This document shows positions 1 through 64,000 of a stretch of 64,000 bases of DNA, one piece after another. Below the pieces are notes generated by a model. That model ran no database searches and was not told the origin of the DNA. It saw only the letters and a program-made list of their open reading frames with translations. The stretch is from Pedobacter helvus (GTDB taxonomy: Bacteria; Bacteroidota; Bacteroidia; Sphingobacteriales; Sphingobacteriaceae), in NCBI RefSeq assembly GCF_005925325.1, contig NZ_SRMP01000002.1:1-64000 (forward strand), read 5' to 3'. The position numbers and the translations under genes are program-made. How positions within the stretch are numbered: the stretch's first letter is position 1; every line of letters starts with the position of its first letter.

Positions 1-2
1 AC

Positions 3-200
3 CGCCCACAGACAAACGGAAAGGTTGAGCGGTTCTGGAGAACTCTCAAAGAAGACCTAATTGAGGACACTGATTTTGATAGCCTGCAAGAGCTACAGGA
101 TGAGCTGCTCAAATATATCGTCTATTACAATTGGGAAAGACCACATCAGGGAATAGATGGAAAAAAACCAATTGAAATGATGAAAATTGATGAAAAATAA
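3..200 (+). CDS. IS transposase, C-terminal fragment (integrase core), cut by window start
   Basis: An open frame runs in from the window edge and stops at 198-200, giving 65 residues. It reads RPQTNGKVERFWRTLKED near the start and YYNWERPHQGIDGKKP near the end. The NGKVERF block is the usual context of the third acidic residue of the DDE catalytic triad in rve-type integrase cores (IS3/IS481-like transposases), and the N-x-x-RPHQ-x-hydrophobic block is the classical C-terminal end of these proteins. Only the tail is visible, so IS family, completeness and activity cannot be judged. No clear terminal inverted repeat was recognised downstream. Confidence 0.85.
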   Translation, partial: RPQTNGKVERFWRTLKEDLIEDTDFDSLQELQDELLKYIVYYNWERPHQGIDGKKPIEMMKIDEK

Positions 201-487
201 AAGGCATAGTTCATTACCGAATTACTAAACCTTTACAGCAATGACGGGTAAAGTGTGCGGGCGTGCTAGGATGATGAAGCGGCATTGCTAAGCACGAAAG
301 GCTGGCCTCTTGGCATAGCGACGTGCAAGCCGATAAAGCGTGAGTAGGTTTGATAGGGTTTGTACAAGCAAGCTGGGTGCAGAAGTGTAGCAGCTACGAT
401 AGTTACGAAGTTGCTTTCACACGTTTCAGCCAGCGCAGTTAAAGTTTTATCGAGCTGTAGTGAGCTAGGCTAAGCAGCCTAGATTTT

Positions 488-522
488 ATGCCTACTAGTT
501 TATTGTTTTTATAGGTAGGCAT
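488..522. repeat. Hairpin ATGCCTAC/GTAGGCAT
   Basis: Perfect 8-bp inverted repeat (488-495 and 515-522) around an AT-rich 19-nt loop. There is no adjacent gene end that would make it an obvious terminator. Confidence 0.6.
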
Positions 523-664
523 GCTTTCGCTAAAGCTCAGGTTGCTTTTTTCATCAATGGAACTGCGTAGCATTCTTTATTACAATTGAAAAACATCAAC
601 CTCACATTAAAAAAAGAAGAAGAAAAAGCCACCTCCACACAACCTCCATACATGGTCAGCACTA

Positions 665-712
665 GGATGACACATGAATGGTACATGAATCACACAAGGA
701 TGACACATGAAT
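665..712. repeat. Short direct repeats GGATGACACATGAAT
   Basis: The 15-mer GGATGACACATGAAT occurs at 665-679 and again at 698-712, with degenerate units (GTACATGAATCACAC, AACGACACAAGAA) between and after. This is simple intergenic duplication with no coding content. Confidence 0.6.
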
Positions 713-1061
713 CACACTAGCGCAACACAAGAACGACACAAGAAAGATACTGGATTTTTATATCAGCCCTTGGTCAAATTCTAGTGATTAAAAACGACAG
801 AAACCAAATGAGAAGGAGAGAAGCGGTGTAAATTTTTTCATCCGTATATAATTTGTTTTATTGATTGTCATTTATGTTTTCAATGGTATCAATGAGCTCT
901 CCCGAATAATTTCGGGATCGGTTCACTTGTGATGAAGCTACCAGATTTATTCGTTCCACTGTGTGGTTTAAAAAAATCCATGGTGGTTCATAAGTGACAA
1001 TACAAAACAGGAAGGAGGAACACGCCAACCCCCTTCCTTGTGAGACATCATTTAACCAATA

Positions 1062-4000
1062 TTATTTCAGTATTTTTAGCACATGCTTGCCCTTGTTGCC
1101 ATTCAATTCAACGAGGTAAACACCTTTCGGGTAGTTGCTCAGATCTAATTCCATTTCACTTTGTGCGATGGCAATGTTACGTTCTTGAAACTTCTTGCCA
1201 GAGATATCCATTAATTTTAAGTTTTGATATTTTCCTGCGGTAAAGCTTAGTTTTAACCATTTGTCTGCTGGGTTTGGCCACGCTTTTATTTCTTCGCCAT
1301 TTAAAGAGAAATTAATGACATCATCACCGAGTTCGGTAGTTGTTCCATCGAGATCTCTTTGTTTTAAATGGTAGTAATTTACGCCGTTTACAGGGTTGTT
1401 ATCATAAGCGATATAGTTATTTGCATTACTGCCTTTGCTATTCTGTTTTGCTATCTCAGTATAGTTTTTACCATCCGTACTTCGATAAACGATGAAAACT
1501 TCGTTGTTAGTTTCGCTAATGGTGTTCCAATTCAATTTTACACGGTTGCTTTGCAGGCTAGCGCTAAACTTACCAAAACTAACTGGAAGTACAGACGGCA
1601 CGGTCGATTCATAAGCGCCAATATCAACGGTCATAAAAGCAATGCGAGCGTTTCCTAGTAAGTCAGCGATAATAGAAGTAGGAATGCTGCTGTTATCACC
1701 AGCATCGATAAGTGGGCTTGTGGCTTGTAAAATAATACCATCATCGGCTGTGCCCAAGAAATTGTCGGGGCCGGCTAAATTGTTAGGATTTACAAATTTC
1801 GGATCTATATTCTTATTCCCGGCGCCAGGATAAACTCCAGATGTTTGTCGGATATTGCTGTAACTAGCGGTAACACTAGAAGTATTATTCATTATCAACG
1901 ATTCATTACTATCGCTCCAAATAAGCGTGTTGATTATGGAGAGATTGGTAGAAGATCCGTTGTAGATTGCATTGGCTCCGTTAACAGAACTATTCTTGAA
2001 AAAAGTGGCATTGATAATTCTGGGTGTAGTACTAGAGTTGTAAATAGCACCGCCAACATTTTGGGTAGCGTTGTTTACAAAAACACTATTGACAACTTTT
2101 GGCGAACCACTCGTTTCGGTAGCTAATGCCCCACCGCCAGTGCTGTTGATACCTTCAGTTCTATTATTTGAAAAGACACAACGGTCTATTAGCGGCGAAG
2201 AATTGATGATATGCAGGGCGCCACCAAAGCGTTTAGCCCTATTATTTCTAAAGGTTAGGTTGCGTAGCACTAGATTTTCGCCGTTACTGCAGTCTTTTAT
2301 AAAAATACCACCACCATGGCCATCATGTACAACTGTGTTATTAATGGTTCTGTTTCCGTCGCCATTGGCATCGCCCGCCGTGATGTCAAAGCCATCTACG
2401 ATCAAGCTATCTGTTTGCGCTGTTACACCTACTATCATCATTACATGATAACTTTTATCAAAGCTTCCGTTAATTGAGCTAAAGTTTCCACTCAAAATCG
2501 ATGGGTTAGTTTTTATATGCCTTTTGTTGGTACTAGGGTCATAGCCACCTTCTATTTTCAGGTTTGCTCTTTTAATGATTAAAGATTGATCTTTGCTACC
2601 TTCGCCATGAGTACTGAGGTAGTTTCCTTTAGCAACTTTAATTGTGGTAAATGTATTGCAGTTATCGGCCACTGCAAGCGCTTCATGAAGTGTTTTTAAT
2701 GCCGTTTGCCAACTGCGGCCGTTCCCGCTAGATGTTACGTTTGCATCTACGTAAATTACTTCCGGACAAGCACTACCCTCATAGGGCCCAACGTCTAAAG
2801 CGCCGTCTTGGTAGCGTGGCGCTCCAGTAATGTCTTTAGAATTTTGTGCTAAGTTCAAAGCCGCGTTATTTGCTATATAACCAGTGTTAATAGCGGGTGA
2901 ACCCACTATTGGACGTAATCCGTCATCTGGTGTTCCAAATATACCATCAGGCCCTGCAGGATCATTAATGTTGCGCAACATAGGGTCTACATCTCTAATG
3001 TTTGTCCCAGAATAGCCGCCTTGTACAATGCTATGTCTTATTACTGCTGCAGTGCCAATGTTATGATTTGCTGTAATTATGCTGTTTGAAATCGATATAT
3101 CAGAAGAGTTAAAATCCGCATTGTTGTTATAGGAAATGTTGTTTACAAACAAACTGCCTTCAATAACTACTTTGGCGTCACCAGTTAACATCGTCATATT
3201 CGATCTAGTGCCGTGAAAAATCGAATTATCGATGTTAATAGTTATATTTTTAGTGTCTCCTATAGTGCCTGGCGTGCTACCATTTGATGCACCTATTGCT
3301 CCGCCTAGAGATGCTCCATTATTACTAAAAATAGAACGGCTTATTTTTAAAATACCAGATGCATTGATGCTTATGGCTCCGCCCGATTGTAGAAGCGCTT
3401 GAATGCCTCCAACAATAGGATTGCCATAGTCGGTTTCGTCGGAAGTATAATTTCCTATAAATTGACTATTCTCTATCGAAACATTACTTGCATCAATGCC
3501 TATTGCGGCACCTCTATAAGAAGTATTATCCGTAAACTTGCATCTACTTATTTTTAAATCATTTAATACCTGGGTGATATAGATTGCTCCGCCTCCCCTA
3601 AGAGGTATTTCTTTGCCGTTAATAAAATAGCTACTGGCACGGGTGTAATCAGTTTCACCTCCGCGAGTAAGCGTCAAGCCTTCTATTTCTATCGGCGCAG
3701 CAGATCCATTAATGGACATTATCGTTATCAAATGCGGTGTGCTTCGTGTATGCCAGTCCGCACTTATCAATGTAGGGTTGGCTAAAATATCTCGCAGATT
3801 ATTCTGCGCATTGTATCCGCCAAGTAATTTAATTCCTCCTCTAGCCAATACATAGCCATAACGGTTATCGTAATGCTTAGTAGGTGTATAAGTACCTTTG
3901 GCCAACCTAATTTCATAGTTTATTCCGGCATTTGCTGACTGGTGTACCTTATCTAGGGCACTTTGCAAGTCGTTATAAGCATTCGTCCAACTATTTCCAC

Positions 4001-4103
4001 TGTTGTTTCCAGTGGCAGCACTATCAACATAAATTACAGTTTGTGCCGAAACCATCGAAGCACAAATCGCGAAAACAAAAAGGAAAAGTAATTTTATTCT
4101 CAT
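1062..4103 (-). CDS. Secreted two-domain parallel beta-helix protein with T9SS sorting tail
   Basis: 1013 residues. Residues 1-20 form a signal peptide ending in SAQ. Two homologous halves follow. Each opens with VIYVD-(S/A)-A/N...W-x-x-A...L-x-x-AL (about 23 and 448), continues as a right-handed beta-helix of I-x-N-S/C-x-F-x-N-N rungs, and closes with DP-x-(F/L)...GPD-x-(I/F)-(F/L)GT-x-DDG...SP-(A/L)I-(N/D)-(T/A)G followed by DVGPYE or DIGAYE. Residues about 885-930 look like an Ig/FnIII-type spacer. The last 75 residues contain KAWPNPADKWLKL and end GKHVLKILK, a type A sorting domain for the type IX secretion system. The family is secreted or attached at the cell surface. The substrate is unknown; polysaccharide binding or lyase-like activity is possible, but no catalytic set was recognised. 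Confidence 0.85.
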   Translation of the reverse strand: MRIKLLFLFVFAICASMVSAQTVIYVDSAATGNNSGNSWTNAYNDLQSALDKVHQSANAGINYEIRLAKGTYTPTKHYDNRYGYVLARGGIKLLGGYNAQNNLRDILANPTLISADWHTRSTPHLITIMSINGSAAPIEIEGLTLTRGGETDYTRASSYFINGKEIPLRGGGAIYITQVLNDLKISRCKFTDNTSYRGAAIGIDASNVSIENSQFIGNYTSDETDYGNPIVGGIQALLQSGGAISINASGILKISRSIFSNNGASLGGAIGASNGSTPGTIGDTKNITINIDNSIFHGTRSNMTMLTGDAKVVIEGSLFVNNISYNNNADFNSSDISISNSIITANHNIGTAAVIRHSIVQGGYSGTNIRDVDPMLRNINDPAGPDGIFGTPDDGLRPIVGSPAINTGYIANNAALNLAQNSKDITGAPRYQDGALDVGPYEGSACPEVIYVDANVTSSGNGRSWQTALKTLHEALAVADNCNTFTTIKVAKGNYLSTHGEGSKDQSLIIKRANLKIEGGYDPSTNKRHIKTNPSILSGNFSSINGSFDKSYHVMMIVGVTAQTDSLIVDGFDITAGDANGDGNRTINNTVVHDGHGGGIFIKDCSNGENLVLRNLTFRNNRAKRFGGALHIINSSPLIDRCVFSNNRTEGINSTGGGALATETSGSPKVVNSVFVNNATQNVGGAIYNSSTTPRIINATFFKNSSVNGANAIYNGSSTNLSIINTLIWSDSNESLIMNNTSSVTASYSNIRQTSGVYPGAGNKNIDPKFVNPNNLAGPDNFLGTADDGIILQATSPLIDAGDNSSIPTSIIADLLGNARIAFMTVDIGAYESTVPSVLPVSFGKFSASLQSNRVKLNWNTISETNNEVFIVYRSTDGKNYTEIAKQNSKGSNANNYIAYDNNPVNGVNYYHLKQRDLDGTTTELGDDVINFSLNGEEIKAWPNPADKWLKLSFTAGKYQNLKLMDISGKKFQERNIAIAQSEMELDLSNYPKGVYLVELNGNKGKHVLKILK

Positions 4104-4340
4104 TGGTATAAGTTTATCACGTCATAAATATCCTGTTGTATTTGATTAAAACAAGTATCTAAGGGCGGACAAAAAGCGGACAAATGAAAGGCGATGTTTC
4201 CTGCGTAAGCTTATTGAAGCATTGATCAGCAAATATTTCGTAAAGAGAACAGCTAATTATCGCATCAGCTAATTCAGGTATGCCTGCTAAATCTCACATC
4301 TCATATCTCAATACTCGTATCTATTTACTATTTTGCACCA
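4104..4340. promoter_or_regulatory. Divergent intergenic region between T9SS protein and holB
   Basis: A 237-bp AT-rich gap between divergent genes, so it must hold both promoters. Just before holB the sequence TTTACTATTTTGCACC resembles a Bacteroidota -7 element (TAnnTTTG) but is not an exact match. No Shine-Dalgarno sequence is seen. Confidence 0.35.
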
Positions 4341-5486
4341 ATGCAGTTTAAAGAGATTATTGGACAAGACTATGTAAAGCAACACTTATTGCAAACCGTA
4401 GCCGAGAACAGGGTGAGCCATGCGCAACTTTTTCTTTCGCCTGCCGGAAGTGGTGCGGTACCTTTGGCTATTGCCTATGCCCAATACATCAATTGCCAAG
4501 AAAGAACAGCCGAAGATAGCTGTGGCGAATGTGCTTCTTGTCGTAAATACGAACGCTTAATCCATCCCGATTTACATTTTTCTTATCCATTTTTTGCTTC
4601 CAAGGATGTGAAGATAGCCACGGATGTTTTGGAAGAATGGCGTAACATGGTATTGGAAAACCCTTATTTCGATTTGGACATTTGGCGTTCTAAGTTAAGT
4701 GCAGATAACAAACAGGCCAACATCAACATCGCTGAAGCGCATGATATCATCAAGAAACTAAGCTATAAAGCTTTTGAAGCTGATACCAAGGTGCTGATCA
4801 TGTGGTTGCCCGAATATTTGGATAGGGAAGGAAATGCCCTGCTAAAAATTATTGAGGAACCGCCTGCAAAAACGCTGTTTATCTTAATTGCGCAAAATCA
4901 GGAACAAATTTTATCTACTATTTTATCTCGTACACAGATTGTTAAAATTCCTAAGCTGGCGGATGAGGTAGTGAAACAATATTTGGTGGCTAAAGCTAAT
5001 CTTTCAGATCATCAGGCAGAAGAATATAGTTTTTTAGCCGATGGAAATTTAATAGAAGCCAATGCTTTGTTGGCCGACGAAGTAAATAACAACGCCGGCT
5101 ATTTCTCAGAATGGTTACGTATGGCCTACAGCAATAGAGTGCCAGATATGATGGCGTTTACAGAAACCGCGGCAAGTTGGGGCAGGGAAAATCAGAAGAA
5201 TTACATCAAATACGGTATCAATTTTTTACGTGAGTGTGGTTTAATTATCAGCGGTGCCGCAGCTTTGGTGAAACTGCCTCCTCAGCACTTAGAAGTGGCA
5301 AAAAAATTATCAGCTGTGCTAAATATGCCTATGATAGAGGCGCTTATTAATGAGCTGGAAAAGGCGCATTACCATATCGAACGTAATGCGAATCCGAAAA
5401 TTCTGTTTTTAGATGTATCTTTACAACTGGTAAAAATTATAAAATTTAAAACGCTCCCGAAAGGGACTCAATATATATACACGTAA
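4341..5486 (+). CDS. holB: DNA polymerase III clamp-loader subunit delta'
   Basis: 381 residues with the AAA+ clamp-loader fold: FKEIIGQDYVKQHL at the start, a degenerate P-loop SPAGSGAVPL (33-42) lacking the GKT of ATP-binding subunits, and a zinc module with Cys at 52, 61, 64 and 67. The sensor regions LLKIIEEPPAKTLFILIA and ILSRTQIVKI follow. The loss of the P-loop lysine is normal for delta', which does not hydrolyse ATP but supplies an arginine finger (the SR of SRTQ). The protein helps load the sliding clamp during replication. It ends 2 nt before ricT, so the two are very probably co-transcribed. Confidence 0.9.
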   Translation: MQFKEIIGQDYVKQHLLQTVAENRVSHAQLFLSPAGSGAVPLAIAYAQYINCQERTAEDSCGECASCRKYERLIHPDLHFSYPFFASKDVKIATDVLEEWRNMVLENPYFDLDIWRSKLSADNKQANINIAEAHDIIKKLSYKAFEADTKVLIMWLPEYLDREGNALLKIIEEPPAKTLFILIAQNQEQILSTILSRTQIVKIPKLADEVVKQYLVAKANLSDHQAEEYSFLADGNLIEANALLADEVNNNAGYFSEWLRMAYSNRVPDMMAFTETAASWGRENQKNYIKYGINFLRECGLIISGAAALVKLPPQHLEVAKKLSAVLNMPMIEALINELEKAHYHIERNANPKILFLDVSLQLVKIIKFKTLPKGTQYIYT

Positions 5487-5488
5487 TT

Positions 5489-7048
5489 ATGGGATGTGGA
5501 AGTTGCTCGTCGGGAGGTGGTTGTACCCCCGCAGGCTGCAAAAGTAATGGTTCTTGTCTTACTGGAGGCTGCCAAAAAATGGAAGTACACGACTGGCTGT
5601 CTAATTTAGATATGCCATCAAATTATAGATCTTTTCCAATTATCGAAGTTAAATTTAAAGGCTCTAGAAAGGAGTTTTTTGTAAATAATGATGATATCTA
5701 TTTGGAAATAGGGGAGTTAATAGCTGTAGAAGGCGCTACTGGTGGTTATGATATTGGCCACGTTTCACTTACGGGCGAATTGGTGCGTACACAATTGAAA
5801 CGCAGAAAAACTCCGATAGATCAGGTTACTCGCAAGGTTTATAGAAAAGCTACAGAGGCTGATGTAGAGAAGTGGAAAATAGCGAAAGGCTTAGAATGGG
5901 AGACCATGCACAAGGCACGTACGCTAGCTTTAGATTTAAAGCTTTCCATGAAAATTAGCGATGTAGATTACCAAGGCGATAGAACAAAGGCAACTTTCTT
6001 TTATACGGCAGAAGGTAGGGTAGATTTTAGGGAGCTGATCAAGAAAATGGCAGAGGCCTTTCGTATCCGTATCGAAATGCGCCAAATCGGGATGCGTCAA
6101 GAGGCTGGCCGTTTGGGCGGTATTGGTTCTTGTGGTCGCGAATTGTGCTGTTCTACTTGGTTAACTAACTTCAAAACGGTTTCTACGGCTGCAGCTCGTT
6201 ACCAAAACTTATCGTTAAATACCTTAAAACTTGCCGGACAATGCGGTAAGTTGAAATGCTGCTTAAACTACGAGCTAGATACTTATTTAGATGCTTTGAA
6301 GGATATTCCAGATCGTATCGAAGCATTACAGACAGAGATTGGTGTTGCTCGTCACCAAAAGACAGATATCTTCAAAAAACTGATGTGGTTCAGTTACGCT
6401 AATCAGGAAGATTGGATTCCGTTAAAGGTTGACCGTGTGAAAGAAATCATGGCAATGAACAAACGTGGTGAAAAACCAAGTAATTTAAAAGATGAAGCGG
6501 TTGAATTGAAGACCACTACGGTTGTAGAGAAAGTTCACGATTATGAAAATGTGGTTGGTCAGGATAGCTTAACGCGGTTAGACGATAAAAACCGAAACCG
6601 AAACAATCGTAACCGTAATAACAGAAACGATAGAGAGCGTGATAGGGACAGGGACAGAAATAGGCCTCAGTCTAATCAAGGTGGAGATAAAGAGAACAAC
6701 GGCAATAGAAACGGACAAACGGGCTCTAAAAATAGGGACAAACAGCAAAACCAAAATAGGCAGCAACAGCAGAAAACTCAGGATAAACCTCAGCAAGCGC
6801 AAAATCAGAGAAATCAAGCTAAGCAAGAAAATAGGCCGCAACAAAATCAACGACCACAACAAAAACCTATAGAAGCTAAGGCGAAGGAGAACAATCAACC
6901 TAGTTCAAAGGGTGAAGCTCCTCAAGCTCAAGGCGAGGGCGGAAATCCAGAGCAAAAACGTAACAACAGAAATAGAAATAAAAACCGTAACAGAAATAGG
7001 CCGCAAGGAGAAAAAAATAAAGATCAAGGACCAAAGCCAAATGAATAA
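5489..7048 (+). CDS. ricT: PSP1-domain protein (RicT/YaaT-like) with Cys-rich head and disordered tail
   Basis: 519 residues. A glycine/cysteine-rich N-terminus (seven Cys within residues 3-28) precedes the PSP1 core, which contains RIEMRQIGMRQEAGRLGGIG, then SCGRELCC and later CGKLKCCLNYE. These conserved Cys pairs are typical of RicT, a subunit of an Fe-S-containing complex that in Bacillus affects RNA processing. From about residue 355 to the end the protein is low-complexity (Asn/Arg/Gln/Lys), probably disordered and RNA-binding. It sits between holB and gldH; the stop codon overlaps the gldH start. The function in Bacteroidota is inferred by family only. Confidence 0.85.
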   Translation: MGCGSCSSGGGCTPAGCKSNGSCLTGGCQKMEVHDWLSNLDMPSNYRSFPIIEVKFKGSRKEFFVNNDDIYLEIGELIAVEGATGGYDIGHVSLTGELVRTQLKRRKTPIDQVTRKVYRKATEADVEKWKIAKGLEWETMHKARTLALDLKLSMKISDVDYQGDRTKATFFYTAEGRVDFRELIKKMAEAFRIRIEMRQIGMRQEAGRLGGIGSCGRELCCSTWLTNFKTVSTAAARYQNLSLNTLKLAGQCGKLKCCLNYELDTYLDALKDIPDRIEALQTEIGVARHQKTDIFKKLMWFSYANQEDWIPLKVDRVKEIMAMNKRGEKPSNLKDEAVELKTTTVVEKVHDYENVVGQDSLTRLDDKNRNRNNRNRNNRNDRERDRDRDRNRPQSNQGGDKENNGNRNGQTGSKNRDKQQNQNRQQQQKTQDKPQQAQNQRNQAKQENRPQQNQRPQQKPIEAKAKENNQPSSKGEAPQAQGEGGNPEQKRNNRNRNKNRNRNRPQGEKNKDQGPKPNE

Positions 7049-7619
7049 GCTGTTCAGGAATAAAGAGCAAAGAGCAAGGAGCAAAGACGTTCCTTTTTAC
7101 GTCATTGCGAAGAGGAACGACAGCCTGCTCCGACAATTCGGAGAAGCAATCTCTTTTGCTAAGAGAAAACTTCAATTAATTTCCCTTGCTTGTCTTTTAT
7201 TTACTTTCTCTTCCTGCAATTTCAACACGGTAGTTGATACCAACCAAAGTATGGAAGATAACCAATGGTTGTATGCAAACGTGGCAAAGGCCGATTTTGA
7301 GATTAAGGATGCAACTAAGCCTTATCAAGTTAATTTTAAGTTGCGTATCAATACAGAATACAGGTATTCAAATCTGTTTGTATTGGCAACTTTGAAGGAT
7401 GCAAAAACTAGAAAAAGAACTCGCTATCAGTTCAAATTAGCCAAAGAAGATGGCACTTGGTTAGGTAAAGGTTCGGGAGATTTATATACATATTCGTTCC
7501 CTTTGCTTAAAAACCATCGCTTTGCAGATACCGGAAAATACAGTATCGAGATAGAACAGAATATGCGAGATAACCCTTTAGTGGGTATTAGTGATGTAGG
7601 AATTGAAGTGATTAATTAG
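7041..7619 (+). CDS. gldH: Gliding motility lipoprotein GldH, N-terminus altered by a repeat
   Basis: Starting at the ATG that overlaps the ricT stop, the frame gives 192 residues. The lipoprotein signal KRKLQLISLACLLFTFSSC lies unusually far in (about residues 43-61). The mature part (VDTNQSMEDNQWLYANVAKADFEI... through GISDVGIEVIN) matches the GldH pattern, a lipoprotein of the gliding/type IX secretion machinery. Residues about 16-42 are translated from a REP-like element (7087-7162; GTCATTGCGAAGAGGAACGA...AGAAGCAATCTC). No ATG closer to the signal peptide exists, so either the extension is tolerated or a non-ATG start near 7160 is used. The open frame extends upstream inside ricT, but that part is antisense-like low complexity and was not used. 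Confidence 0.8.
   Translation: MNKLFRNKEQRARSKDVPFYVIAKRNDSLLRQFGEAISFAKRKLQLISLACLLFTFSSCNFNTVVDTNQSMEDNQWLYANVAKADFEIKDATKPYQVNFKLRINTEYRYSNLFVLATLKDAKTRKRTRYQFKLAKEDGTWLGKGSGDLYTYSFPLLKNHRFADTGKYSIEIEQNMRDNPLVGISDVGIEVIN
7087..7162. repeat. REP-like palindromic element inside the gldH 5' end
   Basis: The block GTCATTGCGAAGAGGAACGA...GAAGCAATCTC carries nested inverted repeats (ATTGC 7104-7108 with GCAAT 7146-7150; CTCCGA 7128-7133 with TCGGAG 7138-7143). Sequences of the type GTCATTGCGAGGAACGAAGCAATCTC are familiar as dispersed intergenic palindromes in many bacterial genomes. Here the copy lies within the gldH frame. Confidence 0.7.
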
Positions 7620-7760
7620 GTTAACTATTTAAACGTTAAAATGGTTAATTGAAAATCGCATCTTGATTAAATTAATTGCTAAATTGTTGAAAGGTTATAA
7701 TGTTGGTAGGTTGAGCAAGATTTTATCATTCAAAATCCAATCATTTAGTCATTATTGTAT

Positions 7761-8951
7761 ATGAGAAAGAGATTATTGGCGGCTTGTCTGCTATTGGTAA
7801 CATTTTCGGTTAGCGCTGCCGAAATCAAATTTTTAGAAAACCCTATTTGGACTTCGGTGCTTGAGAAGGCAAAAAAGGAGAATAAAATCATCTTTTTAGA
7901 TGCTTATGCTACTTGGTGTGGTCCATGTAAACAAATGGATGCAGAAACTTATACCAACCAGGCTGTGGCCGATTTCTATAATGCCAATTTCATCAACGTA
8001 AAATACGATATGGAAAAAGGCGAAGGGGCAATGTTGGCAGATCGCTACTATGTTTCGGCTTATCCGAATTTGGTTTTTATCAACCCAGATGGCGTAATGC
8101 TACACAAGGGTGTAGGTTTTGTAGCGGCAGATGAATTTTTGGCTTTGGCTAAAACTGCAAAAAATCCGGAGACCCAGTACTATACTTTAAAGAAAAATGC
8201 TTTAAAGCTAAATAATGCACAGTTTTTAAAATTTGCAAAACAAGCGGTAGAACTACAAGATGAAGATTTTGGTTACCTAAGTAAAGATTTTTTAGCTTCA
8301 AAAGCTGATATCTTGGGTGATCCTGATCTTGTTGACCTGGTCATGAATTATGCTTTTGTACTACCGAAAGAAAAGGATTTAACTTATTTTTCAACGAGCA
8401 AGAATAAAATCATTAAAGAAGGAAAATACACGGAAGAAGATTTTGAAGAGCGTCTAGTGAGTTTAGCCATCCAATTTGCTCTATCGGAAGAAGTTCAGGT
8501 TACCGAAGAAATGGATTTCGATGCCGTTAAGAAGATTTTAGATAAGTATGTCCCAGAGCGCTCGTTCTTTGTTTACAATTACTTTAAAACACAATATTTC
8601 CTAGAAAACAAAGAGACGGATCAAGCTTTAATTGCATTTAATGAAATTTTGGAAAATCCAGATAAAGCGGGTTATCAGCAAGTATGTAATGCCATGATGG
8701 GCTTTGGGCCAATCTTATTTGAAGAAGGCAAGTTGGATACTTATTTGGATAAATTCAATGCTATTGCAGTTCCTGCAAAAGACAAGGAAGTAGCTTACTT
8801 AAAAGATTTTGTGAAAGCTATTATCTACATTAAAACCAAGCAGACGGCCAAGTTTAAAGAGACCGCCACCGCGATGTTGGCCAATGCGACTACGCCAGAA
8901 GAAGTGAAGAAAGATTTAAAACTTGCTTTGCAGAATATGGGAACTAATTAA
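7761..8951 (+). CDS. Periplasmic thioredoxin-fold protein (WCGPC)
   Basis: 396 residues from the ATG MRKRLLAACLLL; a TTG two codons upstream is less likely. The signal peptide ends at VSAA. The thioredoxin domain (about residues 20-130) has FLDAYATWCGPCKQMDAETY with the redox pair of CGPC and a YPNLVFINPDG cis-proline loop. The remaining ~260 residues are helical, with no recognised catalytic motif, and resemble the helical repeat region of thioredoxin_7-type proteins. It is probably an exported disulfide reductase or chaperone. It follows gldH by about 140 bp and may have its own promoter. The specific substrate is unknown. Confidence 0.8.
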   Translation: MRKRLLAACLLLVTFSVSAAEIKFLENPIWTSVLEKAKKENKIIFLDAYATWCGPCKQMDAETYTNQAVADFYNANFINVKYDMEKGEGAMLADRYYVSAYPNLVFINPDGVMLHKGVGFVAADEFLALAKTAKNPETQYYTLKKNALKLNNAQFLKFAKQAVELQDEDFGYLSKDFLASKADILGDPDLVDLVMNYAFVLPKEKDLTYFSTSKNKIIKEGKYTEEDFEERLVSLAIQFALSEEVQVTEEMDFDAVKKILDKYVPERSFFVYNYFKTQYFLENKETDQALIAFNEILENPDKAGYQQVCNAMMGFGPILFEEGKLDTYLDKFNAIAVPAKDKEVAYLKDFVKAIIYIKTKQTAKFKETATAMLANATTPEEVKKDLKLALQNMGTN

Positions 8952-9027
8952 GTTAAAAGTCAAAAGGTTGGTTAATCGGTTAACTGTTTGAACTGGTTAA
9001 TTGTATTAACTCATTATCGTTAATAAT

Positions 9028-9076
9028 ACTTCTCTCTCTCCCATTTAGGGGAGAGATGCCGAAGGCAGAGAGGGGG
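9028..9076. repeat. Dispersed CT/GA repeat (copy 1)
   Basis: TCTCTCTCTCCC-atttaGGGGAGAGATGCCGAAGGCAGAGAGGGGG forms an imperfect hairpin between gldH-thioredoxin and murF. Similar units occur near 21.5, 27.6 and 52.4 kb. The 75 bp before it carry a scatter of GGTTAA/GTTAAC words. Confidence 0.65.
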
Positions 9077-10378
9077 CTATAAAAGTGGCAGCAACTGCTC
9101 GAGGGCCATTCCTCTGCTTCCTTTCAACAGAATAAGCGAATCTTTCCAGTTTTGTGTTTGGATAAATGCTGCGGCTTCGCTCGGTGTGGCAAAGAAATTC
9201 GCATTAAAATCGCTTTTAGCATGGTAAAAATGATGTCCTACAAATATTAGTGTATCAATGTCATTTTCGAGTGCTAGCGCTATGATACGCTCATGTTGCG
9301 CAGCAGATTCATCACCTAATTCGAACATATCGCCCAATATGGCAACCTTATTAGTAGAAGTGAGGCTGTTTAAATTGGTAATTGCGGCTGCCATGCTACT
9401 TGGGTTGGCATTATAAAAATCACAGATGACCGTGTTTTTATCAGTTTTGGTTAATTGCGAACGGTTATTGGTAGGGAAATAGTCGGCTAAACCTTTGTTG
9501 ATCTCAGCAGGGCTTAATTTAAAGAAGCAGCCAATACTAATTGCGGCTAAGATGTTTTCGAAGTTATAGGTGCCTGTTAAATTGGCTTTCGCTTCGTGGC
9601 TTTCGCCGTTAAAACTCCAATTGAACGCTATTAAGGGATCGCTGTGTTTCAATACACCTTGTACTGCGCCTTCTTCGGTCGTGTTATAGCGAATGACGTT
9701 TTTTACTTCAGCTTTGCTCACCATTTCGGTTAAATCTTTGTTAGCTGCGTTTACAAAAGCATAACCATTGTTTTGGCTTAGGTAAGCATATAGTTCGGCT
9801 TTTCCTTTCTTTACTCCTTCAAATCCTCCAAAACCTTCCAAGTGCGCCATGCCTACATTGCTGATCAAACCGTGGGTAGGTTGTGCAATATTGCTTAAAA
9901 GCTCGATCTCTTTTTGATGGTTAGCGCCCATTTCAATTACAGCAATTTCTACCTTTTCCGAGATGCTTAAAATAGATAGTGGTACCCCAATGTGATTATT
10001 TAAGTTGCCTTTGGTGGCAAAAACCTCAAAATGTTCAGCCAATACTGCTCTAATCAGTTCTTTGGTAGTGGTTTTACCATTGCTTCCTGTTAAGCCGATT
10101 ACTGGGATGTTTAATTGCTTGCGATGATGTTTGGCTAGTTCTTGCAAAGTGCTCAACACATCATCTACCAAGATAAACTGATTACCTTTGGCAAAATCCG
10201 CGTTATCGATAATGGCAAAGGCAGCCCCATCGGCTACAGCTTTTTCTGCAAACTCATTGGCATCGAACTTATCGCCCTTTAAGGCAAAAAATAAGCAGCC
10301 CTCGGTAATAGAGCGAGTGTCTGTACAAATAACAGGGTGTTTTAAATAATGCTGATAGAGCTGTTCAATGTTCGCCAT
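9077..10378 (-). CDS. murF: UDP-MurNAc-tripeptide--D-Ala-D-Ala ligase
   Basis: 433 residues, normal for MurF. The N-terminal Mur ligase domain includes SRSITEG-like TDTRSITEGCLFFALKG (19-35). The P-loop is TGSNGKTTT (97-105). The central domain has AVIEMGANHQKEIELL and the HLEGFGGFEGVKKGKAEL stretch. The C-terminal domain includes CDFYNANPSSMAAAI and AILGDMFELGDES. The enzyme adds D-Ala-D-Ala to the peptidoglycan precursor in the cytoplasm. It stands alone here and is divergent from the M14 peptidase. A possible -7 element (TAATTTTA on the minus strand, 10403-10410) lies about 25 bp upstream of the start. Confidence 0.93.
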   Translation of the reverse strand: MANIEQLYQHYLKHPVICTDTRSITEGCLFFALKGDKFDANEFAEKAVADGAAFAIIDNADFAKGNQFILVDDVLSTLQELAKHHRKQLNIPVIGLTGSNGKTTTKELIRAVLAEHFEVFATKGNLNNHIGVPLSILSISEKVEIAVIEMGANHQKEIELLSNIAQPTHGLISNVGMAHLEGFGGFEGVKKGKAELYAYLSQNNGYAFVNAANKDLTEMVSKAEVKNVIRYNTTEEGAVQGVLKHSDPLIAFNWSFNGESHEAKANLTGTYNFENILAAISIGCFFKLSPAEINKGLADYFPTNNRSQLTKTDKNTVICDFYNANPSSMAAAITNLNSLTSTNKVAILGDMFELGDESAAQHERIIALALENDIDTLIFVGHHFYHAKSDFNANFFATPSEAAAFIQTQNWKDSLILLKGSRGMALEQLLPLL

Positions 10379-10460
10379 GGTGCCGGTTGATAATTTGCTG
10401 TGTAAAATTACGAATGCTTCAATGAAATCAAATATTCTTTTAGTATTATTGAATAAGTAG

Positions 10461-10522
10461 CCACAGATACACAGATTTATTTGCTTTAATTTTTTATTTT
10501 ATTCAAATCTGTGCATCTGTGG
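10461..10522. repeat. 18-bp inverted repeat upstream of the M14 peptidase gene
   Basis: The left arm CCACAGATACACAGATTT (10461-10478) pairs with the right arm AAATCTGTGCATCTGTGG (10505-10522) with one mismatch, around an AT-rich 26-nt loop. It lies 17 bp before the start of the next gene, so it is either a dispersed palindrome or part of that gene's 5' untranslated region. Confidence 0.8.
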
Positions 10523-10539
10523 TTGATAAATAAAAACGT

Positions 10540-13023
10540 ATGAAGAGAATTTTACTTTTATTGTGGGTTAGCTTAATTGCTGCACCTTTATTTGCGCAAA
10601 TACAAACTCCCGATGCCTTTTTGGGTTACGAGTTGGGAACTCATTTCTCTGCGCATCAAAAGGTAGTCGATTATTTTAAAGATGTAGCTGCTAAAAGCGG
10701 AAATGTAAAATTGCAGTCGTACGGTAAAAGCTACGAAGGAAGGGAATTGTTGTATGCTATTGTTTCCGATCCTTCAAATATGGAACGTTTAGAACAAATT
10801 AGAACCAATAATCTAGCTCTTTCTAATAATGATAAAACGGTGAAGCTAACCAAACAGCCCGTAATTGTGTGGTTAAGTTACAATGTACATGGCAACGAAG
10901 CCAATTCTACCGAAACGGCAATGAAAGTACTATACACTTTAGCAGAAGCGAAGGATGAAAAAACAAAGCAATGGCTGAAAAATACCGTAGTAATTATTGA
11001 TCCATGCTTAAATCCGGATGGGAGAGAGCGTTATGTGAATTACTTTAATAGCGTGGTTGGCGCAGCTCCCAATCCAGATCCGGCAGCGAGAGAACACTAC
11101 GAACCTTGGCCGGGCGGCAGAAGTAACCATTATTATTTCGATTTAAACCGCGACTGGGCTTGGCAAACGCAAATTGAAAGCGAACAGCGCTTGAGGCAAT
11201 ATCACCAATGGTTGCCGCAGGTTCACGTCGATTTTCATGAACAAGGTTACAACGAGCCTTATTATTTCGCACCAGCGGCAGAGCCGATACACCAATCGGT
11301 TACGCCTTGGCAAAGAGACTTTCAGGTTATCGTAGGGAAAAATAACGCTAAATATTTTGATGAAAATGGTTGGCAGTATTTTACTAAAGAGCGTTTCGAT
11401 TTGCTCTATCCATCATACGGTGATACCTATCCTTTATATAACGGTGCCATAGGGATGACCTACGAGCAGGGTGGAATTAGAGCTGGCTTAGCTGTAGTTA
11501 CGGCTGATGGCGATACGCTTACGCTAAAAGATCGGATTTCGCACCACTTCACTACATCGATGTCTACCGTAGAGGTTTCATCGGCCTATGCCGAAAAATT
11601 GGTGACAGAGTTTAAAAAGTTCTTCGAGCAAAGTTTAACTCCATCTACAACTTACAAAAGCTACGTGATCAAAGCACAAAATATTTCGAGATTGAGAAAA
11701 CTAGCGGAATTGTTGACTAAAAATAAAATCAGTTACGCTTTTGGCTCAGACAGAGGGGACAGAAATTTAAATGGCTATAACTACGAAACACAAAAAGTCG
11801 AATCTTTTAAACTGGAACGAAACGATATGGTGGTGAATGTGGCTCAGAAACATGGCGTGCTGGCTAATATTTTGTTCGAACCGCAAACTTTAATCACCGA
11901 TTCTAATACCTACGATATCACTGCTTGGGCTTTACCCTATGCTTATGCCTTAAATGCTTATGGTTTAAAGGAAAGCCTTTCTGGTACACATTCATTTATA
12001 GAAGAACAAAAGAAATCGGCAGTAACTGCAGCCAAACCTTATGCTTGGGTATTATCGTGGAATGGGATGGAAGATGCCAAGGTATTGATGGCATTGCAGC
12101 AAAAAGACATCAAAGTGAGAATGGCTGAACAGGGCTTTACCATTGGTGGCGTGGCATATAAGGCTGGTACCTTATTGATTTATAGGGCCGAGAATGAAAA
12201 GAAAAGATCGAATTTCCAATCGCAAATAGAAACATTGCTCAAAGATTTAAATGCCGACTTTAAAGTGTTGAGTTCTGGCTATGTAGAAAAGGGTAAAGAT
12301 TTTGGTTCATCTACGTATCGGCTATTGACCATGCCTAAGGTGGCTGTATTGGCAGGACAAGAAGCTTCTTCTCAATCAGTCGGTGAAATCTGGCATTTCT
12401 TTGAGCAGGAGTTAAATTATCCAATTTCTATATTAAATGTAGCTACTGCTGCAAACCTCGATGTCAATAAAGTCAACACCTTAATTGTACCAGATGGTTA
12501 TTACGCTGAGAAACTTTCGGAACAGTTGGCAACTTGGGTAAATGCGGGCGGTAAACTGATTATGTTGGAAGATGCCATTGCAGCGGTTATCGGAAAGAAA
12601 CCTTTTCTAATCAAACGCAAAGAAGAACCCAAAAGCAATGAGGCAAAAGGCAATACACAAACTTATAGCAACAGAGATCACGACGATTTTAGCAATTCTA
12701 TTCCTGGGGCTATCTATAAGGTCTATTTAGATCAAACACATCCTTTAAGCTATGGCATTGGTAATTACTACTATACCTTAAAAACAGATGCTAATATTTA
12801 TGAGCCTCTAGAAAATGGCTATAACATCGGCACCTTAAAAGCCAACAGTTATATGGCAGGTGTAGCAGGTGCTAAAGTAAAGGCTAAAATTTCTTCTGGA
12901 ATGTTATATGCTTCGCAAGAAATCGGTAAAGGCCAGGTTTTGTATCTCTCAACCGGGCTAATTTTTAGGCAGTTTTGGGAAGCCGGTAAGCAGATGTTGA
13001 TAAATGGGGTGTTTTTGAATTAG
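10540..13023 (+). CDS. Exported M14 family zinc carboxypeptidase
   Basis: 827 residues. The signal peptide ends near LFAQ (20). The peptidase domain (about 25-340) shows the metal ligands of the M14 fold: H117 and E120 in VHGNEANSTE, and H233 in VDFHEQG. The substrate region is LNPDGRERY (157-165) plus NRDWAWQTQ, and E309 in GMTYEQGG is the likely catalytic glutamate. A long C-terminal part (about 600-827) has a glutamine-amidotransferase-like fold signature (TLIVPDGYY, WVNAGGKLIMLEDA) as in other large Bacteroidota M14 peptidases. It probably digests peptides in the periplasm. It is followed 25 bp later by the AAA ATPase gene. Confidence 0.87.
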   Translation: MKRILLLLWVSLIAAPLFAQIQTPDAFLGYELGTHFSAHQKVVDYFKDVAAKSGNVKLQSYGKSYEGRELLYAIVSDPSNMERLEQIRTNNLALSNNDKTVKLTKQPVIVWLSYNVHGNEANSTETAMKVLYTLAEAKDEKTKQWLKNTVVIIDPCLNPDGRERYVNYFNSVVGAAPNPDPAAREHYEPWPGGRSNHYYFDLNRDWAWQTQIESEQRLRQYHQWLPQVHVDFHEQGYNEPYYFAPAAEPIHQSVTPWQRDFQVIVGKNNAKYFDENGWQYFTKERFDLLYPSYGDTYPLYNGAIGMTYEQGGIRAGLAVVTADGDTLTLKDRISHHFTTSMSTVEVSSAYAEKLVTEFKKFFEQSLTPSTTYKSYVIKAQNISRLRKLAELLTKNKISYAFGSDRGDRNLNGYNYETQKVESFKLERNDMVVNVAQKHGVLANILFEPQTLITDSNTYDITAWALPYAYALNAYGLKESLSGTHSFIEEQKKSAVTAAKPYAWVLSWNGMEDAKVLMALQQKDIKVRMAEQGFTIGGVAYKAGTLLIYRAENEKKRSNFQSQIETLLKDLNADFKVLSSGYVEKGKDFGSSTYRLLTMPKVAVLAGQEASSQSVGEIWHFFEQELNYPISILNVATAANLDVNKVNTLIVPDGYYAEKLSEQLATWVNAGGKLIMLEDAIAAVIGKKPFLIKRKEEPKSNEAKGNTQTYSNRDHDDFSNSIPGAIYKVYLDQTHPLSYGIGNYYYTLKTDANIYEPLENGYNIGTLKANSYMAGVAGAKVKAKISSGMLYASQEIGKGQVLYLSTGLIFRQFWEAGKQMLINGVFLN

Positions 13024-13048
13024 GGTTGTAATTGAAATTACTAACGAT

Positions 13049-13807
13049 ATGATTTCTAGCGGGGAGCTTTTGGAGGTTCAACTTAATTTAACAAAAGCCG
13101 TAGGCGCCGGTTATCCTTTCAATCTTCCATTTATTAAGTATTTAAACAGGCTAAAGATCCATCCCCAAGTTACCTTTTTTGTCGGTGAAAATGGTACTGG
13201 AAAATCTACGCTGATAGAAGCTATAGCCGTTGCATCAGGATTTAATGCCGAAGGAGGCACTAAGAATTTTCAATTTAATACGCGAGCATCCCATTCCGAG
13301 TTACATCAACATATTAGGTTATCTCGCGGAACGAGACGTCATACTGATGGATTTTTTTTAAGAAGCGAAAGTTTCTATAATCTCGCAACAGACATCGAAA
13401 TTTTAGATAGTGATCAGGATGCAAGAGGCCGAAAGATTATAGATTCCTATGGAGGTAAATCTTTACATGAACAATCGCACGGGGAGTCGTTCTGGTCAGT
13501 ATTTATAAATAGACTTGGTAAAAATGGGTTTTATATTCTTGATGAGCCGGAGGCAGCCATGTCGCCGACAAGACAAATGGCTATGCTTTGTAAAATGCAG
13601 GAATTGATCGACAAAGGGTCACAATTTATTATCGCTACACACTCTCCAATACTTATAGCTTATCCCAAAGCTTTTGTTTATGAATTTAGTCAAACTGGTT
13701 TGGCTCTTAAGAAATATCAAGAAACAGAATTGTTTAAAACATACGCTGATTTTGTAAAAGATAGCGAAACCTTTACTCGTTATTTGCTAAGAGATACTGA
13801 TTTATAG
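13049..13807 (+). CDS. AAA ATPase (ABC/OLD-type P-loop protein)
   Basis: 252 residues, no signal peptide. Walker A is VGENGTGKST (45-54), an ABC-like signature lies near SHGE (143-146), Walker B is YILDEPEAAMS (162-172) and the switch histidine is in IIATHSP (194-200). This is the single-domain predicted ATPase family related to RecF/ABC proteins, without a TOPRIM or membrane partner visible. The role is unknown. It is close behind the M14 peptidase on the same strand but need not share its function. Confidence 0.8.
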   Translation: MISSGELLEVQLNLTKAVGAGYPFNLPFIKYLNRLKIHPQVTFFVGENGTGKSTLIEAIAVASGFNAEGGTKNFQFNTRASHSELHQHIRLSRGTRRHTDGFFLRSESFYNLATDIEILDSDQDARGRKIIDSYGGKSLHEQSHGESFWSVFINRLGKNGFYILDEPEAAMSPTRQMAMLCKMQELIDKGSQFIIATHSPILIAYPKAFVYEFSQTGLALKKYQETELFKTYADFVKDSETFTRYLLRDTDL

Positions 13808-13903
13808 TATGCTTAGAACTCTATTAGTCTAGCTTCAATCTTTTTTTGTCCTAAAAGTTCATATTTCCGAAATATGATATTACAAATCTATACCAACAGG
13901 AAG

Positions 13904-15130
13904 TTACTTGGTATATAAGTCGCTGATGGCTTTATCTAGATTGCGCAATCTGTTTTCGGGAGTACTAGTAGAACTAAACCGAATGCTGGCATTTTTGTCA
14001 ATCAAAAAATAAGCGGGTACAGCATAAACACCAAAACGTTTACCGATCATAGTGTCGCGAGCTATCTTTTTTTCAGAAACATTAATCCAGGCAGCCAGAT
14101 TATTCTCTTTAATGTGACGTTTCCACTTATCCACATCATCATCTTCATTGAAGTAAACAACCTTTAATCCTTTTGAACTATACTTTTTGTAAATGTTTTT
14201 TAGAGAAGGTAATTCATTTTGACAGGGAACGCACCAAGTGGCCGAAAACACAATCATGTAAGTATCTCCTTTAAGCGTTTCGTTTTTAAAGGTATCTCCG
14301 TTAGCAGTGCCTACACTAAACTGTGGCACCTTGCTGCCTATTACTATGTCTTTATTTGCTTGGAAAAAATTTTGAATATTAAAGCCAAGTAATTGGCCAA
14401 TTTTACTTGTTTTTACAGAATCTGCTAAATGATCGAATGTCTCTTTAATATGAGACTGGTACGGTTTCCTGGACGAATATAAGCTTAATTCGTAGAGTAG
14501 AAGGGCTGAGAAATTATCATTTGGATATCTTTTTAAAACATCCATTTGCAGTTTATTCAGTTCTTCCAAACGCTCTCTTGTCAGAATTCTTATGTCACCT
14601 TCTTTAGTGCTAAATTTATCAGAATAGTCATCTCTAATAGTATGCAGGCTATTTAAGACTTCAGAAGCCTTATTTCCTGATATTTTCAAAGGTGCATACC
14701 CTATTTCGGGCAAAGTTGTATTCAAAAGCGATAAATTATTGTCTCCAGCAGTAACTACAATGGTATTAGACAAATTACTTTTGTTTCTTTTTATCGAAAT
14801 GGAAACGAAGGTAGCTTCTTCATTCATCACTCCCTTGTAAGATAGTTGTCCATTTTTAGCTATTATACTATCTCTTTTCAGCACCTTTCTTCCACTCTTG
14901 TCTAGCACATTTATTATAAATTTTTCCTTTTCAAAAGCTTTATCAAGCTTGATATTTAATGAAAAGGGTTGTTGAGCTAACACGGTCCCAGTACAAAGAG
15001 CAAGCAGCAGAAAAAATAGAAATCTCCTATTAATATGAAGTTTAGGATATATTAGCTTGGAAGCTGGATTTCGATTAAGTAGGTTAATTCCTATTATCGC
15101 ATTGATGATAGATTGAGCAATTAATTTCAT
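13904..15130 (-). CDS. TlpA-like thioredoxin protein with DUF4369-type N-domain (paralogue 1)
   Basis: 408 residues. A normal signal peptide (RRFLFFLLLALCTGTVLAQ) begins only at about residue 35. The first 34 residues are an odd extension with no alternative ATG. The N-terminal region (FSLNIKLDKAFEKEKFIINV..., SISIKRNKS) resembles DUF4369. The C-terminal redoxin domain carries FSATWCVPCQNELPSLKNIY with a CVPC redox pair and YAVPAYFLIDKN with the cis-Pro. It is probably a membrane- or periplasm-located disulfide reductase. It lies next to a second protein of the same architecture and strand (138-bp gap). Confidence 0.8.
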   Translation of the reverse strand: MKLIAQSIINAIIGINLLNRNPASKLIYPKLHINRRFLFFLLLALCTGTVLAQQPFSLNIKLDKAFEKEKFIINVLDKSGRKVLKRDSIIAKNGQLSYKGVMNEEATFVSISIKRNKSNLSNTIVVTAGDNNLSLLNTTLPEIGYAPLKISGNKASEVLNSLHTIRDDYSDKFSTKEGDIRILTRERLEELNKLQMDVLKRYPNDNFSALLLYELSLYSSRKPYQSHIKETFDHLADSVKTSKIGQLLGFNIQNFFQANKDIVIGSKVPQFSVGTANGDTFKNETLKGDTYMIVFSATWCVPCQNELPSLKNIYKKYSSKGLKVVYFNEDDDVDKWKRHIKENNLAAWINVSEKKIARDTMIGKRFGVYAVPAYFLIDKNASIRFSSTSTPENRLRNLDKAISDLYTK

Positions 15131-15267
15131 AGAGGTTATTTAGTTAGTTTACTTAAAGATAGTTAATTGTCCTTATATTTCAAAAGACTAAAATGGCTTT
15201 ACGCATGTGCTATCTATGGGTTGGTGATGTTGCATCGGATATAAAATCTATAAGCTCCATTGAAAGG

Positions 15268-16422
15268 TTAAAAAATTTCTTTCAGCTTTTTATCTAGGTT
15301 GGTCAGATCTCCATTTTCGTAGCGACCTATGATCATTCCTTTTTTATCTATAAGCAGTAATAATGGAATTGAAGGTATGGCGTACCTCATCATCGATCCG
15401 CCATCTTGAAAAGGAACGGGGTCTAGAAGCTGATGCCATGTTTTTTTGTTTTGATCTACGGCCTTTAACCACGCTTTTTTATCGGTGTCTATAGAGATAC
15501 TGACGATATCCAATCCCATAGGCTCATATTTTTGATGAAACTGAGCTATTGCCGGCAAAATTTCTCTACACGGAACACACCAGCTAGCCCAAAAATCAAT
15601 GAGTACATATTTCTTTTCCCTAAAATCTTCGAGTTTTACTTTACGCCCGTCTGAAGCAATCAATTCGAATAATGGCGCAGCTGAGCCGACCATCGATGAC
15701 TTTACAGTTTGGATATGTTCGCTAGCTAATTTTCCAAATGTGCCTGCGTGTACTCGATCTGTAAGTTTATTGAAAAATAGCTCTACAGAGTCAAGAGGTA
15801 GGTGATGACTATAGGAGAATAAGAGGTAGGCGCTTAGGTGGGCGTTTGGATTTTCTTCAATAAAGTCAAAATCTAATTTTTCTAACTGCACTTTAGCTTT
15901 CTGAAGCTCCAAATTAATCAATTCTTGTTTTTTAGCTGTTCCGATTAGGGAATCTTTATTTTTTATGGCCTTATTGATTTCTTTTAATTTCACACTTAAT
16001 TCATCCCTTTTTATCAAGAGTTCCTTTTTACTTGTTTCAAGTCTTTCAAAATCTATTTGGGTCTTGGAGCCAGCGATTTTCGCATTTTTAAAATCATTTT
16101 CTTTCGCATCAATGCTCATATTGGCATTTTCAATAAATATGGATATCGAATTCGGATCATTCATGCCTAGTGATTTGTTGAGGAAACGAAGTGTTGCCCT
16201 TGTGGCACTATTAATTGATCCAGTAAATAGAAATTTACCATTATCAACATATGCGCTATCCAAAATATCCTTTCCCTCTTTGTTGTTATAGCGAAGCCAT
16301 ACCCATCCAGTTTTGTTGGTAACAATGTGGCCTCTTAGACTAAAGCTTTCTTTATACACTGCGTTTTGTGCACAAACAGTATTCAAGCAGACTAAAAGAG
16401 ATACGGTAATGATAAATTTCAT
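15268..16422 (-). CDS. TlpA-like thioredoxin protein with DUF4369 N-domain (paralogue 2)
   Basis: 384 residues. The signal peptide is MKFIITVSLLVCLNTVCAQ. The DUF4369-like domain follows (about 25-125: FSLRGHIVTNKTGWVWLRYN... LDSAYVDNGKFLFTGSI), then a lysine-rich coiled coil (about 130-180). The C-terminal AhpC/TSA-Redoxin domain (about 245-384) has FWASWCVPCREILPAI, an active CVPC, and IPSIPLLLLIDKKG. The family acts in the periplasm, often near SusC/SusD or peptidase genes. It reads away from the neighbouring accessory region. Confidence 0.85.
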   Translation of the reverse strand: MKFIITVSLLVCLNTVCAQNAVYKESFSLRGHIVTNKTGWVWLRYNNKEGKDILDSAYVDNGKFLFTGSINSATRATLRFLNKSLGMNDPNSISIFIENANMSIDAKENDFKNAKIAGSKTQIDFERLETSKKELLIKRDELSVKLKEINKAIKNKDSLIGTAKKQELINLELQKAKVQLEKLDFDFIEENPNAHLSAYLLFSYSHHLPLDSVELFFNKLTDRVHAGTFGKLASEHIQTVKSSMVGSAAPLFELIASDGRKVKLEDFREKKYVLIDFWASWCVPCREILPAIAQFHQKYEPMGLDIVSISIDTDKKAWLKAVDQNKKTWHQLLDPVPFQDGGSMMRYAIPSIPLLLLIDKKGMIIGRYENGDLTNLDKKLKEIF

Positions 16423-16876
16423 AAGTACAGACTAATTTCTATTTAATGTTAGACATTAATTCTTAGATCGCGAATGCGATAGAGTTTCATGTTGCTCAAG
16501 ATTCCAAAATACTAACAAATATAACTAAAAAATTAGTTGTTTGTTGGATTTTTTAGATATTGGAAATTGCTCATCGCTTGTCATCTTTTCCTATTATCGT
16601 CATCCCAGATCTGTGCCGAGCAAGTTTCGTATAGTCTGGGATCTTAAAGCTTAGTATTTACATCCTGTTTTTCCCCCCGATATTATCGGAGCTCTTCGGA
16701 GAGTTTATTCCGACTATTCGGGAGGGTAGGTCTGTGCCGAGCTTGCTTCGGTAGATAGGTTTCTGCTACAAATTAGCCCAGGGTTAGAAGCGTAGCGCTA
16801 TGATGTCTTGCTAATAAAAACAATAGAGTTAACCTATAACGAAAACTAGCCATTAGAAAGCTTTATATAATCAATA
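16423..16876. other. 454-bp gap with degenerate palindromic repeats
   Basis: No supported gene. A hairpin of the GATCCC...GGGATGAC family is present (TCATCCCAGA...TCTGGGAT, about 16609-16647), followed by short palindromes (CCGATATTATCGG, GGAGCTCTTCGGAGAG, CCCCCCGA/TCGGGAGG) and a second copy of GGTCTGTGCCGAGCTTGCTTCGG similar to the sequence at 16613-16630. It resembles stacked REP-like remnants at the edge of an accessory region. Confidence 0.55.
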
Positions 16877-17506
16877 ATGTTTTTGATTATCTTGTTGTTA
16901 GCTTTTTTTTTAACTTTAACTATGACACTCTTAAATCTTATCATATCCACTTGGCAAGACTTTGCCATTCTTTTTCTTCTAGTTTACGCCAGTGTAGTAA
17001 CAGGTTTTCTTTTAGGTAAGAAAAAGTCGAAGCCCGTAAATGCCCAAATACATAGCAACACTTTTGGTTATGATGATGATAGAAGGCCATTTTTTTATGG
17101 AGAAGTGACGAAAAAGCAAATCGTAGATCATGAAGATAAAAAGCATATACATTTAACACTCACATTTACCAATTTTGGAAAACAAATAGCATACGATGTA
17201 AAAGCAATGTGGTTCGATGAGAATGATAATTGGCCCAATTGGAATGCAGATGTGAAGCTCAATTTCGAGCGCCCTCATAAAGTAGGAGACTTAAAATACA
17301 AAGAGGCATTTGACATTAATCTAGCATGCGAAGTGGAAAATGTGGTTGACAAAAGGGGCAATGATGTTTTCTTTTATTTTTTCGCAGTAGAGGTAGAATT
17401 TAAACAAAGCAATGGAGAAACCTGTTCGCAGGTAATTACCTGTGTTAATTTCTCAGATGAATTCTATCTGCAAGATAGCGGCAATGTGTTAAGATATTTC
17501 GAATAA
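16877..17506 (+). CDS. Hypothetical membrane-anchored protein
   Basis: 209 residues, not recognised. Two hydrophobic segments lie at the N-terminus (about 1-25 and 32-50), then a short basic stretch GKKKSKP, then a soluble domain of ~150 residues with alternating beta-strand pattern (HIHLTLTFTNFGKQIAYDVKAMWFDEND, VFFYFFAVEVEFKQSNGE). The fold suggests an immunoglobulin-like sandwich on the cytoplasmic or periplasmic face; no catalytic motif is seen. It stands alone in a repeat-rich region, which fits accessory DNA. Confidence 0.6.
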   Translation: MFLIILLLAFFLTLTMTLLNLIISTWQDFAILFLLVYASVVTGFLLGKKKSKPVNAQIHSNTFGYDDDRRPFFYGEVTKKQIVDHEDKKHIHLTLTFTNFGKQIAYDVKAMWFDENDNWPNWNADVKLNFERPHKVGDLKYKEAFDINLACEVENVVDKRGNDVFFYFFAVEVEFKQSNGETCSQVITCVNFSDEFYLQDSGNVLRYFE

Positions 17507-17553
17507 CAAGCTTACGGCCTCAGTTACGTTAACCCGTGAAATTTGATGCGTAT

Positions 17554-17612
17554 GGTCGGTGTTATCACCTTTACCGTTTGTTTGTTATTTTAGGTTGGTG
17601 ATAACACCAACC
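17554..17612. repeat. Paired GGTTGGTGATAACACCAACC palindromes (copies 1 and 2)
   Basis: GGTTGGTG-ATAA-CACCAACC (17593-17612) is a perfect 8-bp hairpin. A related copy in the opposite orientation, GGTCGGTGTTATCACC, lies at 17554-17569. A third copy is at 18455-18474. Confidence 0.7.
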
Positions 17613-17677
17613 AAACGGGAAAATAAAAAGATAAACTAGTAGAGCTAACAAATAAAAGCTCATTGTTACCCACATAA

Positions 17678-17872
17678 CTATGAGGTTATTAGATATTCAA
17701 CTGTTTTGTATATGGAGAAAATTGTTAATATAGCAGCGACAGCTATACTTGTATTTACCGAACCAAAAAATGGTACATATTTTTTTTCCTTTATGTACAT
17801 TGTCCTATACCATAGGTATATAAAACTACATACAGTTAGTAGCCAGAAAAAAAATAGTTGCTTAAAATCCAT
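17678..17872 (-). CDS. Small two-TM membrane protein
   Basis: 64 residues: an N-terminal hydrophobic helix (FFFWLLTVCSFIYLWY), a short charged loop (KEKKYVPF) and a second helix (SIAVAAILTIFSIYKTV). Not recognised. It lies 12 bp downstream of another small membrane frame on the same strand, suggesting an operon of two small membrane proteins. Support is only hydrophobicity and arrangement. Confidence 0.4.
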   Translation of the reverse strand: MDFKQLFFFWLLTVCSFIYLWYRTMYIKEKKYVPFFGSVNTSIAVAAILTIFSIYKTVEYLITS

Positions 17873-17884
17873 ATTTTAAGTTAA

Positions 17885-18052
17885 TTAAACACCCAAAACA
17901 AATAGCAAAACACCAACTATACCTGATATTACCTTAACTTTTGTTGGTACAACATAAGTCTTACCACCTTTTTTGCTCCATCTCTTTTTGAAGGCAAGAA
18001 AAAAACAGCAATAAGCGAGAGTATAGATGAAGATGGCGAGAGCTACATTCAT
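17885..18052 (-). CDS. Small two-TM membrane protein (55 aa)
   Basis: A short frame, start codon complementary to 18050-18052 and stop at 17885-17887. It reads MNVALAIFIYTLAYCCFFLAF, then a basic block KKRWSKKGGKTYVV, then a hydrophobic end VISGIVGVLLFVLGV. The pattern TM-basic loop-TM is convincing for a real small protein, but no family was recognised. It is 12 bp upstream of the 64-residue frame on the same strand. Confidence 0.4.
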   Translation of the reverse strand: MNVALAIFIYTLAYCCFFLAFKKRWSKKGGKTYVVPTKVKVISGIVGVLLFVLGV

Positions 18053-18071
18053 TTAACGAAGATAATAATAT

Positions 18072-18093
18072 AAGCCACTTCAGGAAGTGGCTT
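18072..18093. terminator. Hairpin AAGCCACTT/AAGTGGCTT followed by T-run
   Basis: Perfect 9-bp stem with a 4-nt loop and TTTTG on the plus-strand side. No plus-strand gene ends nearby, so this may be a repeat or an orphan terminator. Confidence 0.45.
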
Positions 18094-18230
18094 TTGTAGA
18101 ATCTATTGAAAATGAACGATTACAAAATCTTCTTAATTGATAAAGATGGTAGCTATGCTTGAGGATATTCCAAAAGTGGCCACCTTTTTTTCTCCAGCTG
18201 TTCAATTTTGCAATATTAAACTCGCTATCT

Positions 18231-18303
18231 GAGGATTTGTAATCCTCTGTGTTAAATTCGGATGTCAAATCCGTAGATATAGCTGCGGGATTACAAATCC
18301 CGA
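18231..18303. repeat. Palindromes GAGGATTTGTAATCCTC and CGGGATTACAAATCCCG
   Basis: Two related hairpins with inverted loop sequence (TGT and ACAA) about 50 bp apart. They form part of the scar-like stretch 17507-18556, in which I see no other supported gene besides the two small membrane frames. Confidence 0.6.
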
Positions 18304-18454
18304 AGAGTAAGGTATTAGGTAATGTAAATTTACAACGAAAGTTTGATAACTTAAGTAAGTACTAGGTTCAATTGGGATATTAACTTGGTTTAAGTTGTCG
18401 TTTGGAAGACTTAAACCAAAAGGGGAGTGCCCTTGCCATTTGCATAGTAATTTA

Positions 18455-18474
18455 GTTTGGTGATAACACCAACC
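18455..18474. repeat. GTTTGGTGATAACACCAACC palindrome (copy 3)
   Basis: Same hairpin family as at 17593-17612, one base different in the left arm. The copies bracket the small membrane-protein genes. Confidence 0.65.
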
Positions 18475-18556
18475 GAATGGTTTTTGCACACGCCACAGGC
18501 TTGCGCCAGCGAGGTGCTAAGCTTGACTTTTGTTTTATCAAAAAGATAGAAAATAA

Positions 18557-18859
18557 TTAGCCTACTTTTCTTTTTAGTGTCACAAACGGTTGATGGGACT
18601 GTATAGGTGTTGGCGCATCCCTCGCAACTATATTTGCAGCGACTATTCCTTCTTGGAAAATATCTGAGCTATATATACCATTAAGCAGTCTTTCGTCATC
18701 CTCACTATATAATATCTCGAATTTTTTCATGTAATTTCCATCAACAGGTAAGTTATAGGCCCACTGCTTGCCGTTTTCATCCGTTTTAACTTCAACTTTT
18801 TCGGTAAACGGGTGTATGATTTTTTGCACGATATTATGAATTTCTTCTTTTTTCAACAT
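18557..18859 (-). CDS. Hypothetical protein downstream of the Shedu-like nuclease
   Basis: 100 residues, soluble, no recognised domain. It starts MLKKEEIHNIVQKIIHPFTEKV and has an acidic centre (YSEDDERLLNGIYSSDIFQEG). It lies 43 bp downstream of the DUF4263 gene on the same strand, so it is probably in the same transcript. It could be a partner or accessory factor of the nuclease; function not assignable from sequence. Confidence 0.6.
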   Translation of the reverse strand: MLKKEEIHNIVQKIIHPFTEKVEVKTDENGKQWAYNLPVDGNYMKKFEILYSEDDERLLNGIYSSDIFQEGIVAANIVARDAPTPIQSHQPFVTLKRKVG

Positions 18860-18902
18860 TTTTGTCTTTTTTTATTTACCCAAATGATATTTAGTTCTTT
18901 GG

Positions 18903-20291
18903 TCAGTTGGATGTTTGCTCGTTAACTTCTTCCTTTTTCATTAATTGCAAACGCGTTCTAGCATGTTCAAGCAACTCAGAGTAGTTCATGAGTTTAATGT
19001 TCCTAAATGAGTTTTTCAACTCTTTATATGTTCTCAGACCATTTTCATCATATTCAGCCTTGGAGACTTTTTGACGTGTCTCTAGGTTAAGTTTACTGTA
19101 ATCTTTTGTTATGGAGGCCCATGAGCCTATTATGATTAAAGCTGTAGGACGAACAGACTCAACAAATAAAGTATCTCCAATTTTTTCATTGATAAATGAT
19201 CGAATCTTCTTACCGTCAATTATGTACTCATCGTCGTTATCTTTGCTTACTGCCGAGATATATCTCTCTGCTTGTGCAATAGCGATAGAAAGATCTTTAG
19301 ATGGATGAAATTTCCCCCTACTATTATCGTATTCCAAAACAAATTGATCGGGTCTTTTAAGTTCAACTACTTCTATATCAACAAGATGGGTGATTAGAAT
19401 AATATCAAACTGTGACCTGCTTAGCGAATTGTGTGTTACATATTTATTGGTGTTCAACAAGGCAGGAACTCCAAATAAAGTATATTGTCCATATTTCGAT
19501 AAAATCAGCTCCATCAGGTGCTCCGGTCCAGAAATATCACTTCTATTGAATCCAAATAACTGGCTACCAAAGTTTTTTGCCTTCTCCGTATTTAACTCCT
19601 GTTCCTCAATGATAGTTTCAATTGTTTCTATAAGCCATTCGACCTGTTTATTTATCTGTTTTTGGATAACCACTTGATTGTTATCGCCAGACTTTAAGCT
19701 GTTTGATAAAGTGACAATGTCTTGTTGAGTTATTTCTCCACTAGCAATAATCTCCTTTAATAAGAGCCCTAAATCTCTCTTGGCTACTGTTGTTGGCACT
19801 GTGATACTGAAAATAGAAGAGATGAATGGTGCAAGTCGTTCTTCGACCCTAACCTTTTTGTCTTTTCCTTCCTCTTTATCAATTAGCAACATGGTCTCGT
19901 AGAGTTCCTTAGTAAGGAACAGTTGGTTCGCATTTATTCTGTTTTCGTAATAGCCGATTGTAATATGTTCGTAGACAGTTCCTGTGAATCCGCGTAGTGT
20001 CTCGATAACTCTTTTAGCACCAAATGGTGGGTTGATAAGATTTCCGTTTAATAAATTGAGGTTTTCATGACTTAACAAGATTTTAACTGTAAAGCCCTCT
20101 TCAGCAATATCATCTTTTTTTTCTGAATAGTATCGCTTTTTGGTGTAGTTGACAGATTTCGTACTATAAGTGAATATGATTTTGTTCCTCACCTTTATCT
20201 TCCCTTTACTTTCCACGATAGAGGTGTCTCGTTTGAGGTTTTTCAGCTTAGTCTGAAATTTTTCTTCAACCGTTTTTGAGGGTTTTCCCAT
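18903..20291 (-). CDS. sduA: Shedu-like anti-phage protein (DUF4263 nuclease)
   Basis: 462 residues. The C-terminal half carries a PD-(D/E)xK-type nuclease pattern: SRSQFDIILI with D296, VVELKRP with E310 and K312, and a downstream AIAQAERYISAV helix (Q339, Y344), as in DUF4263 proteins (SduA of the Shedu defence system). The N-terminal ~230 residues are variable, as expected for the sensor part of Shedu proteins (beta-rich start, then a helical coiled region around 205-240). The protein is cytoplasmic. Upstream on the same strand is an HTH gene and downstream a small unknown gene. Assignment is by motif pattern; homology should be confirmed by profile search. Confidence 0.7.
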   Translation of the reverse strand: MGKPSKTVEEKFQTKLKNLKRDTSIVESKGKIKVRNKIIFTYSTKSVNYTKKRYYSEKKDDIAEEGFTVKILLSHENLNLLNGNLINPPFGAKRVIETLRGFTGTVYEHITIGYYENRINANQLFLTKELYETMLLIDKEEGKDKKVRVEERLAPFISSIFSITVPTTVAKRDLGLLLKEIIASGEITQQDIVTLSNSLKSGDNNQVVIQKQINKQVEWLIETIETIIEEQELNTEKAKNFGSQLFGFNRSDISGPEHLMELILSKYGQYTLFGVPALLNTNKYVTHNSLSRSQFDIILITHLVDIEVVELKRPDQFVLEYDNSRGKFHPSKDLSIAIAQAERYISAVSKDNDDEYIIDGKKIRSFINEKIGDTLFVESVRPTALIIIGSWASITKDYSKLNLETRQKVSKAEYDENGLRTYKELKNSFRNIKLMNYSELLEHARTRLQLMKKEEVNEQTSN

Positions 20292-20481
20292 TTTTTGGAG
20301 CGTTAATTTTAATTTAAGTTATATTCCTAAAATTAGCAATATAATTTAAGGAAGCCAATTAGTGTTTTACGAGGCTAAGCTAAATGATAATTAGAAAAAT
20401 AAATTACGGAAAACCATAACAAGAATATTAATTTGTTTCTAGTTCACTTTTTCAAGTTGTGGAAGTTTCAAAGTTATGCTT

Positions 20482-20982
20482 CTACCTCTTGCTATAAACA
20501 AAACTACCTTTCTTGCTGGGGTGTGGTTCTATTTTAATTAAGTCTGGCATCCTTGTTAACGCCATAGAAATTGCAGAACTGCTATAATTCCAGTCTCTTT
20601 GCTTAAAAAAAGATTTTATTTCTTTAACACCAATTGGGTTCTTGAATATACCCTCATCTAACAAGACAATCTTAATCGCATAAACTATTGTTGGAGCTTC
20701 TCTCAGCGATGTTATATATTCTTCATTTTTAACGTGAGTTTTTATAAGCTTTAATCTTAGATCTTTTTCAACGTTAATCTTTTTAGTATTGATATTCTTA
20801 ATTGAAAAAAATGAGCTAATCTTTTCCAATTCATTTACTTTTAAACTGCCCTTTCCATTTTTAAGGTACTTCAGCTTTCGAAGAGAAAAACCCATCATAT
20901 TAGAAAAGTTTTCGTCTGTTAAACCAGAGTGTTCAATTAGCAAGTTGAGATTTTCCGTAAAAATATCATTTGTATTAGCCAT
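20482..20982 (-). CDS. HTH regulator next to the Shedu-like gene
   Basis: 166 residues. The N-terminal region (about 8-60: LNLLIEHSGLTDENFSNMMGFSLRKLKYLKNGKGSLKVNELEKISSFF) is a Cro/C1-type HTH. The C-terminal region (about 85-166: VLLDEGIFKNPIGVKEIKSFFKQRDWNYSSSAISMALTRM... SKKGSFVYSKR) looks like a winged helix. It is 190 bp upstream of the nuclease gene on the same strand and is probably its transcriptional regulator, perhaps of the whole defence module. Confidence 0.7.
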   Translation of the reverse strand: MANTNDIFTENLNLLIEHSGLTDENFSNMMGFSLRKLKYLKNGKGSLKVNELEKISSFFSIKNINTKKINVEKDLRLKLIKTHVKNEEYITSLREAPTIVYAIKIVLLDEGIFKNPIGVKEIKSFFKQRDWNYSSSAISMALTRMPDLIKIEPHPSKKGSFVYSKR

Positions 20983-21099
20983 AAGGCTAATTTCAAGATG
21001 AAAATGATCTCAAAACGTGTAAATATTTGCATTTATTGATATTGTTTTTGTATATTTGATTATTGTAAATAGGTATTAATAAGAGTCTTGTGGTTGCAT

Positions 21100-21222
21100 T
21101 TTCTGACGCCGCTAACGCAAGACAGCAGATTAATGCCCATATCTATGCGTAGATGTATATATTTGTACATCGAAATAGATGTGGGACTGCTGTAAATCCA
21201 TGTTAGCGGAAGGCGTCAGAAA
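21100..21222. repeat. 123-nt nested hairpin (MITE, ncRNA or recombination-site-like)
   Basis: Four stacked inverted repeats share one centre: TTTCTGACGCC 21100-21110 with GGCGTCAGAAA 21212-21222; GCTAAC 21111-21116 with GTTAGC 21202-21207; ACAGCAG 21122-21128 with CTGCTGT 21187-21193; CCCATATCTAT 21136-21146 with ATAGATGTGGG 21175-21185; and GATGTA 21152-21157 with TACATC 21166-21171. A further AGTCCCACAT at 21244-21253 can compete for ATGTGGGACT. Such length and order are unlikely by chance. The identity is unknown. Confidence 0.75.
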
Positions 21223-21303
21223 CTTTAAGCAGCCGTGGTTTGTAGTCCCACATGTATTACTTGGGCTACTTTCCCAACAAGAATCGTATAACCAGATACG
21301 AGC

Positions 21304-21456
21304 ATGGAAAGAAAACAATTAACGCAATTTTCAAAAGCCTATCGTCGCAGTGGGCAACGAGGTCATTTATTTTACTTTTCTTTCCGTACATCCAAACCTG
21401 TATCGTTTTATCCTTTTGATCGGCTTTATGCTTTGAAGCCGAAAAATCCAGTATAG
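21304..21456 (+). CDS. Doubtful 50-residue frame in the repeat region
   Basis: ATG-initiated frame reading MERKQLTQFSKAYRRSGQRG and ending in LKPKNPV. It is basic and aromatic and has no recognised family. It lies directly after the nested hairpin, with a 10-bp inverted repeat (GGAAAGAAAA 21306-21315 / TTTTCTTTCC 21376-21385) inside it. It may be chance. Confidence 0.2.
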   Translation: MERKQLTQFSKAYRRSGQRGHLFYFSFRTSKPVSFYPFDRLYALKPKNPV

Positions 21457-21459
21457 TGT

Positions 21460-21525
21460 ACCCCTCCGATTTTTTCGGAGCAAGTTCTCTGGCTTCGCCG
21501 TCTCCCCCTAAAAGGGAGAGAGGAA
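21460..21525. repeat. Dispersed CT/GA repeat (copy 2)
   Basis: CTCTGGCTTCGCCGTCTCCCCCTAAAAGGGAGAGAGG is the inverse of the unit at 9.03 kb (CTCTCCC-TTTAGGGGGAGA with GCCGAAGGCAGAG). Confidence 0.6.
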
Positions 21526-21656
21526 GTTTAAGACCCGTCGCCTTCGATGAAATTTAGGTTAATAATAATAATTCTGGCGGCGGGTTTTTCCAAAGTGTTT
21601 TCTTACTACCGCTTTAAGATCCCGTATCAAGTACGGGATGACGGTGGGGGAACTGA

Positions 21657-21955
21657 CTTTGCTAAGCACGAAAGATCGGCCTTATTGGATTCGGAAGTAA
21701 TAGTCAGCGAAACTTACGCAGAACCGAGCATATACTAGAGGTAAGAAATTAGGCAGCCGTGTGTTGGGAAGAGTGGAGATAAGGCATTCTAATTTCGCAA
21801 TGAAAGTTTTGCTAGGCTAGTACAATGAAGGCAATTCAGCCTTGAACTTTTGTTTCTTTTGGTTCAAGCCAAAAGAAATAGGCCCTGCTGGCTATGAGGC
21901 AAAAGAAAACTACTACCGCTTTAAGATCCCCTATCAAATAGGGAATGACAAGTGA
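21657..21955. repeat. Dispersed ~300-bp repeat, copy A
   Basis: It begins TTTGCTAAGCACGAAAG and ends in a GATCCC-ctatcaaata-GGGAATGAC hairpin. It aligns along its length with 31612-31912, sharing AAGAAATTAGGCAGCCGTG, GGCATTCTAATTTCGC and GCTAGGCTAGTACAA. It contains the perfect hairpin TTTCTTTTGG-TTCAAG-CCAAAAGAAA at 21853-21878. It is non-coding. Confidence 0.8.
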
Positions 21956-22028
21956 GGGAGGAGCTACGAGGAGCAGAGAACGAGAGCAATCTCAACATTA
22001 ACCTTAGTTACTAACCAAAACAACAACT

Positions 22029-22607
22029 ATGAAAACAATTATATTCATCGTAATGGCCATGCTTTGCCTAAATTTTTCGGCAAATGCACAGGGCGTGTGG
22101 GCGAAAGATGTTTCGCCCCGACGAGAAGAAATAAGACCGCTAAAAGTGGGCGATAAATTACCAGAAACCTTTTGGCAACAAGAACATAGCGTTTACGTAA
22201 AAGGGCAAACCAGTAGACAAACTTTAGAAAGATATAAAAACAAGCCCCTCATCTTAGACTTTTGGGCAACCTGGTGCAGCAACTGTATCTATAAATTTAG
22301 CATATTGGAACAATGGCAGGAACGCTATCAAGGGCAACTGGGAGTTTTATTGGTTAATAGCAGTAATACCAAAGACAGGGAGCAACGGGTAGCAGAATTA
22401 TTGGAAGGCAAACGAGCGCCGCATCAGCAATTTAAACTGGCTAGTGTGGTTAACGATACCTACTTGGATACCCTATTCCCGCACCGTAGCTTGCCGCATT
22501 ACATTTGGATAGATGCCACGGGAACAATTAGCGCCATTACCAATGCCGATTTTGTAACCGAAGCACAGCTCCAAAACTTCCTAAAAACCAATCCCGCTAA
22601 ACCATGA
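22029..22607 (+). CDS. TlpA-like thioredoxin protein of the SusCD unit
   Basis: 192 residues. The signal peptide is MKTIIFIVMAMLCLNFSANAQ. The redoxin domain has LDFWATWCSNCIYKFSILEQW with a CSNC redox pair and RSLPHYIWIDATG with the cis-Pro. It probably acts in the periplasm. Its stop overlaps the start of the SusC gene (ATGA), so the two are translationally coupled. This TlpA-SusC-SusD order is common in Sphingobacteriaceae. Confidence 0.85.
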   Translation: MKTIIFIVMAMLCLNFSANAQGVWAKDVSPRREEIRPLKVGDKLPETFWQQEHSVYVKGQTSRQTLERYKNKPLILDFWATWCSNCIYKFSILEQWQERYQGQLGVLLVNSSNTKDREQRVAELLEGKRAPHQQFKLASVVNDTYLDTLFPHRSLPHYIWIDATGTISAITNADFVTEAQLQNFLKTNPAKP

Positions 22608-25600
22608 GGGGCTTGGTGATGATCTGCTGCTGTCTACTGGGAATACAGTGGGCGCAGGCGCAAAATTTAAAGGGTAAGGTATTAGATCAGCAAACTGGTA
22701 AGGCCATGCAAGGCGTAGGAATAAGTGTAGAAAGCGGTCTGGCCACACAAAGTACTGGCGATGGAAGCTTCCAACTCAAGTTAAGTGCTGGTAGTTACCT
22801 GCTGAAGGCAAGCTATGTGGGCTATGCCACAATTCATATACCTGTCAACATTCCATTAAAGGATAGCCTAATGATCAGGTTGGTGCCCAGCGAGCAACAA
22901 TTGGAGGGCGTAACCATCAGTACTGGTTATCAGACATTGCCGAGGGAAAGGGCAACGGGCTCTTTCGCTGTGGTAGATCAGCGGCAGTTCGAACTACAGG
23001 CAGGTACCGATGTGCTTTCCAGGTTGGAAAGCATCAGCAATGGCCTCACGGTAGATCGAAGGAGCAGTAGCAGCGGTCAGCTGATGGTGCGGGGACTAAG
23101 TACCATTGCTGGGCCAAAATCTCCATTGATCATCCTTGATAATTTTCCCTATCAGGGCGATGTGGCCAATCTCAACCCTAACGATATGGAAAGTATTGTG
23201 TTGCTTAAGGATGCTGCGGCAACATCTATTTGGGGCAGTAGGGCAGGTAACGGGGTAATTGTACTTACTTCAAAAAAAGCAAAGCGGGGTGGCGGTATGC
23301 AGGTAGATTTTAATGCCAATGTGCTGCTGGCCGAGAAGCCCGACCTCTTCAGCGTACCTCAAATGGGCAGCAGCGAATTTATAGAAGTAGAACAATTCTT
23401 GTACGATAAGGGCTTTTATGCGTCAAGGATCAACTCGGCGGCAAAGCCAGCACTATCGCCCGTGGTCGAGCTTTTATTGGCAAACACCAAGGGCAGTATC
23501 ACTGCGGCCCAGCTGCAATCCAGTTTAGAGCAGCTCAGACAACAAGATGTAAGGGAAGCATATACCAATCTGGTGTACCAGCGCCCGTTTACGCAACAAT
23601 ACAACCTCAGCCTGCGGGGTAGCGAGCAGCGTATCGATTGGTACCTCATGATAGGGAACGATCGGAACCGCAATGAGGTTGATGCTGCAAGTAATAGGTT
23701 GAACCTCATCAGCAGAAATACCTTACGTTTGGGCAGTAAGCTAAAGGTAGATTTTGGGATCAACTATACCTATCAAAATGGGACTGGGGGGAAGGCCAGT
23801 TTTAACGATTTAAAGAATAGCTCGGGTGTGCTCTATCCCTATCTGAGCTTGGCGGATGACAGCGGACAGCCCTTGGCCATTCCGCAAACCTATGCGCTTA
23901 GCTATCTGCAAACGCTAAACCGCGATCAGTTCTACGATTGGAACTATTATCCCCTTAGCGATTATCTCAACAACAACATCGGCAACAATAGACGTAGCAT
24001 TCTGGGCAATGTAGCGCTCAGCTATGAGCTTATGCCCGGGCTGAACTTCAAGGCTTACTATCAAAGGGAATATCAGCAAACCGGTAGCAAGTCTATTTAT
24101 GGCACTGATAGCTATACCGTAAGATCCTTGGTAAACACCTACACACAGCTAGCAGCCGATGGCAAGGTAACCCGTATTGTGCCCATGGCCGAATTGTTGG
24201 ACTGGGCACAAGGTACCATGGATGCGCAGAGCCTGCGTGCGCAATTGGGCTACAATAAAACTTTGGGCAGGGGGCAGCTAGATTTTTTGGCGGGATTTGA
24301 ACTTAACGAACGCAGGGCTGAGGGCATCACGGGAAGGGTGTACGGCTATAGCGATGAACGTTTGAGCAGCGTAGCCCTAAATTACAACATTGCCTACCCC
24401 AACTACATTACCAAGGCCAATAGCTTTTTAAATACCGGGCAGGGGCTCAGCAGTACTTTGAACAGGTTCGTTTCGGTCTATGCCAATGCGGCCTATACCT
24501 TCGATGGTAAATACATTCTTTCGGCCAGTGCCCGACGCGATGCCTCCAATCTCTTTGGCGTAAGTGCCAACGACAAATGGAAACCGCTATGGTCTGTAGG
24601 TGCGGCCTGGAATGTACACCGTGAAAAGTTTATGCAATTGGCTTGGCTCAATGAACTGAAACTGCGGGGAAGTTATGGCTTGAGTGGTAACGTAGACCCT
24701 AGCAGGGCTGCGCTAACTACCTTGTTGGTAGCAGGCACCAGTACCTTAACGCAGGGTGCACAGGCGAGGTTCGATCAGTTTGCCAACCCCTCGTTGCGTT
24801 GGGAGAAGGTAGCTACCGCTAACCTAGGGTTCGACTTTGCTCTGTTTAACAATGCATTGACCGGTAGTGTAGAAGTATTCCAAAAAGTATCCAGCGACCT
24901 GTATGGCAATACGCCGGTAGATTATACCGCAGTGCCAGCGGCAAGTTTGGTGATGAATGTGGCCAAGATACGTGCCAAGGGTTTGGATGTGGCACTACGC
25001 TATAAGCTAGCGGATGGCAAATTCAAATGGGTACCCGATCTCAACTTTAATCTCAACAAAGATGAAGTATTGGAGTACTACCAAGCAAGCGATCAGGGTG
25101 CCATATTTGTGGGCACGGGTATAACCGCCTCACCATTAAAGGGCTATCCCGTATACTCGGTATTCTCTTACCGATGGGCGGGGCTCAATCCGCTAAATGG
25201 TAATCCACAGGGTTATTACCAGGGCGCAGTTACCGATAACTACACGCAATTACTAGGTACGGGCACCAAGGTGAGCGATTTGGTTTTCAATGGGCCAGCC
25301 TTTGCACCAGTGTATGGGAGTTTAGGACAGCATTTCGCCTATCAGAACCTTAGCTTGGATGTACGGTTCAGCTTTAAGCTGGGACATAGCTTTGGCAGAT
25401 CGGGCATCAACTATAACAACCTGTTCAACTCTGGTACTGGGCATCCAGAGTATGCCCAACGTTGGCAGCAGCCCGGTGATGAAGCGCATACGCAAGTGCC
25501 ATCTTTGGTGTATCCAGCGGTAAGCAGAAGGGATAATTTCTATAACAACTCGGAGGTATTGATTGAGGATGCCAGTAGCCTGCGACTGGCTTTTGTCACC

Positions 25601-25786
25601 TTGGGCTACAAGTGGGATGCCAAATGGTTATCGCGTCTGTCGCTGAAAAGTTTAAGTATACAGGCCAATGCCAGTAATCTGGGTATGGTATGGAGGGCAA
25701 ACAAACAAGGCCTCGATCCAGATTACCGTACTGGAGCGATACCACCGGCAAGGGTATTTTCACTGGGTTTAAGATGTGGTTTATAA
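22604..25786 (+). CDS. SusC/RagA-type TonB-linked outer membrane transporter (unit 1)
   Basis: 1060 residues. Signal peptide ending AQAQ (about 20), carboxypeptidase-regulatory-like domain (NLKGKVLDQQTGKAMQGVGISV to about 105), TonB plug (VSTGY-like ISTGYQTLPRERATGSF, LLKDAAATSIWGSRAGNGVIVLTSK) and a beta-barrel to the C-terminal GLRCGL. There is no STN domain, so no FecR-type signalling is expected. It imports an unknown ligand with the following SusD. DNA here is visibly richer in G+C than the other three SusC genes in the window, suggesting a different origin. Confidence 0.92.
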   Translation: MRGLVMICCCLLGIQWAQAQNLKGKVLDQQTGKAMQGVGISVESGLATQSTGDGSFQLKLSAGSYLLKASYVGYATIHIPVNIPLKDSLMIRLVPSEQQLEGVTISTGYQTLPRERATGSFAVVDQRQFELQAGTDVLSRLESISNGLTVDRRSSSSGQLMVRGLSTIAGPKSPLIILDNFPYQGDVANLNPNDMESIVLLKDAAATSIWGSRAGNGVIVLTSKKAKRGGGMQVDFNANVLLAEKPDLFSVPQMGSSEFIEVEQFLYDKGFYASRINSAAKPALSPVVELLLANTKGSITAAQLQSSLEQLRQQDVREAYTNLVYQRPFTQQYNLSLRGSEQRIDWYLMIGNDRNRNEVDAASNRLNLISRNTLRLGSKLKVDFGINYTYQNGTGGKASFNDLKNSSGVLYPYLSLADDSGQPLAIPQTYALSYLQTLNRDQFYDWNYYPLSDYLNNNIGNNRRSILGNVALSYELMPGLNFKAYYQREYQQTGSKSIYGTDSYTVRSLVNTYTQLAADGKVTRIVPMAELLDWAQGTMDAQSLRAQLGYNKTLGRGQLDFLAGFELNERRAEGITGRVYGYSDERLSSVALNYNIAYPNYITKANSFLNTGQGLSSTLNRFVSVYANAAYTFDGKYILSASARRDASNLFGVSANDKWKPLWSVGAAWNVHREKFMQLAWLNELKLRGSYGLSGNVDPSRAALTTLLVAGTSTLTQGAQARFDQFANPSLRWEKVATANLGFDFALFNNALTGSVEVFQKVSSDLYGNTPVDYTAVPAASLVMNVAKIRAKGLDVALRYKLADGKFKWVPDLNFNLNKDEVLEYYQASDQGAIFVGTGITASPLKGYPVYSVFSYRWAGLNPLNGNPQGYYQGAVTDNYTQLLGTGTKVSDLVFNGPAFAPVYGSLGQHFAYQNLSLDVRFSFKLGHSFGRSGINYNNLFNSGTGHPEYAQRWQQPGDEAHTQVPSLVYPAVSRRDNFYNNSEVLIEDASSLRLAFVTLGYKWDAKWLSRLSLKSLSIQANASNLGMVWRANKQGLDPDYRTGAIPPARVFSLGLRCGL

Positions 25787-25797
25787 GAACTAAAAAA

Positions 25798-27162
25798 ATG
25801 AAGAAGATGAAGAAGAACAGTTATTTTTTAATGCTATGGTTGATGTTAGCTACGGGCGCACTTAGCTGTAAAAAGTATTTGGATGCCAAACCTAACAAGC
25901 AATTGGCTACCATTAGCAGTCTTACAGAATTGCAGGCGCTGTTGGATGACCATACCCGATTGAACTATCAAACAGTGTATGCTGCCGAAGCGGCTTCCGA
26001 TGATTTCTATTTAACAGACCAAGCACTCAATGCACTAAGTTTGGAAGGCGATAGACGGGTTTACAACTGGCAAAAAGGCAATCAGTTTGAGGGCACGGTT
26101 AACGGTTGGTATTACAGCTACCTAGGTATTTATTATGGAAATACCATACTGGAAAGCTTAAATGAAATTGAGCGTACCAACGGCAATGCTGCCCAATGGG
26201 ATAACATCAAAGGGCAGGGCTATTATTACAAGGGTAGCAATTTGTTGAATGCGGCCATGGTTTGGGCTTTGGCTTACGCACCCAATTCGGCATCACAAAC
26301 CCTTGGCCTGCCATTAAGGGCTTCGGTAGATTTCAATGTACCAAGTACCAGGGCCAGTTTGGAGGATACCTACCAACAGTTATTGAGCGATCTGAAAAAT
26401 GCCTGCCGCTATTTGGCAGTACAGCAGGTGCATGTGATGCGGCCATCTAAAGCGGCGGCCTATGCCATGGTGTCCCGAGCCTATTTAATGATGAACAAAT
26501 ATGCCGAGGCGGCATTGTATGCAGATACGGCTTTGCAGCTCAAAAGCGAGCTGATCGATTACAATAACATCAATGCCACGGCCACCAATCCTTTTCCAGA
26601 GTATGGCATGGAAGTGTTGCATCATGTGACGATTGCCAATCCAGCCGTACTGAACCAAAGCAATGCCTCCATTGTGGATGAGCTGTATAATAGCTATGCC
26701 GCCGATGATCTGCGCAAGAAAGTATTTTTTACCAAACTCAACAACCGGAATGTGTTTAAGGGAAACTACTCGGGACAAACCTCCCTGTTTTTTGGCCCTG
26801 CAGTAGATGAAATGTACCTGAACAGGGCAGAAGGTTATGCCAGAACCAACCAGTTGCCCAAAGCTTTGGCAGATCTGAATACATTGATGCTGAAACGTTG
26901 GGACAAGACCAAAACCTATGTGCCCTACAACAGCAGCGACCAGCAGACGGTAATTGCATGGGTATTGGCCGAACGTAGGAAAGAATTGTTGATGCGTGGA
27001 TTAAGGTGGGGCGATGTGAAACGCTTGAATACTTTAGGCTATGGAATAAAGCTAGAGCGAAAGTACAATAGCAGTGGAGCGGTTCTGGAACCCAAGAGTA
27101 GTGGTTTTGCCATGTCGATACCGGAAACGATCATTGACCTAACGGGTATGCCCCAGAACTGA
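25798..27162 (+). CDS. SusD/RagB-type surface lipoprotein (unit 1)
   Basis: 454 residues from ATG 25798, chosen because it places MKKMKKNSYFLMLWLMLATGALSC with a lipobox directly before Cys; the longer frame overlaps the SusC gene. SusD features: TPR-like helical body, MYLNRAEGYARTNQLPKALADLNTL and the C-terminal ERRKELLMRGLRWGDVKRL block. It is the cell-surface lid of the SusC transporter. It starts 11 bp after the SusC stop. Confidence 0.92.
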   Translation: MKKMKKNSYFLMLWLMLATGALSCKKYLDAKPNKQLATISSLTELQALLDDHTRLNYQTVYAAEAASDDFYLTDQALNALSLEGDRRVYNWQKGNQFEGTVNGWYYSYLGIYYGNTILESLNEIERTNGNAAQWDNIKGQGYYYKGSNLLNAAMVWALAYAPNSASQTLGLPLRASVDFNVPSTRASLEDTYQQLLSDLKNACRYLAVQQVHVMRPSKAAAYAMVSRAYLMMNKYAEAALYADTALQLKSELIDYNNINATATNPFPEYGMEVLHHVTIANPAVLNQSNASIVDELYNSYAADDLRKKVFFTKLNNRNVFKGNYSGQTSLFFGPAVDEMYLNRAEGYARTNQLPKALADLNTLMLKRWDKTKTYVPYNSSDQQTVIAWVLAERRKELLMRGLRWGDVKRLNTLGYGIKLERKYNSSGAVLEPKSSGFAMSIPETIIDLTGMPQN

Positions 27163-27174
27163 TCAACGAAGAAA

Positions 27175-27202
27175 GGAGGGCTGCAACAGCCCTCCAAATT
27201 TT
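27175..27202. terminator. Terminator between SusD and the DUF6520 gene
   Basis: GGAGGGCTG-CAA-CAGCCCTCC (27175-27195) is a perfect 9-bp stem followed by AAATTTT. It sits between convergent genes and can serve both. Confidence 0.8.
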
Positions 27203-27515
27203 AAAGCTTGCTACTTTCCGCATTGCTATTGATATGCGCAGCGGTAGTGCTTGGATTTTCTAGGTAATCTTGAAGGTCGTTCATGTCGCCATCAAAATAG
27301 AACCTACAAACCAAGGAACCAGCGGTACCACAACTTGGTGAATTTTCATCCACCGGTTGCCAATTTTGGATATCTAGGATATCTGCATCATTGGACGAAT
27401 TGCTGGTGTACTGGTAAAGTACTGGAGCTTTTGCTTTAAAAGCACTCGTTGTAAAAATTAGGCCGAACGCAATTACCAGCGCTGCAAGGCCAAAAAACAA
27501 TTTACTTGTTTTCAT
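27201..27515 (-). CDS. DUF6520-like small exported protein
   Basis: 104 residues. The N-terminal hydrophobic signal MKTSKLFFGLAALVIAFGLIFTTSAF is followed by a short polar mature part with two cysteines in PSCGTAGSLVCRFYFDGD. This matches the pattern of the small Bacteroidota DUF6520 family. It is convergent with the SusCD unit. A secreted cysteine-containing peptide beside a TlpA-SusCD unit suggests a link, but this is inference. Confidence 0.65.
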   Translation of the reverse strand: MKTSKLFFGLAALVIAFGLIFTTSAFKAKAPVLYQYTSNSSNDADILDIQNWQPVDENSPSCGTAGSLVCRFYFDGDMNDLQDYLENPSTTAAHINSNAESSKL

Positions 27516-27871
27516 GGTTAATGACTGCTTTGTTGCATTTGAAAAAGCAGACGAAAAAGGTTTAGTTTTTGATTTCCCCTCGTGGTTTTCTCTCTCCCTT
27601 TTAGGGGGAACCGATGCGTAGCGAGCTCATTGATACAAAAAACAACACTATACATCAATAGATGCCGTAGGCAGAGGGGGTTTATATAGCCACTTTGGTA
27701 GGCTTTGCACCTGCAACGTTTGGTTCGCCGAACCCCACGGCACATTTTATTTTCATATTTATTGTTGCTCTTTACTCTTCCTTGCTCCTTAATCCAATAA
27801 CCAATCATCAATGACCAAATTCCAATGGTTCAATTATCAATGAACCACTGAACCAATGCACAATGAACCAA
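27516..27871. repeat. Gap with CT/GA repeat (copy 3) and CAATGAACCAA-type repeats
   Basis: 27586-27680 is a member of the CTCTCCC-TTTTAGGGGGA ... GATGCCGTAGGCAGAGGGGG family, split by about 60 bp (ATGCGTAGCGAGCTC...CATCAATAG). 27790-27870 holds many short ACCAATCATCAATGACC-like words (CAATGAACCAAT repeated). No supported gene. Confidence 0.6.
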
Positions 27872-28072
27872 TCATTCCTCCAGCACATACCTCTTCAGCG
27901 TAGCGTCATAGTTAATCACATAGCCTTCGGCCCTTAGCCTTTTCAACTGCCTTTCTAAAGTAGATTTATGGTAACCTAGCTTTTTGGCCATGATTGGCAC
28001 CCTTAACATTTGCTGATGCTTGATGAGATAGAGCAGTATATCTAACCTGTTTCGATACTGGAGCGCTGTCAT
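27872..28072 (-). CDS. Small winged-helix DNA-binding protein
   Basis: 66 residues from MTALQYRNRLDILLYLIKH; a start 21 bp further upstream is possible. The pattern RVPIMAKKLGYHKSTLERQLKRLRAEGYVINYD... is a winged HTH, with the recognition helix about KSTLERQLKRLR. It is a stand-alone DNA-binding domain, probably a regulator, adjacent to the Crp-like gene. Confidence 0.6.
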   Translation of the reverse strand: MTALQYRNRLDILLYLIKHQQMLRVPIMAKKLGYHKSTLERQLKRLRAEGYVINYDATLKRYVLEE

Positions 28073-28154
28073 GTTTTTGGTATTGCTACACAAAGTTTGT
28101 AGCTAGCACCCGCATCTACAATGAACATTAGGGTAAAAAATGAGAAGCTTTTGT

Positions 28155-28733
28155 TTAGCCTTTTGTTAAGTTCTCTTTGAGCATACGACTAAAAGACTGT
28201 TGTGTAATGCCGAGGTAAGAGGCCATGTCTTTATTTTTGACGTGTGCCACTAAGCCAGGATAATGTTGACATACATAGTTGAACTTTTCGGTAGCATTAC
28301 CTTTGAGATAAACCTTTTTTTCTTGGTTAAGGCGGAGGAAGTAATAACTGAGTAGTTTCTTGCTGAGCAATACAAACTCTAACGAAAGCTCTTCGAGTAC
28401 CATTAGATCATAATAATGCAGTGCATAGAGCTTGGTGTCGGTTTCGCAGATGATACCCTCTTCACTTTCTGATTGGTTAAGGAGGCTTTCCATGGCCGCA
28501 CAAAAATGACCTTGGCAACTAAAATCGGTAGTTTGCTGTTCTTCGTTTTCTGTGTAAAGCCTTAGGAAACCACTTTCTAAAAAATAGATATGCCTGCAAA
28601 TTTCACCTGGACGAAGTAGGGGTGCGCCCTTTGGCATTAACATCTTTTTGATGCGGTGTTGTAGCAGTTGTTCTCCATTATCTGAAAGGTTGAACTGGCT
28701 TTTGAGTAGCTGAATAAAATGTGAATTTTTCAT
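28155..28733 (-). CDS. Crp/Fnr-family transcription regulator
   Basis: 192 residues from MKNSHFIQLL; a longer frame starts at 28778. The cyclic-nucleotide-binding-like beta-roll covers about 20-120 (LLRPGEICRHIYFLESGFLRLYTENEEQQTTDF). The C-terminal helical end NKDMASYLGITQQSFSRMLKENL is the HTH with the LGIT-QQ-SFSR recognition helix. Bacteroidota members of this type usually lack a cAMP pocket and have unknown ligands. Confidence 0.8.
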   Translation of the reverse strand: MKNSHFIQLLKSQFNLSDNGEQLLQHRIKKMLMPKGAPLLRPGEICRHIYFLESGFLRLYTENEEQQTTDFSCQGHFCAAMESLLNQSESEEGIICETDTKLYALHYYDLMVLEELSLEFVLLSKKLLSYYFLRLNQEKKVYLKGNATEKFNYVCQHYPGLVAHVKNKDMASYLGITQQSFSRMLKENLTKG

Positions 28734-28809
28734 AAGCGTTGATTTAATCTTTAGGTGTTTGTGAGAGTGGAGCATCATTAGCTAATTTGGTAGTCTAAAG
28801 CATGTACCT

Positions 28810-29073
28810 ATGCAGAAAGAACTATTTAAGTACCTTGATGCCATTGTGCAGTTGCAGCAAGCACTGTTAGATGCCTTATTGGGAATTAAGCCGATAGCGG
28901 GTGAGGAAGAGTGGTTGGATAATGCGGATATGAAGCAATTGCTAAAAATTAGTGATGCTACATTGTACCGCTTGCGGAAGAGCGGGCAACTATTGTCGAA
29001 AAAGATAGGCGGAAAGTGGTTTTATGCTAAATCGGCTATCGTATCAAGTATCAAACAAGAGCGAAAACCATAA
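28810..29073 (+). CDS. Small HTH (excisionase/MerR-like) protein
   Basis: 87 residues. The N-terminal ~30 residues form a helix, then EWLDNADMKQLLKISDATLYRLRKSGQLLSKKIGGKWFY, a HTH_17-type DNA-binding domain with the typical wing (GKWFYAKSAI). In Bacteroidota such proteins often accompany mobile elements as excisionase-like or regulatory factors. It is divergent from the Crp-like gene. Confidence 0.7.
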   Translation: MQKELFKYLDAIVQLQQALLDALLGIKPIAGEEEWLDNADMKQLLKISDATLYRLRKSGQLLSKKIGGKWFYAKSAIVSSIKQERKP

Positions 29074-29102
29074 TTGCTTTCGCCCTGCAAGCTAGGTGAG
29101 CC

Positions 29103-29480
29103 CTAGGTGTAACGGATATAGAAAGTTAGCGTACCGCTAGGCTCAAAGCTATTGATGCCTGATCTTGCACTTAGTGAGCTCACGCTCCAGATGATCTTGC
29201 CCTGTTCATCTTTATCTTTATCCTTCTCGTCTTTATCGAGGCTAACCATCAAACGGTTTTCTAAGGCAAAGGCCGTTTCGCAAGCATATAATGCCACTGC
29301 CGACGGAGCGAGCTGGGAGAAGAAAGATTGTTGCTTAGGGCTCAATTCGAAATGTAAAAATAGCCATTGTCCAAAGTTGGTTTGAATGAGGTTAGCTTCT
29401 GTAGAGAGCGACTGATCATCTAATTGGTGAAACTGTTGTTGTAAGGCCATAAAGCCTGCGTTTGTGAAAGGATACTTCAT
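29103..29480 (-). CDS. Hypothetical protein, convergent with the HTH gene
   Basis: 125 residues, not recognised. It is soluble, with a helical first half and a Lys/Asp-rich tract (LDKDEKDKDKDEQGK, about 80-95) before a beta-type end (GTLTFYIRYT). It has a real start and stop and codon use like its neighbours. Confidence 0.5.
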   Translation of the reverse strand: MKYPFTNAGFMALQQQFHQLDDQSLSTEANLIQTNFGQWLFLHFELSPKQQSFFSQLAPSAVALYACETAFALENRLMVSLDKDEKDKDKDEQGKIIWSVSSLSARSGINSFEPSGTLTFYIRYT

Positions 29481-29659
29481 GATTTTTTTAGGTTAAATGA
29501 TTTAAATGACCCCAAAATTGGCCTTTTAGGATGTTGAAGCCAAGAAATGGCCCGAATAATCCGACCAATGGCTATTACTCTTTTGACGAGTGGTAAGCTG
29601 TATCTGGCTCACTTTTCAATATTTTTTCATAAATTGCTGTTCACTACCAATACGCTCGT

Positions 29660-30463
29660 ATGAAAAAACCTAGCTTAGGCAAATTCCCTTATTTCGGGAG
29701 GATGGCCAGTTTACTCCTAGCTGCAATTGCCACTTTCTGTATCTTAATGTACGCAGAAAAACCAGCTTTCACCTTCTTGCTCACCAAGATCAACTTCTAT
29801 ACGGCCTGGCTGTTCAATACCCTTATTGCCTATGCGATGGTGAGGGCAAGTATCTACGGAACTCGCCTGTTAGATAGCGCTCATCCTTGGCAGCGCAGCT
29901 ACCGCAAAAGGTGGCCCAAGCAATTATTGTTGGCCATATCGATGCCTTTACTGCTAGGCATTATTGGTATAGTGATTTATTTTATTGCCTACGGAAAAAA
30001 CATTTTGGAAACTAATTTTTTTCGACGATACCTGTTTTTAGATACCATGGCTATTTTTTTACTCAATGGCACCTTGTTTTTCATGCATCAGCAACAGGCC
30101 AATAAGCGAATTAGGCCAGAACGTAGCACCGAAGAAGAACAGTTGCAATTTCCAATACCTATAGAAGACATCGCTTACCTCTATGCCGAAAATAAATACT
30201 GTTTTGCCATAAGCTTTGATGGGGCACAAGAATATTTAGAAGTATCACTAACGAAAGCACTTGCGGCACTGCCGCTACATCAGTTCTGTTTAGTAAGGCG
30301 TTCGCACATCGTTAACCGGAAAGCCATAAAGCAAGTCGTAAAAAAGAACAATACCAGATTACTGAAACTGCTGCCAGAGTTGGATCAGCAAATTATGGTC
30401 AGTCGTTTAGAAACACCAGCTTTTAACATTTGGTGGGAAGCAACAAGAAAAGAAAAATCTTAG
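29660..30463 (+). CDS. LytTR-family DNA-binding membrane protein
   Basis: 267 residues. Four hydrophobic segments (about 12-32, 35-60, 85-110, 118-140) are followed by a LytTR domain (about 160-255: IPIEDIAYLYAENKYCFAIS, SLTKALAALPLHQFCLVRRSHIVNRKAIKQV). It is a membrane-bound regulator of the type found near Sus-like and small-protein genes. The signal it senses is unknown. Confidence 0.8.
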   Translation: MKKPSLGKFPYFGRMASLLLAAIATFCILMYAEKPAFTFLLTKINFYTAWLFNTLIAYAMVRASIYGTRLLDSAHPWQRSYRKRWPKQLLLAISMPLLLGIIGIVIYFIAYGKNILETNFFRRYLFLDTMAIFLLNGTLFFMHQQQANKRIRPERSTEEEQLQFPIPIEDIAYLYAENKYCFAISFDGAQEYLEVSLTKALAALPLHQFCLVRRSHIVNRKAIKQVVKKNNTRLLKLLPELDQQIMVSRLETPAFNIWWEATRKEKS

Positions 30464-30852
30464 TTCAAATCGTCAAAAAAGTGGGTTTGCTTCGTACTGT
30501 CTTCGTATCTGCTTTGCTAAGTCTTTGCTAAATTAGGGCTTTTAGCGAACAAACAGCAAAGAAACTAATAGGCTGATGCCTTCTCATTCTTGTTTATTGC
30601 CCCATGTTTCTTTTCCGTTGAATAGCAACAATTGTGGCGGGCAGGCAAGTATGTCTAGCTAAAATCCAGCTTATTTTACTTCAGCTACTAATCAATAGCC
30701 GTCAATTTCTATCAAATTTATTCAAATCCAATCACAGGGGTTTGGAAATGAGGTTATTAGTTTTTTTTTCCAGTTCCTTTGACCTAACATTTACGCAAAG
30801 GCCTGCGCAAGAGATGGAAACAGATTTTCTTACATTTTAAATTTTTAAAGAT
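30464..30852. other. 389-bp gap, nothing recognised
   Basis: AT-rich intergenic DNA before the DUF6266 gene. I see no convincing gene or clear hairpin; a GGCGGGCAGGCAAG stretch near 30636 only loosely recalls other palindromes in the window. Confidence 0.5.
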
Positions 30853-31491
30853 ATGGCAACATATAAAAAAGGAATACTAGGTGTATTCTCAGGAAAAGTA
30901 GGTACGGTGGTGGGCAGTAGTTGGAAAGGTATCAGTTACATAAAAAGTTTGCCAAAGGCAAGCACTAAGAAACCAAGTCAGCTACAATTGGACCAACGAT
31001 TGAAGTTTACGTTGATCGCCAATTTTTTAAAACCGATCAAAGCAATTACCAGCATCGGTTATGGTATGGTCGCTGGAAATTTGACTACGCACAACGCAGC
31101 AGTATCTTACCATTTAGCTAAAGCCGTGGTAGGCAATACGCCAAATTTTGAGATTGATTACCCTAAGGTGATCTTTAGCAGGGGCGAACTGCCTAGTCCG
31201 GCGGTGCCTACTTTGGCCGCCGCCGCGGGAGCTGAACTTCATTTCAGTTGGACAGATAATTCGACGGCAAATCTTGCCCAAGCTACCGACAGGGCGGTGC
31301 TGCTGGTGTACTGCCCAACTACAAAGGAATTTGTGTTCGATAATACGGCAACCAGGAGCTTGGCCGCGGCAACGGTGGCCTTGCCACCAAACTTTGTAGG
31401 GGAGACCTTACATGCTTGGATGGCCTTTTTTGCCGCCGACGAAAAGCAAGTATCAACTAGTGTTTACCTAGGAACGGTAACCGCTATTTAA
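30853..31491 (+). CDS. DUF6266 family protein
   Basis: 212 residues. It begins MATYKKGILGVFSGKVGTVVGSSWKGISYIKS, the hallmark of DUF6266, a Bacteroidota family of unknown function. It has a beta-rich, Ala-rich C-terminal half (LHFSWTDNSTANLAQATDRAVLLVYCP) and no signal peptide. It is followed by the repeat and by the CHAP/lysis-like genes. Confidence 0.85.
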   Translation: MATYKKGILGVFSGKVGTVVGSSWKGISYIKSLPKASTKKPSQLQLDQRLKFTLIANFLKPIKAITSIGYGMVAGNLTTHNAAVSYHLAKAVVGNTPNFEIDYPKVIFSRGELPSPAVPTLAAAAGAELHFSWTDNSTANLAQATDRAVLLVYCPTTKEFVFDNTATRSLAAATVALPPNFVGETLHAWMAFFAADEKQVSTSVYLGTVTAI

Positions 31492-31504
31492 CTATTATTC
31501 ATCT

Positions 31505-31529
31505 GAAGCCCGGGTGTTTCCTGGGCTTC
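31505..31529 (+). terminator. Hairpin after the DUF6266 gene
   Basis: GAAGCCCGGG-tgttt-CCTGGGCTTC, 10-bp stem with one mismatch, 13 bp after the stop. There is no strong T-run, so it may be a weak terminator or processing hairpin. Confidence 0.5.
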
Positions 31530-31543
31530 CTCATCTTAAATTT

Positions 31544-31657
31544 ATGAAAACAATCATTTATTACCTCAATAACCAATGGAAACCAATGTCCATCAAATTT
31601 TGGCACATCCTAACAAACGCTGCCAATAAAGGACGGCATTATTGGATTCTGCAGTAA
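31544..31657 (+). pseudogene. Duplicated 5' fragment of the 123-aa membrane-protein gene
   Basis: 31544-31611 repeats 31927-31994 (68 bp, one mismatch, including the start codon: MKTIIYYLNNQWKPMSIKFW). After residue 23 it runs into the dispersed repeat and stops after about 37 codons (TNAANKGRHYWILQ). It is a truncated copy made when the repeat entered the region. Confidence 0.8.
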
Positions 31658-31926
31658 TAGCCAGCAAAAACTTGTGCAGAAACGAACATATCGTATGCAC
31701 AAGAAATTAGGCAGCCGTGGGATGGTATCGGAAGGGGAGGCATTCTAATTTCGCTCATGAAGTTTCGCTAGGCTAGTACAAAGAAGGCAATTCAGCCTTG
31801 AACTTTTGTTTCTTTTGGTTCAAGCCAAAAGAAATAGGTCAAGCCGGCTATGAGGCTAAGAAACTAAAACCGCATTACGATCCCAGACTAAATCTGGGAT
31901 GACGACGATAAGAAAAAATTAAAATC
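31612..31926. repeat. Dispersed ~300-bp repeat, copy B, between the two copies of a gene start
   Basis: It aligns with 21657-21955 and contains the same TTTCTTTTGG-TTCAAG-CCAAAAGAAA hairpin (31809-31834) and a closing GATCCCAGA-ctaaa-TCTGGGATGAC hairpin. It is flanked by 68-bp direct repeats of coding sequence, much longer than a normal target-site duplication. Confidence 0.8.
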
Positions 31927-32298
31927 ATGAAAACAATCATTTATTATCTCAATAACCAATGGAAACCAATGTCCATCAAATTTTGGCACATCCTTTCCTT
32001 AACCATCATCGTTTGGCTAGCAATGCCCAATATCTTAGGTGCATTCAACCTAGCAATAGGCCTGGTCGATTTTGGTATTCTCCACATCATACTATTAGCC
32101 TTCAGCTGTTGGCTTTTAGCAATGTCTAGTGCCTATTACATCTTCCGACTGTTGCTATCTCAAATGGGTATGCCAGCACTACACGAAATCATCAATCACT
32201 TTAAATTATTAAACTTATGGGAACAATATCTAATTTACTTAGCCTGCTATGCTTTATTGCTTTGCTCGGCCATCGGGGCGCTGATCGCGATTTGCTAG
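31927..32298 (+). CDS. Small membrane protein, possible holin-like
   Basis: 123 residues with three hydrophobic segments (about 24-44, 48-72, 100-122): SIKFWHILSLTIIVWLAMPNILGAF, FGILHIILLAFSCWLLAMSSAYYIF, LIYLACYALLLCSAIGALIAIC. No family recognised. Its end overlaps the CHAP gene by 82 nt. Together with the CHAP hydrolase and the following lipoprotein, it occupies the place of a holin in a lysis cassette. Confidence 0.6.
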   Translation: MKTIIYYLNNQWKPMSIKFWHILSLTIIVWLAMPNILGAFNLAIGLVDFGILHIILLAFSCWLLAMSSAYYIFRLLLSQMGMPALHEIINHFKLLNLWEQYLIYLACYALLLCSAIGALIAIC

Positions 32299-32888
32299 AA
32301 AATAAAACTACCAATGATCAAAGATCCAATTATCAAATAAGCTATGGTCAAGTATCCAATCAACTAAACATCCAAAAAACCAACCAACTAAACCCCGATC
32401 AACTACTAAACATTGCAAGATCACAAATTGGGGTTAGGGAAGCTACGGGAAATAACGATGGCTACCAAGTAGAGCAATACTTAGCTTATACGGGAAATAA
32501 AAAGGGCGAAGCATGGTGTGCTTCTTTTGTGAGTTGGGTATTTGGAAAAGCTGGATATGCTGCGCCACGTACGGCATGGAGCCCGAGCTTGTTTCCCCAA
32601 GTTAGATTGGTGAAGCTTGCTGAGCCAGGCAATGTATTTGGCATTTACTTCAACGATAAAAAGCGCATTGCTCATGCGGGGATAGTTGAAAAAGTTAAGG
32701 ACACTTGGATAACTACAATTGAAGGAAATACGGATACGGATGGAAGAAGGGATGGTGATGGCGTTTACCGAAAGTTGCGACATGCTAAACCATTAGATGT
32801 TATGCAGATTGGCTCAATAGGGAAGGAGGTGCAAGATGAAAGTAGCTATTTATGTATGGGTGTTATTGTTCTATGGTTGTTCCGCTAA
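32217..32888 (+). CDS. CHAP-domain peptidoglycan hydrolase (endolysin-like)
   Basis: 223 residues. An N-terminal hydrophobic stretch (6-18), a polar Asn/Gln-rich linker (25-58) and the CHAP domain (about 60-195): LLNIARSQIGVREATGNNDG, GEAWCASFVSWVF with the catalytic Cys101, and RIAHAGIVEK with His153. CHAP enzymes cut peptidoglycan (amidase or endopeptidase). The start overlaps the membrane-protein gene by 82 nt and the end overlaps the next gene by 53 nt. The linker is encoded by CCAAT/ATCAA-rich DNA similar to intergenic repeats. Confidence 0.85.
   Translation: MGTISNLLSLLCFIALLGHRGADRDLLENKTTNDQRSNYQISYGQVSNQLNIQKTNQLNPDQLLNIARSQIGVREATGNNDGYQVEQYLAYTGNKKGEAWCASFVSWVFGKAGYAAPRTAWSPSLFPQVRLVKLAEPGNVFGIYFNDKKRIAHAGIVEKVKDTWITTIEGNTDTDGRRDGDGVYRKLRHAKPLDVMQIGSIGKEVQDESSYLCMGVIVLWLFR
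32823..32830 (+). promoter_or_regulatory. Unusual perfect Shine-Dalgarno AAGGAGGT
   Basis: AAGGAGGT lies 5 nt before ATG 32836, inside the CHAP gene. Bacteroidota genes normally lack such sites, and I see none elsewhere in the window. It fixes the start of the next gene and points to efficient internal initiation. Confidence 0.7.
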
Positions 32889-33306
32889 GCGAAAGCTAAT
32901 GGAAAGCAGCGTTGTAAATACGGAGAGCGTCAGAGAAGTTGAAGCCCTTCAAACAAAAAGCCAGCATAGCCTAATCTATAGCTTAAGTATGGATAGTATT
33001 AATCAAGTTAGTTTTCTGAAGCTTTACCCTAAAGGCGACTTTATCATTAGCAAAGATGGTTTCAAAGGCTCGGCAGATAGTTTGGTTTGGTACAACAACA
33101 TGCGCCAAGTTAGTAAAAGCCAACAATTGGAGCGGCAGAAGCAAGAGCAATCGAGTAATGAAATGTTTAAGCAGATTACCACCCAAAGCACCAGAGAAAA
33201 CAAAAATAAACTTGTAAAAGGAGGGAGCTTTATTTGGTATATTTTAGGCGGTATAGTCGTTATAGGCTGTGTCTTTCTTTCAAGTAAAATGATTAATAAA
33301 AGTTAG
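32836..33306 (+). CDS. Small lipoprotein-like, spanin-like protein with C-terminal TM
   Basis: 156 residues. The N-terminal signal MKVAIYVWVLLFYGC has a lipobox-like end (LLFYGC). The middle is a coiled-coil-prone, Gln/Lys-rich region (SKSQQLERQKQEQSSNEMF), and the C-terminus is a hydrophobic segment (FIWYILGGIVVIGCVFLSS). It overlaps the CHAP gene by 53 nt. A protein with a lipid anchor, coiled middle and membrane anchor, embedded in the endolysin gene, resembles a unimolecular spanin; this is inference. Confidence 0.55.
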   Translation: MKVAIYVWVLLFYGCSAKRKLMESSVVNTESVREVEALQTKSQHSLIYSLSMDSINQVSFLKLYPKGDFIISKDGFKGSADSLVWYNNMRQVSKSQQLERQKQEQSSNEMFKQITTQSTRENKNKLVKGGSFIWYILGGIVVIGCVFLSSKMINKS

Positions 33307-33317
33307 GCTTACTGTAG

Positions 33318-33353
33318 GCTAGTCATACTTAAGGAATGGCTAGCTTTTTTTTT
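33318..33353 (+). terminator. Terminator after the lysis-like cassette
   Basis: GCTAGTCAT (33318-33326) pairs with ATGGCTAGC (33336-33344), followed by nine T (33345-33353). It closes the transcript ending at 33306. Confidence 0.7.
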
Positions 33354-33499
33354 GACCCGTTTATATTTGAATTTATTCTCTATTTTGATTTTAAGTGTTT
33401 GTAATATACCTTGTTGCGTTTTTTTCTGTCCGCTCAACAAACAAATTTAAAACATATAAGTGTTAAAAAATGTTAAATGAAAGTTGAAATGTTTTCAAT

Positions 33500-33557
33500 A
33501 CGTAGCTTATCTTTACGTTTAAATAACTATTAACTAATACTAATTCAAGAAGATTTT
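33500..33557 (+). promoter_or_regulatory. Leader of SusC unit 2 with shared TATTAACTAA box
   Basis: TTATCTTTACG (33508-33518) resembles a -7 element (TAtcTTTA). CTATTAACTAATACTAA (about 33527-33543) is shared with the leaders at 38.31 and 43.69 kb. It probably marks the 5' untranslated region. Confidence 0.45.
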
Positions 33558-36500
33558 ATGAAAAAACTGTTACAAAGTTTGTTCATTTTGCTATTTGTAG
33601 CTACTACTGCTATGGCGCAAAATAGAACAATCACTGGTACGGTTACCGCTAAGGAGGATGGACTTCCGTTACCTGGGGTAAGCGTAAAAGTAAGAGGCAC
33701 AAATGTAGGTGTTTCAACGGGTGCAGATGGTAAATTCGCAGTTTCTGTTCCTGCTAACGCTACGGTGTTAGAAATCAGTTCTATTGGCTATACTGCCCAG
33801 ACGGTGACAATAGGAACTAGTAACACAATCAATGTATCACTTGATACTGATTCAAAGTCACTAAATGAAGTCGTAGTAACCACTGGTTATACTACAATTA
33901 ATAGAAAAGCCTTCTCTGGAGCAACAGCAACGGTTTCTACCGCTGAAGTGGCTAAACAAACGTTTGGCTCCTTCGATCAAGCATTGCAAGGTTCGGCATC
34001 TGGCGTAAGTGTTACGGCAAATGGTGGACAGCCTGGTCAAAATGCAGTTGTACGAATTAGGGGTAACGGATCTATTTCTGGTAATAATGTGCCTTTGTAT
34101 ATTATGGACGGAGTAGAGATCTCTGCGGCGGATTTTCAATCTGTCAACCAAGGTGACTTTGAGAGTATTGAAGTTTTGAAAGATGCAGTATCTACGGGTA
34201 TTTATGGATCAAGAGGTGCAAATGGTGTAATTGTAATCACTACGAAAAAAGGTAAAGTTGGCCAGTTGCAAATCAATTATGATTTGCAGGTTGGACGATC
34301 TAAAATGCCTGAAGATAGATTGATCGTAATGAACAGCCAACAAAAAATTGATTACGAGTTGAGAAATGGAAATCCCTATGAGTGGACAGATGAACAAGCT
34401 GATAGTTTAAGGGCTGTTAATTTTAGTTGGAAAGATGCCTTGTTTCAAACAGGCGCTACACAACAGCACCAAATTTCTGCGAGTGCTGGAAGCGAGAAAA
34501 GTAAGGTTTATGGCTCGCTTTCATTTCTAGATCAAGATGGTATTGTTAGAACAACTGGTTTAAAACGATATACTGCAAGGTTGAACATGGATAACATCGT
34601 AAACAATTTTAGATTTGGCTTAGGTTTACAAGGAGGATATTCTAATCGAAACAATACTTTGGAAGGTGATGCCGTAACGAATATGCCGTTAAATGCAATA
34701 CGTTGGAGTAATCCTTATGAAGTTGATAGGCTGCCTGATGGAAGTTATAATAACTTTAGAGGTAATTTGTTGTCTGGCCAACCTAATGGTGCAATGGAGT
34801 TATTCGAAAATAAACGTAATACTAAACAGTTGAAGGGAATTGGTACAGCATATTTAGAGTATCATATTCCTGCTGTAGAAGGTCTTTATGCTAGAACAAA
34901 TTGGGGTATAGACTACACACAAAACGAGGGCGATACCTATATCAGCCCTATTACTTCTACCGGCTTTGCTAGACAGGGGTCTCTAACTAGGTCGATGAGC
35001 AGAAATTTCCGTTACACTGGAACTTCTTCTTTGAACTATAAAAATACTTTCGATAAGCACGAACTTAACGGCGGTGTGTTTTTTGAGGTAGTTAAAAATG
35101 ACTATAGAACGTTCGGTTTCTCAGGTTTCGGATTAGATAACGGTTTTCCAAATGAGACCGGTATCACTCCTGGTTCAGCTGCAAATGAAAATTATATTCC
35201 AACAGTAAATGGTAACGGAAACCAAACTGGTTTAATGTCTGTATTTGCTTCTTTAAACTATGGTTATAATAGCAAATATTATATTAATGCGGTGATTAGA
35301 AGAGATGGTTCTTCTCGTTTCGGTTTAGATAGACGATGGGCTAATTTCGGATCTATTGGTGCTACGTGGGCTATCGATAGAGAGGATTTCGTCAAAGATA
35401 TTGCTTGGATTAGTCAGTTAAACTTGAGGGCGAGTTATGGTACTTCAGGTAATCAGCCGATCAATGAATACCCATTGTCTCAATTGACTAAGACAGCTTA
35501 TGCAGGAGTAACTGCATGGATACCTACTATTTCAGGCAATCAATTGTTAACTTGGGAAACCAATAAAACTTTCAATGTTGGTTTAGATTTTGGTTTGTTC
35601 AAAAATCGATTAAGCGGTACTTTGGAATATTATAATAGGTTAGCTAATAATCAGTTCTACAACGTTCCTGTGGATCCTTCTGTTTCGGGCTTTCCAACTG
35701 TGCCAGGCAACTTTGGTGATTTGAGAAATAGAGGTGTTGAATTTTCTCTTAGAGGCGATGTGATCAAAACAACTGAATTTAGTTGGAATTTAGGTGCAAA
35801 CATTTCTTACAATCAAAACAAAATTTTATCGCTACCAGAAAATAATAGAATTGAAGGGGAAACCATTTTATCTGAAGGAAGTCCTAGAAATACACTTTTC
35901 TTAGTACCATACGTAGGTGTTGATCCTGCAACAGGTAACGCATTGTACAGAAAGTTAGATGGTACAATCACTCCAGATTTTGACGCCAATGATAAAGTTA
36001 AGTTGGGTACATCTGATGCACCATGGTTTGGCGGTATTACAACCAGATTTGCCTATAAAGGCTTTGATTTGAGTGCTCAGTTAAATTTCTTCTTGGATAG
36101 AGTAATGTACAATGCAGATTTAGTCAATTTAACTAGACCTGATTATTTTTACGACAATCTGGCTGCAGAAATGTTAAATGAATGGACACCAACTAATACC
36201 AATACCAATGTGCCAAGATTTGATCCTTCAGGCGGCAATGATTTCCAAGCAGAAACTTCTAGATTCGTAGAGGATGCTAGTTTCTGGAGACTGCGTAATG
36301 TCACTTTAGGATACACTTTCCGTCCGGCGTTATTGTCAAGTTTGAAAATAAGATCGGCTAGAGTGTTCGTTCAAGGACAAAATTTATGGACATCAACCAA
36401 ATTTAGAAGTTTCGATCCAGAGGCTACAGGCTCAGTTTTAGCTGGTGCGCAGTATCCATCGCTTGTTCAGGCAACTTTTGGTTTAAGTATTGGTTTTTAA
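33558..36500 (+). CDS. SusC/RagA-type TonB-linked transporter (unit 2)
   Basis: 980 residues. The signal peptide MKKLLQSLFILLFVATTAMAQ is nearly identical to that of unit 3 at 38346. A carboxypeptidase-regulatory-like domain (about 24-100), plug (VVVTTGYTTINRKAFSGA, LKDAVSTGIYGSRGANGVIVITT) and barrel follow, ending in QATFGLSIGF. It works with the next gene. There is no FecR/ECF pair nearby. Confidence 0.92.
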   Translation: MKKLLQSLFILLFVATTAMAQNRTITGTVTAKEDGLPLPGVSVKVRGTNVGVSTGADGKFAVSVPANATVLEISSIGYTAQTVTIGTSNTINVSLDTDSKSLNEVVVTTGYTTINRKAFSGATATVSTAEVAKQTFGSFDQALQGSASGVSVTANGGQPGQNAVVRIRGNGSISGNNVPLYIMDGVEISAADFQSVNQGDFESIEVLKDAVSTGIYGSRGANGVIVITTKKGKVGQLQINYDLQVGRSKMPEDRLIVMNSQQKIDYELRNGNPYEWTDEQADSLRAVNFSWKDALFQTGATQQHQISASAGSEKSKVYGSLSFLDQDGIVRTTGLKRYTARLNMDNIVNNFRFGLGLQGGYSNRNNTLEGDAVTNMPLNAIRWSNPYEVDRLPDGSYNNFRGNLLSGQPNGAMELFENKRNTKQLKGIGTAYLEYHIPAVEGLYARTNWGIDYTQNEGDTYISPITSTGFARQGSLTRSMSRNFRYTGTSSLNYKNTFDKHELNGGVFFEVVKNDYRTFGFSGFGLDNGFPNETGITPGSAANENYIPTVNGNGNQTGLMSVFASLNYGYNSKYYINAVIRRDGSSRFGLDRRWANFGSIGATWAIDREDFVKDIAWISQLNLRASYGTSGNQPINEYPLSQLTKTAYAGVTAWIPTISGNQLLTWETNKTFNVGLDFGLFKNRLSGTLEYYNRLANNQFYNVPVDPSVSGFPTVPGNFGDLRNRGVEFSLRGDVIKTTEFSWNLGANISYNQNKILSLPENNRIEGETILSEGSPRNTLFLVPYVGVDPATGNALYRKLDGTITPDFDANDKVKLGTSDAPWFGGITTRFAYKGFDLSAQLNFFLDRVMYNADLVNLTRPDYFYDNLAAEMLNEWTPTNTNTNVPRFDPSGGNDFQAETSRFVEDASFWRLRNVTLGYTFRPALLSSLKIRSARVFVQGQNLWTSTKFRSFDPEATGSVLAGAQYPSLVQATFGLSIGF

Positions 36501-36529
36501 TCTTTGATGTTATGTTTAATATAAAATAT

Positions 36530-38032
36530 ATGTATAAAAAAATAGCTCTTTTGGCAATGGTAGGTGCATTATCGTTGAGTAGCTGCCAAAAAGATTTAAT
36601 CGAGCTAACACCAGATTTTACGCTTGATGCGGAAAATAACCCATCGAACATGGTTCAAATTGAACATGTGCTTAATGGCGCTTATGCTGGTTTAAGAGCT
36701 GCCGACTATTATGGCTCTGGTAGTGGAACAGGAAGCGTGTCGGGGTTGATGCCAGATGTAATGAGTGATAATTTATTTGAAACAAACCAATCATTAGCCA
36801 ACTCTAGGCCAATGTCTCAATTGGTATTTCAGATTAATGAAGATCAAATTACTAGATTTTACAACGCAGGTTACAAGGTTGTTTCAAGTGCTAACATCGT
36901 GTTGCAAAACATAGATAAGTTCGCAACAGCTGCCAATGCAAAACAAGTAAATAGAATCAAAGGTCAGGCATTAGCGCTTAGGGCTTTAGCTCACTTTGAT
37001 ATGTTTAAGTATTTTGCCGAAGACTATGACAGAAATAGCACCACTACCTTAGCGCTTAATTACAGTAAAGAGTTTAAAGTAGACGTAAATGCAAAACCTT
37101 CACGTCTTAATAACAAACAATTCTATGATGAGCTTTTGGCGGATTTAAATGCTGCACAAGGATTTTTAGGAGATGTTGATAATGCTAGTTACTACATCAC
37201 TGGTTTAGTAAAGCCAAGATTGTCTTTAGCAGCCATACATTTATTGAAAGCTAGAGTTTATCTATACGCTAAAATGTATCCAGAAGCAATAGCATCCGCG
37301 ACAGCGGGCATTGCTATAGCACCGACATTGGCGAACACGCAGACTGCTTTCACTGGCATGTACAACCAGACTGCTGCGGGAGAAATTATTTGGAATGTGC
37401 AATTCGATGCCAATCAAGGTGGTCCGACTAACTTGGTGTATTTCGCTACCCAGACACAAAGCTATTTTAGACCAGCATTAGAGATTGCTACAGTTTCAGG
37501 TACCACGGGTTTAATTAGATCATCAGATATCAGATATGCAGCATACTTTGCTAATGTTAGGCAATTGGCCTCAAATCCGCAGGCTTTGGCATTAATCAAG
37601 TATAGAGGCAAATCGGCTTTGTCTAATGCCAATGCAAATTTCATAGCAATGAAAACTGCGGAGTTATACTTGATCAGAGCAGAGGCTTATGCCAAAGGTT
37701 CACCAGCGCAAGAAACACTTGCATTGGCGGATTTAAATGCGGTGCGTAATGCTAGAATTGCAGGTTATGTTCCAGAGGTTTTGGCAGGAACTGCGTTAAC
37801 AGATGCCATTGCTAATGAGAGAAGAAGAGAGTTTGTAGGAGAAGGGCACAGGTTCTTCGATTTAAAAAGGACTACAAGAACGCTCCAAAGAGGGAGCACC
37901 TGCGGAGTGCCAAGTTTATCTCCAATAACTACCTGTTCTTTGGCACCATCAGCTAGAGAGTGGTCGTTCCCAATTACTCAAACATTGACTAACGCCAACA
38001 ATAATTTACAACAAAATCCAAGTTGGAGATAA
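36530..38032 (+). CDS. SusD/RagB-type lipoprotein (unit 2)
   Basis: 500 residues from MYKKIALLAMVGALSLSSC with its lipobox; a start 18 bp upstream is possible. SusD signature regions: LRALAHFDMFKYFAEDY, TAELYLIRAEAYAKGSPAQETLALADLNAVRNAR and RRREFVGEGHRFFDLKR. Surface partner of the transporter just upstream (gap about 30 bp). Confidence 0.9.
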   Translation: MYKKIALLAMVGALSLSSCQKDLIELTPDFTLDAENNPSNMVQIEHVLNGAYAGLRAADYYGSGSGTGSVSGLMPDVMSDNLFETNQSLANSRPMSQLVFQINEDQITRFYNAGYKVVSSANIVLQNIDKFATAANAKQVNRIKGQALALRALAHFDMFKYFAEDYDRNSTTTLALNYSKEFKVDVNAKPSRLNNKQFYDELLADLNAAQGFLGDVDNASYYITGLVKPRLSLAAIHLLKARVYLYAKMYPEAIASATAGIAIAPTLANTQTAFTGMYNQTAAGEIIWNVQFDANQGGPTNLVYFATQTQSYFRPALEIATVSGTTGLIRSSDIRYAAYFANVRQLASNPQALALIKYRGKSALSNANANFIAMKTAELYLIRAEAYAKGSPAQETLALADLNAVRNARIAGYVPEVLAGTALTDAIANERRREFVGEGHRFFDLKRTTRTLQRGSTCGVPSLSPITTCSLAPSAREWSFPITQTLTNANNNLQQNPSWR

Positions 38033-38050
38033 TAAGTTTTGAGATTTTTC

Positions 38051-38080
38051 AAAAGGGGTAGCAATTTGCTGCCCCTTTTT
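38051..38080 (+). terminator. Terminator after SusD unit 2
   Basis: GGGGTAGC-aattt-GCTGCCCC hairpin followed by TTTTTT, 20 bp after the stop. Confidence 0.85.
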
Positions 38081-38345
38081 TATTAAATACAGTTTTTATA
38101 AAGATATTGTCATTTTTTAGGTTGTTTTATATGCGATTTTTTTCACGAATCTTTAAATATTGCTTTTCTAGGCAATTCCGGATAGCCATTTAATTTGAAT
38201 ATATAAGTGTATAGAGTTGACGTCGGCAGACGTTAAATTTAAAATTGTTTGTTAAAAAATGTTAAATAAAATTTGTGTTACATTCATAATGTCTTTATAT
38301 TGGCAGGTAATTAACTATTAACTAACCTAAATTTTTTAAAAGTTT
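38081..38345 (+). promoter_or_regulatory. Gap and leader of SusC unit 3
   Basis: AT-rich 265 bp. AAATTTGTGTTACATTCATAA-TGTCTTTATAT (38269-38300) and TTAACTATTAACTAACCTAAATT (38311-38333) recur almost unchanged upstream of the 43711 gene. This is probably a shared promoter plus 5' untranslated region. Confidence 0.5.
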
Positions 38346-41300
38346 ATGAAAAAACTTCTACAAAGTTTGTTCATTTTGCTATTCGTAGCTACTACGGCTA
38401 TGGCGCAAGATAGAACAATCACTGGAACGGTTACTTCTAAGGAGGACGGTTTGCCGATCCCAGGAGTAAGTGTAAAGACAAGAGGAGTTGCCGGAGGCGT
38501 TGTTACTACTAGTAATGGCAAGTACTCTATCAACGTTCCTTCCAAAGCAACAGCATTAGAGTTTTCTTACCTAGGTTACGATGCCCAAACTGTAACATTG
38601 GCTGGATCTAACCAAATTAACGTGGTATTAGTTCCTTCTACTAAATCATTAGACGAGGTTGTTCTTGTTGGTTATGGTAGTCAGAAAAAAACTACATTAA
38701 CTGGTTCGCAAGGCTCTGTAAGTGCAAAAGATATTGAGAATACACCAATCCTTAATGCTCAACAAGGGCTTCAAGGTAGAGTTGCTGGTGTGCAAGTATC
38801 TCAAGCTTCTGGTACACCTGGAGGTGGTATCAATATCAATATCCGTGGAGTAGGTTCTATAGGTGGTAGTAACCAACCTCTTTACGTGGTAGATGGTATT
38901 CCAATTAGTACCGGTTCTTATACGCAGGTAGCTGCTGGTGGTCAGCTAACTAACGCATTAGCTGATATTAATCCTGCTGACATCGAATCAATGGAGATCT
39001 TGAAGGATGCTGCATCAACTGCTATTTATGGTTCGAGAGGTGCAAACGGAGTTGTTTTAATTAACACAAAGCGTGGTTTAAATCAAGCTACAAAAATTGG
39101 CGTTAATATTTATTCGGGTTTTCAAGAAGTTGCAAAAACTATCCCTTCTTTAACAGGTCCTCAGTATATTCAGTTAATGAATGAGGCTGTGGTTAACAGA
39201 TATGGTGCAGCCTCTGGACGTGATTATGCTTGGCTATCTAGTGCTCTTGGATCTGCGCAAAGTGCTAATCCTAATGCATATGGTACTACAAATTGGCAAG
39301 ACGAGATTTTTAGATCTGCTGCAATTACTAATTATGAAGTAACCGCTAGAGGAGGTAACGATAAAACTAAATTTGCAGTTTCGGGAGGCCTTTTTGATCA
39401 AAAAGGTGTTGTAATTGGAACTGACTATAAAAGATATAGCGGAAGAATTAACTTAGATAATCAGGCTACTGATAAATTGAAATTGTCATTGTCTACAAGT
39501 TTCAGTAATTCTATCAATAACCGTGTTAATAATGATAACAATATTTATGGTGTAGTTAGTGCTTCATTCTTATTGGGCTCACATATTCCTGCCTATAATG
39601 CAAATGGTACTTATGGTAGAGATCCAGTGTCGTCGGTTGATAACCCACTAGCGCAAGCCTATGAAAATGATTTTAAATACACAAGTAATAGATTGTTGGC
39701 TTCTGGTTCTGCTGAATATCAATTCATCCCTGAATTAAGCTTTAAGACTTCTTTGTCATTAGATTATTTTACTTCAAAAGATAGGACTTTCTTGTCTTCA
39801 TTGACTAATAACGGTGCTTCTACTAACGGTTCAGCAACAGAAGGACAAAATCAAGAAGTAAATTATGTGTTTGAAAATATACTGACTTACAATAAAGTAT
39901 TTAATGGTGTACACAGCGTAAATCTTTTGGGTGGTTTTTCTTATCAAGAATCGCAATACGAGAATATCTTAGCAACTGCGACAGGTTTTCCTGGCAATGA
40001 TTTGAGAAGATTGTCTTCAGGTTCTGTTAGAGCAACGGCTAGTTCTGGTGGTTCGTCAAATGCATTAGAGTCTTATTTCTTTAGAGCTAATTATGCTTTT
40101 AAAGGCAAGTATATTTTTCAAGCATCTGCTCGTTACGACGGATCTTCTAGGTTCGGAGCTGAAAAAAGATATGGATTCTTCCCGTCTGTTTCTGGTGCGT
40201 GGAGAATTTCCGAAGAGTCTTTCTTAAAAGACGTTAAGGCTATTAGCGATCTGAAAATTAGAGCAAGTTATGGTATCGTAGGTAACCAAGAAATTGGAAA
40301 CTTTACCTCACTACCTTTAGTAGGTGGTGGCGCTAACTATTTGCAAAATCCTGGTTTAGCACCAACTCAGTTGGGTAATGTAAACTTAACTTGGGAAAAT
40401 ACTGCCAACCTTGATTTAGGTTTAGACTTAAGCTTGTTCGCAAATAGATTGACTTTAACAGTTGATGCATATCAAAGAAAGACAACGGATTTGTTATTAT
40501 CTAAGCCACTAGTAGGATCTTCTGGATTTCTGAGTATCCAATCTAATATTGGTAAAACTGACAATAAAGGTTTAGAAATAGGTCTATCGGGTAAGATCTT
40601 TACAAAGAGAGATTTTTCTTGGGATGCTAACTTCAATATCTCGTTAAATAAAAATAGAATTATTGAGCTATCTGGTAACCCTTACGCTGCTGGTTTTGCT
40701 TCATGGGTAGAAGTAGGTCAACCGCTGGGTGCTTTCAGAGGTTATAGAATGATTGGAATTTTCCAAAGTGCCGCGGAAATTGCTGGCGCACCTACTCAAA
40801 CAGTTACTACCAGTCCACTTACCTCGACGGCTCCTGGGGATGTTAGATTTAAGGATGTAGATGGTAATGGAATCATCAATTCTGATGACCAAGAGATCAT
40901 CGGTCAAGGTAACCCTACTTATTGGGGCGGTTTAACCAATAACTTTAAATACAAAAACTTTGATTTATCAGTATTCCTTCAATATCAAGGGGGAAATCAA
41001 ATTTATACAAATACTAGAGCTTTTGGAGAAGGTATGAATGGTGTATTTGGACAAATGGCAACCACGCTTAATAGATGGACACCTACAAATACAAATACAG
41101 ATATTCCTAGAGCGGTTTATGGTGACCCTGCAAATAACAGACGTGTGTCTAGTAGATTTATAGAGGATGCAGATTTCTTGAGGATTAAGAATGTTAGTTT
41201 GGGATATAATTTTGGTCCTAAAGTGTTGAATGCGATTAGAGTAAGTAACTTGAGATTATATGTAGCGGCTCAAAATCTTCATACATTTACCAAATACTCA

Positions 41301-41414
41301 GGTTTGGATCCAGAAGTGAGCACATTCTCTATCACGAATACGGCACCTGGTACTGATTTCTTGACATATCCTCAAGCTAGAACCTATACTTTTGGTCTTA
41401 ATGTAACGTTTTAA
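38346..41414 (+). CDS. SusC/RagA-type TonB-linked transporter (unit 3)
   Basis: 1022 residues. Signal peptide MKKLLQSLFILLFVATTAMAQ, regulatory-like domain, plug (LVGYGSQKKTTLTGSQGSVS, ILKDAASTAIYGSRGANGVVLIN) and barrel ending TYTFGLNVTF. The first ~110 bp are almost the same as those of unit 2, while the rest diverges, so the 5' ends may have exchanged. It works with the following SusD. Confidence 0.92.
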   Translation: MKKLLQSLFILLFVATTAMAQDRTITGTVTSKEDGLPIPGVSVKTRGVAGGVVTTSNGKYSINVPSKATALEFSYLGYDAQTVTLAGSNQINVVLVPSTKSLDEVVLVGYGSQKKTTLTGSQGSVSAKDIENTPILNAQQGLQGRVAGVQVSQASGTPGGGININIRGVGSIGGSNQPLYVVDGIPISTGSYTQVAAGGQLTNALADINPADIESMEILKDAASTAIYGSRGANGVVLINTKRGLNQATKIGVNIYSGFQEVAKTIPSLTGPQYIQLMNEAVVNRYGAASGRDYAWLSSALGSAQSANPNAYGTTNWQDEIFRSAAITNYEVTARGGNDKTKFAVSGGLFDQKGVVIGTDYKRYSGRINLDNQATDKLKLSLSTSFSNSINNRVNNDNNIYGVVSASFLLGSHIPAYNANGTYGRDPVSSVDNPLAQAYENDFKYTSNRLLASGSAEYQFIPELSFKTSLSLDYFTSKDRTFLSSLTNNGASTNGSATEGQNQEVNYVFENILTYNKVFNGVHSVNLLGGFSYQESQYENILATATGFPGNDLRRLSSGSVRATASSGGSSNALESYFFRANYAFKGKYIFQASARYDGSSRFGAEKRYGFFPSVSGAWRISEESFLKDVKAISDLKIRASYGIVGNQEIGNFTSLPLVGGGANYLQNPGLAPTQLGNVNLTWENTANLDLGLDLSLFANRLTLTVDAYQRKTTDLLLSKPLVGSSGFLSIQSNIGKTDNKGLEIGLSGKIFTKRDFSWDANFNISLNKNRIIELSGNPYAAGFASWVEVGQPLGAFRGYRMIGIFQSAAEIAGAPTQTVTTSPLTSTAPGDVRFKDVDGNGIINSDDQEIIGQGNPTYWGGLTNNFKYKNFDLSVFLQYQGGNQIYTNTRAFGEGMNGVFGQMATTLNRWTPTNTNTDIPRAVYGDPANNRRVSSRFIEDADFLRIKNVSLGYNFGPKVLNAIRVSNLRLYVAAQNLHTFTKYSGLDPEVSTFSITNTAPGTDFLTYPQARTYTFGLNVTF

Positions 41415-41426
41415 TTGATTTTGATT

Positions 41427-42818
41427 ATGAAAAGATATATGAAATATAAATATTTCGCATTGTTTTTCGCAGCTAGTTTTTCATTTGCAGCTTGTAAAAA
41501 ACAATTAGAAGAGCAAAAGCCCCAAGCTTCTTTAGATGCGTCGTCGGCTTACACTAATGCGGCAGGTGTTAGGGCAGGTATATTTGGGGTTTATAATAGT
41601 TTACAAAGTTCTAGCTACTATGGCTTAGAATACAATATGTTTGCAGAATTAGGTGGTGGTAATTTGTCTCATGTAGGTACATTTCCAACCTTTGCTCAAA
41701 TTGCAAATAACCAGATATTGCCAGATAACGTTAACGTAACTAATGATTATAATGCAATCTATTCTGGGATTAATAATGCAAATACCTTGATTGCTGCTAT
41801 TCCTAATGTTAACGATGGTGCTTTGGACAAAAACGCCGCTTTAGCTGAACTTAGAACGCTAAGGGCTTTAATGTACTTCGATTTGATTAGGTATTTCGGA
41901 GGATCGCCAACTGGATATAATAAGGCTGGAGGAAAAGGGGTATCTATAAAATTAACTCCAACATTGGCTGAGGCAGATGCTACTCCAATTCCACGAAGTA
42001 CCGAGGCTGAGGTGTATACACAAATTTTATCTGATTTAGACTTTGCTATCGGAGTACCTTCTTATGCTGCAAAAATCACAAATAGAGCGGGAAAAAATGT
42101 TGCTATTGCAATTAAAGCTAGATTACAGTTGTATAGAGAGCAATGGCCAGATGCGGAAGCACAAGCAACAACTCTTATTAGTGCTACGGGGGCAGCGGGT
42201 TATAGTTTAGTTCCTACGGCAAGTTATGGCACTATTTGGTCTGCAAAAAATACATCTGAATCTATTTTTGAGTTAGATTTTAACTCTGCGGATCAGAATA
42301 GTATTGCATTTTATTACTATCCAACTACGGCGGGCGGTAGAAATGAAGTGGGTACATCAGCAGATTTAAATGCTGCAACTGCTACTGGTGACGTAAGAAA
42401 AGCAGTAAACTTTTCTGCTTCTCCGGCGGGAAAAACTACTAAATTCACCAGAACAGCTACTGGAGATGATAACGTAGTGTTATTCAGGTTGGCTGAAATC
42501 TATTTAATTAGAGCGGAAGCTAGAGTTCGTCAGAACACACCTGCTAAGATAGCTGAAGGCTTGGCAGATTTAAACGTAATTAGAGTTAGGGCGAATTTAC
42601 TTCCTTTGGTTTCTACCGATCAAACGGCTATCTTAAACGATATTTTAGCTCAAAGAAGAATCGAATTGGCTCATGAAGGGCACAGATGGTTTGATTTAAG
42701 AAGATACAACTTAACTTCAACATTGGGTATTAGTCAGCCTTTCAGGGCATTATGGCCAATACCGCAAAGAGAAGTGTTAACTTCAGGAAATATTATTGAA
42801 AAAAATGATGGTTACTAA
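41427..42818 (+). CDS. SusD/RagB-type lipoprotein (unit 3)
   Basis: 463 residues from MKRYMKYKYFALFFAASFSFAAC (lipobox at Cys); a TTG 12 bp upstream is possible. It has LRALMYFDLIRYFGG, AEIYLIRAEARVRQNTPAKIAEGLADLNVIR and RRIELAHEGHRWFDLRR. It starts 12 bp after the SusC stop. Confidence 0.9.
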   Translation: MKRYMKYKYFALFFAASFSFAACKKQLEEQKPQASLDASSAYTNAAGVRAGIFGVYNSLQSSSYYGLEYNMFAELGGGNLSHVGTFPTFAQIANNQILPDNVNVTNDYNAIYSGINNANTLIAAIPNVNDGALDKNAALAELRTLRALMYFDLIRYFGGSPTGYNKAGGKGVSIKLTPTLAEADATPIPRSTEAEVYTQILSDLDFAIGVPSYAAKITNRAGKNVAIAIKARLQLYREQWPDAEAQATTLISATGAAGYSLVPTASYGTIWSAKNTSESIFELDFNSADQNSIAFYYYPTTAGGRNEVGTSADLNAATATGDVRKAVNFSASPAGKTTKFTRTATGDDNVVLFRLAEIYLIRAEARVRQNTPAKIAEGLADLNVIRVRANLLPLVSTDQTAILNDILAQRRIELAHEGHRWFDLRRYNLTSTLGISQPFRALWPIPQREVLTSGNIIEKNDGY

Positions 42819-42841
42819 TAACTATTATTTTTATTAAATTA

Positions 42842-42870
42842 GGCGAGAGTTATTACTCTCGCCTTTTTTT
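42842..42870 (+). terminator. Terminator abutting the next start codon
   Basis: GGCGAGAGT-tatt-ACTCTCGCC is a perfect 9-bp stem with seven T at 42864-42870. The next ATG is at 42871, directly after the T-run. Confidence 0.85.
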
Positions 42871-43521
42871 ATGAAAAAATATTTTTGTTTAAGCGTACTT
42901 TTACTTAGTACAATCTTTGTTGCGGCTCAGCAAGCCGTGTTTGCTGATGGAAGTCCCGTAAAGGAAATAAAATATTCCGATATAATTGGATCAGAGCTTT
43001 ATAACACAGAATGGTGGAACGCAGAGGTGCTTCTTACCAACGGAGCGAGGTATAATTTGCTAGTAAAGTATAACCTATATGTGGACGAGCTGTTTTTCAA
43101 AAGCGATAATCAAGCCATGAGTTTTGTTGTGCCGGTGAGAGAATTTGTTTTTAAGGAAAGTAGTAATAGCGCAACCGCGTTTTTTAGAAATGGTTATCCA
43201 GCAAATGATGGATTTAGTGATAAAACTTTCTATCAAGTGCTGGTGGATGGTAAAGTGCAGTTGTTGAGAAAACTCTCCAAACAGGTTATTGAAACTAAAG
43301 ATTTCAATTCTAGTATAGTTAAGAAGAGGTTCGCTGATTTAAGTAAATTCTATTCGTTTAGAGACAATCAATTTTATCAGTTAAAGAGAGATAAATCTGG
43401 TATTTTGAATGTATTTAGTGATAAAAGTAACGAGGTGTCTAAATACATCTCTGATAATAAAATCAACTTGAAAAAAGACGATGGACTAGTTAAGGTTTTT
43501 AATTATTACAACTCATTGTAA
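42871..43521 (+). CDS. Hypothetical exported protein
   Basis: 216 residues. The signal peptide is MKKYFCLSVLLLSTIFVAAQ. The mature part is Lys-rich with beta-strand character (EWWNAEVLLTNGARYNLLVKYNLYVDELFFKS, then FVVPVREFVFKES); similar unnamed exported proteins are common in Bacteroidota. It begins immediately after the terminator of SusD unit 3, so its expression needs read-through or a promoter inside the SusD gene. Confidence 0.7.
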   Translation: MKKYFCLSVLLLSTIFVAAQQAVFADGSPVKEIKYSDIIGSELYNTEWWNAEVLLTNGARYNLLVKYNLYVDELFFKSDNQAMSFVVPVREFVFKESSNSATAFFRNGYPANDGFSDKTFYQVLVDGKVQLLRKLSKQVIETKDFNSSIVKKRFADLSKFYSFRDNQFYQLKRDKSGILNVFSDKSNEVSKYISDNKINLKKDDGLVKVFNYYNSL

Positions 43522-43629
43522 TATTTTCTATATTGAATGTGGTTTTTTGAAGAAATTACATTTACATCTATGCTTTCTTAATTTAAAAAACAATGCAAAC
43601 AAAGTTTTTGAATAAAAGTTTGAAAATAG

Positions 43630-43710
43630 CTAATTAAATTTGTGTAACATTGTTATTGTGTTTATATTTAGCGCTTAAAATAAATTATTAACTAACCTAA
43701 ATTATTATTT
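43630..43710 (+). promoter_or_regulatory. Leader upstream of lipoprotein-SusCD unit 4
   Basis: AAATTTGTGTAACATTGTTAT-TGTGTTTATAT (43636-43667) and TTATTAACTAACCTAAATT (43685-43703) match the unit 3 leader, including the 14-nt spacing between TTTG and TGTsTTTA. Confidence 0.5.
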
Positions 43711-44115
43711 ATGAAGAAAAGTATACGCTATGCTTTCATTGCATTTCTATGCTCATTTTCTTTACTGACGTCATGTACGAAAGAAAAGGAAATGTTAACC
43801 GAATCCGTAAGTATTAAGTCGGTGGCGGTTCCTACAAGTCTTTCTACAGTAACAGTAGAGGGTACGAGCCAAATCACAATTACGATGTCAAGAACATTTA
43901 GAACTCAGACGACGCCGTTAATGTTGAGCCCTACTTTTGACCTTCTAAGTGGCTATACCATTAGTCCTGCTTCTGGTGTTGCTGTATCTTTTGGAACTCC
44001 GAGTTTAGCGGCTGGTACAGCTGGAGCAATTGCACCAGTAACTTACACGCTAACTAGTCCAAGTGGAGTGAAGAGATTGTATTCGGTAAGAGTGTTGTTT
44101 TCAACAACACAATAA
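43711..44115 (+). CDS. Small lipoprotein with Ig-like region
   Basis: 134 residues. The lipobox is at FSLLTSC (residues 16-22 in MKKSIRYAFIAFLCSFSLLTSC). The mature part is beta-rich (VSIKSVAVPTSLSTVTVEGTSQITITMSRTF...), resembling an Ig-like surface-lipoprotein fold. It is 25 bp before SusC unit 4 and is probably an accessory surface protein of it. Confidence 0.7.
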   Translation: MKKSIRYAFIAFLCSFSLLTSCTKEKEMLTESVSIKSVAVPTSLSTVTVEGTSQITITMSRTFRTQTTPLMLSPTFDLLSGYTISPASGVAVSFGTPSLAAGTAGAIAPVTYTLTSPSGVKRLYSVRVLFSTTQ

Positions 44116-44140
44116 TTATCTATTATTTAAAGAAAAAGTA

Positions 44141-47100
44141 ATGAAAAAAATGATACTAATGGTGCTATTTTTTTGCTTGACGGCAAAATTATATGCACAA
44201 ACACGCACTGTAAGAGGTACCGTTTCTGATATAGAGAATGGTGCTAAATTGCTAGGTGTTACCGTAAAGGTGAAGGGAAATAGTGCAGGAGCCTTGACTA
44301 ATGAAAAAGGAGAGTTTGTTATCAATATTCCTAACGGCTTCAATACCTTAGAGTTTACTTATTTAGGTTACGCTGCGAATTCAGTGGATGTGACTGGGAA
44401 AAGTTCGATTCAAGTAGCGCTTACGTCTGATGCTAAGAATTTGACAGAGGTTGTTGTTACAGCATACGGAACGGTAAAGCGACGTGATTTTGTTGGTGCA
44501 TCTGCACAAATTGGAGCAAAAGAAATTGCTGAACGTCCAGTAGCCAACGTAATTAATGCGTTACAAGGAGCTGCACCCGGCGTTACTTTGGCCGGAGGTA
44601 CTGGGCAACCAGGTGCTGCTCCAGCAATCAGAGTAAGGGGATTTGGTTCGATCAACAGTTCGAACAATCCTTTATATGTTGTTGATGGTGCTCCTTATGA
44701 TTATAATATCAACAATTTAAATCAAGACGATATTGAAACAATTACTATTGCTAAAGATGCTTCTTCTACGGCGCTTTATGGTTCTAGAGCAGCAAATGGT
44801 GTTGTGTTCATTACCACTAAGAAAGGTAAAGTTGGAGCTCCAGCAGTAAATGTCAAATATACAACTGGTTTAACGGCTAGAGGTATTGAGGAATATGATA
44901 GAGTTGGTGTTTATGATTATTATCCGATTGTTTGGGAAGCAGTTAGAAATGGTGCCTATTTTGCGGGCACTAAAACATACGCTCAGGCTGGACTTGATGC
45001 TGCAAACAACATAGTTACAACATTAGGTTATAATGCATTCAATGTGCCAAATAATCAATTAGTATCTGGTGTTGATGGAAAACTTAATCCAAATGCTTCT
45101 TTATTATACGGAGATGACTTGAATTGGTGGGATGGTTTGATGAGAACGGGAGTTAGACAAGAGGTAACTACCTCAATCAATGGTGCTTCTGAAAAATCTG
45201 ATTATTTGTTTTCTGCTGGTTATTTAGATGAGCAGGGAGCATTAATTAATACAGGTTTTAAACGTTACAATGCTAGGTTAAATTTGAATAGTAAACCTAC
45301 AACTTTTTTATCTACGGGTATTAATTTTGCCTACACCTTTTCTGATTACCAAAACAACAGTTCGGCTGATGCTGCTGGTTCTGCTTATGCTAACCCGTTC
45401 AATTTCGTAACAGGTATGGGGCCAATTTATCCAGTTTATGCCCACAATCCTACTACTGGAGCATATATTATAGATCCAATTACGGGAGATAGAGTATTTG
45501 ATAGTGGTGCTTTAGGTACTAAATATGGCATTACTTTTCCATCGCGTTCTGCTGGAGCTTCTTCTGGACGACACGTTTTAGCTGAGACTTTGTACAACAA
45601 AACTGACCAAGAGAGACATCTTATCTCTGGTAGAACTTATGCCCAAGTTGACTTTCTTAAAGATTTTAATTTTAGAGTTAACTTATCATATGATCATAAT
45701 ACAAGAGAAGCTTATAGCTTTCAAAACGCAATCATAGGTGATGCTTCACCTTCTGGTTCGCAAACAAAAACTGCGTATAATGAAACATCTATAACTTTGA
45801 ATCAGATTTTAAACTATAGAAAGACGGTTGCTAAGAGACATCAATTTACAGCCTTGTTAGGCCATGAAAATTATTACTTGAACGCTCGCGTATTAAGTGG
45901 AAATAAAACTGGGTTAATTGCTGATGGTATTAACGAGCTTGATAATTTTACGACTATTGGTGGTTTAACTTCATATCAAGATAATTATCGCATTGAAAGT
46001 TTTTTTGGTGAAGTGAAGTATAATTTAGATCAGAAATACTATTTAACATTGACAATGAGAAGAGACGGATCATCAAAATTCCGCTCTGATGTAAGATGGG
46101 GTAACTTCTGGTCAGCTGGTGCTGCGTGGTTGGTGAATGAAGAGTCTTTCATGAAGGATATCAAATGGATCAATCAATTAAAGTTGAGAGCCTCTTATGG
46201 AGAAACTGGATCTGATGGCGAAAGTTACTATGGATATCAAAGTTTATATAACCTAAAACCTAACGTTAACAATCCAGCTTATTACTTAGCAGCTGCAGCT
46301 AACCCTGATTTAAGTTGGGAAACAAATAAAACTGCCGATATTGCTGTAGAATTTAGTTTATTCCAAAATAGACTTAGAGGTAGCATAGAGGCCTTTAGAA
46401 GAGCGTCAAGTGATTTAATTTTCAATGTTCCTTTACCAAGAAACGCTGGTACCACTTCAATTACGAAGAATATTGGTACTATGTATAATAAAGGTATTGA
46501 ATTCGATTTGACGGTTACTCCAGTAAAGGTTAAAGATTTTGCTTGGGATTTAACTGTCAATGGATCTTTCTATAAGAACCAAATTACCAAAATGCCTGAT
46601 GAAACTCCGGCTATCGTTACTGGTACTAAAAGATACAGTGTTGGAAACTCAATTTACGAGTTTTGGTTAAGACAATGGGTTGGTGTAGATCCACAAACTG
46701 GCTCATCAATTTACTTAGATGACGCTAGTACAGATGGTAATACTATCTACACAACTGACATTAATAGAGCTAGATTTGCATATTCAGGAACTTCTATTCC
46801 GGATATTGCAGGTGGTATTCGTAACGTATTTACATATAAAGGACTAAGCTTATCAAGTATATTCAGTTATTCTCTAGGTGGTAAATTCTATGACGGTAAC
46901 TACAATAGCTTAATGTTAGTAAACAGTAGTTATGGTAAATCTTTCCATAAGGATGTTTTAAACAGATGGCAAAAGCCAGGTGACATCACCAATGTACCTA
47001 GAGTTGACGATACGGACGCAACTAACTTAAATGCTGGTACGAGTACAAGGTGGTTAATTGATAATAACTTTTTGGTATTGAGAAATGTAACACTTTCTTA

Positions 47101-47287
47101 TGCTATCCCAGCTAAGTATGTATCTAAATTGAAGCTTAGTAGAGTTAATGTGTTTGCTTCTGGAGATAACTTAATTTATTTTACACCTAGAAAAGGTTTG
47201 GATCCAACTACTTCATTTAACGGAACAAACAGTAGTTCTTATATTCCTTCTAGAATATTCTCGTTTGGTGCTAACGTAAGTTTTTAA
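44141..47287 (+). CDS. SusC/RagA-type TonB-linked transporter (unit 4)
   Basis: 1048 residues. Signal peptide MKKMILMVLFFCLTAKLYAQ, carboxypeptidase-regulatory-like domain, plug (VVVTAYGTVKRRDFVGASAQIG, IAKDASSTALYGSRAANGVVFITT) and barrel ending RIFSFGANVSF. No STN domain. Confidence 0.92.
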   Translation: MKKMILMVLFFCLTAKLYAQTRTVRGTVSDIENGAKLLGVTVKVKGNSAGALTNEKGEFVINIPNGFNTLEFTYLGYAANSVDVTGKSSIQVALTSDAKNLTEVVVTAYGTVKRRDFVGASAQIGAKEIAERPVANVINALQGAAPGVTLAGGTGQPGAAPAIRVRGFGSINSSNNPLYVVDGAPYDYNINNLNQDDIETITIAKDASSTALYGSRAANGVVFITTKKGKVGAPAVNVKYTTGLTARGIEEYDRVGVYDYYPIVWEAVRNGAYFAGTKTYAQAGLDAANNIVTTLGYNAFNVPNNQLVSGVDGKLNPNASLLYGDDLNWWDGLMRTGVRQEVTTSINGASEKSDYLFSAGYLDEQGALINTGFKRYNARLNLNSKPTTFLSTGINFAYTFSDYQNNSSADAAGSAYANPFNFVTGMGPIYPVYAHNPTTGAYIIDPITGDRVFDSGALGTKYGITFPSRSAGASSGRHVLAETLYNKTDQERHLISGRTYAQVDFLKDFNFRVNLSYDHNTREAYSFQNAIIGDASPSGSQTKTAYNETSITLNQILNYRKTVAKRHQFTALLGHENYYLNARVLSGNKTGLIADGINELDNFTTIGGLTSYQDNYRIESFFGEVKYNLDQKYYLTLTMRRDGSSKFRSDVRWGNFWSAGAAWLVNEESFMKDIKWINQLKLRASYGETGSDGESYYGYQSLYNLKPNVNNPAYYLAAAANPDLSWETNKTADIAVEFSLFQNRLRGSIEAFRRASSDLIFNVPLPRNAGTTSITKNIGTMYNKGIEFDLTVTPVKVKDFAWDLTVNGSFYKNQITKMPDETPAIVTGTKRYSVGNSIYEFWLRQWVGVDPQTGSSIYLDDASTDGNTIYTTDINRARFAYSGTSIPDIAGGIRNVFTYKGLSLSSIFSYSLGGKFYDGNYNSLMLVNSSYGKSFHKDVLNRWQKPGDITNVPRVDDTDATNLNAGTSTRWLIDNNFLVLRNVTLSYAIPAKYVSKLKLSRVNVFASGDNLIYFTPRKGLDPTTSFNGTNSSSYIPSRIFSFGANVSF

Positions 47288-47298
47288 TTTAATTAGAC

Positions 47299-48789
47299 AT
47301 GAAAATTTTTAATAAAAAAATAGCTGTTTTAGCTGTACTTTTAGTACTGATTACAGCGCAATCTTGTAAAAAGGATTATTTGGAAACTAAACCTACTCAA
47401 CAATTGAGTGCAGGAACGGTATTCAGTAGTCTTAAAGGCGCTCAAGGTGCTGTACAAGGTATTCATAGAATGCTATACCTATATGATGCGCAGGGAACCT
47501 TTGGTCTAGCCTCATTAAATATCAATATGGATATGCTAGGTGAAGACTTAGTAATGCATAATGCTGGTAATGGATGGTATAATGCTGCATATAGATGGAC
47601 TGAATTTAGAAACGTAGCTAGTGGAGATTTGAATTACTATTACTTCTACTTGTATCGTATCATTCGTAATGCAAATGAAGTGATTGATGGTATCACTCAA
47701 GAGACTGCAGATTTTAAGCAGCTTAAAGCTCAAGCTCATTATTACAGAGCATTTTGTCATTACATGTTGGTTCAACTTTATGGTGTTAGATATGACACTA
47801 CGCCAGGAGCCGCAAATAGTGGTCTGGGAGTGGTTTTGTCTTTGAAAAATGATTTTGCGAAAAAGCCGAGAAATACCGTGGCGGAAGTGTATGCTTCAAT
47901 TAATTCTGATTTGACAATTGCTGCGACTGACATTGCTGGGTATACAAGAAAAGCTAAGGATGAAATAAACATTAATGTTGTTAAAGCTTTACAAGCTCGT
48001 GTTGCATTAACTACTGGTAAATGGGCTGAAGCAGTTACTTTGGCGAACGATGCTATGGTCGGATTTCCTTTGATGAGTAGAGCAGATTACGAAGCAGGTT
48101 TCAATAACACTTCTAATTCAGAGTGGATTTGGGGAAGCACTACAATAGAAGAGCAAATAGATAATTATTTTGGATCTTTCTTCGCTTATATGTCTTTGGA
48201 TTTAAGTTCAACGAATATTAGACAAAATCCTAAGAAAATTAATGCAGACTTGTATAATGCATTTCCTAATACTGATGTTAGGTTGAAAAATTTCGCTTCA
48301 ACTGCTACGGAATTTGCTCCTTTAGTACCATCAAATTTTACCACTGCTAGATATCAATCGAAGAAATTTAGAGCTGCTGGATTAAACTTCGGCGCTGGAG
48401 GTTTGGTTTACATGAGATCTGCAGAAATGTATTTGATTAAAGCAGAAGCACAAGCTAGAAATAATGATGAACCAGGTGCAAGGGCGACATTATTTACTTT
48501 GGTGAATGCTAGAAACCCTAACTATGTACTCTCAACTAAGACAGGTGCTGCTTTAATTGATGAAATTTTGTTAAACAGAAGACTAGAGCTGTGGGGAGAA
48601 GGTCGTCGTTTCCTAGATTTGAAACGTTTGGACGCTCCATTGGATAGGACTTTAACTGGAGGACACACAGCAACTCTTACTGGTAACGTACTTAATGTTC
48701 CAGCTGGAGATAAAAGATGGCAGTTTCTTATCCCAAGAGCTGAAATCGATGCAACTGGCGCAGATATTATGAAACAAAATGAATTATAG
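47299..48789 (+). CDS. SusD/RagB-type lipoprotein (unit 4)
   Basis: 496 residues. MKIFNKKIAVLAVLLVLITAQSC gives the lipid anchor. SusD core pieces: YYRAFCHYMLVQLYGVRYD, SAEMYLIKAEAQARNNDEPGARATL and NRRLELWGEGRRFLDLKR. It starts 11 bp after SusC unit 4. Confidence 0.9.
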   Translation: MKIFNKKIAVLAVLLVLITAQSCKKDYLETKPTQQLSAGTVFSSLKGAQGAVQGIHRMLYLYDAQGTFGLASLNINMDMLGEDLVMHNAGNGWYNAAYRWTEFRNVASGDLNYYYFYLYRIIRNANEVIDGITQETADFKQLKAQAHYYRAFCHYMLVQLYGVRYDTTPGAANSGLGVVLSLKNDFAKKPRNTVAEVYASINSDLTIAATDIAGYTRKAKDEININVVKALQARVALTTGKWAEAVTLANDAMVGFPLMSRADYEAGFNNTSNSEWIWGSTTIEEQIDNYFGSFFAYMSLDLSSTNIRQNPKKINADLYNAFPNTDVRLKNFASTATEFAPLVPSNFTTARYQSKKFRAAGLNFGAGGLVYMRSAEMYLIKAEAQARNNDEPGARATLFTLVNARNPNYVLSTKTGAALIDEILLNRRLELWGEGRRFLDLKRLDAPLDRTLTGGHTATLTGNVLNVPAGDKRWQFLIPRAEIDATGADIMKQNEL

Positions 48790-48803
48790 TTAGTTATTAT
48801 TAT

Positions 48804-48839
48804 AACGAAAAAGGGAGGCACTAGCCTCCCTTTTTCGTT
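48804..48839. terminator. Bidirectional terminator
   Basis: AACGAAAAAGGGAGGC-ACTA-GCCTCCCTTTTTCGTT is a perfect 16-bp stem, with T-rich ends on both strands, between convergent SusD unit 4 and the DoxX gene. Confidence 0.9.
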
Positions 48840-48856
48840 AGTATGCAAATAGTTTA

Positions 48857-49264
48857 TTACCTCTTATCCACGCTATATTTCCCCGGCCCAATAAAAATCA
48901 AACTGAAAAATACAATGCCAACTTCAATAGCATGAGAAGCACCCATAATCCCTTCGCCTTTGCCTAGGTGAACCAATGCTGCTATCATCATTGTAAATGC
49001 CAATAACATATTTACCGGACGGAAGAATAAGCCTAATAGCAGAAGAAAACCGCCCATACCTTCTGCAAGCGCCGCCATTAACCCCCAAAAAGTAGGCAGG
49101 AAGTTAATGCCTATAACTTTCATGCTGCCGCCAAGGCCAGTCCACATTTCGGGGCCGCCCATAATTTTTGGCAGGCCGTGCACCATCATCATAGCGCCTA
49201 AGCCAACTCTTAAAATTAATAAACCAGTATTACGGTATTTTCCTAAAGTGTCGAAAATTGCCAT
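48857..49264 (-). CDS. DoxX-family membrane protein
   Basis: 135 residues with four hydrophobic helices: GLLILRVGLGAMMMVHGLPKIMGG, FWGLMAALAEGMGGFLLLLGLFF, MLLAFTMMIAALVHLGKG and AIEVGIVFFSLIFIGPG. This is the DoxX pattern (H-G-x-x-K-I...). A role in redox or sulfur metabolism at the inner membrane is proposed for the family; the substrate is unknown. It is 5 bp downstream of the carboxypeptidase gene on the same strand. Confidence 0.85.
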   Translation of the reverse strand: MAIFDTLGKYRNTGLLILRVGLGAMMMVHGLPKIMGGPEMWTGLGGSMKVIGINFLPTFWGLMAALAEGMGGFLLLLGLFFRPVNMLLAFTMMIAALVHLGKGEGIMGASHAIEVGIVFFSLIFIGPGKYSVDKR

Positions 49265-49269
49265 GTATA

Positions 49270-50169
49270 TTAGCTATATTTAAATGTTACGTTGTTGGTT
49301 GTGATGGCTAAAGATACAGATTTGCCTAAAACCATTGCTCTATTATCTGCGATGTGACCAGATGGAAATCCAAAGCAAACTGGATAATTGTAGCTTTTAA
49401 CTTGCTCCCAGATCACTTCTTCAGGGGTTTGACCGAAGTAAATGCTCTCTTCGCCAACTTCGTTAAAAGCACCCACCACTAAACCTTTCAGCTTTGCTAA
49501 TTTACCCTTGCGTTTCAGGGTCCTGATCATTCGATCTACCGAATATTCATGCTCGCCCACATCTTCAATAAATAGAATTTTATCGTCAAAACTCATCTCC
49601 GAAGCTGAACCTTCTACGGCGAGCAAAAGGGTTAAATTTCCACCTATTAAAATACCTTCTACATTTCCGTCTCTGCACTCAATTTCACTCTGATAAGTAT
49701 AAGTGTCGTTCTCTCCAAATAAAGCTTTTCTGAGGCTCTCTAGAGCTTCTGGCGTACTCTCATCGAAAGTATATGGCATTTGCCCGTGGATGCTTTGTAT
49801 TTCGAACTGTGCAAACACATGGGAAAGCAAAATGGTGATATCACTAAAGCCAACTAACCACTTTGGATTTTCGTCAAAGGCAGTAAAATCTAGCTCATCG
49901 ATAATGCGAATGGTTCCGTAACCGCCACGACCAGCAATGATCGCTTTAATGGAAGGATCGTCTAAAAAACGTTGGATATCTTTTGCCCTCAACTCATCGG
50001 TACCCGAAAATTGATGGTGCGAACCAATAACGGTTTCACCTAGTACAACCTCCAATCCCCAGCGCTGTAAAATCTCAATTCCTGTATCAATAGGTTTGGG
50101 AAGTTTCTTTGCCGGACAAACAATCGCAATTTGGTCTCCCTTTTTTAAATATGGTGGCTGTTTAATCAT
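49270..50169 (-). CDS. LD-carboxypeptidase (S66 family)
   Basis: 299 residues from MIKQPPYLKKGDQIAIVCPAKKL; a longer frame would overlap metG. S66 motifs: GRGGYGTIRIIDELDF, the nucleophile Ser in LVGFSDITILLSH, Glu in FIEDVGEHEYSVDRMIRTL and His in FPSGHIADNRAMVLG. The enzyme trims D-Ala from recycled murein tetrapeptides in the cytoplasm. It forms a two-gene unit with the DoxX gene and is divergent from metG. Confidence 0.88.
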   Translation of the reverse strand: MIKQPPYLKKGDQIAIVCPAKKLPKPIDTGIEILQRWGLEVVLGETVIGSHHQFSGTDELRAKDIQRFLDDPSIKAIIAGRGGYGTIRIIDELDFTAFDENPKWLVGFSDITILLSHVFAQFEIQSIHGQMPYTFDESTPEALESLRKALFGENDTYTYQSEIECRDGNVEGILIGGNLTLLLAVEGSASEMSFDDKILFIEDVGEHEYSVDRMIRTLKRKGKLAKLKGLVVGAFNEVGEESIYFGQTPEEVIWEQVKSYNYPVCFGFPSGHIADNRAMVLGKSVSLAITTNNVTFKYS

Positions 50170-50208
50170 GTTAAAAACGCTTATCTTTGCCAAAATAAAT
50201 AAATTGTT
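50161..50208 (+). promoter_or_regulatory. metG promoter with -7 element TATCTTTG
   Basis: TATCTTTG at 50182-50189 is an exact TAnnTTTG -7 element, with TTTA at 50161-50164 as a weak -33 box (17-nt spacer). The predicted transcript starts only about 13 nt before the metG TTG start. Confidence 0.6.
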
Positions 50209-52317
50209 TTGGATACTCATAAATTTAAAAGATATACCGTAACGGCAGCTTTGCCTTACACCAATGGTCCGGTGCATATTGGTCACTTAGCGGGAGTTTA
50301 TTTGCCTGCAGATACCTATGTGCGTTACCTCCGCTCTAACAAAAGAGACGTGAAATTTATTTGCGGTTCTGATGAAAACGGCGTACCTATCACTTTAAAG
50401 GCAAAAAGAGAAGGCATTACGCCGCAAGAAGTGGTAGATAAATACCATAAAATCATTGGCGATTCTTTTAAGGAGTTCGGGATTTCTTTTGATATCTACC
50501 ACCGTACTTCATCCTTAACACACCACCAAACTGCCGAAGATTTCTTTGAGAAGTTGTATAACGATGGTGTTTTTACTGAAGAAGTTACCGAGCAATATTA
50601 CGACGAGAAAGCACAATCTTTCTTGGCCGATAGATATATTACCGGTACTTGCCCTAAGTGCGGTAACGAAAATGCTTATGGCGACCAATGCGAAAGTTGT
50701 GGCAGCACCTTAAATGCTACAGATTTGATCAATCCGAAATCGACCTTGTCTGGTGAGCCGCCAGTAATGAGAGAAACCAAAAACTGGTTTTTGCCGTTGG
50801 ATAAGTATGAGGACAGACTGAGAACTTATATCGAAAGTCACAAAGAATGGCGACCAAATGTGTACGGACAGTGCCAAAGTTGGCTAAACGCCGGTTTACA
50901 GCCAAGGGCCATGACCAGGGATTTGGACTGGGGTGTAAAGGTCCCAGTAAAAGGTGCTGATGGCAAAGTTTTGTATGTTTGGTTCGATGCACCCATCGGT
51001 TACATTTCTGCAACTAAAGAACTTTCCAAATATGCCAAATTAGGTGTCTGGAATCCTAAGGCCGAAGAATATTACATCGACCAAAATAGCGTAGATAATT
51101 TTGAGTACGAAGAGTATTGGAAAAGTGAAGATGCCAAATTGGTACATTTTATTGGTAAAGATAACATCGTTTTCCACTGTATCATTTTCCCTGCGATGCT
51201 AATGGCGCATGGCGAATTTACATTGGCGGATAATGTACCTGCAAATGAGTTCCTGAACTTAGAAGGCCAAAAAATATCGACCTCTAAAAACTGGGCAGTT
51301 TGGTTAAACGAGTACTTGTTAGAGTTTCCAGAGAAGCAAGATATTTTGCGTTATGTGTTAACGGCAACTGCTCCAGAAACGAAGGATAACGATTTTACTT
51401 GGAAAGATTTTCAAGCAAGAAATAACAATGAGTTGGTAGCAATTTTCGGGAATTTCGTGAACCGTGTTACTGTGCTTACTCACAAATATTTCGACGGTAA
51501 AGTGCCAACTTGCATGGAATTGACTGACATCGATAACGCGGTAATCGAAGAATTGAAAGCTTATCCTGCTAAGATCAGTGCTTCGATTGAGAATTATCGC
51601 TTTAGAGAAGCTTTGTCTGAGGTAATGAACGTAGCTAGGTTAGGTAACAAATACTTAGCAGATACTGAGCCTTGGAAGTTAATTAAAACCGACGAAGATA
51701 GGGTTAGAACTATCTTGAATATTGCTTTGCAAATTGCGGCGAACTTAGAGATTTTAATTGAGCCGTTTTTACCTTTCACTGCTGATAAATTACAGAAGAT
51801 GTTGAACTACGGTGGTCACATTTGGGAAGATGCGGGTTCTGTAAGTTTGTTAAAACGTGGTCACCAAATTAACGAACCAATTTTGTTGTTCAGCAAGATT
51901 GAAGATGCAGAAGTACAGGCACAAATTGACAAACTGAACAATAGCAAGGCACAAAACGAAGCGGCAAATGCGACCGTTCCTCCAGCAAAAGAGAACGTAA
52001 CTTTCGAGCAATTCGGTGCAATGGATATTCGTGTGGCTACCATTGTGGCTGCCGAAAAGGTAGAGAAAACCAAAAAGCTGTTAAAGCTCACTTTAGATAC
52101 CGGATTAGATCAACGTACGGTAGTTTCAGGTATTGCAGAGCATTACAAACCAGAAGAAATTATCGGTCAGCAAGTAAGTTTGTTAGCTAATTTGGCTCCA
52201 AGAGAGATCAAAGGCATTGTTTCACAAGGAATGATTTTAATGGCTGAGGATGCACAAGGGAAGTTGAGTTTTGTTAGTCCAACTACTGCAAGTACCAATG
52301 GTGGTGTAGTGAGGTAA
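50209..52317 (+). CDS. metG: Methionyl-tRNA synthetase, TTG start
   Basis: 702 residues. The class I catalytic core has HIGH (HIGHLAG, 23-29). The zinc knuckle is [18 protein letters not shown] (about 150-167). The KMSKS-like loop is KISTSK (about 355). The anticodon-binding region follows, and a C-terminal EMAPII-type tRNA-binding domain (about 600-702: [35 protein letters not shown]). An in-frame stop at 50200-50202 leaves no ATG start, so TTG at 50209 is used. It charges initiator and elongator tRNA-Met. Confidence 0.95.
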
Positions 52318-52549
52318 GTTAATTTATTTGATATGAAAGCAGCCTGTTGTTAAGTACAATGGGCTGTTTTTGTTTGGCGACTTCCTATTTCCCTCTCTGC
52401 TCGTTGGGCATCTCTCCCAAGGAGAGAGAGTTAGTAGTAGTCCCAATTTCTCTCCCTCTGGGATAGATGACGAAGCCAGAGAAGGTATTTATAAACACCC
52501 AAATGATAACACCCTTCCTACTTCCCATCAAAACCCTTATATTGGCACG
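52318..52549. repeat. Gap with CT/GA repeat (copy 4)
   Basis: 52383-52490 holds CCCTCTCTGCTCGTTGGGCATCTCTCCCAAGGAGAGAGAG, then CTCTCCCTCTGGGATAGATGACGAAGCCAGAGAAGG, a fourth member of the family seen at 9.03, 21.5 and 27.6 kb. The gene downstream is open through the repeat, but the ATG at 52550 is the sensible start. Confidence 0.65.
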
Positions 52550-53833
52550 ATGGAGTTAAACAATTATTTGCGAGATTTCAGTCGTGCCAGTTTGCATTTT
52601 TTTAAAAGCCTAGGTTTATCGGCTAATGCTGCCGCTATCATTAATGCCCTAGTTTTATTAACGCTGGCTGTTGCAGTTACTTATGTGGTATATTACGTAG
52701 TTTGGCGCATACTTAGGCTAATTTTCATTCAAACCATCCGTAAAACGGATATCAAAATTTTCGAATATTTATTAGCGCATAAAGCTCCCCACTACGTGTC
52801 GCTCGTTGCACCGCTCGTTGTGCTTTATCTTACTATTCCAGTTGCTTTTCATGATTATCCTCAAATAAACAAGTTGCTTTTGGGTCTTTGTGATATCTAT
52901 TTGGTTATAGTAGTGGTTTGGATCATGATGGCGATGATCAAAGCCGGTGGCGATCTACTTAAAGAAAAGCCTAGCTTTAGGGGTAAACCCATCGACAGTT
53001 ATTTACAGGTGATCCGTATCTTATTGTACTTGTTTGGTACAGTGGTGTTATTTTCTAACCTCACGGGAAAATCTCCGGTGGCATTTTTCACCGCTATGGG
53101 TGCTATTTCTGCGGTGTTGTTGTTGATGTTTAAAGATACCATTATGGGTTTTGTTGCCAGCATACAAGTAACTACCAACGATATTGTGCGCATTGGCGAT
53201 TGGATTACCATGCCTAAATACGGTGCAGATGGCGATATTTTGGAGATCAACCTCACTACGGTAAAGGTACAGAACTTTGATAAAACCATCACCACTATTC
53301 CTACCTACTCACTCATTTCCGACTCGTTTCAAAACTGGCGTGGAATGCGCCAATCTGGTGGACGAAGAATTAAAAGAGCGATCAACATCAAACAATCGAG
53401 CATTCGTTTCTTAAAAGAAGAGGAACTGGCGAAATTTGAACAAATCCAGCTGATCAGCGCCTATATCCAACACCGTCAAAAGGATATTGAAAAGCATAAT
53501 ATCCGTACCAATGCTGATAAAAGCTTGCTGATTAACGGACGGAACCTCACCAATGCGGGTCTGTTCCGTAAATATATCGATAACTATATTTCTGGTCATT
53601 CGGGAACCAATAAACGCATGAATATTATGGTAAGGCAGCTGGCGCCAACACCGCATGGTTTGCCGATTGAGATTTATGTGTTTGCCAATACCATTATCTG
53701 GGCAGAGTATGAACATATTATGGCCGATATTTTTGACCATATCATTGCTGCTGCGCCTTATTTTGGGTTGCAGATATACGAAGCCGAAGGTTCGGGAGAT
53801 TTAAAACAGATTGAAATTAACTCAACGACGTAA
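52550..53833 (+). CDS. MscS-type mechanosensitive channel (YbdG/MscM-like)
   Basis: 427 residues from MELNNYLRDFSRASLHFFKSLG. Several N-terminal transmembrane helices (about 32-55, 75-95, 105-130, 155-178, 180-200) lead into the MscS core: VLLLMFKDTIMGFVASIQVTTNDIVRIGDWITM (pore helix and beta domain entry), VQNFDKTITTIPTYSLISDSFQNWRGM. The long cytoplasmic domain (RRIKRAINIKQSSIRFL...) matches the YbdG-type subgroup. It protects against osmotic downshock in the inner membrane. Confidence 0.87.
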   Translation: MELNNYLRDFSRASLHFFKSLGLSANAAAIINALVLLTLAVAVTYVVYYVVWRILRLIFIQTIRKTDIKIFEYLLAHKAPHYVSLVAPLVVLYLTIPVAFHDYPQINKLLLGLCDIYLVIVVVWIMMAMIKAGGDLLKEKPSFRGKPIDSYLQVIRILLYLFGTVVLFSNLTGKSPVAFFTAMGAISAVLLLMFKDTIMGFVASIQVTTNDIVRIGDWITMPKYGADGDILEINLTTVKVQNFDKTITTIPTYSLISDSFQNWRGMRQSGGRRIKRAINIKQSSIRFLKEEELAKFEQIQLISAYIQHRQKDIEKHNIRTNADKSLLINGRNLTNAGLFRKYIDNYISGHSGTNKRMNIMVRQLAPTPHGLPIEIYVFANTIIWAEYEHIMADIFDHIIAAAPYFGLQIYEAEGSGDLKQIEINSTT

Positions 53834-53839
53834 CAGCAA

Positions 53840-54340
53840 ATGAAGGAAACCATATTAGCGTTTTTAGATAGCATCGGTATTAAATATGCTTTCTCGGCGA
53901 TGGAAAAGGAGGGTTTTCTACCTGGACTTGAACTCCGGGAAGGAGTGCTCATCATCGATCCGGAGAAGCTCAAATACGTTGGAGATATTTTACACGAAGC
54001 AGGACATTTGGCATGCATGCCACTTGCGGTAAGAGCGGGTATGACTGGTGTTTTGCCCAACAACGATATGATGCAGGGCGGCGAAATGATGGCCATGGCA
54101 TGGTCTTTTGCGGCTTGTAAACATTTGCAACTAGAGGCCACTGTGGTTTTTCATAAGGATGGCTACAAAGGCGAAGCTGCAACATTAATAGCCGCTTACG
54201 AGGCAGGCAACGGGCCCGGCATTCCCTTGTTGCAGTGGTTAGGCATGTGCTATGATCAACACACGGCGGCACAAAACGGAACACAGCCATTTCCACACAT
54301 GAAGCAATGGTTGTGCACTACCAACAAATACACGGCTTAG
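53840..54340 (+). CDS. Conserved hypothetical protein with HExxH motif
   Basis: 166 residues, no signal peptide. HEAGH (about 51-55, in DILHEAGHLACMPL) is a zinc-metallopeptidase HExxH motif. The remainder contains MMQGGEMMAMAWSFAACKHL, with a Glu that could be the third ligand. It is 6 bp downstream of the channel gene, so in the same unit. The protein is probably a small metalloprotein; the activity is not known. Confidence 0.65.
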   Translation: MKETILAFLDSIGIKYAFSAMEKEGFLPGLELREGVLIIDPEKLKYVGDILHEAGHLACMPLAVRAGMTGVLPNNDMMQGGEMMAMAWSFAACKHLQLEATVVFHKDGYKGEAATLIAAYEAGNGPGIPLLQWLGMCYDQHTAAQNGTQPFPHMKQWLCTTNKYTA

Positions 54341-54392
54341 TGATGGTGCAATTTATTTATCAAAAAAGGAAAATTTAAATAAGCGCTTTTTA

Positions 54393-54400
54393 TATATTTG
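54393..54400 (+). promoter_or_regulatory. -7 element of the tRNA-Arg locus
   Basis: TATATTTG is an exact TAnnTTTG element 12 bp before the degenerate tRNA fragment. It is presumably the original tRNA promoter and now reads the fragment, the GIY-YIG gene and the intact tRNA. Confidence 0.6.
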
Positions 54401-54412
54401 CGCCGGTACTTT

Positions 54413-54479
54413 GGCCCTGTAGTTCAACGGATAGAATACCTGCCTGCGGTAGGCAGGGAAATTTACTAAACTTTAGATA
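54413..54479 (+). pseudogene. Degenerate 5' part of tRNA-Arg(CCU) interrupted by a palindrome
   Basis: 54413-54438 equals tRNA nucleotides 1-26 of the intact gene at 54725. 54439-54457 is an added 19-bp palindrome CCTGCCTGCGGTAGGCAGG. 54458-54479 (GAAATTTACTAAACTTTAGATA) matches the anticodon arm and variable loop with two changes (G to A in the stem, C to A in the anticodon). Homology stops at the A that begins the GIY-YIG start codon. It cannot be a functional tRNA as it lacks the T arm and 3' acceptor. Confidence 0.85.
54439..54457. repeat. 19-bp palindrome inserted in the tRNA fragment
   Basis: CCTGCC-TGCGGTA-GGCAGG lies exactly between the D-arm base 26 and the anticodon stem. It looks like a dispersed palindromic element of the kind frequent in Bacteroidota. 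Confidence 0.8.
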
Positions 54480-54718
54480 TGGATATTTTTTATATATATG
54501 CAATCAAAAGTGAAGCTGATGGAAGGATATATGTGGGTTTTTCTGCAGATGTAGAAAAGAGGTTAAAAGAGTACAATGCTGGTAAAACTAAATCTACTAA
54601 AGGTTATAAACCTTGGGTTTTAATTTACACAGAACAAGTAGCGGGTAGGATTGCCGCAAGAAATAAAGAAAAATATTACAAATCTGGGATAGGAAAAGAG
54701 TTTTTAAAATCTTTATAA
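54479..54718 (+). CDS. Minimal GIY-YIG endonuclease inserted in tRNA-Arg
   Basis: 79 residues, one domain. GIY-YIG pattern: MDIFYIYAIKS (Y5, Y7) and RIYVGFS (Y18-V19-G20), then ADVEKRLKEYN with R28, a basic loop GKTKSTKGYKPWVLIY, and the C-terminal ARNKEKYYKSGIGKEFLKSL with E64 as likely metal-binding glutamate. This is the UvrC-like, SLX1-like small family. Its ATG begins at the last base of tRNA homology, and it ends 6 bp before the intact tRNA. Placement inside a duplicated tRNA suggests a homing-type role. Confidence 0.88.
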   Translation: MDIFYIYAIKSEADGRIYVGFSADVEKRLKEYNAGKTKSTKGYKPWVLIYTEQVAGRIAARNKEKYYKSGIGKEFLKSL

Positions 54719-54724
54719 TGTTAT

Positions 54725-54796
54725 GGCCCTGTAGTTCAACGGATAGAATAGAAGTTTCCTAAACTTTAGATAGCAGTTCGATTCTGCTCGGGGCTA
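54725..54796 (+). tRNA. tRNA-Arg (anticodon CCT)
   Basis: 72 nt fold into a full cloverleaf: acceptor GGCCCTG/CGGGGCT, D arm GTTC/GAAT, anticodon stem GAAGT/ACTTT with loop TTCCTAA (anticodon CCT), variable AGAT, T arm AGCAG-TTCGATT-CTGCT, discriminator A. The CCA is not encoded. The first 48 nt also occur upstream at 54413-54479 in degenerate form. Confidence 0.95.
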
Positions 54797-54802
54797 CTTT
54801 TT

Positions 54803-54838
54803 AAAGCATCAATCAGTAAATGGTTGGTGCTTTTTGTT
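54803..54838 (+). terminator. Terminator after tRNA-Arg
   Basis: AAAGCATCAA (54803-54812) pairs with TTGGTGCTTT (54824-54833), followed by T-rich sequence. Confidence 0.7.
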
Positions 54839-54954
54839 TACTAACGAGTTTACAGTCGTAAATCTGGAGCTTTATGGTATTTTGGGTTTCACCACTTTTT
54901 AAATTTATTTGTCGTTGATTTAACAAAGACAATCTTACCTGTACCGGCATAAAA

Positions 54955-54983
54955 CAAAAAAGGATAAGCCAATCGACTTATCC
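54955..54983 (-). terminator. Terminator of the IPT/TIG gene
   Basis: GGATAAG (54962-54968) pairs with CTTATCC (54977-54983). On the minus strand it is followed by a run of T (A at 54955-54961 on the plus strand). Confidence 0.75.
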
Positions 54984-55007
54984 CTTCATTATAATGTTAT
55001 TTACTTT

Positions 55008-56666
55008 TTAATTGGTAATGGTAAAGTTATCGTTGTGTACTACGGTTTGCCCTGCGCTTACTACGCTGAGTTTCATGGCGCCAGGCGCTACGTTAGAAGG
55101 TACCGCTACCACAATGGTATTCTCCGTTACGCTGATAGGAGTAACGGCAATAGTGCCGAACCTCACTGAGGTATTAAATGTATTTGGAGAAAAACCAGTA
55201 CCTCTAATGGTAATTAGGGTTCCTGCTACACCACTTGCGGGAGCAAAAGAGGTGAACGTCGGACCGAGGATCTCGAAATCACCAGGTGCTACGATTTGCC
55301 TATTGCTTGGGTCGAAAGTAATCTTCACCTTGCCCGGATTAATTCCTGTAGGTACAATTACACGTAAGTTAGTGCTCGAAGTGGCGGTGCCATATACATT
55401 TACGCTACCAAAAGCTACATAGTATCCATTTCCCTGCACAAAATTTCCTGTGATGTTCACTTCCCTGCCTGGTGCTCCCGAAGTAGGCGAAAAGCTTTTG
55501 ATACCCACGCTTAGCACGGTGATTTTCTTAGGTGCTTGCACTTCGTGAGGGCCCACTTTGTAGGTCACAGTATAGTCGCCAGGCGCCATATTGGTAGGGA
55601 TGCTGTAGTTGAAGTTGGTGGCATTTCCAGAGCCAGCATCTACATAAGCATTGCTGCCTAATTTGATCATAGGACGGCCATTGCTGGTATCGTAACGGGT
55701 AGCGAAATTACTACCGTAAATGGTGATGTATTGCCCTTGAAGCACCTCTTCTGGGTTGATAGAAGTGATTTGTGGTGCAACCACCGTAAACTCGCCCGGA
55801 AGCGCTACTTTTTGCCCATTGATCTGCGTGTACAGTTTATTTGTAGCCGCTGCGGTAAAAGGTATCACTACCTGACTGCTGTAATTGTTGGTATTCACTA
55901 AAATATCGCCAACGTAAATCGGAATGGCAGAGCCGTAATAATTGTTGTTAGGCAAATTGTCGCCCAATAAACTTACCGCAGTACCCACTGGGCCAGATTT
56001 TGGCGTAAAATCTGTAATGTTGGCCAATATAGTAAAATAGGTAGAATTCACTACAGTTATGCCACTAATGCTCAAGTTTACGCTAACTGATTGGCCGTGT
56101 ACGGCCGACATACCTTTAGGGATTTCTACGCTAATTTGCGTATCGCTAGCGCTGATTACCTTGGCAGGTACGTTTTGAAAAGTTACAATAACGTTGCTCG
56201 GGCTAGGATTATAAAATTTACCCATGAAATTGATGGTTTCCCCCACTTTTCCTGAAGTTGGCGATATACCAGTGGCATTGGGTCTAGGTAGTGTAGCCGA
56301 TAATACAGTGCCTAAAACAGTGCCGTTTTGGTCGGTAATGTAAGCTCTAGCGTAAATGGTATTTCCGTAAGCACTAGCGTAAGAAAAGCTGTCCAAGGTT
56401 TTGTTGAACTCACCTTCACTGGCTGCTGCTCCCATAGAAACTTTGGTGCCATTTTTTTCATCTATCGAACTGCTGCCTACGCTGTATATAAATCCATAAT
56501 CTTTAATGGTCTGGTTACCTACGCTAACAATATTGCCCTTAAAAGTAATACTGGTAGGCGAGTTGGCCGTAATAGAAAGGGTTTGCACTTCTGGTGGTGC
56601 AAATTTGTCTTTCTTGCAAGCCACCATACTTAGGGCAAGCAAGCAGAAAAGTGCTAATTTTTTCAT
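55008..56666 (-). CDS. IPT/TIG-domain surface lipoprotein
   Basis: 552 residues. The lipobox is MKKLALFCLLALSMVAC. About five IPT/TIG Ig-like domains follow, each with a SP-x-SG-x-x-G-x-x-(V/I)-x-(I/L)-x-G start: ISPTSGKVGETINFMGKF, FTPKSGPVGTAVSLLGDN, INPEEVLQGQYITIYGSN, FSPTSGAPGREVNITGNF, FAPASGVAGTLITIRGTG. It is a surface-exposed binding or scaffold protein. The start is 12 bp after the barrel gene, so the two form an operon. Confidence 0.88.
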   Translation of the reverse strand: MKKLALFCLLALSMVACKKDKFAPPEVQTLSITANSPTSITFKGNIVSVGNQTIKDYGFIYSVGSSSIDEKNGTKVSMGAAASEGEFNKTLDSFSYASAYGNTIYARAYITDQNGTVLGTVLSATLPRPNATGISPTSGKVGETINFMGKFYNPSPSNVIVTFQNVPAKVISASDTQISVEIPKGMSAVHGQSVSVNLSISGITVVNSTYFTILANITDFTPKSGPVGTAVSLLGDNLPNNNYYGSAIPIYVGDILVNTNNYSSQVVIPFTAAATNKLYTQINGQKVALPGEFTVVAPQITSINPEEVLQGQYITIYGSNFATRYDTSNGRPMIKLGSNAYVDAGSGNATNFNYSIPTNMAPGDYTVTYKVGPHEVQAPKKITVLSVGIKSFSPTSGAPGREVNITGNFVQGNGYYVAFGSVNVYGTATSSTNLRVIVPTGINPGKVKITFDPSNRQIVAPGDFEILGPTFTSFAPASGVAGTLITIRGTGFSPNTFNTSVRFGTIAVTPISVTENTIVVAVPSNVAPGAMKLSVVSAGQTVVHNDNFTITN

Positions 56667-56678
56667 AAATGAGCGATG

Positions 56679-57434
56679 TTAAAATAGATAACCAATGCGG
56701 ATACCGTTCACTAATGAGGTACCGAATTTGCTGGTAGAGTTGTTGCTGTAAAAACTTGGTACTGGCGTATTTTGACCTGTAACGGTTACCTCTGGCGTTT
56801 TATAGCTAGTTTTCGAATAGCCCAAGTTAAATTCGTAACCTAAGAAGAAGTTTTTAGCCATGTAAAAATCAAAGCCTGCAACTGCCGTTACACCAAATCT
56901 GCTATAGGCATTCTCTGTTACCGAAGTCACCGTAGTATAATAATATGGCGGGTTAGGCGATTGTATATATTGATAGGTGATCCAAGCGTTTTTAATAGTA
57001 GTAGTGCTTGCATTGTTAGATGATTCTTGTTTGGTGCTTTTGGTGCCCCAAAATGCATCTACCCCAATGTACGGCGATAGTCTTTTGGTGCCTTTGAAAT
57101 GTTTTTCGATACCAAAGTTTAAGCCAAAGCTGTTGCTAGTTCTTTTGTCGTTGGTAAAACTTGCCTGTGAGCCATAAGGCGTACCGTAGTTTTGTGTAGA
57201 ATCTAAGGTGTTGATATTAAAACCTAACCTTAGAGCTAATTGAGGAGATAAGAAATATCTTCCTTTTACTTGGTTAAGTACATTGTTGAAACTTAGATTT
57301 CCTTTAAAAGGATTAAAGTTTAACTCGGTAGCAAAGCTTCCTTTAGTTGGTTTGAAATCAGAATTTTCAGATTCTTGAGCGCTAGCATAGAGCGATACCA
57401 TTGCGACTGCAACGGTTAAAAGCATTTTCTTCAT
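56679..57434 (-). CDS. Outer-membrane beta-barrel protein
   Basis: 251 residues. Signal peptide MKKMLLTVAVAMVSLYASAQ. The mature part alternates aromatic and polar residues with beta-strands (FSPQLALRLGFNINTL, RFGVTAVAGFDFYMAKNFFLGYEFNLGYSKTS) and ends in a barrel-like strand NGIRIGYLF. It is an OmpW/OmpA-barrel-like porin of the outer membrane, in an operon with the IPT/TIG lipoprotein. Confidence 0.8.
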   Translation of the reverse strand: MKKMLLTVAVAMVSLYASAQESENSDFKPTKGSFATELNFNPFKGNLSFNNVLNQVKGRYFLSPQLALRLGFNINTLDSTQNYGTPYGSQASFTNDKRTSNSFGLNFGIEKHFKGTKRLSPYIGVDAFWGTKSTKQESSNNASTTTIKNAWITYQYIQSPNPPYYYTTVTSVTENAYSRFGVTAVAGFDFYMAKNFFLGYEFNLGYSKTSYKTPEVTVTGQNTPVPSFYSNNSTSKFGTSLVNGIRIGYLF

Positions 57435-57502
57435 TAGATGGGTTAATTTGTTTGCTGCGAATATAACCCTTATTTGCTGAATGCGAGTGGTATATTGAAA
57501 AT

Positions 57503-58654
57503 TTAGTTGATGATCCTTTGATTGAACCCCACAAACAATTTAAACAAGTTTTCGTAAGCTGTTAGCGGCAAATTTTTAGCGATATCATCAACATCATGAT
57601 AAGCTGGACTTCCGCCTTGAGTATATAGAAAAAATGCTGGAACTCCTTTTTCCGTGAAGAAGTAATGATCGCTGTTAGCAGCTTTTCCTCTTGGATTAAT
57701 TTTCAGCAGATATTTCTTCTCACCGTTGATTTTGTTCAATAAAGCAAATTCTTGCGGATGGATCATGGCATTTACAACGGTCGCTCCAGCATCGCCATTG
57801 CCCATCAAATCTAAATTCCAAAGAAAGCGGATGTTTTTAAGTGGAACCAATGGGTTTTGGGTAAAGTATTTAGAACCCAACAAACCTGCTTCCTCGGCAG
57901 CGAAAGCGATAAATACAATGCTGTATTTTGGTGGATTGGTGGCATAATATTTGACTAAGTCCAACAATATCGCTACGCCACTGGCATTGTCGTTAGCACC
58001 AGGGAAATAGGTTTTGTTTCCCATGCTGCCCAAATGATCGTAATGTGCGGTAAACATCAAGATTGAATCTGGCTTCACTGTTCCCTTAATCATTCCTACC
58101 ACGTTTGCTGCGGTAAAGGTAGTTTCTATTTTGTTTTCGATGGCCACATCAATCACGACAGGTTCAGTTAATACAGCTGTTTTGCTGACTTCAATAACAG
58201 TGTAATCCAATTCTTTTTGTGCCACCGACCAAGTTAATTTGGGCTGTATGCTTAACGCGATGTTACCATTTTTGCTGAGGTAGGTAATACTGTCTTTTTT
58301 AATTAGGCTATCGGTTGTAGTGGCGCCTTTGCTTGCCTGATGAACAATGAAGTCTCTTCCAGGCTTTAACGTCACTCCGTTGAGCTTTACTTTCATTTTA
58401 CCCGGAAAGGTGTTTACAGCAAAGGTAAATTCTTGTTTAAAGTCAGTTCCATTTACAGCTGTTAAGCCAAATTTCTTGAATTCTTTTTCAATGAAATCGG
58501 CGGCTTTTGCCATACCGTTTTTAGTGTAGCCACGTCCCCAATATTTTTTAGATGCTAAAGTGTTGATGGTCTTTTTGGCGTGGTTTAAATCTTGTGCTAA
58601 ACCATCAAAAGAAATAATTATCGTAATTAAAAGTAGGAGAGGGAAACGGTACAT
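57503..58654 (-). CDS. M28-family zinc aminopeptidase
   Basis: 383 residues. Signal peptide to about LAQD. The peptidase domain shows AHYDHLGS (His/Asp ligands), GANDNASGVA (bridging Asp), AFAAEEAGLLGS (Glu pair), WNLDLMGNGD and SDHYFFTEKG (last His). This is the full M28 ligand set, so the enzyme is probably active in the periplasm. The gap to DUF6607 is 73 bp with a strong hairpin in it. Confidence 0.88.
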   Translation of the reverse strand: MYRFPLLLLITIIISFDGLAQDLNHAKKTINTLASKKYWGRGYTKNGMAKAADFIEKEFKKFGLTAVNGTDFKQEFTFAVNTFPGKMKVKLNGVTLKPGRDFIVHQASKGATTTDSLIKKDSITYLSKNGNIALSIQPKLTWSVAQKELDYTVIEVSKTAVLTEPVVIDVAIENKIETTFTAANVVGMIKGTVKPDSILMFTAHYDHLGSMGNKTYFPGANDNASGVAILLDLVKYYATNPPKYSIVFIAFAAEEAGLLGSKYFTQNPLVPLKNIRFLWNLDLMGNGDAGATVVNAMIHPQEFALLNKINGEKKYLLKINPRGKAANSDHYFFTEKGVPAFFLYTQGGSPAYHDVDDIAKNLPLTAYENLFKLFVGFNQRIIN

Positions 58655-58659
58655 ACGAA

Positions 58660-58707
58660 AAATGCTTTGTGCTTACAATTATATAAAATTGCCGACACAA
58701 AGCATTT
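58660..58707 (-). terminator. 12-bp hairpin between DUF6607 and M28 genes
   Basis: AAATGCTTTGTG (58660-58671) pairs with CACAAAGCATTT (58696-58707) perfectly over a 24-nt loop. On the minus strand it is followed by TTTTTCG, so it fits as the terminator of the DUF6607 transcript. Confidence 0.75.
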
Positions 58708-58727
58708 GTATTGTTTTTAAATTGAGC

Positions 58728-59651
58728 TTATCCTTTGATTAAATAAGAGTTGATGATTTTAGTAATCTCTTCTTTGTTTTTTGCTGAAGTCCAGTTTTCT
58801 TTAACTGATTGTGCGTTTGCGGCGAAGAATTTTTCGTAAAGTAATTTGTTATCTACTTTAGGAGCTAACTTGATTACTGTATTGCTTGCGAATACATTAT
58901 CCCAGGTGTCACGAGCATCTTTCCAGAAGCTTGCGTTGTTTTTCCACCAATCTTGCGCATAACCAAAAGATTTTGGATCTGTTTTTACAAACTCTTCTAA
59001 ACCTTTCTCTTGAGCAATCAATTTATCTTTTTCGCCTGGCGTACGAACAATTTTCTTGTTGTCTTGCTCAAACATCCAACCATTTGGAGTTAAGTAAACA
59101 AAGTTACGACGGTTTAATACGTTGTAATCGTTACGCTCAGTATGTTCGCGACGAGGAAGTGGAGAATCTGAGTAACTTAACCATTGTGATCTGCCATCAA
59201 CGTGTACCCAGCTACCAATGGCTTGGTAACGAGGACTGTCATCCACCTGAAATACTTTTTGTGTCCATTTGCCTTTAGTTTCTTCAGGTTTTAAGGTTAC
59301 AGTTTTCCAGGTATCTTCTTTATCGAAAGCTAAAATTTTAGGATCTTCATAAGTCCAGTCTTCACGCCAGTGTTTAATGATCATGCTGTCGCCTCTCATT
59401 ACCAATAAGTGTTGGATTACAATTTTCTTAGGTGAGTCTTCTACAATAATTGCGATTTCTTTTGCAGAAGAACGGTGTCTATCGTGGTACTTGTAATCAT
59501 CATTTGGCGAGAAAGTTTCTGCGTAGTTAAAAGTAACCTTGTAAAAGCCTGCAAGCGCTTTAATTGCATTACGATCTTGTTCAAATTTGTTTTGTGCAAA
59601 GGCAAGAAAACCCGATAAAAGTAGAATTGCCAAAAGTTGTATTTTCTTCAT
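58728..59651 (-). CDS. DUF6607 family protein
   Basis: 307 residues. Signal peptide MKKIQLLAILLLSGFLAFAQ. The mature region has KALAGFYKVTFNYAETFSPNDDYKYHDRHRS, IIKHWREDWTYEDPKILAFDKEDTW and WTQKVFQVDDSPRYQAIGSW, typical of DUF6607, an exported family of unknown function found beside PepSY proteins and TonB receptors. It carries its own copy of the shared promoter/operator upstream. Confidence 0.8.
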   Translation of the reverse strand: MKKIQLLAILLLSGFLAFAQNKFEQDRNAIKALAGFYKVTFNYAETFSPNDDYKYHDRHRSSAKEIAIIVEDSPKKIVIQHLLVMRGDSMIIKHWREDWTYEDPKILAFDKEDTWKTVTLKPEETKGKWTQKVFQVDDSPRYQAIGSWVHVDGRSQWLSYSDSPLPRREHTERNDYNVLNRRNFVYLTPNGWMFEQDNKKIVRTPGEKDKLIAQEKGLEEFVKTDPKSFGYAQDWWKNNASFWKDARDTWDNVFASNTVIKLAPKVDNKLLYEKFFAANAQSVKENWTSAKNKEEITKIINSYLIKG

Positions 59652-59671
59652 ATCCTTATATTGTATGTTAT

Positions 59672-59747
59672 TTAGAATTATTCTAAGTGCTGCAAATTAA
59701 CAAACCATAATCCTGATAAGCAAATTATTTTTAATTATTCTAAATAA
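59672..59747 (-). promoter_or_regulatory. Promoter/operator of DUF6607 with two TTTAGAAT-type boxes
   Basis: On the minus strand: -33 TTTG (59721-59724), 20-nt spacer, -7 TTAATTTG (59693-59700). A palindrome TTAGAAT-T-ATTCTAA (59672-59686) covers the start point, and a second box TTTATTTAGAATAATTAAAAATAA (about 59726-59747) lies just upstream of -33. The same layout precedes the TonB receptor. It fits an iron-responsive (Fur-type) operator, by inference. Confidence 0.6.
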
Positions 59748-59749
59748 AA

Positions 59750-60910
59750 TTAACGCTTCGCTTTCGACTTCTTTCTTCGGCCCCACCAAATGATACAACC
59801 AGTGATGGGTAAACTTGCCGCAATTAAGCTTGCAATAAAGGCAAGTATTTTTCCTGGCAAGCCTGCAATAGCACCAATATGAATGTCGTAATTCATTCTA
59901 ATGATCTTATCTGCTGCAGTGGCATTGGCAAATTTTCCGAAGATGTGTTTTACTTCGATTTCTTTCAAGGTATGCTGATCGAAGTAGCGATAGTCGGCCT
60001 GCCAATAGGTGGTTGGATCTGGATTTTTGGCAATTTCTATCGTGCCTTTTTTATCTTCCGGAATATGTACATCAATACTTCCCTTAAATGATGGGTCTTC
60101 CTTTAAAAACTTAGCCCACAATTGGTCGGCAGCAGCTGCGTTTAAGCTAAGTTTAGCTATTGAGGTAGTGTCGGAATAAGATTCTTCGAAAAGGTTCATG
60201 CTTTTTCCGCCAGAGCTTACCCAATACACCGATTTGGAGAACCACTGGAAGCCCATAATCATACCGGTTAAGCCAATGAAAATGGCGATGAAGGTAATGT
60301 AGAAACCTAAAACGTTATGCAAATCGTAGTTTAACCTACGCCATTTTGATTTTAACTTCACCGAAAACCTCTGCTTTCTGGCAGCTTTGCTTTTTGGCCA
60401 CCACAAAATCAATCCGGAGATGAGTAAGAAAACAAACATCATCGTTGCGGTAGTCAATATCGGCTGCCCAATTTCGGGCGGCAACCATAGGTAATAGTGC
60501 CCCATGATGATGATCCTAAAGAAATCTTCATCCATGTTTTTAACCTTTAAAACCTTTCCTGTATACTGGTCGACAAATACGATGTAGTAATATGCAGGTG
60601 CGTCATGGTAATAAACTACCTGCGTTGTTCTGCCAGGTTGGTAAGTTACACTATGCGCCTTCTTATTAGGTAATGCTTTGTCGGCAATGGCCTTTAATTG
60701 TGTAGGCGGTAAAAGAGGTTTGTTTTGTGTTTGCGTAAAGCGATAGGATTGAGTTGCATCTTCAATTTCTTTTTCGAAGGCTAAAATGCAACCTGTAATT
60801 CCCAGAAAAACCACAAAAAGCCCGGAGATTAATCCGAGCCATAAATGTATTCTGCCTATCCAGTATTTAAATTTATCTTTTTTCTTCTTTATTGGTTGGT
60901 TAGCACCCAT
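59750..60910 (-). CDS. PepSY-associated transmembrane protein
   Basis: 386 residues. An N-terminal helix in RIHLWLGLISGLFVVFLGITGCILAFEKEIE, PepSY-type segments (VTYQPGRTTQVVYYHD..., VFVDQYTGKVLKVKNMDEDFFRIIIMGHYYLWLP), inner helices (ILTTATMMFVFLLISGLILWWPKSK, RLNYDLHNVLGFYITFIAIFIGLTGMIMG) and a C-terminal helix. This is the DUF3649/PepSY_TM type linked to iron reduction or siderophore processing at the inner membrane. It follows the siderophore receptor with a hairpin between them. Confidence 0.87.
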   Translation of the reverse strand: MGANQPIKKKKDKFKYWIGRIHLWLGLISGLFVVFLGITGCILAFEKEIEDATQSYRFTQTQNKPLLPPTQLKAIADKALPNKKAHSVTYQPGRTTQVVYYHDAPAYYYIVFVDQYTGKVLKVKNMDEDFFRIIIMGHYYLWLPPEIGQPILTTATMMFVFLLISGLILWWPKSKAARKQRFSVKLKSKWRRLNYDLHNVLGFYITFIAIFIGLTGMIMGFQWFSKSVYWVSSGGKSMNLFEESYSDTTSIAKLSLNAAAADQLWAKFLKEDPSFKGSIDVHIPEDKKGTIEIAKNPDPTTYWQADYRYFDQHTLKEIEVKHIFGKFANATAADKIIRMNYDIHIGAIAGLPGKILAFIASLIAASLPITGCIIWWGRRKKSKAKR

Positions 60911-60923
60911 TTTGTATAATTTG

Positions 60924-60959
60924 AAAGCCGACCAAGCTGTTCTAGGATTGGTCGGCTTT
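60924..60959. terminator. 12-bp hairpin between TonB receptor and PepSY genes
   Basis: AAAGCCGACCAA (60924-60935) pairs with TTGGTCGGCTTT (60948-60959). The T-run is better on the plus strand, so in the direction of the operon it may act as an attenuator or RNA-stabilising hairpin more than a full terminator. Confidence 0.65.
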
Positions 60960-60966
60960 TTTATAA

Positions 60967-63375
60967 TTAAAATTTATAAGCTACACTTAAGCGATAATTT
61001 CTAGGTGCTTCTGCCTGCCAAGAGTAAACTCCCAAGTCGTAAGTAGGGGCGTTCCAATAGCCTGTGTAGTAAGCACCAGTATATAAATACTTGTCTAACA
61101 GGTTGAATACATTCGCATTTATTCTTAAGCTTTTATTTTCCCAAAATAAACCGCCGTCTAATTTAAAGTAGTTTGGTAGGTTGCGCTCTTCGTTGGTTCC
61201 ACTAAAAGTACCCATAGCACGGCCGGCTAAGTGAGTAAAACCAGCGGAGATACCAGCACCTTTTAGTGCGCCATTTTGTAAGGTATAGGTTAACCAAGCG
61301 TTTGAAGTATGTTTAGAGAAACCTGGAACTGCGTCGCCAACTTGCATACCCGTTACTCCAGGAGCAACTTCGGTAATTTTTCCATCGGTGTAGGCATAGT
61401 TGGCAATCAGTTTTAAGCCTGCCGTAATTTCACCTCGTAGATCAAATTCAATACCTTGTGCCCTTTTTTCGCCAATTACAATACTGTAGTTTAAGGTAGG
61501 TGGACTATTAGGATCTGCAGCTAATTCGTTTTGTTTCAGAATTCGGTAAACAGAAAGCGTGGTATTCCATTTTCCGCCTAGCCAGTCTTTTTTTATACCT
61601 GCTTCGTAGTTAGTTCCAGTGAGAGGTAAGTTTTCATCCCCATTCTCTAAAATACCAGATTGCGGTACAAAAGATTGGTCATAAACTGCATAAATTGATG
61701 TATTCTTGTCAACCGAATAACTCAAGCCAAATCTTGGTGTTACTTTTTTGCCTATTTCTGGATTACCACTATAAGCAGCTTGGTTTACGTAAGTGTAACG
61801 TCCTGCTAAAGTTAACCTCAACTTATTTTCAAAGAAACCTAATTCGTCCTGAACGTACGCACTAAGGTATTTCTGGTCGATGTTATTTGCCGCACCTCTT
61901 TCCTGTAGGCTGCGGGTTCTGTCGAACGAAGGATAGCCATTGCCAGGAAAACCATAGTTAGGATTATTTACATCGAAAGGTGCGCTAGGCAAGTCTAAAT
62001 CGTGAGATTGGTTAAAGTCGGCTATGTAATGTTTCTTTCCACCATCAAATCCCGCTAAAATTCTGTGTACAATACCGCCCGTTTTCGCTTGCCCATTTAC
62101 AAAAAACTGCGCTAATTTCATTGAGCTTTCTGCATCCCAAATACCTACGTTTCTGATTACTGTGTTATTTGTATAAACTGCAGATGGCCAAGAACTATAC
62201 CCAGTTTGTAGGTACTTTGAATAAGCTACTTGTGCGGTCGCTTTCCAAGTATCACTGAAATTGTGCTGTAGGTTAACGAATGCGCTGTGGTCATTTATTC
62301 TGGTATCTGGTACTCCTGGTTGTGTGAAGGTAAAGTCTCTAGGAAGTGTAGCGTAGCCATTAGGACTGAAGATGTAATACGAACCAACTTCGGTCATTTT
62401 TGCATTTTGCAGCGCATACTCGGCAGTAATTTTGGTTTTGTTAGTTAATTGGTAACTTAAAGATGGTGCGAAAGTGTATCTGTCGTTGTTTTCGTAGGGC
62501 CTAAAAGAACCTTTGGTTTGCGCAGCTGCATTTAATCTGAATAGTAATTTACCGTCGTCAGTGATTTTATGATCAAAGTCGATAGCCGTTCTATATAGAT
62601 CGTAGCTTCCAATAGTAAAAGAAACCTCTCCTTTGTTGATGCCTGTAGGTTTTTTAGTCACCACATTATACAGGCCACTTGGATCGCCATTGCTTAGCAT
62701 AAAACCAGCAGGACCTTTTACAAACTCAATATGGTCTACCATGCTCATGTCTTCGGTTAACGGACCCCAGTAAGAGTTTACGAAATTGAAACCGTTACGC
62801 ATAGCTTGTACCTGAGAACCTCTCATTTTGATGTTGGTATAAAGATCTCCCCAGTGCTCAGCTCTTGCCGCACCACTTACGTTCCTTACCAAACCATCGC
62901 TCATGCTAATGATCTGTTGGTCTTTGATCAGCTGTTCGCTAACCGTTTGGATGTTTTGAGGTGCTTCTAAAAGTGGCTCGTTTAATCTCAAAGATGCTGA
63001 TGGCAAACTTACTTTGTACTTGTTTTTCTTACCTTCTACGGTTACTTCTCGAAGTGCCTCTTTATTTTCGGTAAGTACTAAATTTACATTAGTTGTTTCG
63101 CCTGCGGTTACTGTAACATTCTTTTCTTGCGTAATCAAACCAATTGCACTTGCCTTTAAGGTGTAATTGCCGGGTTTAATCTTATGTAATGTGAAGTTTC
63201 CGTTATCATCAGACAAAGTGTTTTGTGTTTGTCCTTTTAGTCCAATGCTAATAAATGCAGCTGGTTGGCCGTCTGAAGTGGAGATTTTTCCTTTAACCGA
63301 TCCTGACTGCTGTGCAAAGGCGCCAAGATTGATCAAACCGATCATAAGTAGGGTGATGTGTAAACGTAAACTCAT
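60967..63375 (-). CDS. TonB-dependent siderophore receptor
   Basis: 802 residues from MSLRLHITLLMIGLINLGAFAQ; a start 36 bp upstream would sit on the -7 element. A carboxypeptidase-regulatory-like domain (about 24-105) precedes the plug (LIKDQQIISMSDGLVRNVSGAAR, DHIEFVKGPAGFMLSNGDPSGLYNVVTKKPTG), then the 22-strand barrel ending NYRLSVAYKF. Unlike SusC proteins it has the siderophore-receptor plug and no SusD partner. It imports ferric siderophores, with the PepSY gene downstream. Confidence 0.92.
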   Translation of the reverse strand: MSLRLHITLLMIGLINLGAFAQQSGSVKGKISTSDGQPAAFISIGLKGQTQNTLSDDNGNFTLHKIKPGNYTLKASAIGLITQEKNVTVTAGETTNVNLVLTENKEALREVTVEGKKNKYKVSLPSASLRLNEPLLEAPQNIQTVSEQLIKDQQIISMSDGLVRNVSGAARAEHWGDLYTNIKMRGSQVQAMRNGFNFVNSYWGPLTEDMSMVDHIEFVKGPAGFMLSNGDPSGLYNVVTKKPTGINKGEVSFTIGSYDLYRTAIDFDHKITDDGKLLFRLNAAAQTKGSFRPYENNDRYTFAPSLSYQLTNKTKITAEYALQNAKMTEVGSYYIFSPNGYATLPRDFTFTQPGVPDTRINDHSAFVNLQHNFSDTWKATAQVAYSKYLQTGYSSWPSAVYTNNTVIRNVGIWDAESSMKLAQFFVNGQAKTGGIVHRILAGFDGGKKHYIADFNQSHDLDLPSAPFDVNNPNYGFPGNGYPSFDRTRSLQERGAANNIDQKYLSAYVQDELGFFENKLRLTLAGRYTYVNQAAYSGNPEIGKKVTPRFGLSYSVDKNTSIYAVYDQSFVPQSGILENGDENLPLTGTNYEAGIKKDWLGGKWNTTLSVYRILKQNELAADPNSPPTLNYSIVIGEKRAQGIEFDLRGEITAGLKLIANYAYTDGKITEVAPGVTGMQVGDAVPGFSKHTSNAWLTYTLQNGALKGAGISAGFTHLAGRAMGTFSGTNEERNLPNYFKLDGGLFWENKSLRINANVFNLLDKYLYTGAYYTGYWNAPTYDLGVYSWQAEAPRNYRLSVAYKF

Positions 63376-63392
63376 CTTGTTGTTAATTGGAT

Positions 63393-63465
63393 TAATTCTA
63401 AAGTGGCGCAAATTAACGACAGAAATCTTTAGTATCCAAATTATTTTTAATCATTCTAAATAAAA
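63393..63465 (-). promoter_or_regulatory. Promoter/operator of the siderophore receptor
   Basis: Minus strand: -33 TTTG (63437-63440), 20-nt spacer, -7 TTAATTTG (63409-63416). Boxes TTTAGAATTAAT (about 63391-63402) and TTTATTTAGAATGATTAAAAATAA (about 63441-63465) flank it. Spacing and box sequence match those before DUF6607. Confidence 0.6.
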
Positions 63466-63487
63466 ATTAATGGGTTTGGACAAAAAA

Positions 63488-63513
63488 AATCCCGAACGTT
63501 TAAGTTCGGGATT
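63488..63513 (-). terminator. Terminator of the DUF4397 gene
   Basis: AATCCCGAAC (63488-63497) pairs with GTTCGGGATT (63504-63513). On the minus strand it is followed by a run of T (A at 63482-63489). Confidence 0.85.
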
Positions 63514-63551
63514 GCAAATATGATGGTTCGGAATTGACCGAAAGCTTTGTG

Positions 63552-64000
63552 TTATTGGTGTTGAATAACTTGTCCATTGAAAGGTCTTTCATTGGTGCCT
63601 GGAGTTACCTTTCCGCCCGCAATAATGGTATAGAAAGTACCGTTCGCCAAGGTTCTCTCTACTGTAGTTTTAACTGTGCCAGAAGACGTTTCTTTGATCT
63701 CGAAAACTTTTGCGCCAGCGTCTACCGCAATAAAACCGCTATAGGCTTTGTAAGCTTTGTTAGAAGTAAGGTTGCTTGTTGCATCTTTAATGTGTAGGTC
63801 TAAAGCGCTAGCATCTGGAGACAAGTTCACAAAGCGAACGTGAGCTTTATCAGCTGCCGCACCAACAACCTCATCTGCTAAAAGCAAACCGTCGAAGTTA
63901 CCTGTAGTACCAGTTAAATATAAAGTAGAAAAAGCGTTATTATTTACAGTGATACCAGTTTTAGTGTATATCGAGGCAGTTTCTGAAGCTATGGTAAATT
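63552..64000 (-). CDS. DUF4397-domain protein, cut by window end
   Basis: The frame stays open to the window edge, so at least 149 residues are visible and the N-terminus is missing. AHVRFVNLSPDASALDLHIKDATSN and YTIIAGGKVTPG are characteristic of DUF4397, an Ig-like family of secreted or lipoproteins. Before it the sequence reads ASIYTKTGITVNNNAFSTLY. The function is unknown; probably a surface lipoprotein. Confidence 0.8.
   Translation of the reverse strand, partial: FTIASETASIYTKTGITVNNNAFSTLYLTGTTGNFDGLLLADEVVGAAADKAHVRFVNLSPDASALDLHIKDATSNLTSNKAYKAYSGFIAVDAGAKVFEIKETSSGTVKTTVERTLANGTFYTIIAGGKVTPGTNERPFNGQVIQHQ

Follow-up and report, generated by a model that had tools for sequence, protein, structure and literature searches.

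A putative minimal homing-like GIY-YIG element in a tRNA-Arg gene of Pedobacter helvus, with related loci at other tRNA genes of the Bacteroidota

The tRNA-Arg(CCU) locus described here lies at positions 54393–54838 of the window, i.e., the whole 64,000-nucleotide stretch of Pedobacter helvus DNA that was analyzed, and is probably occupied by a minimal homing-like parasitic element of tRNA genes, a reading to which we assign a probability of roughly 0.7, with cleavage and homing as its inferred steps. In the mechanism we propose, a small nuclease would break the tRNA gene of an element-free chromosome, and repair from an element-bearing donor, aligned via the tRNA sequence on both sides of the open reading frame (ORF), would copy the ORF in and leave an intact tRNA behind. 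The tRNA copies, whose sequence is conserved across genera, would serve as homology arms that the element brings with it, and the cost to the host would be low.

Organization of the tRNA-Arg locus and its nuclease

Three parts lie in series between positions 54413 and 54797, all on the plus strand: a hairpin-bearing partial copy of tRNA-Arg(CCU), a 79-aa GIY-YIG ORF, and a complete tRNA-Arg. The partial copy begins with tRNA nt 1–26 (54413–54438), which share 100% identity with 54725–54750 of the intact tRNA (27 nt if the preceding base is included). A 19-nt hairpin insert, CCTGCCTGCGGTAGGCAGG (54439–54457), follows between tRNA nt 26 and 27 and is composed of 7-bp arms (CCTGCCT and AGGCAGG; 7 pairs) around a 5-nt loop (GCGGT), after which the copy continues with a degenerate version of nt 27–48 (54458–54479; 91% identity with 54751–54772). 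The ATG of the nuclease ORF (54479–54718) overlaps the final base of the partial copy, and a 6-nt spacer (54719–54724) separates the ORF stop from the complete tRNA-Arg (anticodon CCT; 54725–54797), which was identified by ARAGORN and by Rfam (RF00005; 61.4 bits, E = 6.7e-13). This tRNA was the sole Rfam match in positions 54300–54900, and the partial copy had none at E ≤ 1. A terminator stem (54803–54833, plus strand) lies 3′ of the intact tRNA, and a neighboring protein is encoded at 53840–54340.

The original prediction, made from the letters of the window, had correctly placed the duplicated tRNA nt 1–48, the degenerate first copy, the ATG overlap, the 79-aa ORF, and the 6-nt gap. The 19-bp palindrome that it described is indeed a 19-nt hairpin between nt 26 and 27, although it is an inverted repeat with 7-bp arms and not a perfect palindrome. 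Similarly, the proposed element length of ∼293 bp holds, but the locus is 312 bp longer than an uninterrupted 73-nt tRNA (385 − 73), a net insertion in which the 19-nt hairpin is counted with the 293 bp. The element is bounded by direct repeats, so the window locus alone does not reveal exactly where it was inserted.

Bacteroidota promoters have the consensus TAnnTTTG, and a putative −7 promoter box, TATATTTG (54393–54400, plus strand), is present 12 nt 5′ of the partial copy. The same box occurs 10–13 nt 5′ of the uninterrupted tRNA-Arg in 7 of 7 aligned relatives; it is likely the −7 box of the native tRNA-Arg gene, now located 5′ of the partial copy, the ORF, and the intact tRNA. Given this position of the native box, and given that no terminator-like site was found on the plus strand between it and the complete tRNA, the ORF and the intact tRNA are likely co-transcribed from the native tRNA promoter.

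Proteins of the GIY-YIG superfamily have a conserved Tyr and Tyr alongside an Arg and a Glu. The window ORF scores 53.2 bits (E = 3.6e-14) against the GIY-YIG family PF01541, for which the gathering cut-off is 22.6, and it retains the conserved Tyr, Tyr, Arg, and Glu residues; no Pfam domain other than GIY-YIG was found in the protein. Across 16 aligned proteins, Y7, Y18, G20, R28, and E64 are invariant, and the Arg and Glu of the domain are catalytic according to one account (PMC2988022). The dN/dS of the window ORF is 0.04 against L005 and 0.12 against L006, in both cases with synonymous changes close to saturation, and the comparison with L007 is saturated; nine pairs gave values of 0.04–0.15, while a tenth was saturated. 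By this measure the nuclease ORF is under purifying selection. Residue 32 (54572–54580) is Tyr in the window protein and His in the other tRNA-Arg-linked proteins compared, with the exception of the truncated L067 (Tyr), and on account of this difference the window copy may be impaired or less active. Homologues are recorded in public databases under generic names such as "GIY-YIG nuclease family protein," "putative endonuclease," and similar.

Several other identities for the locus were considered and rejected. A group I intron does not fit, as the tRNA beside the ORF is unsplit and Rfam (E ≤ 1) found only the tRNA, and no intron core, in 54300–54900. An integrase-type tRNA-integrating element was set aside as well, since the GIY-YIG ORF is the only ORF of at least 60 aa between the tRNA copies and no recombinase is present. 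As for a phage or plasmid origin, a plasmid search gave no match, no relative was found among viral contigs, the window protein matched no PHROG family at E ≤ 0.001, and the phage matches were limited to three weak ones (34–35% identity) in unannotated records.

Association with tRNA genes, mirror arrangements, and hairpins

The window's genome contains six homologue matches, at least four of which are tRNA-linked: Arg (window), Met (L002), Leu (L003), and Val (L004). For the genus (Pedobacter), a set was assembled from the matches listed in genus genomes and 35 loci of public genome contigs. The 158 tblastn rows, less 7 for loci fetched twice (L034, L035, and L020) and 12 fragments shorter than 50 aa, comprise 139 ORFs in 115 loci; the fragment-only loci L076, L088, and L097, all beside a tRNA, are left out of the 139. 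Counts refer to ORFs, with arrays counted repeatedly (L070, eight times). An ORF was placed in class A if a tRNA lay within 150 nt downstream and in class B if one lay within 3000 nt upstream, and the alignment score required of a second copy was 30, with isotypes controlled for in the phylum sample but not in the genus set. Settings made by hand in the genus count were the tRNA of L022, taken as Leu, and the Ile, Gly, and Cys calls, which were left out except for Cys in L068.

By these rules, a same-strand tRNA accompanies 123 of the 139 ORFs, and at 110 the ORF is flanked on its other side by a further copy of that tRNA, partial or degenerate (by locus, a tRNA at 104 of 115 and a second copy at 91). 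The tRNA is located within 400 nt of 104 of the 123 ORFs, and the remaining 19 are mostly later array members. The 16 ORFs without a tRNA by rule include array members (L031, L042, and L062) and pieces adjoining degenerate copies (L072 and L077); no tRNA was found in the fetched stretch of L024, L064, L065, L066, L074, L087, L108, L113, and L119.

The association extends beyond the genus. In the phylum (Bacteroidota), matches at E ≤ 1e-8 were obtained in 188 of the 296 genomes sampled, a single genome having as many as 18; the 188 include genomes with weak matches only (e.g., the 40 chosen for the weak set). A strong set of 68 was made up of the 30 best loci and 40 picked among the top matches listed, minus two of the genus, and has some genomes present twice; a weak set comprised 30 loci from 40 genomes chosen for a weak best match. 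Among the strong hits, 64 of 68 have a tRNA, within 400 nt in 63 cases and between two ORFs in L259, while no tRNA was called in the fetched stretch of the other four (L262, L284, L288, and L297). Only 2 of the 30 weak hits have a same-strand tRNA, and one of these is an ORF with stops. Unlike the window family, these mostly unlinked weak hits look like ordinary, putative UPF0213/YhbQ-type proteins, and they provide a natural control within the same fold. The second copy is closer to its own tRNA than to every pooled tRNA of other isotypes in 46 of 63 cases (and not so in 17), and the nearest tRNAs in the phylum sample include Arg, Asn, Val, Ala, Ser, Asp, Pro, Cys, Met, Leu, and Gly. The outcome that had been named as counting against the prediction, homologues without tRNA duplications, was thus reversed, with a second copy at 110 of 139 ORFs in the genus set and tRNA linkage in 64 of 68 strong phylum hits.

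The same arrangement was also observed at tRNA-Asn and tRNA-Cys in metagenome-assembled genomes (MAGs) titled Uhrbacteria, Roizmanbacteria, "bacterium," and Nomurabacteria (L053, L060, L061, and L068), which carry CCTGCC or other hairpins.

Two mirror forms were distinguished. In class A (47 ORFs), the order is that of the window, with a partial 5′ copy followed by the ORF and the intact tRNA, whereas class B (76 of 123 ORFs) has the intact tRNA first, then the ORF, and then a 5′-damaged copy. Both forms are found among the Arg-linked proteins, and for this reason they are taken as alternative arrangements of one kind of element. The proposal that the element rebuilds the 5′ half of the tRNA consequently describes class A (47 of 123) but not the larger mirror class (76 of 123). 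Entry was proposed at the variable-loop/T-arm border, and the window copy ends at nt 48; the junction is nonetheless not fixed at nt 47/48. A copy was detected for 45 class A ORFs, and its end ranges from tRNA nt 21 to 71 and reaches 77 in L104, which has an almost complete second copy. The ORF stop is a TAG at nt 8–10 of the intact tRNA in 19 of 47 class A ORFs. Of the 65 class B ORFs for which a copy was detected, 49 extend into the damaged tRNA sequence, and the annotated protein tails (in L071, L085, L118, and other class B loci) may therefore be translated tRNA. The class B terminator is repeated at the loci inspected, L002 and L004.

Hairpins recur in the spare copies, occurring in 76 of 110 second copies vs. 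30 of 643 random 100-nt windows under the rule used for a recount. Complete tRNAs match the same rule in 32 of 83 cases, all but one via apparent natural arms (under another rule, a first palindrome count had matches in 17 of 61 such tRNAs and in 38 of 394 windows taken at random), and the case for the hairpin accordingly draws on its sequence type and position in addition to the count. The insert is mostly of the CCTGCC type at class A Arg and Asn loci, and in class B, where it is of the TCCCGA type and its relatives, it is located mostly within or close to the anticodon arm. The Ser loci have small double hairpins in the D-loop (L014 and L016), where the rule scores 0 of 11. At the tRNA-Arg locus, the CCTGCCTGCGGTAGGCAGG hairpin is missing in all seven aligned relatives. 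The hairpin most likely inactivates the redundant copy, either as an RNA or as a nuclease target.

Hairpins of the form TCCCGA-N-TCGGGA were observed at 71 places in the genome (control, 1), e.g., at window positions 900–917 and 63490–63511, and represent a dispersed palindromic repeat family. Of the TCCCGA places listed, only G000:C1:490504 falls inside one of the four elements of the window's genome. The idea of a hairpin private to the element was not upheld in that form, given these 71 places, though the 19-nt CCTGCC pattern has only 2 sites genome-wide in the 19-nt form searched, as distinct from the 20-nt variant of other genomes. Given the dispersal of the TCCCGA hairpins through the genome, the hairpins in the spare copies seem to have been drawn from a general repeat family.

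These palindromes bear on a different and unlikely account of the locus, in which a structure-directed, SLX1/UPF0213-like nuclease acts on hairpin or cruciform DNA, with tRNA genes and C-rich palindromes as its substrates and with arrays and duplications resulting from break repair. Such a nuclease is consistent with the 76 of 110 second copies that carry palindromes (vs. 30 of 643 random windows) and with the best PDB sequence matches of the window protein, which are UPF0213 proteins at E = 1.8e-4 (I-TevI and SLX1 follow at 0.47), and it would account for the unaltered sequence of the intact tRNA. The hairpin rule is, however, also satisfied by 32 of 83 complete tRNAs; palindromes alone do not accompany these genes, as the TCCCGA type is widespread away from them; and the protein lineages are tRNA-specific, which would be needless for a nuclease that recognizes structure alone.

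Empty sites, protein lineages, and patchy distribution

The tRNA-Arg was searched in 145 genomes of the genus and matched in 142. As had been suggested, the locus was compared with relatives in which tRNA-Arg(CCU) is uninterrupted: 12 of the 29 other tRNA-Arg loci fetched combine a 73-nt tRNA-Arg free of interruption with a match to the same mscS-like gene ∼40–590 nt upstream of it. Promoter box and tRNA are common to 7 of 7 aligned uninterrupted relatives, and the terminator stem to 5 of 7 (L122, L130, L141, L143, and L144; it differs in L124 and L146). From this comparison of sequences, the window locus is an insertion into a tRNA-Arg gene that left an intact tRNA, as originally proposed. 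Class B loci have comparable empty sites: a single uninterrupted tRNA-Met with conserved upstream sequence is present in G140, G138, G144, and G101 at the site that is occupied in the window's genome and in G123 (there was no match at this site in G049). An occupied site with empty counterparts among relatives, a hallmark by which free-standing homing endonuclease elements are recognized, is thus found at both the Arg and the Met loci. The intact tRNA of class B retains the 5′ flank and the terminator. The two tRNA-Met copies in the window's genome have the same terminator stem, and the tRNA is too conserved to reveal which end is that of the donor and which is native.

Classical homing is defined in part by an insertion that destroys the target site. 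G123, G049, and G101, in which the gene is uninterrupted, have a tRNA-Arg with 100% identity to the intact one of the window, and immunity through site destruction is therefore not apparent within the tRNA body. Self-immunity of this kind is not evident from the sequences compared, and the flanks may matter.

To relate protein lineage to tRNA identity, a tree was built from 124 proteins cut to 78 residues, a length that excludes almost all tRNA-derived tail sequence; labels were set by hand for L031, L042, L062, L072, L077, and L114. The tRNA identity changes 15 times on this tree, vs. a mean of 79.0 in shuffled labels, and a value as low was reached in 0 of 200 shuffles. The Val, Leu(UAA), Ser, Met, and Asp proteins each fall on one side of a branch, while Arg(CCU) requires 5 changes and Asn 4; 64 of the 121 forks in the tree are open. 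On this tree, each protein lineage appears to keep mostly to one tRNA; descent at a locus could explain some of the clustering.

The element is distributed unevenly among close relatives. Only 53 of the 145 genus genomes have a match at E ≤ 1e-3, with all paralogues counted. Within the 16 genomes chosen for a comparison of metG, the four nearest to the window's genome (G140 and G123, 97%; G138 and G049, 94%) are all empty at the tRNA-Arg, and the closest nuclease relative among the genus genomes is in G131 (86% element identity), the genome that by metG is farthest removed (81%) among the 16. The other carriers compared have element identities of 80% (G019), 76% (G056), and 64% (G124), with metG identities of 86, 87, and 86%, respectively. 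With empty sites in the nearest metG relatives and the closest nuclease in the most distant one, the element was not simply inherited with the genome; the identities of element and host gene conflict, as expected for spread beyond descent, in a comparison of four carriers and one host gene. The distribution is, by these sequence identities, patchy and incongruent with metG.

About as unlikely as the structure-directed nuclease is a non-mobile, old gene that has been inherited vertically beside tRNAs and may serve the host in tRNA processing or in the upkeep of tRNA genes, the duplications being products of ordinary unequal crossing-over. Purifying selection, the pairing of proteins with tRNAs, and the tandem arrays are all compatible with this account, and exact loss via recombination between the tRNA copies could also create empty sites. 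Against it, the relatives closest by metG, among the 16 compared, have tRNA loci free of interruption; element and metG identities conflict; matches are restricted to 53 of 145 genus genomes (E ≤ 1e-3); and contigs bearing the names of other phyla (several are MAGs) show the arrangement too.

A nuclease that cleaves RNA, either the tRNA or its precursor, with the degenerate copy as a decoy or antidote in a toxin–antitoxin-like pair, is very improbable. Each protein lineage is paired with a tRNA with which it is probably co-transcribed, and the degenerate copies retain tRNA-like parts; but these copies often have no counterpart to one tRNA end, the GIY-YIG superfamily is described as DNA-nicking or DNA-cleaving in one source (PMC2988022), and the empty-site insertion and the arrays would be left without explanation. 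Chance proximity of a nuclease gene and an unrelated tandem duplication of a tRNA is refuted by the phylum counts, i.e., a tRNA at 64 of 68 strong hits vs. 2 of 30 weak hits, and an own-isotype second copy in 46 of 63.

The homing-like reading could be extended, tentatively, from the window locus to a phylum-wide set of mobile elements. Many lineages of ∼80–100-aa nucleases would each be dedicated to one tRNA isoacceptor, and the tRNA would provide both the target and the homology arms for crossing between species, with an intact tRNA left at low cost to the host. The hairpin-bearing spare copy would then be a working part, involved in immunity or targeting, and not debris. This wider proposal is, in our judgment, somewhat doubtful.

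Known systems and tandem arrays

The closest architectural parallel is found in fungal mitochondria, where mobile ORFs (mORFs) carry a duplicate 3′ end of the host gene in Allomyces (atp6) and Glomus (atp6, atp9, cox2, and nad3), with a GIY-YIG endonuclease in one of the four Glomus cases and with mobility via the endonuclease stated as biochemically shown (PMC3630166). As described there, mORFs and the window element both combine an endonuclease ORF with a partial duplicate of a host gene that is kept whole, so that the mORF arrangement is now found for tRNA genes, an architectural likeness that does not imply kinship. The mORFs share the class B topology, in which the native end is left downstream, and, as in the window family, their presence varies between close relatives. 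They are located in mitochondrial protein genes, whereas the window family occupies bacterial tRNA genes with ORFs of ∼80–100 aa and additionally has the mirror class A, hairpins in the spare copy, and tandem arrays, its mobility being predicted from sequence. With an analogous strategy already known from mitochondria, we class the element as homing-like and not as a wholly new kind.

A second parallel is SegB, a free-standing GIY-YIG homing endonuclease of T-even phages whose gene is located beside tRNA genes (PMC13096335, PMC2988022). SegB drives tandem tRNA-segB amplification, which its authors attribute to cutting followed by recombination of the tRNA 5′ region with the segB 3′ region (PMC13096335). 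The GIY-YIG gene near tRNAs and the tandem amplification are held in common with the window family; SegB, as described there, is phage-borne and found within 1 kb of tRNAs of a wide range of isotypes, whereas the window family is chromosomal and its lineages track the tRNA. A duplicated partial tRNA, present in the window family, is not mentioned in the portions of the SegB descriptions examined (PMC13096335, PMC2988022). The database searches, as opposed to a direct SegB alignment, gave no indication of kinship with the phage protein (no PHROG family at E ≤ 0.001 and three weak phage hits). The small UPF0213 proteins (1zg2 and 1ywl), which are the best PDB matches of the window protein, belong to the same fold family and are similar in size.

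Integrative elements insert in tRNA genes, restore the tRNA 3′ end, and use integrase-based attachment sites. The window element resembles them in its insertion into a tRNA gene that is restored, and differs in having no integrase ORF and in that either tRNA end may be duplicated. In the literature searched, which covered few subscription journals and no bioRxiv preprints, no published description of the GIY-YIG/partial-tRNA arrangement was found, and we know of no earlier example of a family that specializes in the tRNA genes of bacterial chromosomes. If the homing-like reading is correct, a large family of selfish genes, recorded only under generic names, resides in the tRNA genes of the Bacteroidota, and its members would be among the smallest homing-like units. 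They would extend the fungal mORF strategy of bringing a copy of the displaced gene end to bacterial chromosomes and to RNA genes, and would illustrate how an element can inhabit a tRNA gene. A natural series of small nucleases, each with a different tRNA, would also make the specificity of a bare GIY-YIG domain directly testable.

Tandem arrays, which in G122 and L072 recall those of SegB, may result from continued cutting or from slippage between repeats. In L070 (G122; 2189–5247), eight nearly identical GIY-YIG ORFs are arranged in tandem, ∼398 bp apart, behind one intact tRNA-Leu, and hairpin-bearing partial tRNA-Leu copies lie between the ORFs in the part of the array that was read. In L072 (G021; 22–1472), approximately twelve damaged tRNA-Val-like copies, mostly 122 bp apart, are located 5′ of a GIY-YIG ORF, and no further GIY-YIG match was found among them. 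Damaged tRNA copies can be called as extra tRNAs, and tRNA annotation may be inflated where they occur: in L077, ARAGORN calls of tRNA-Ile(TAT) at 1384–1463 and 1825–1904 fall in apparent damaged tRNA-Val copies, in which a hairpin replaces the anticodon arm.
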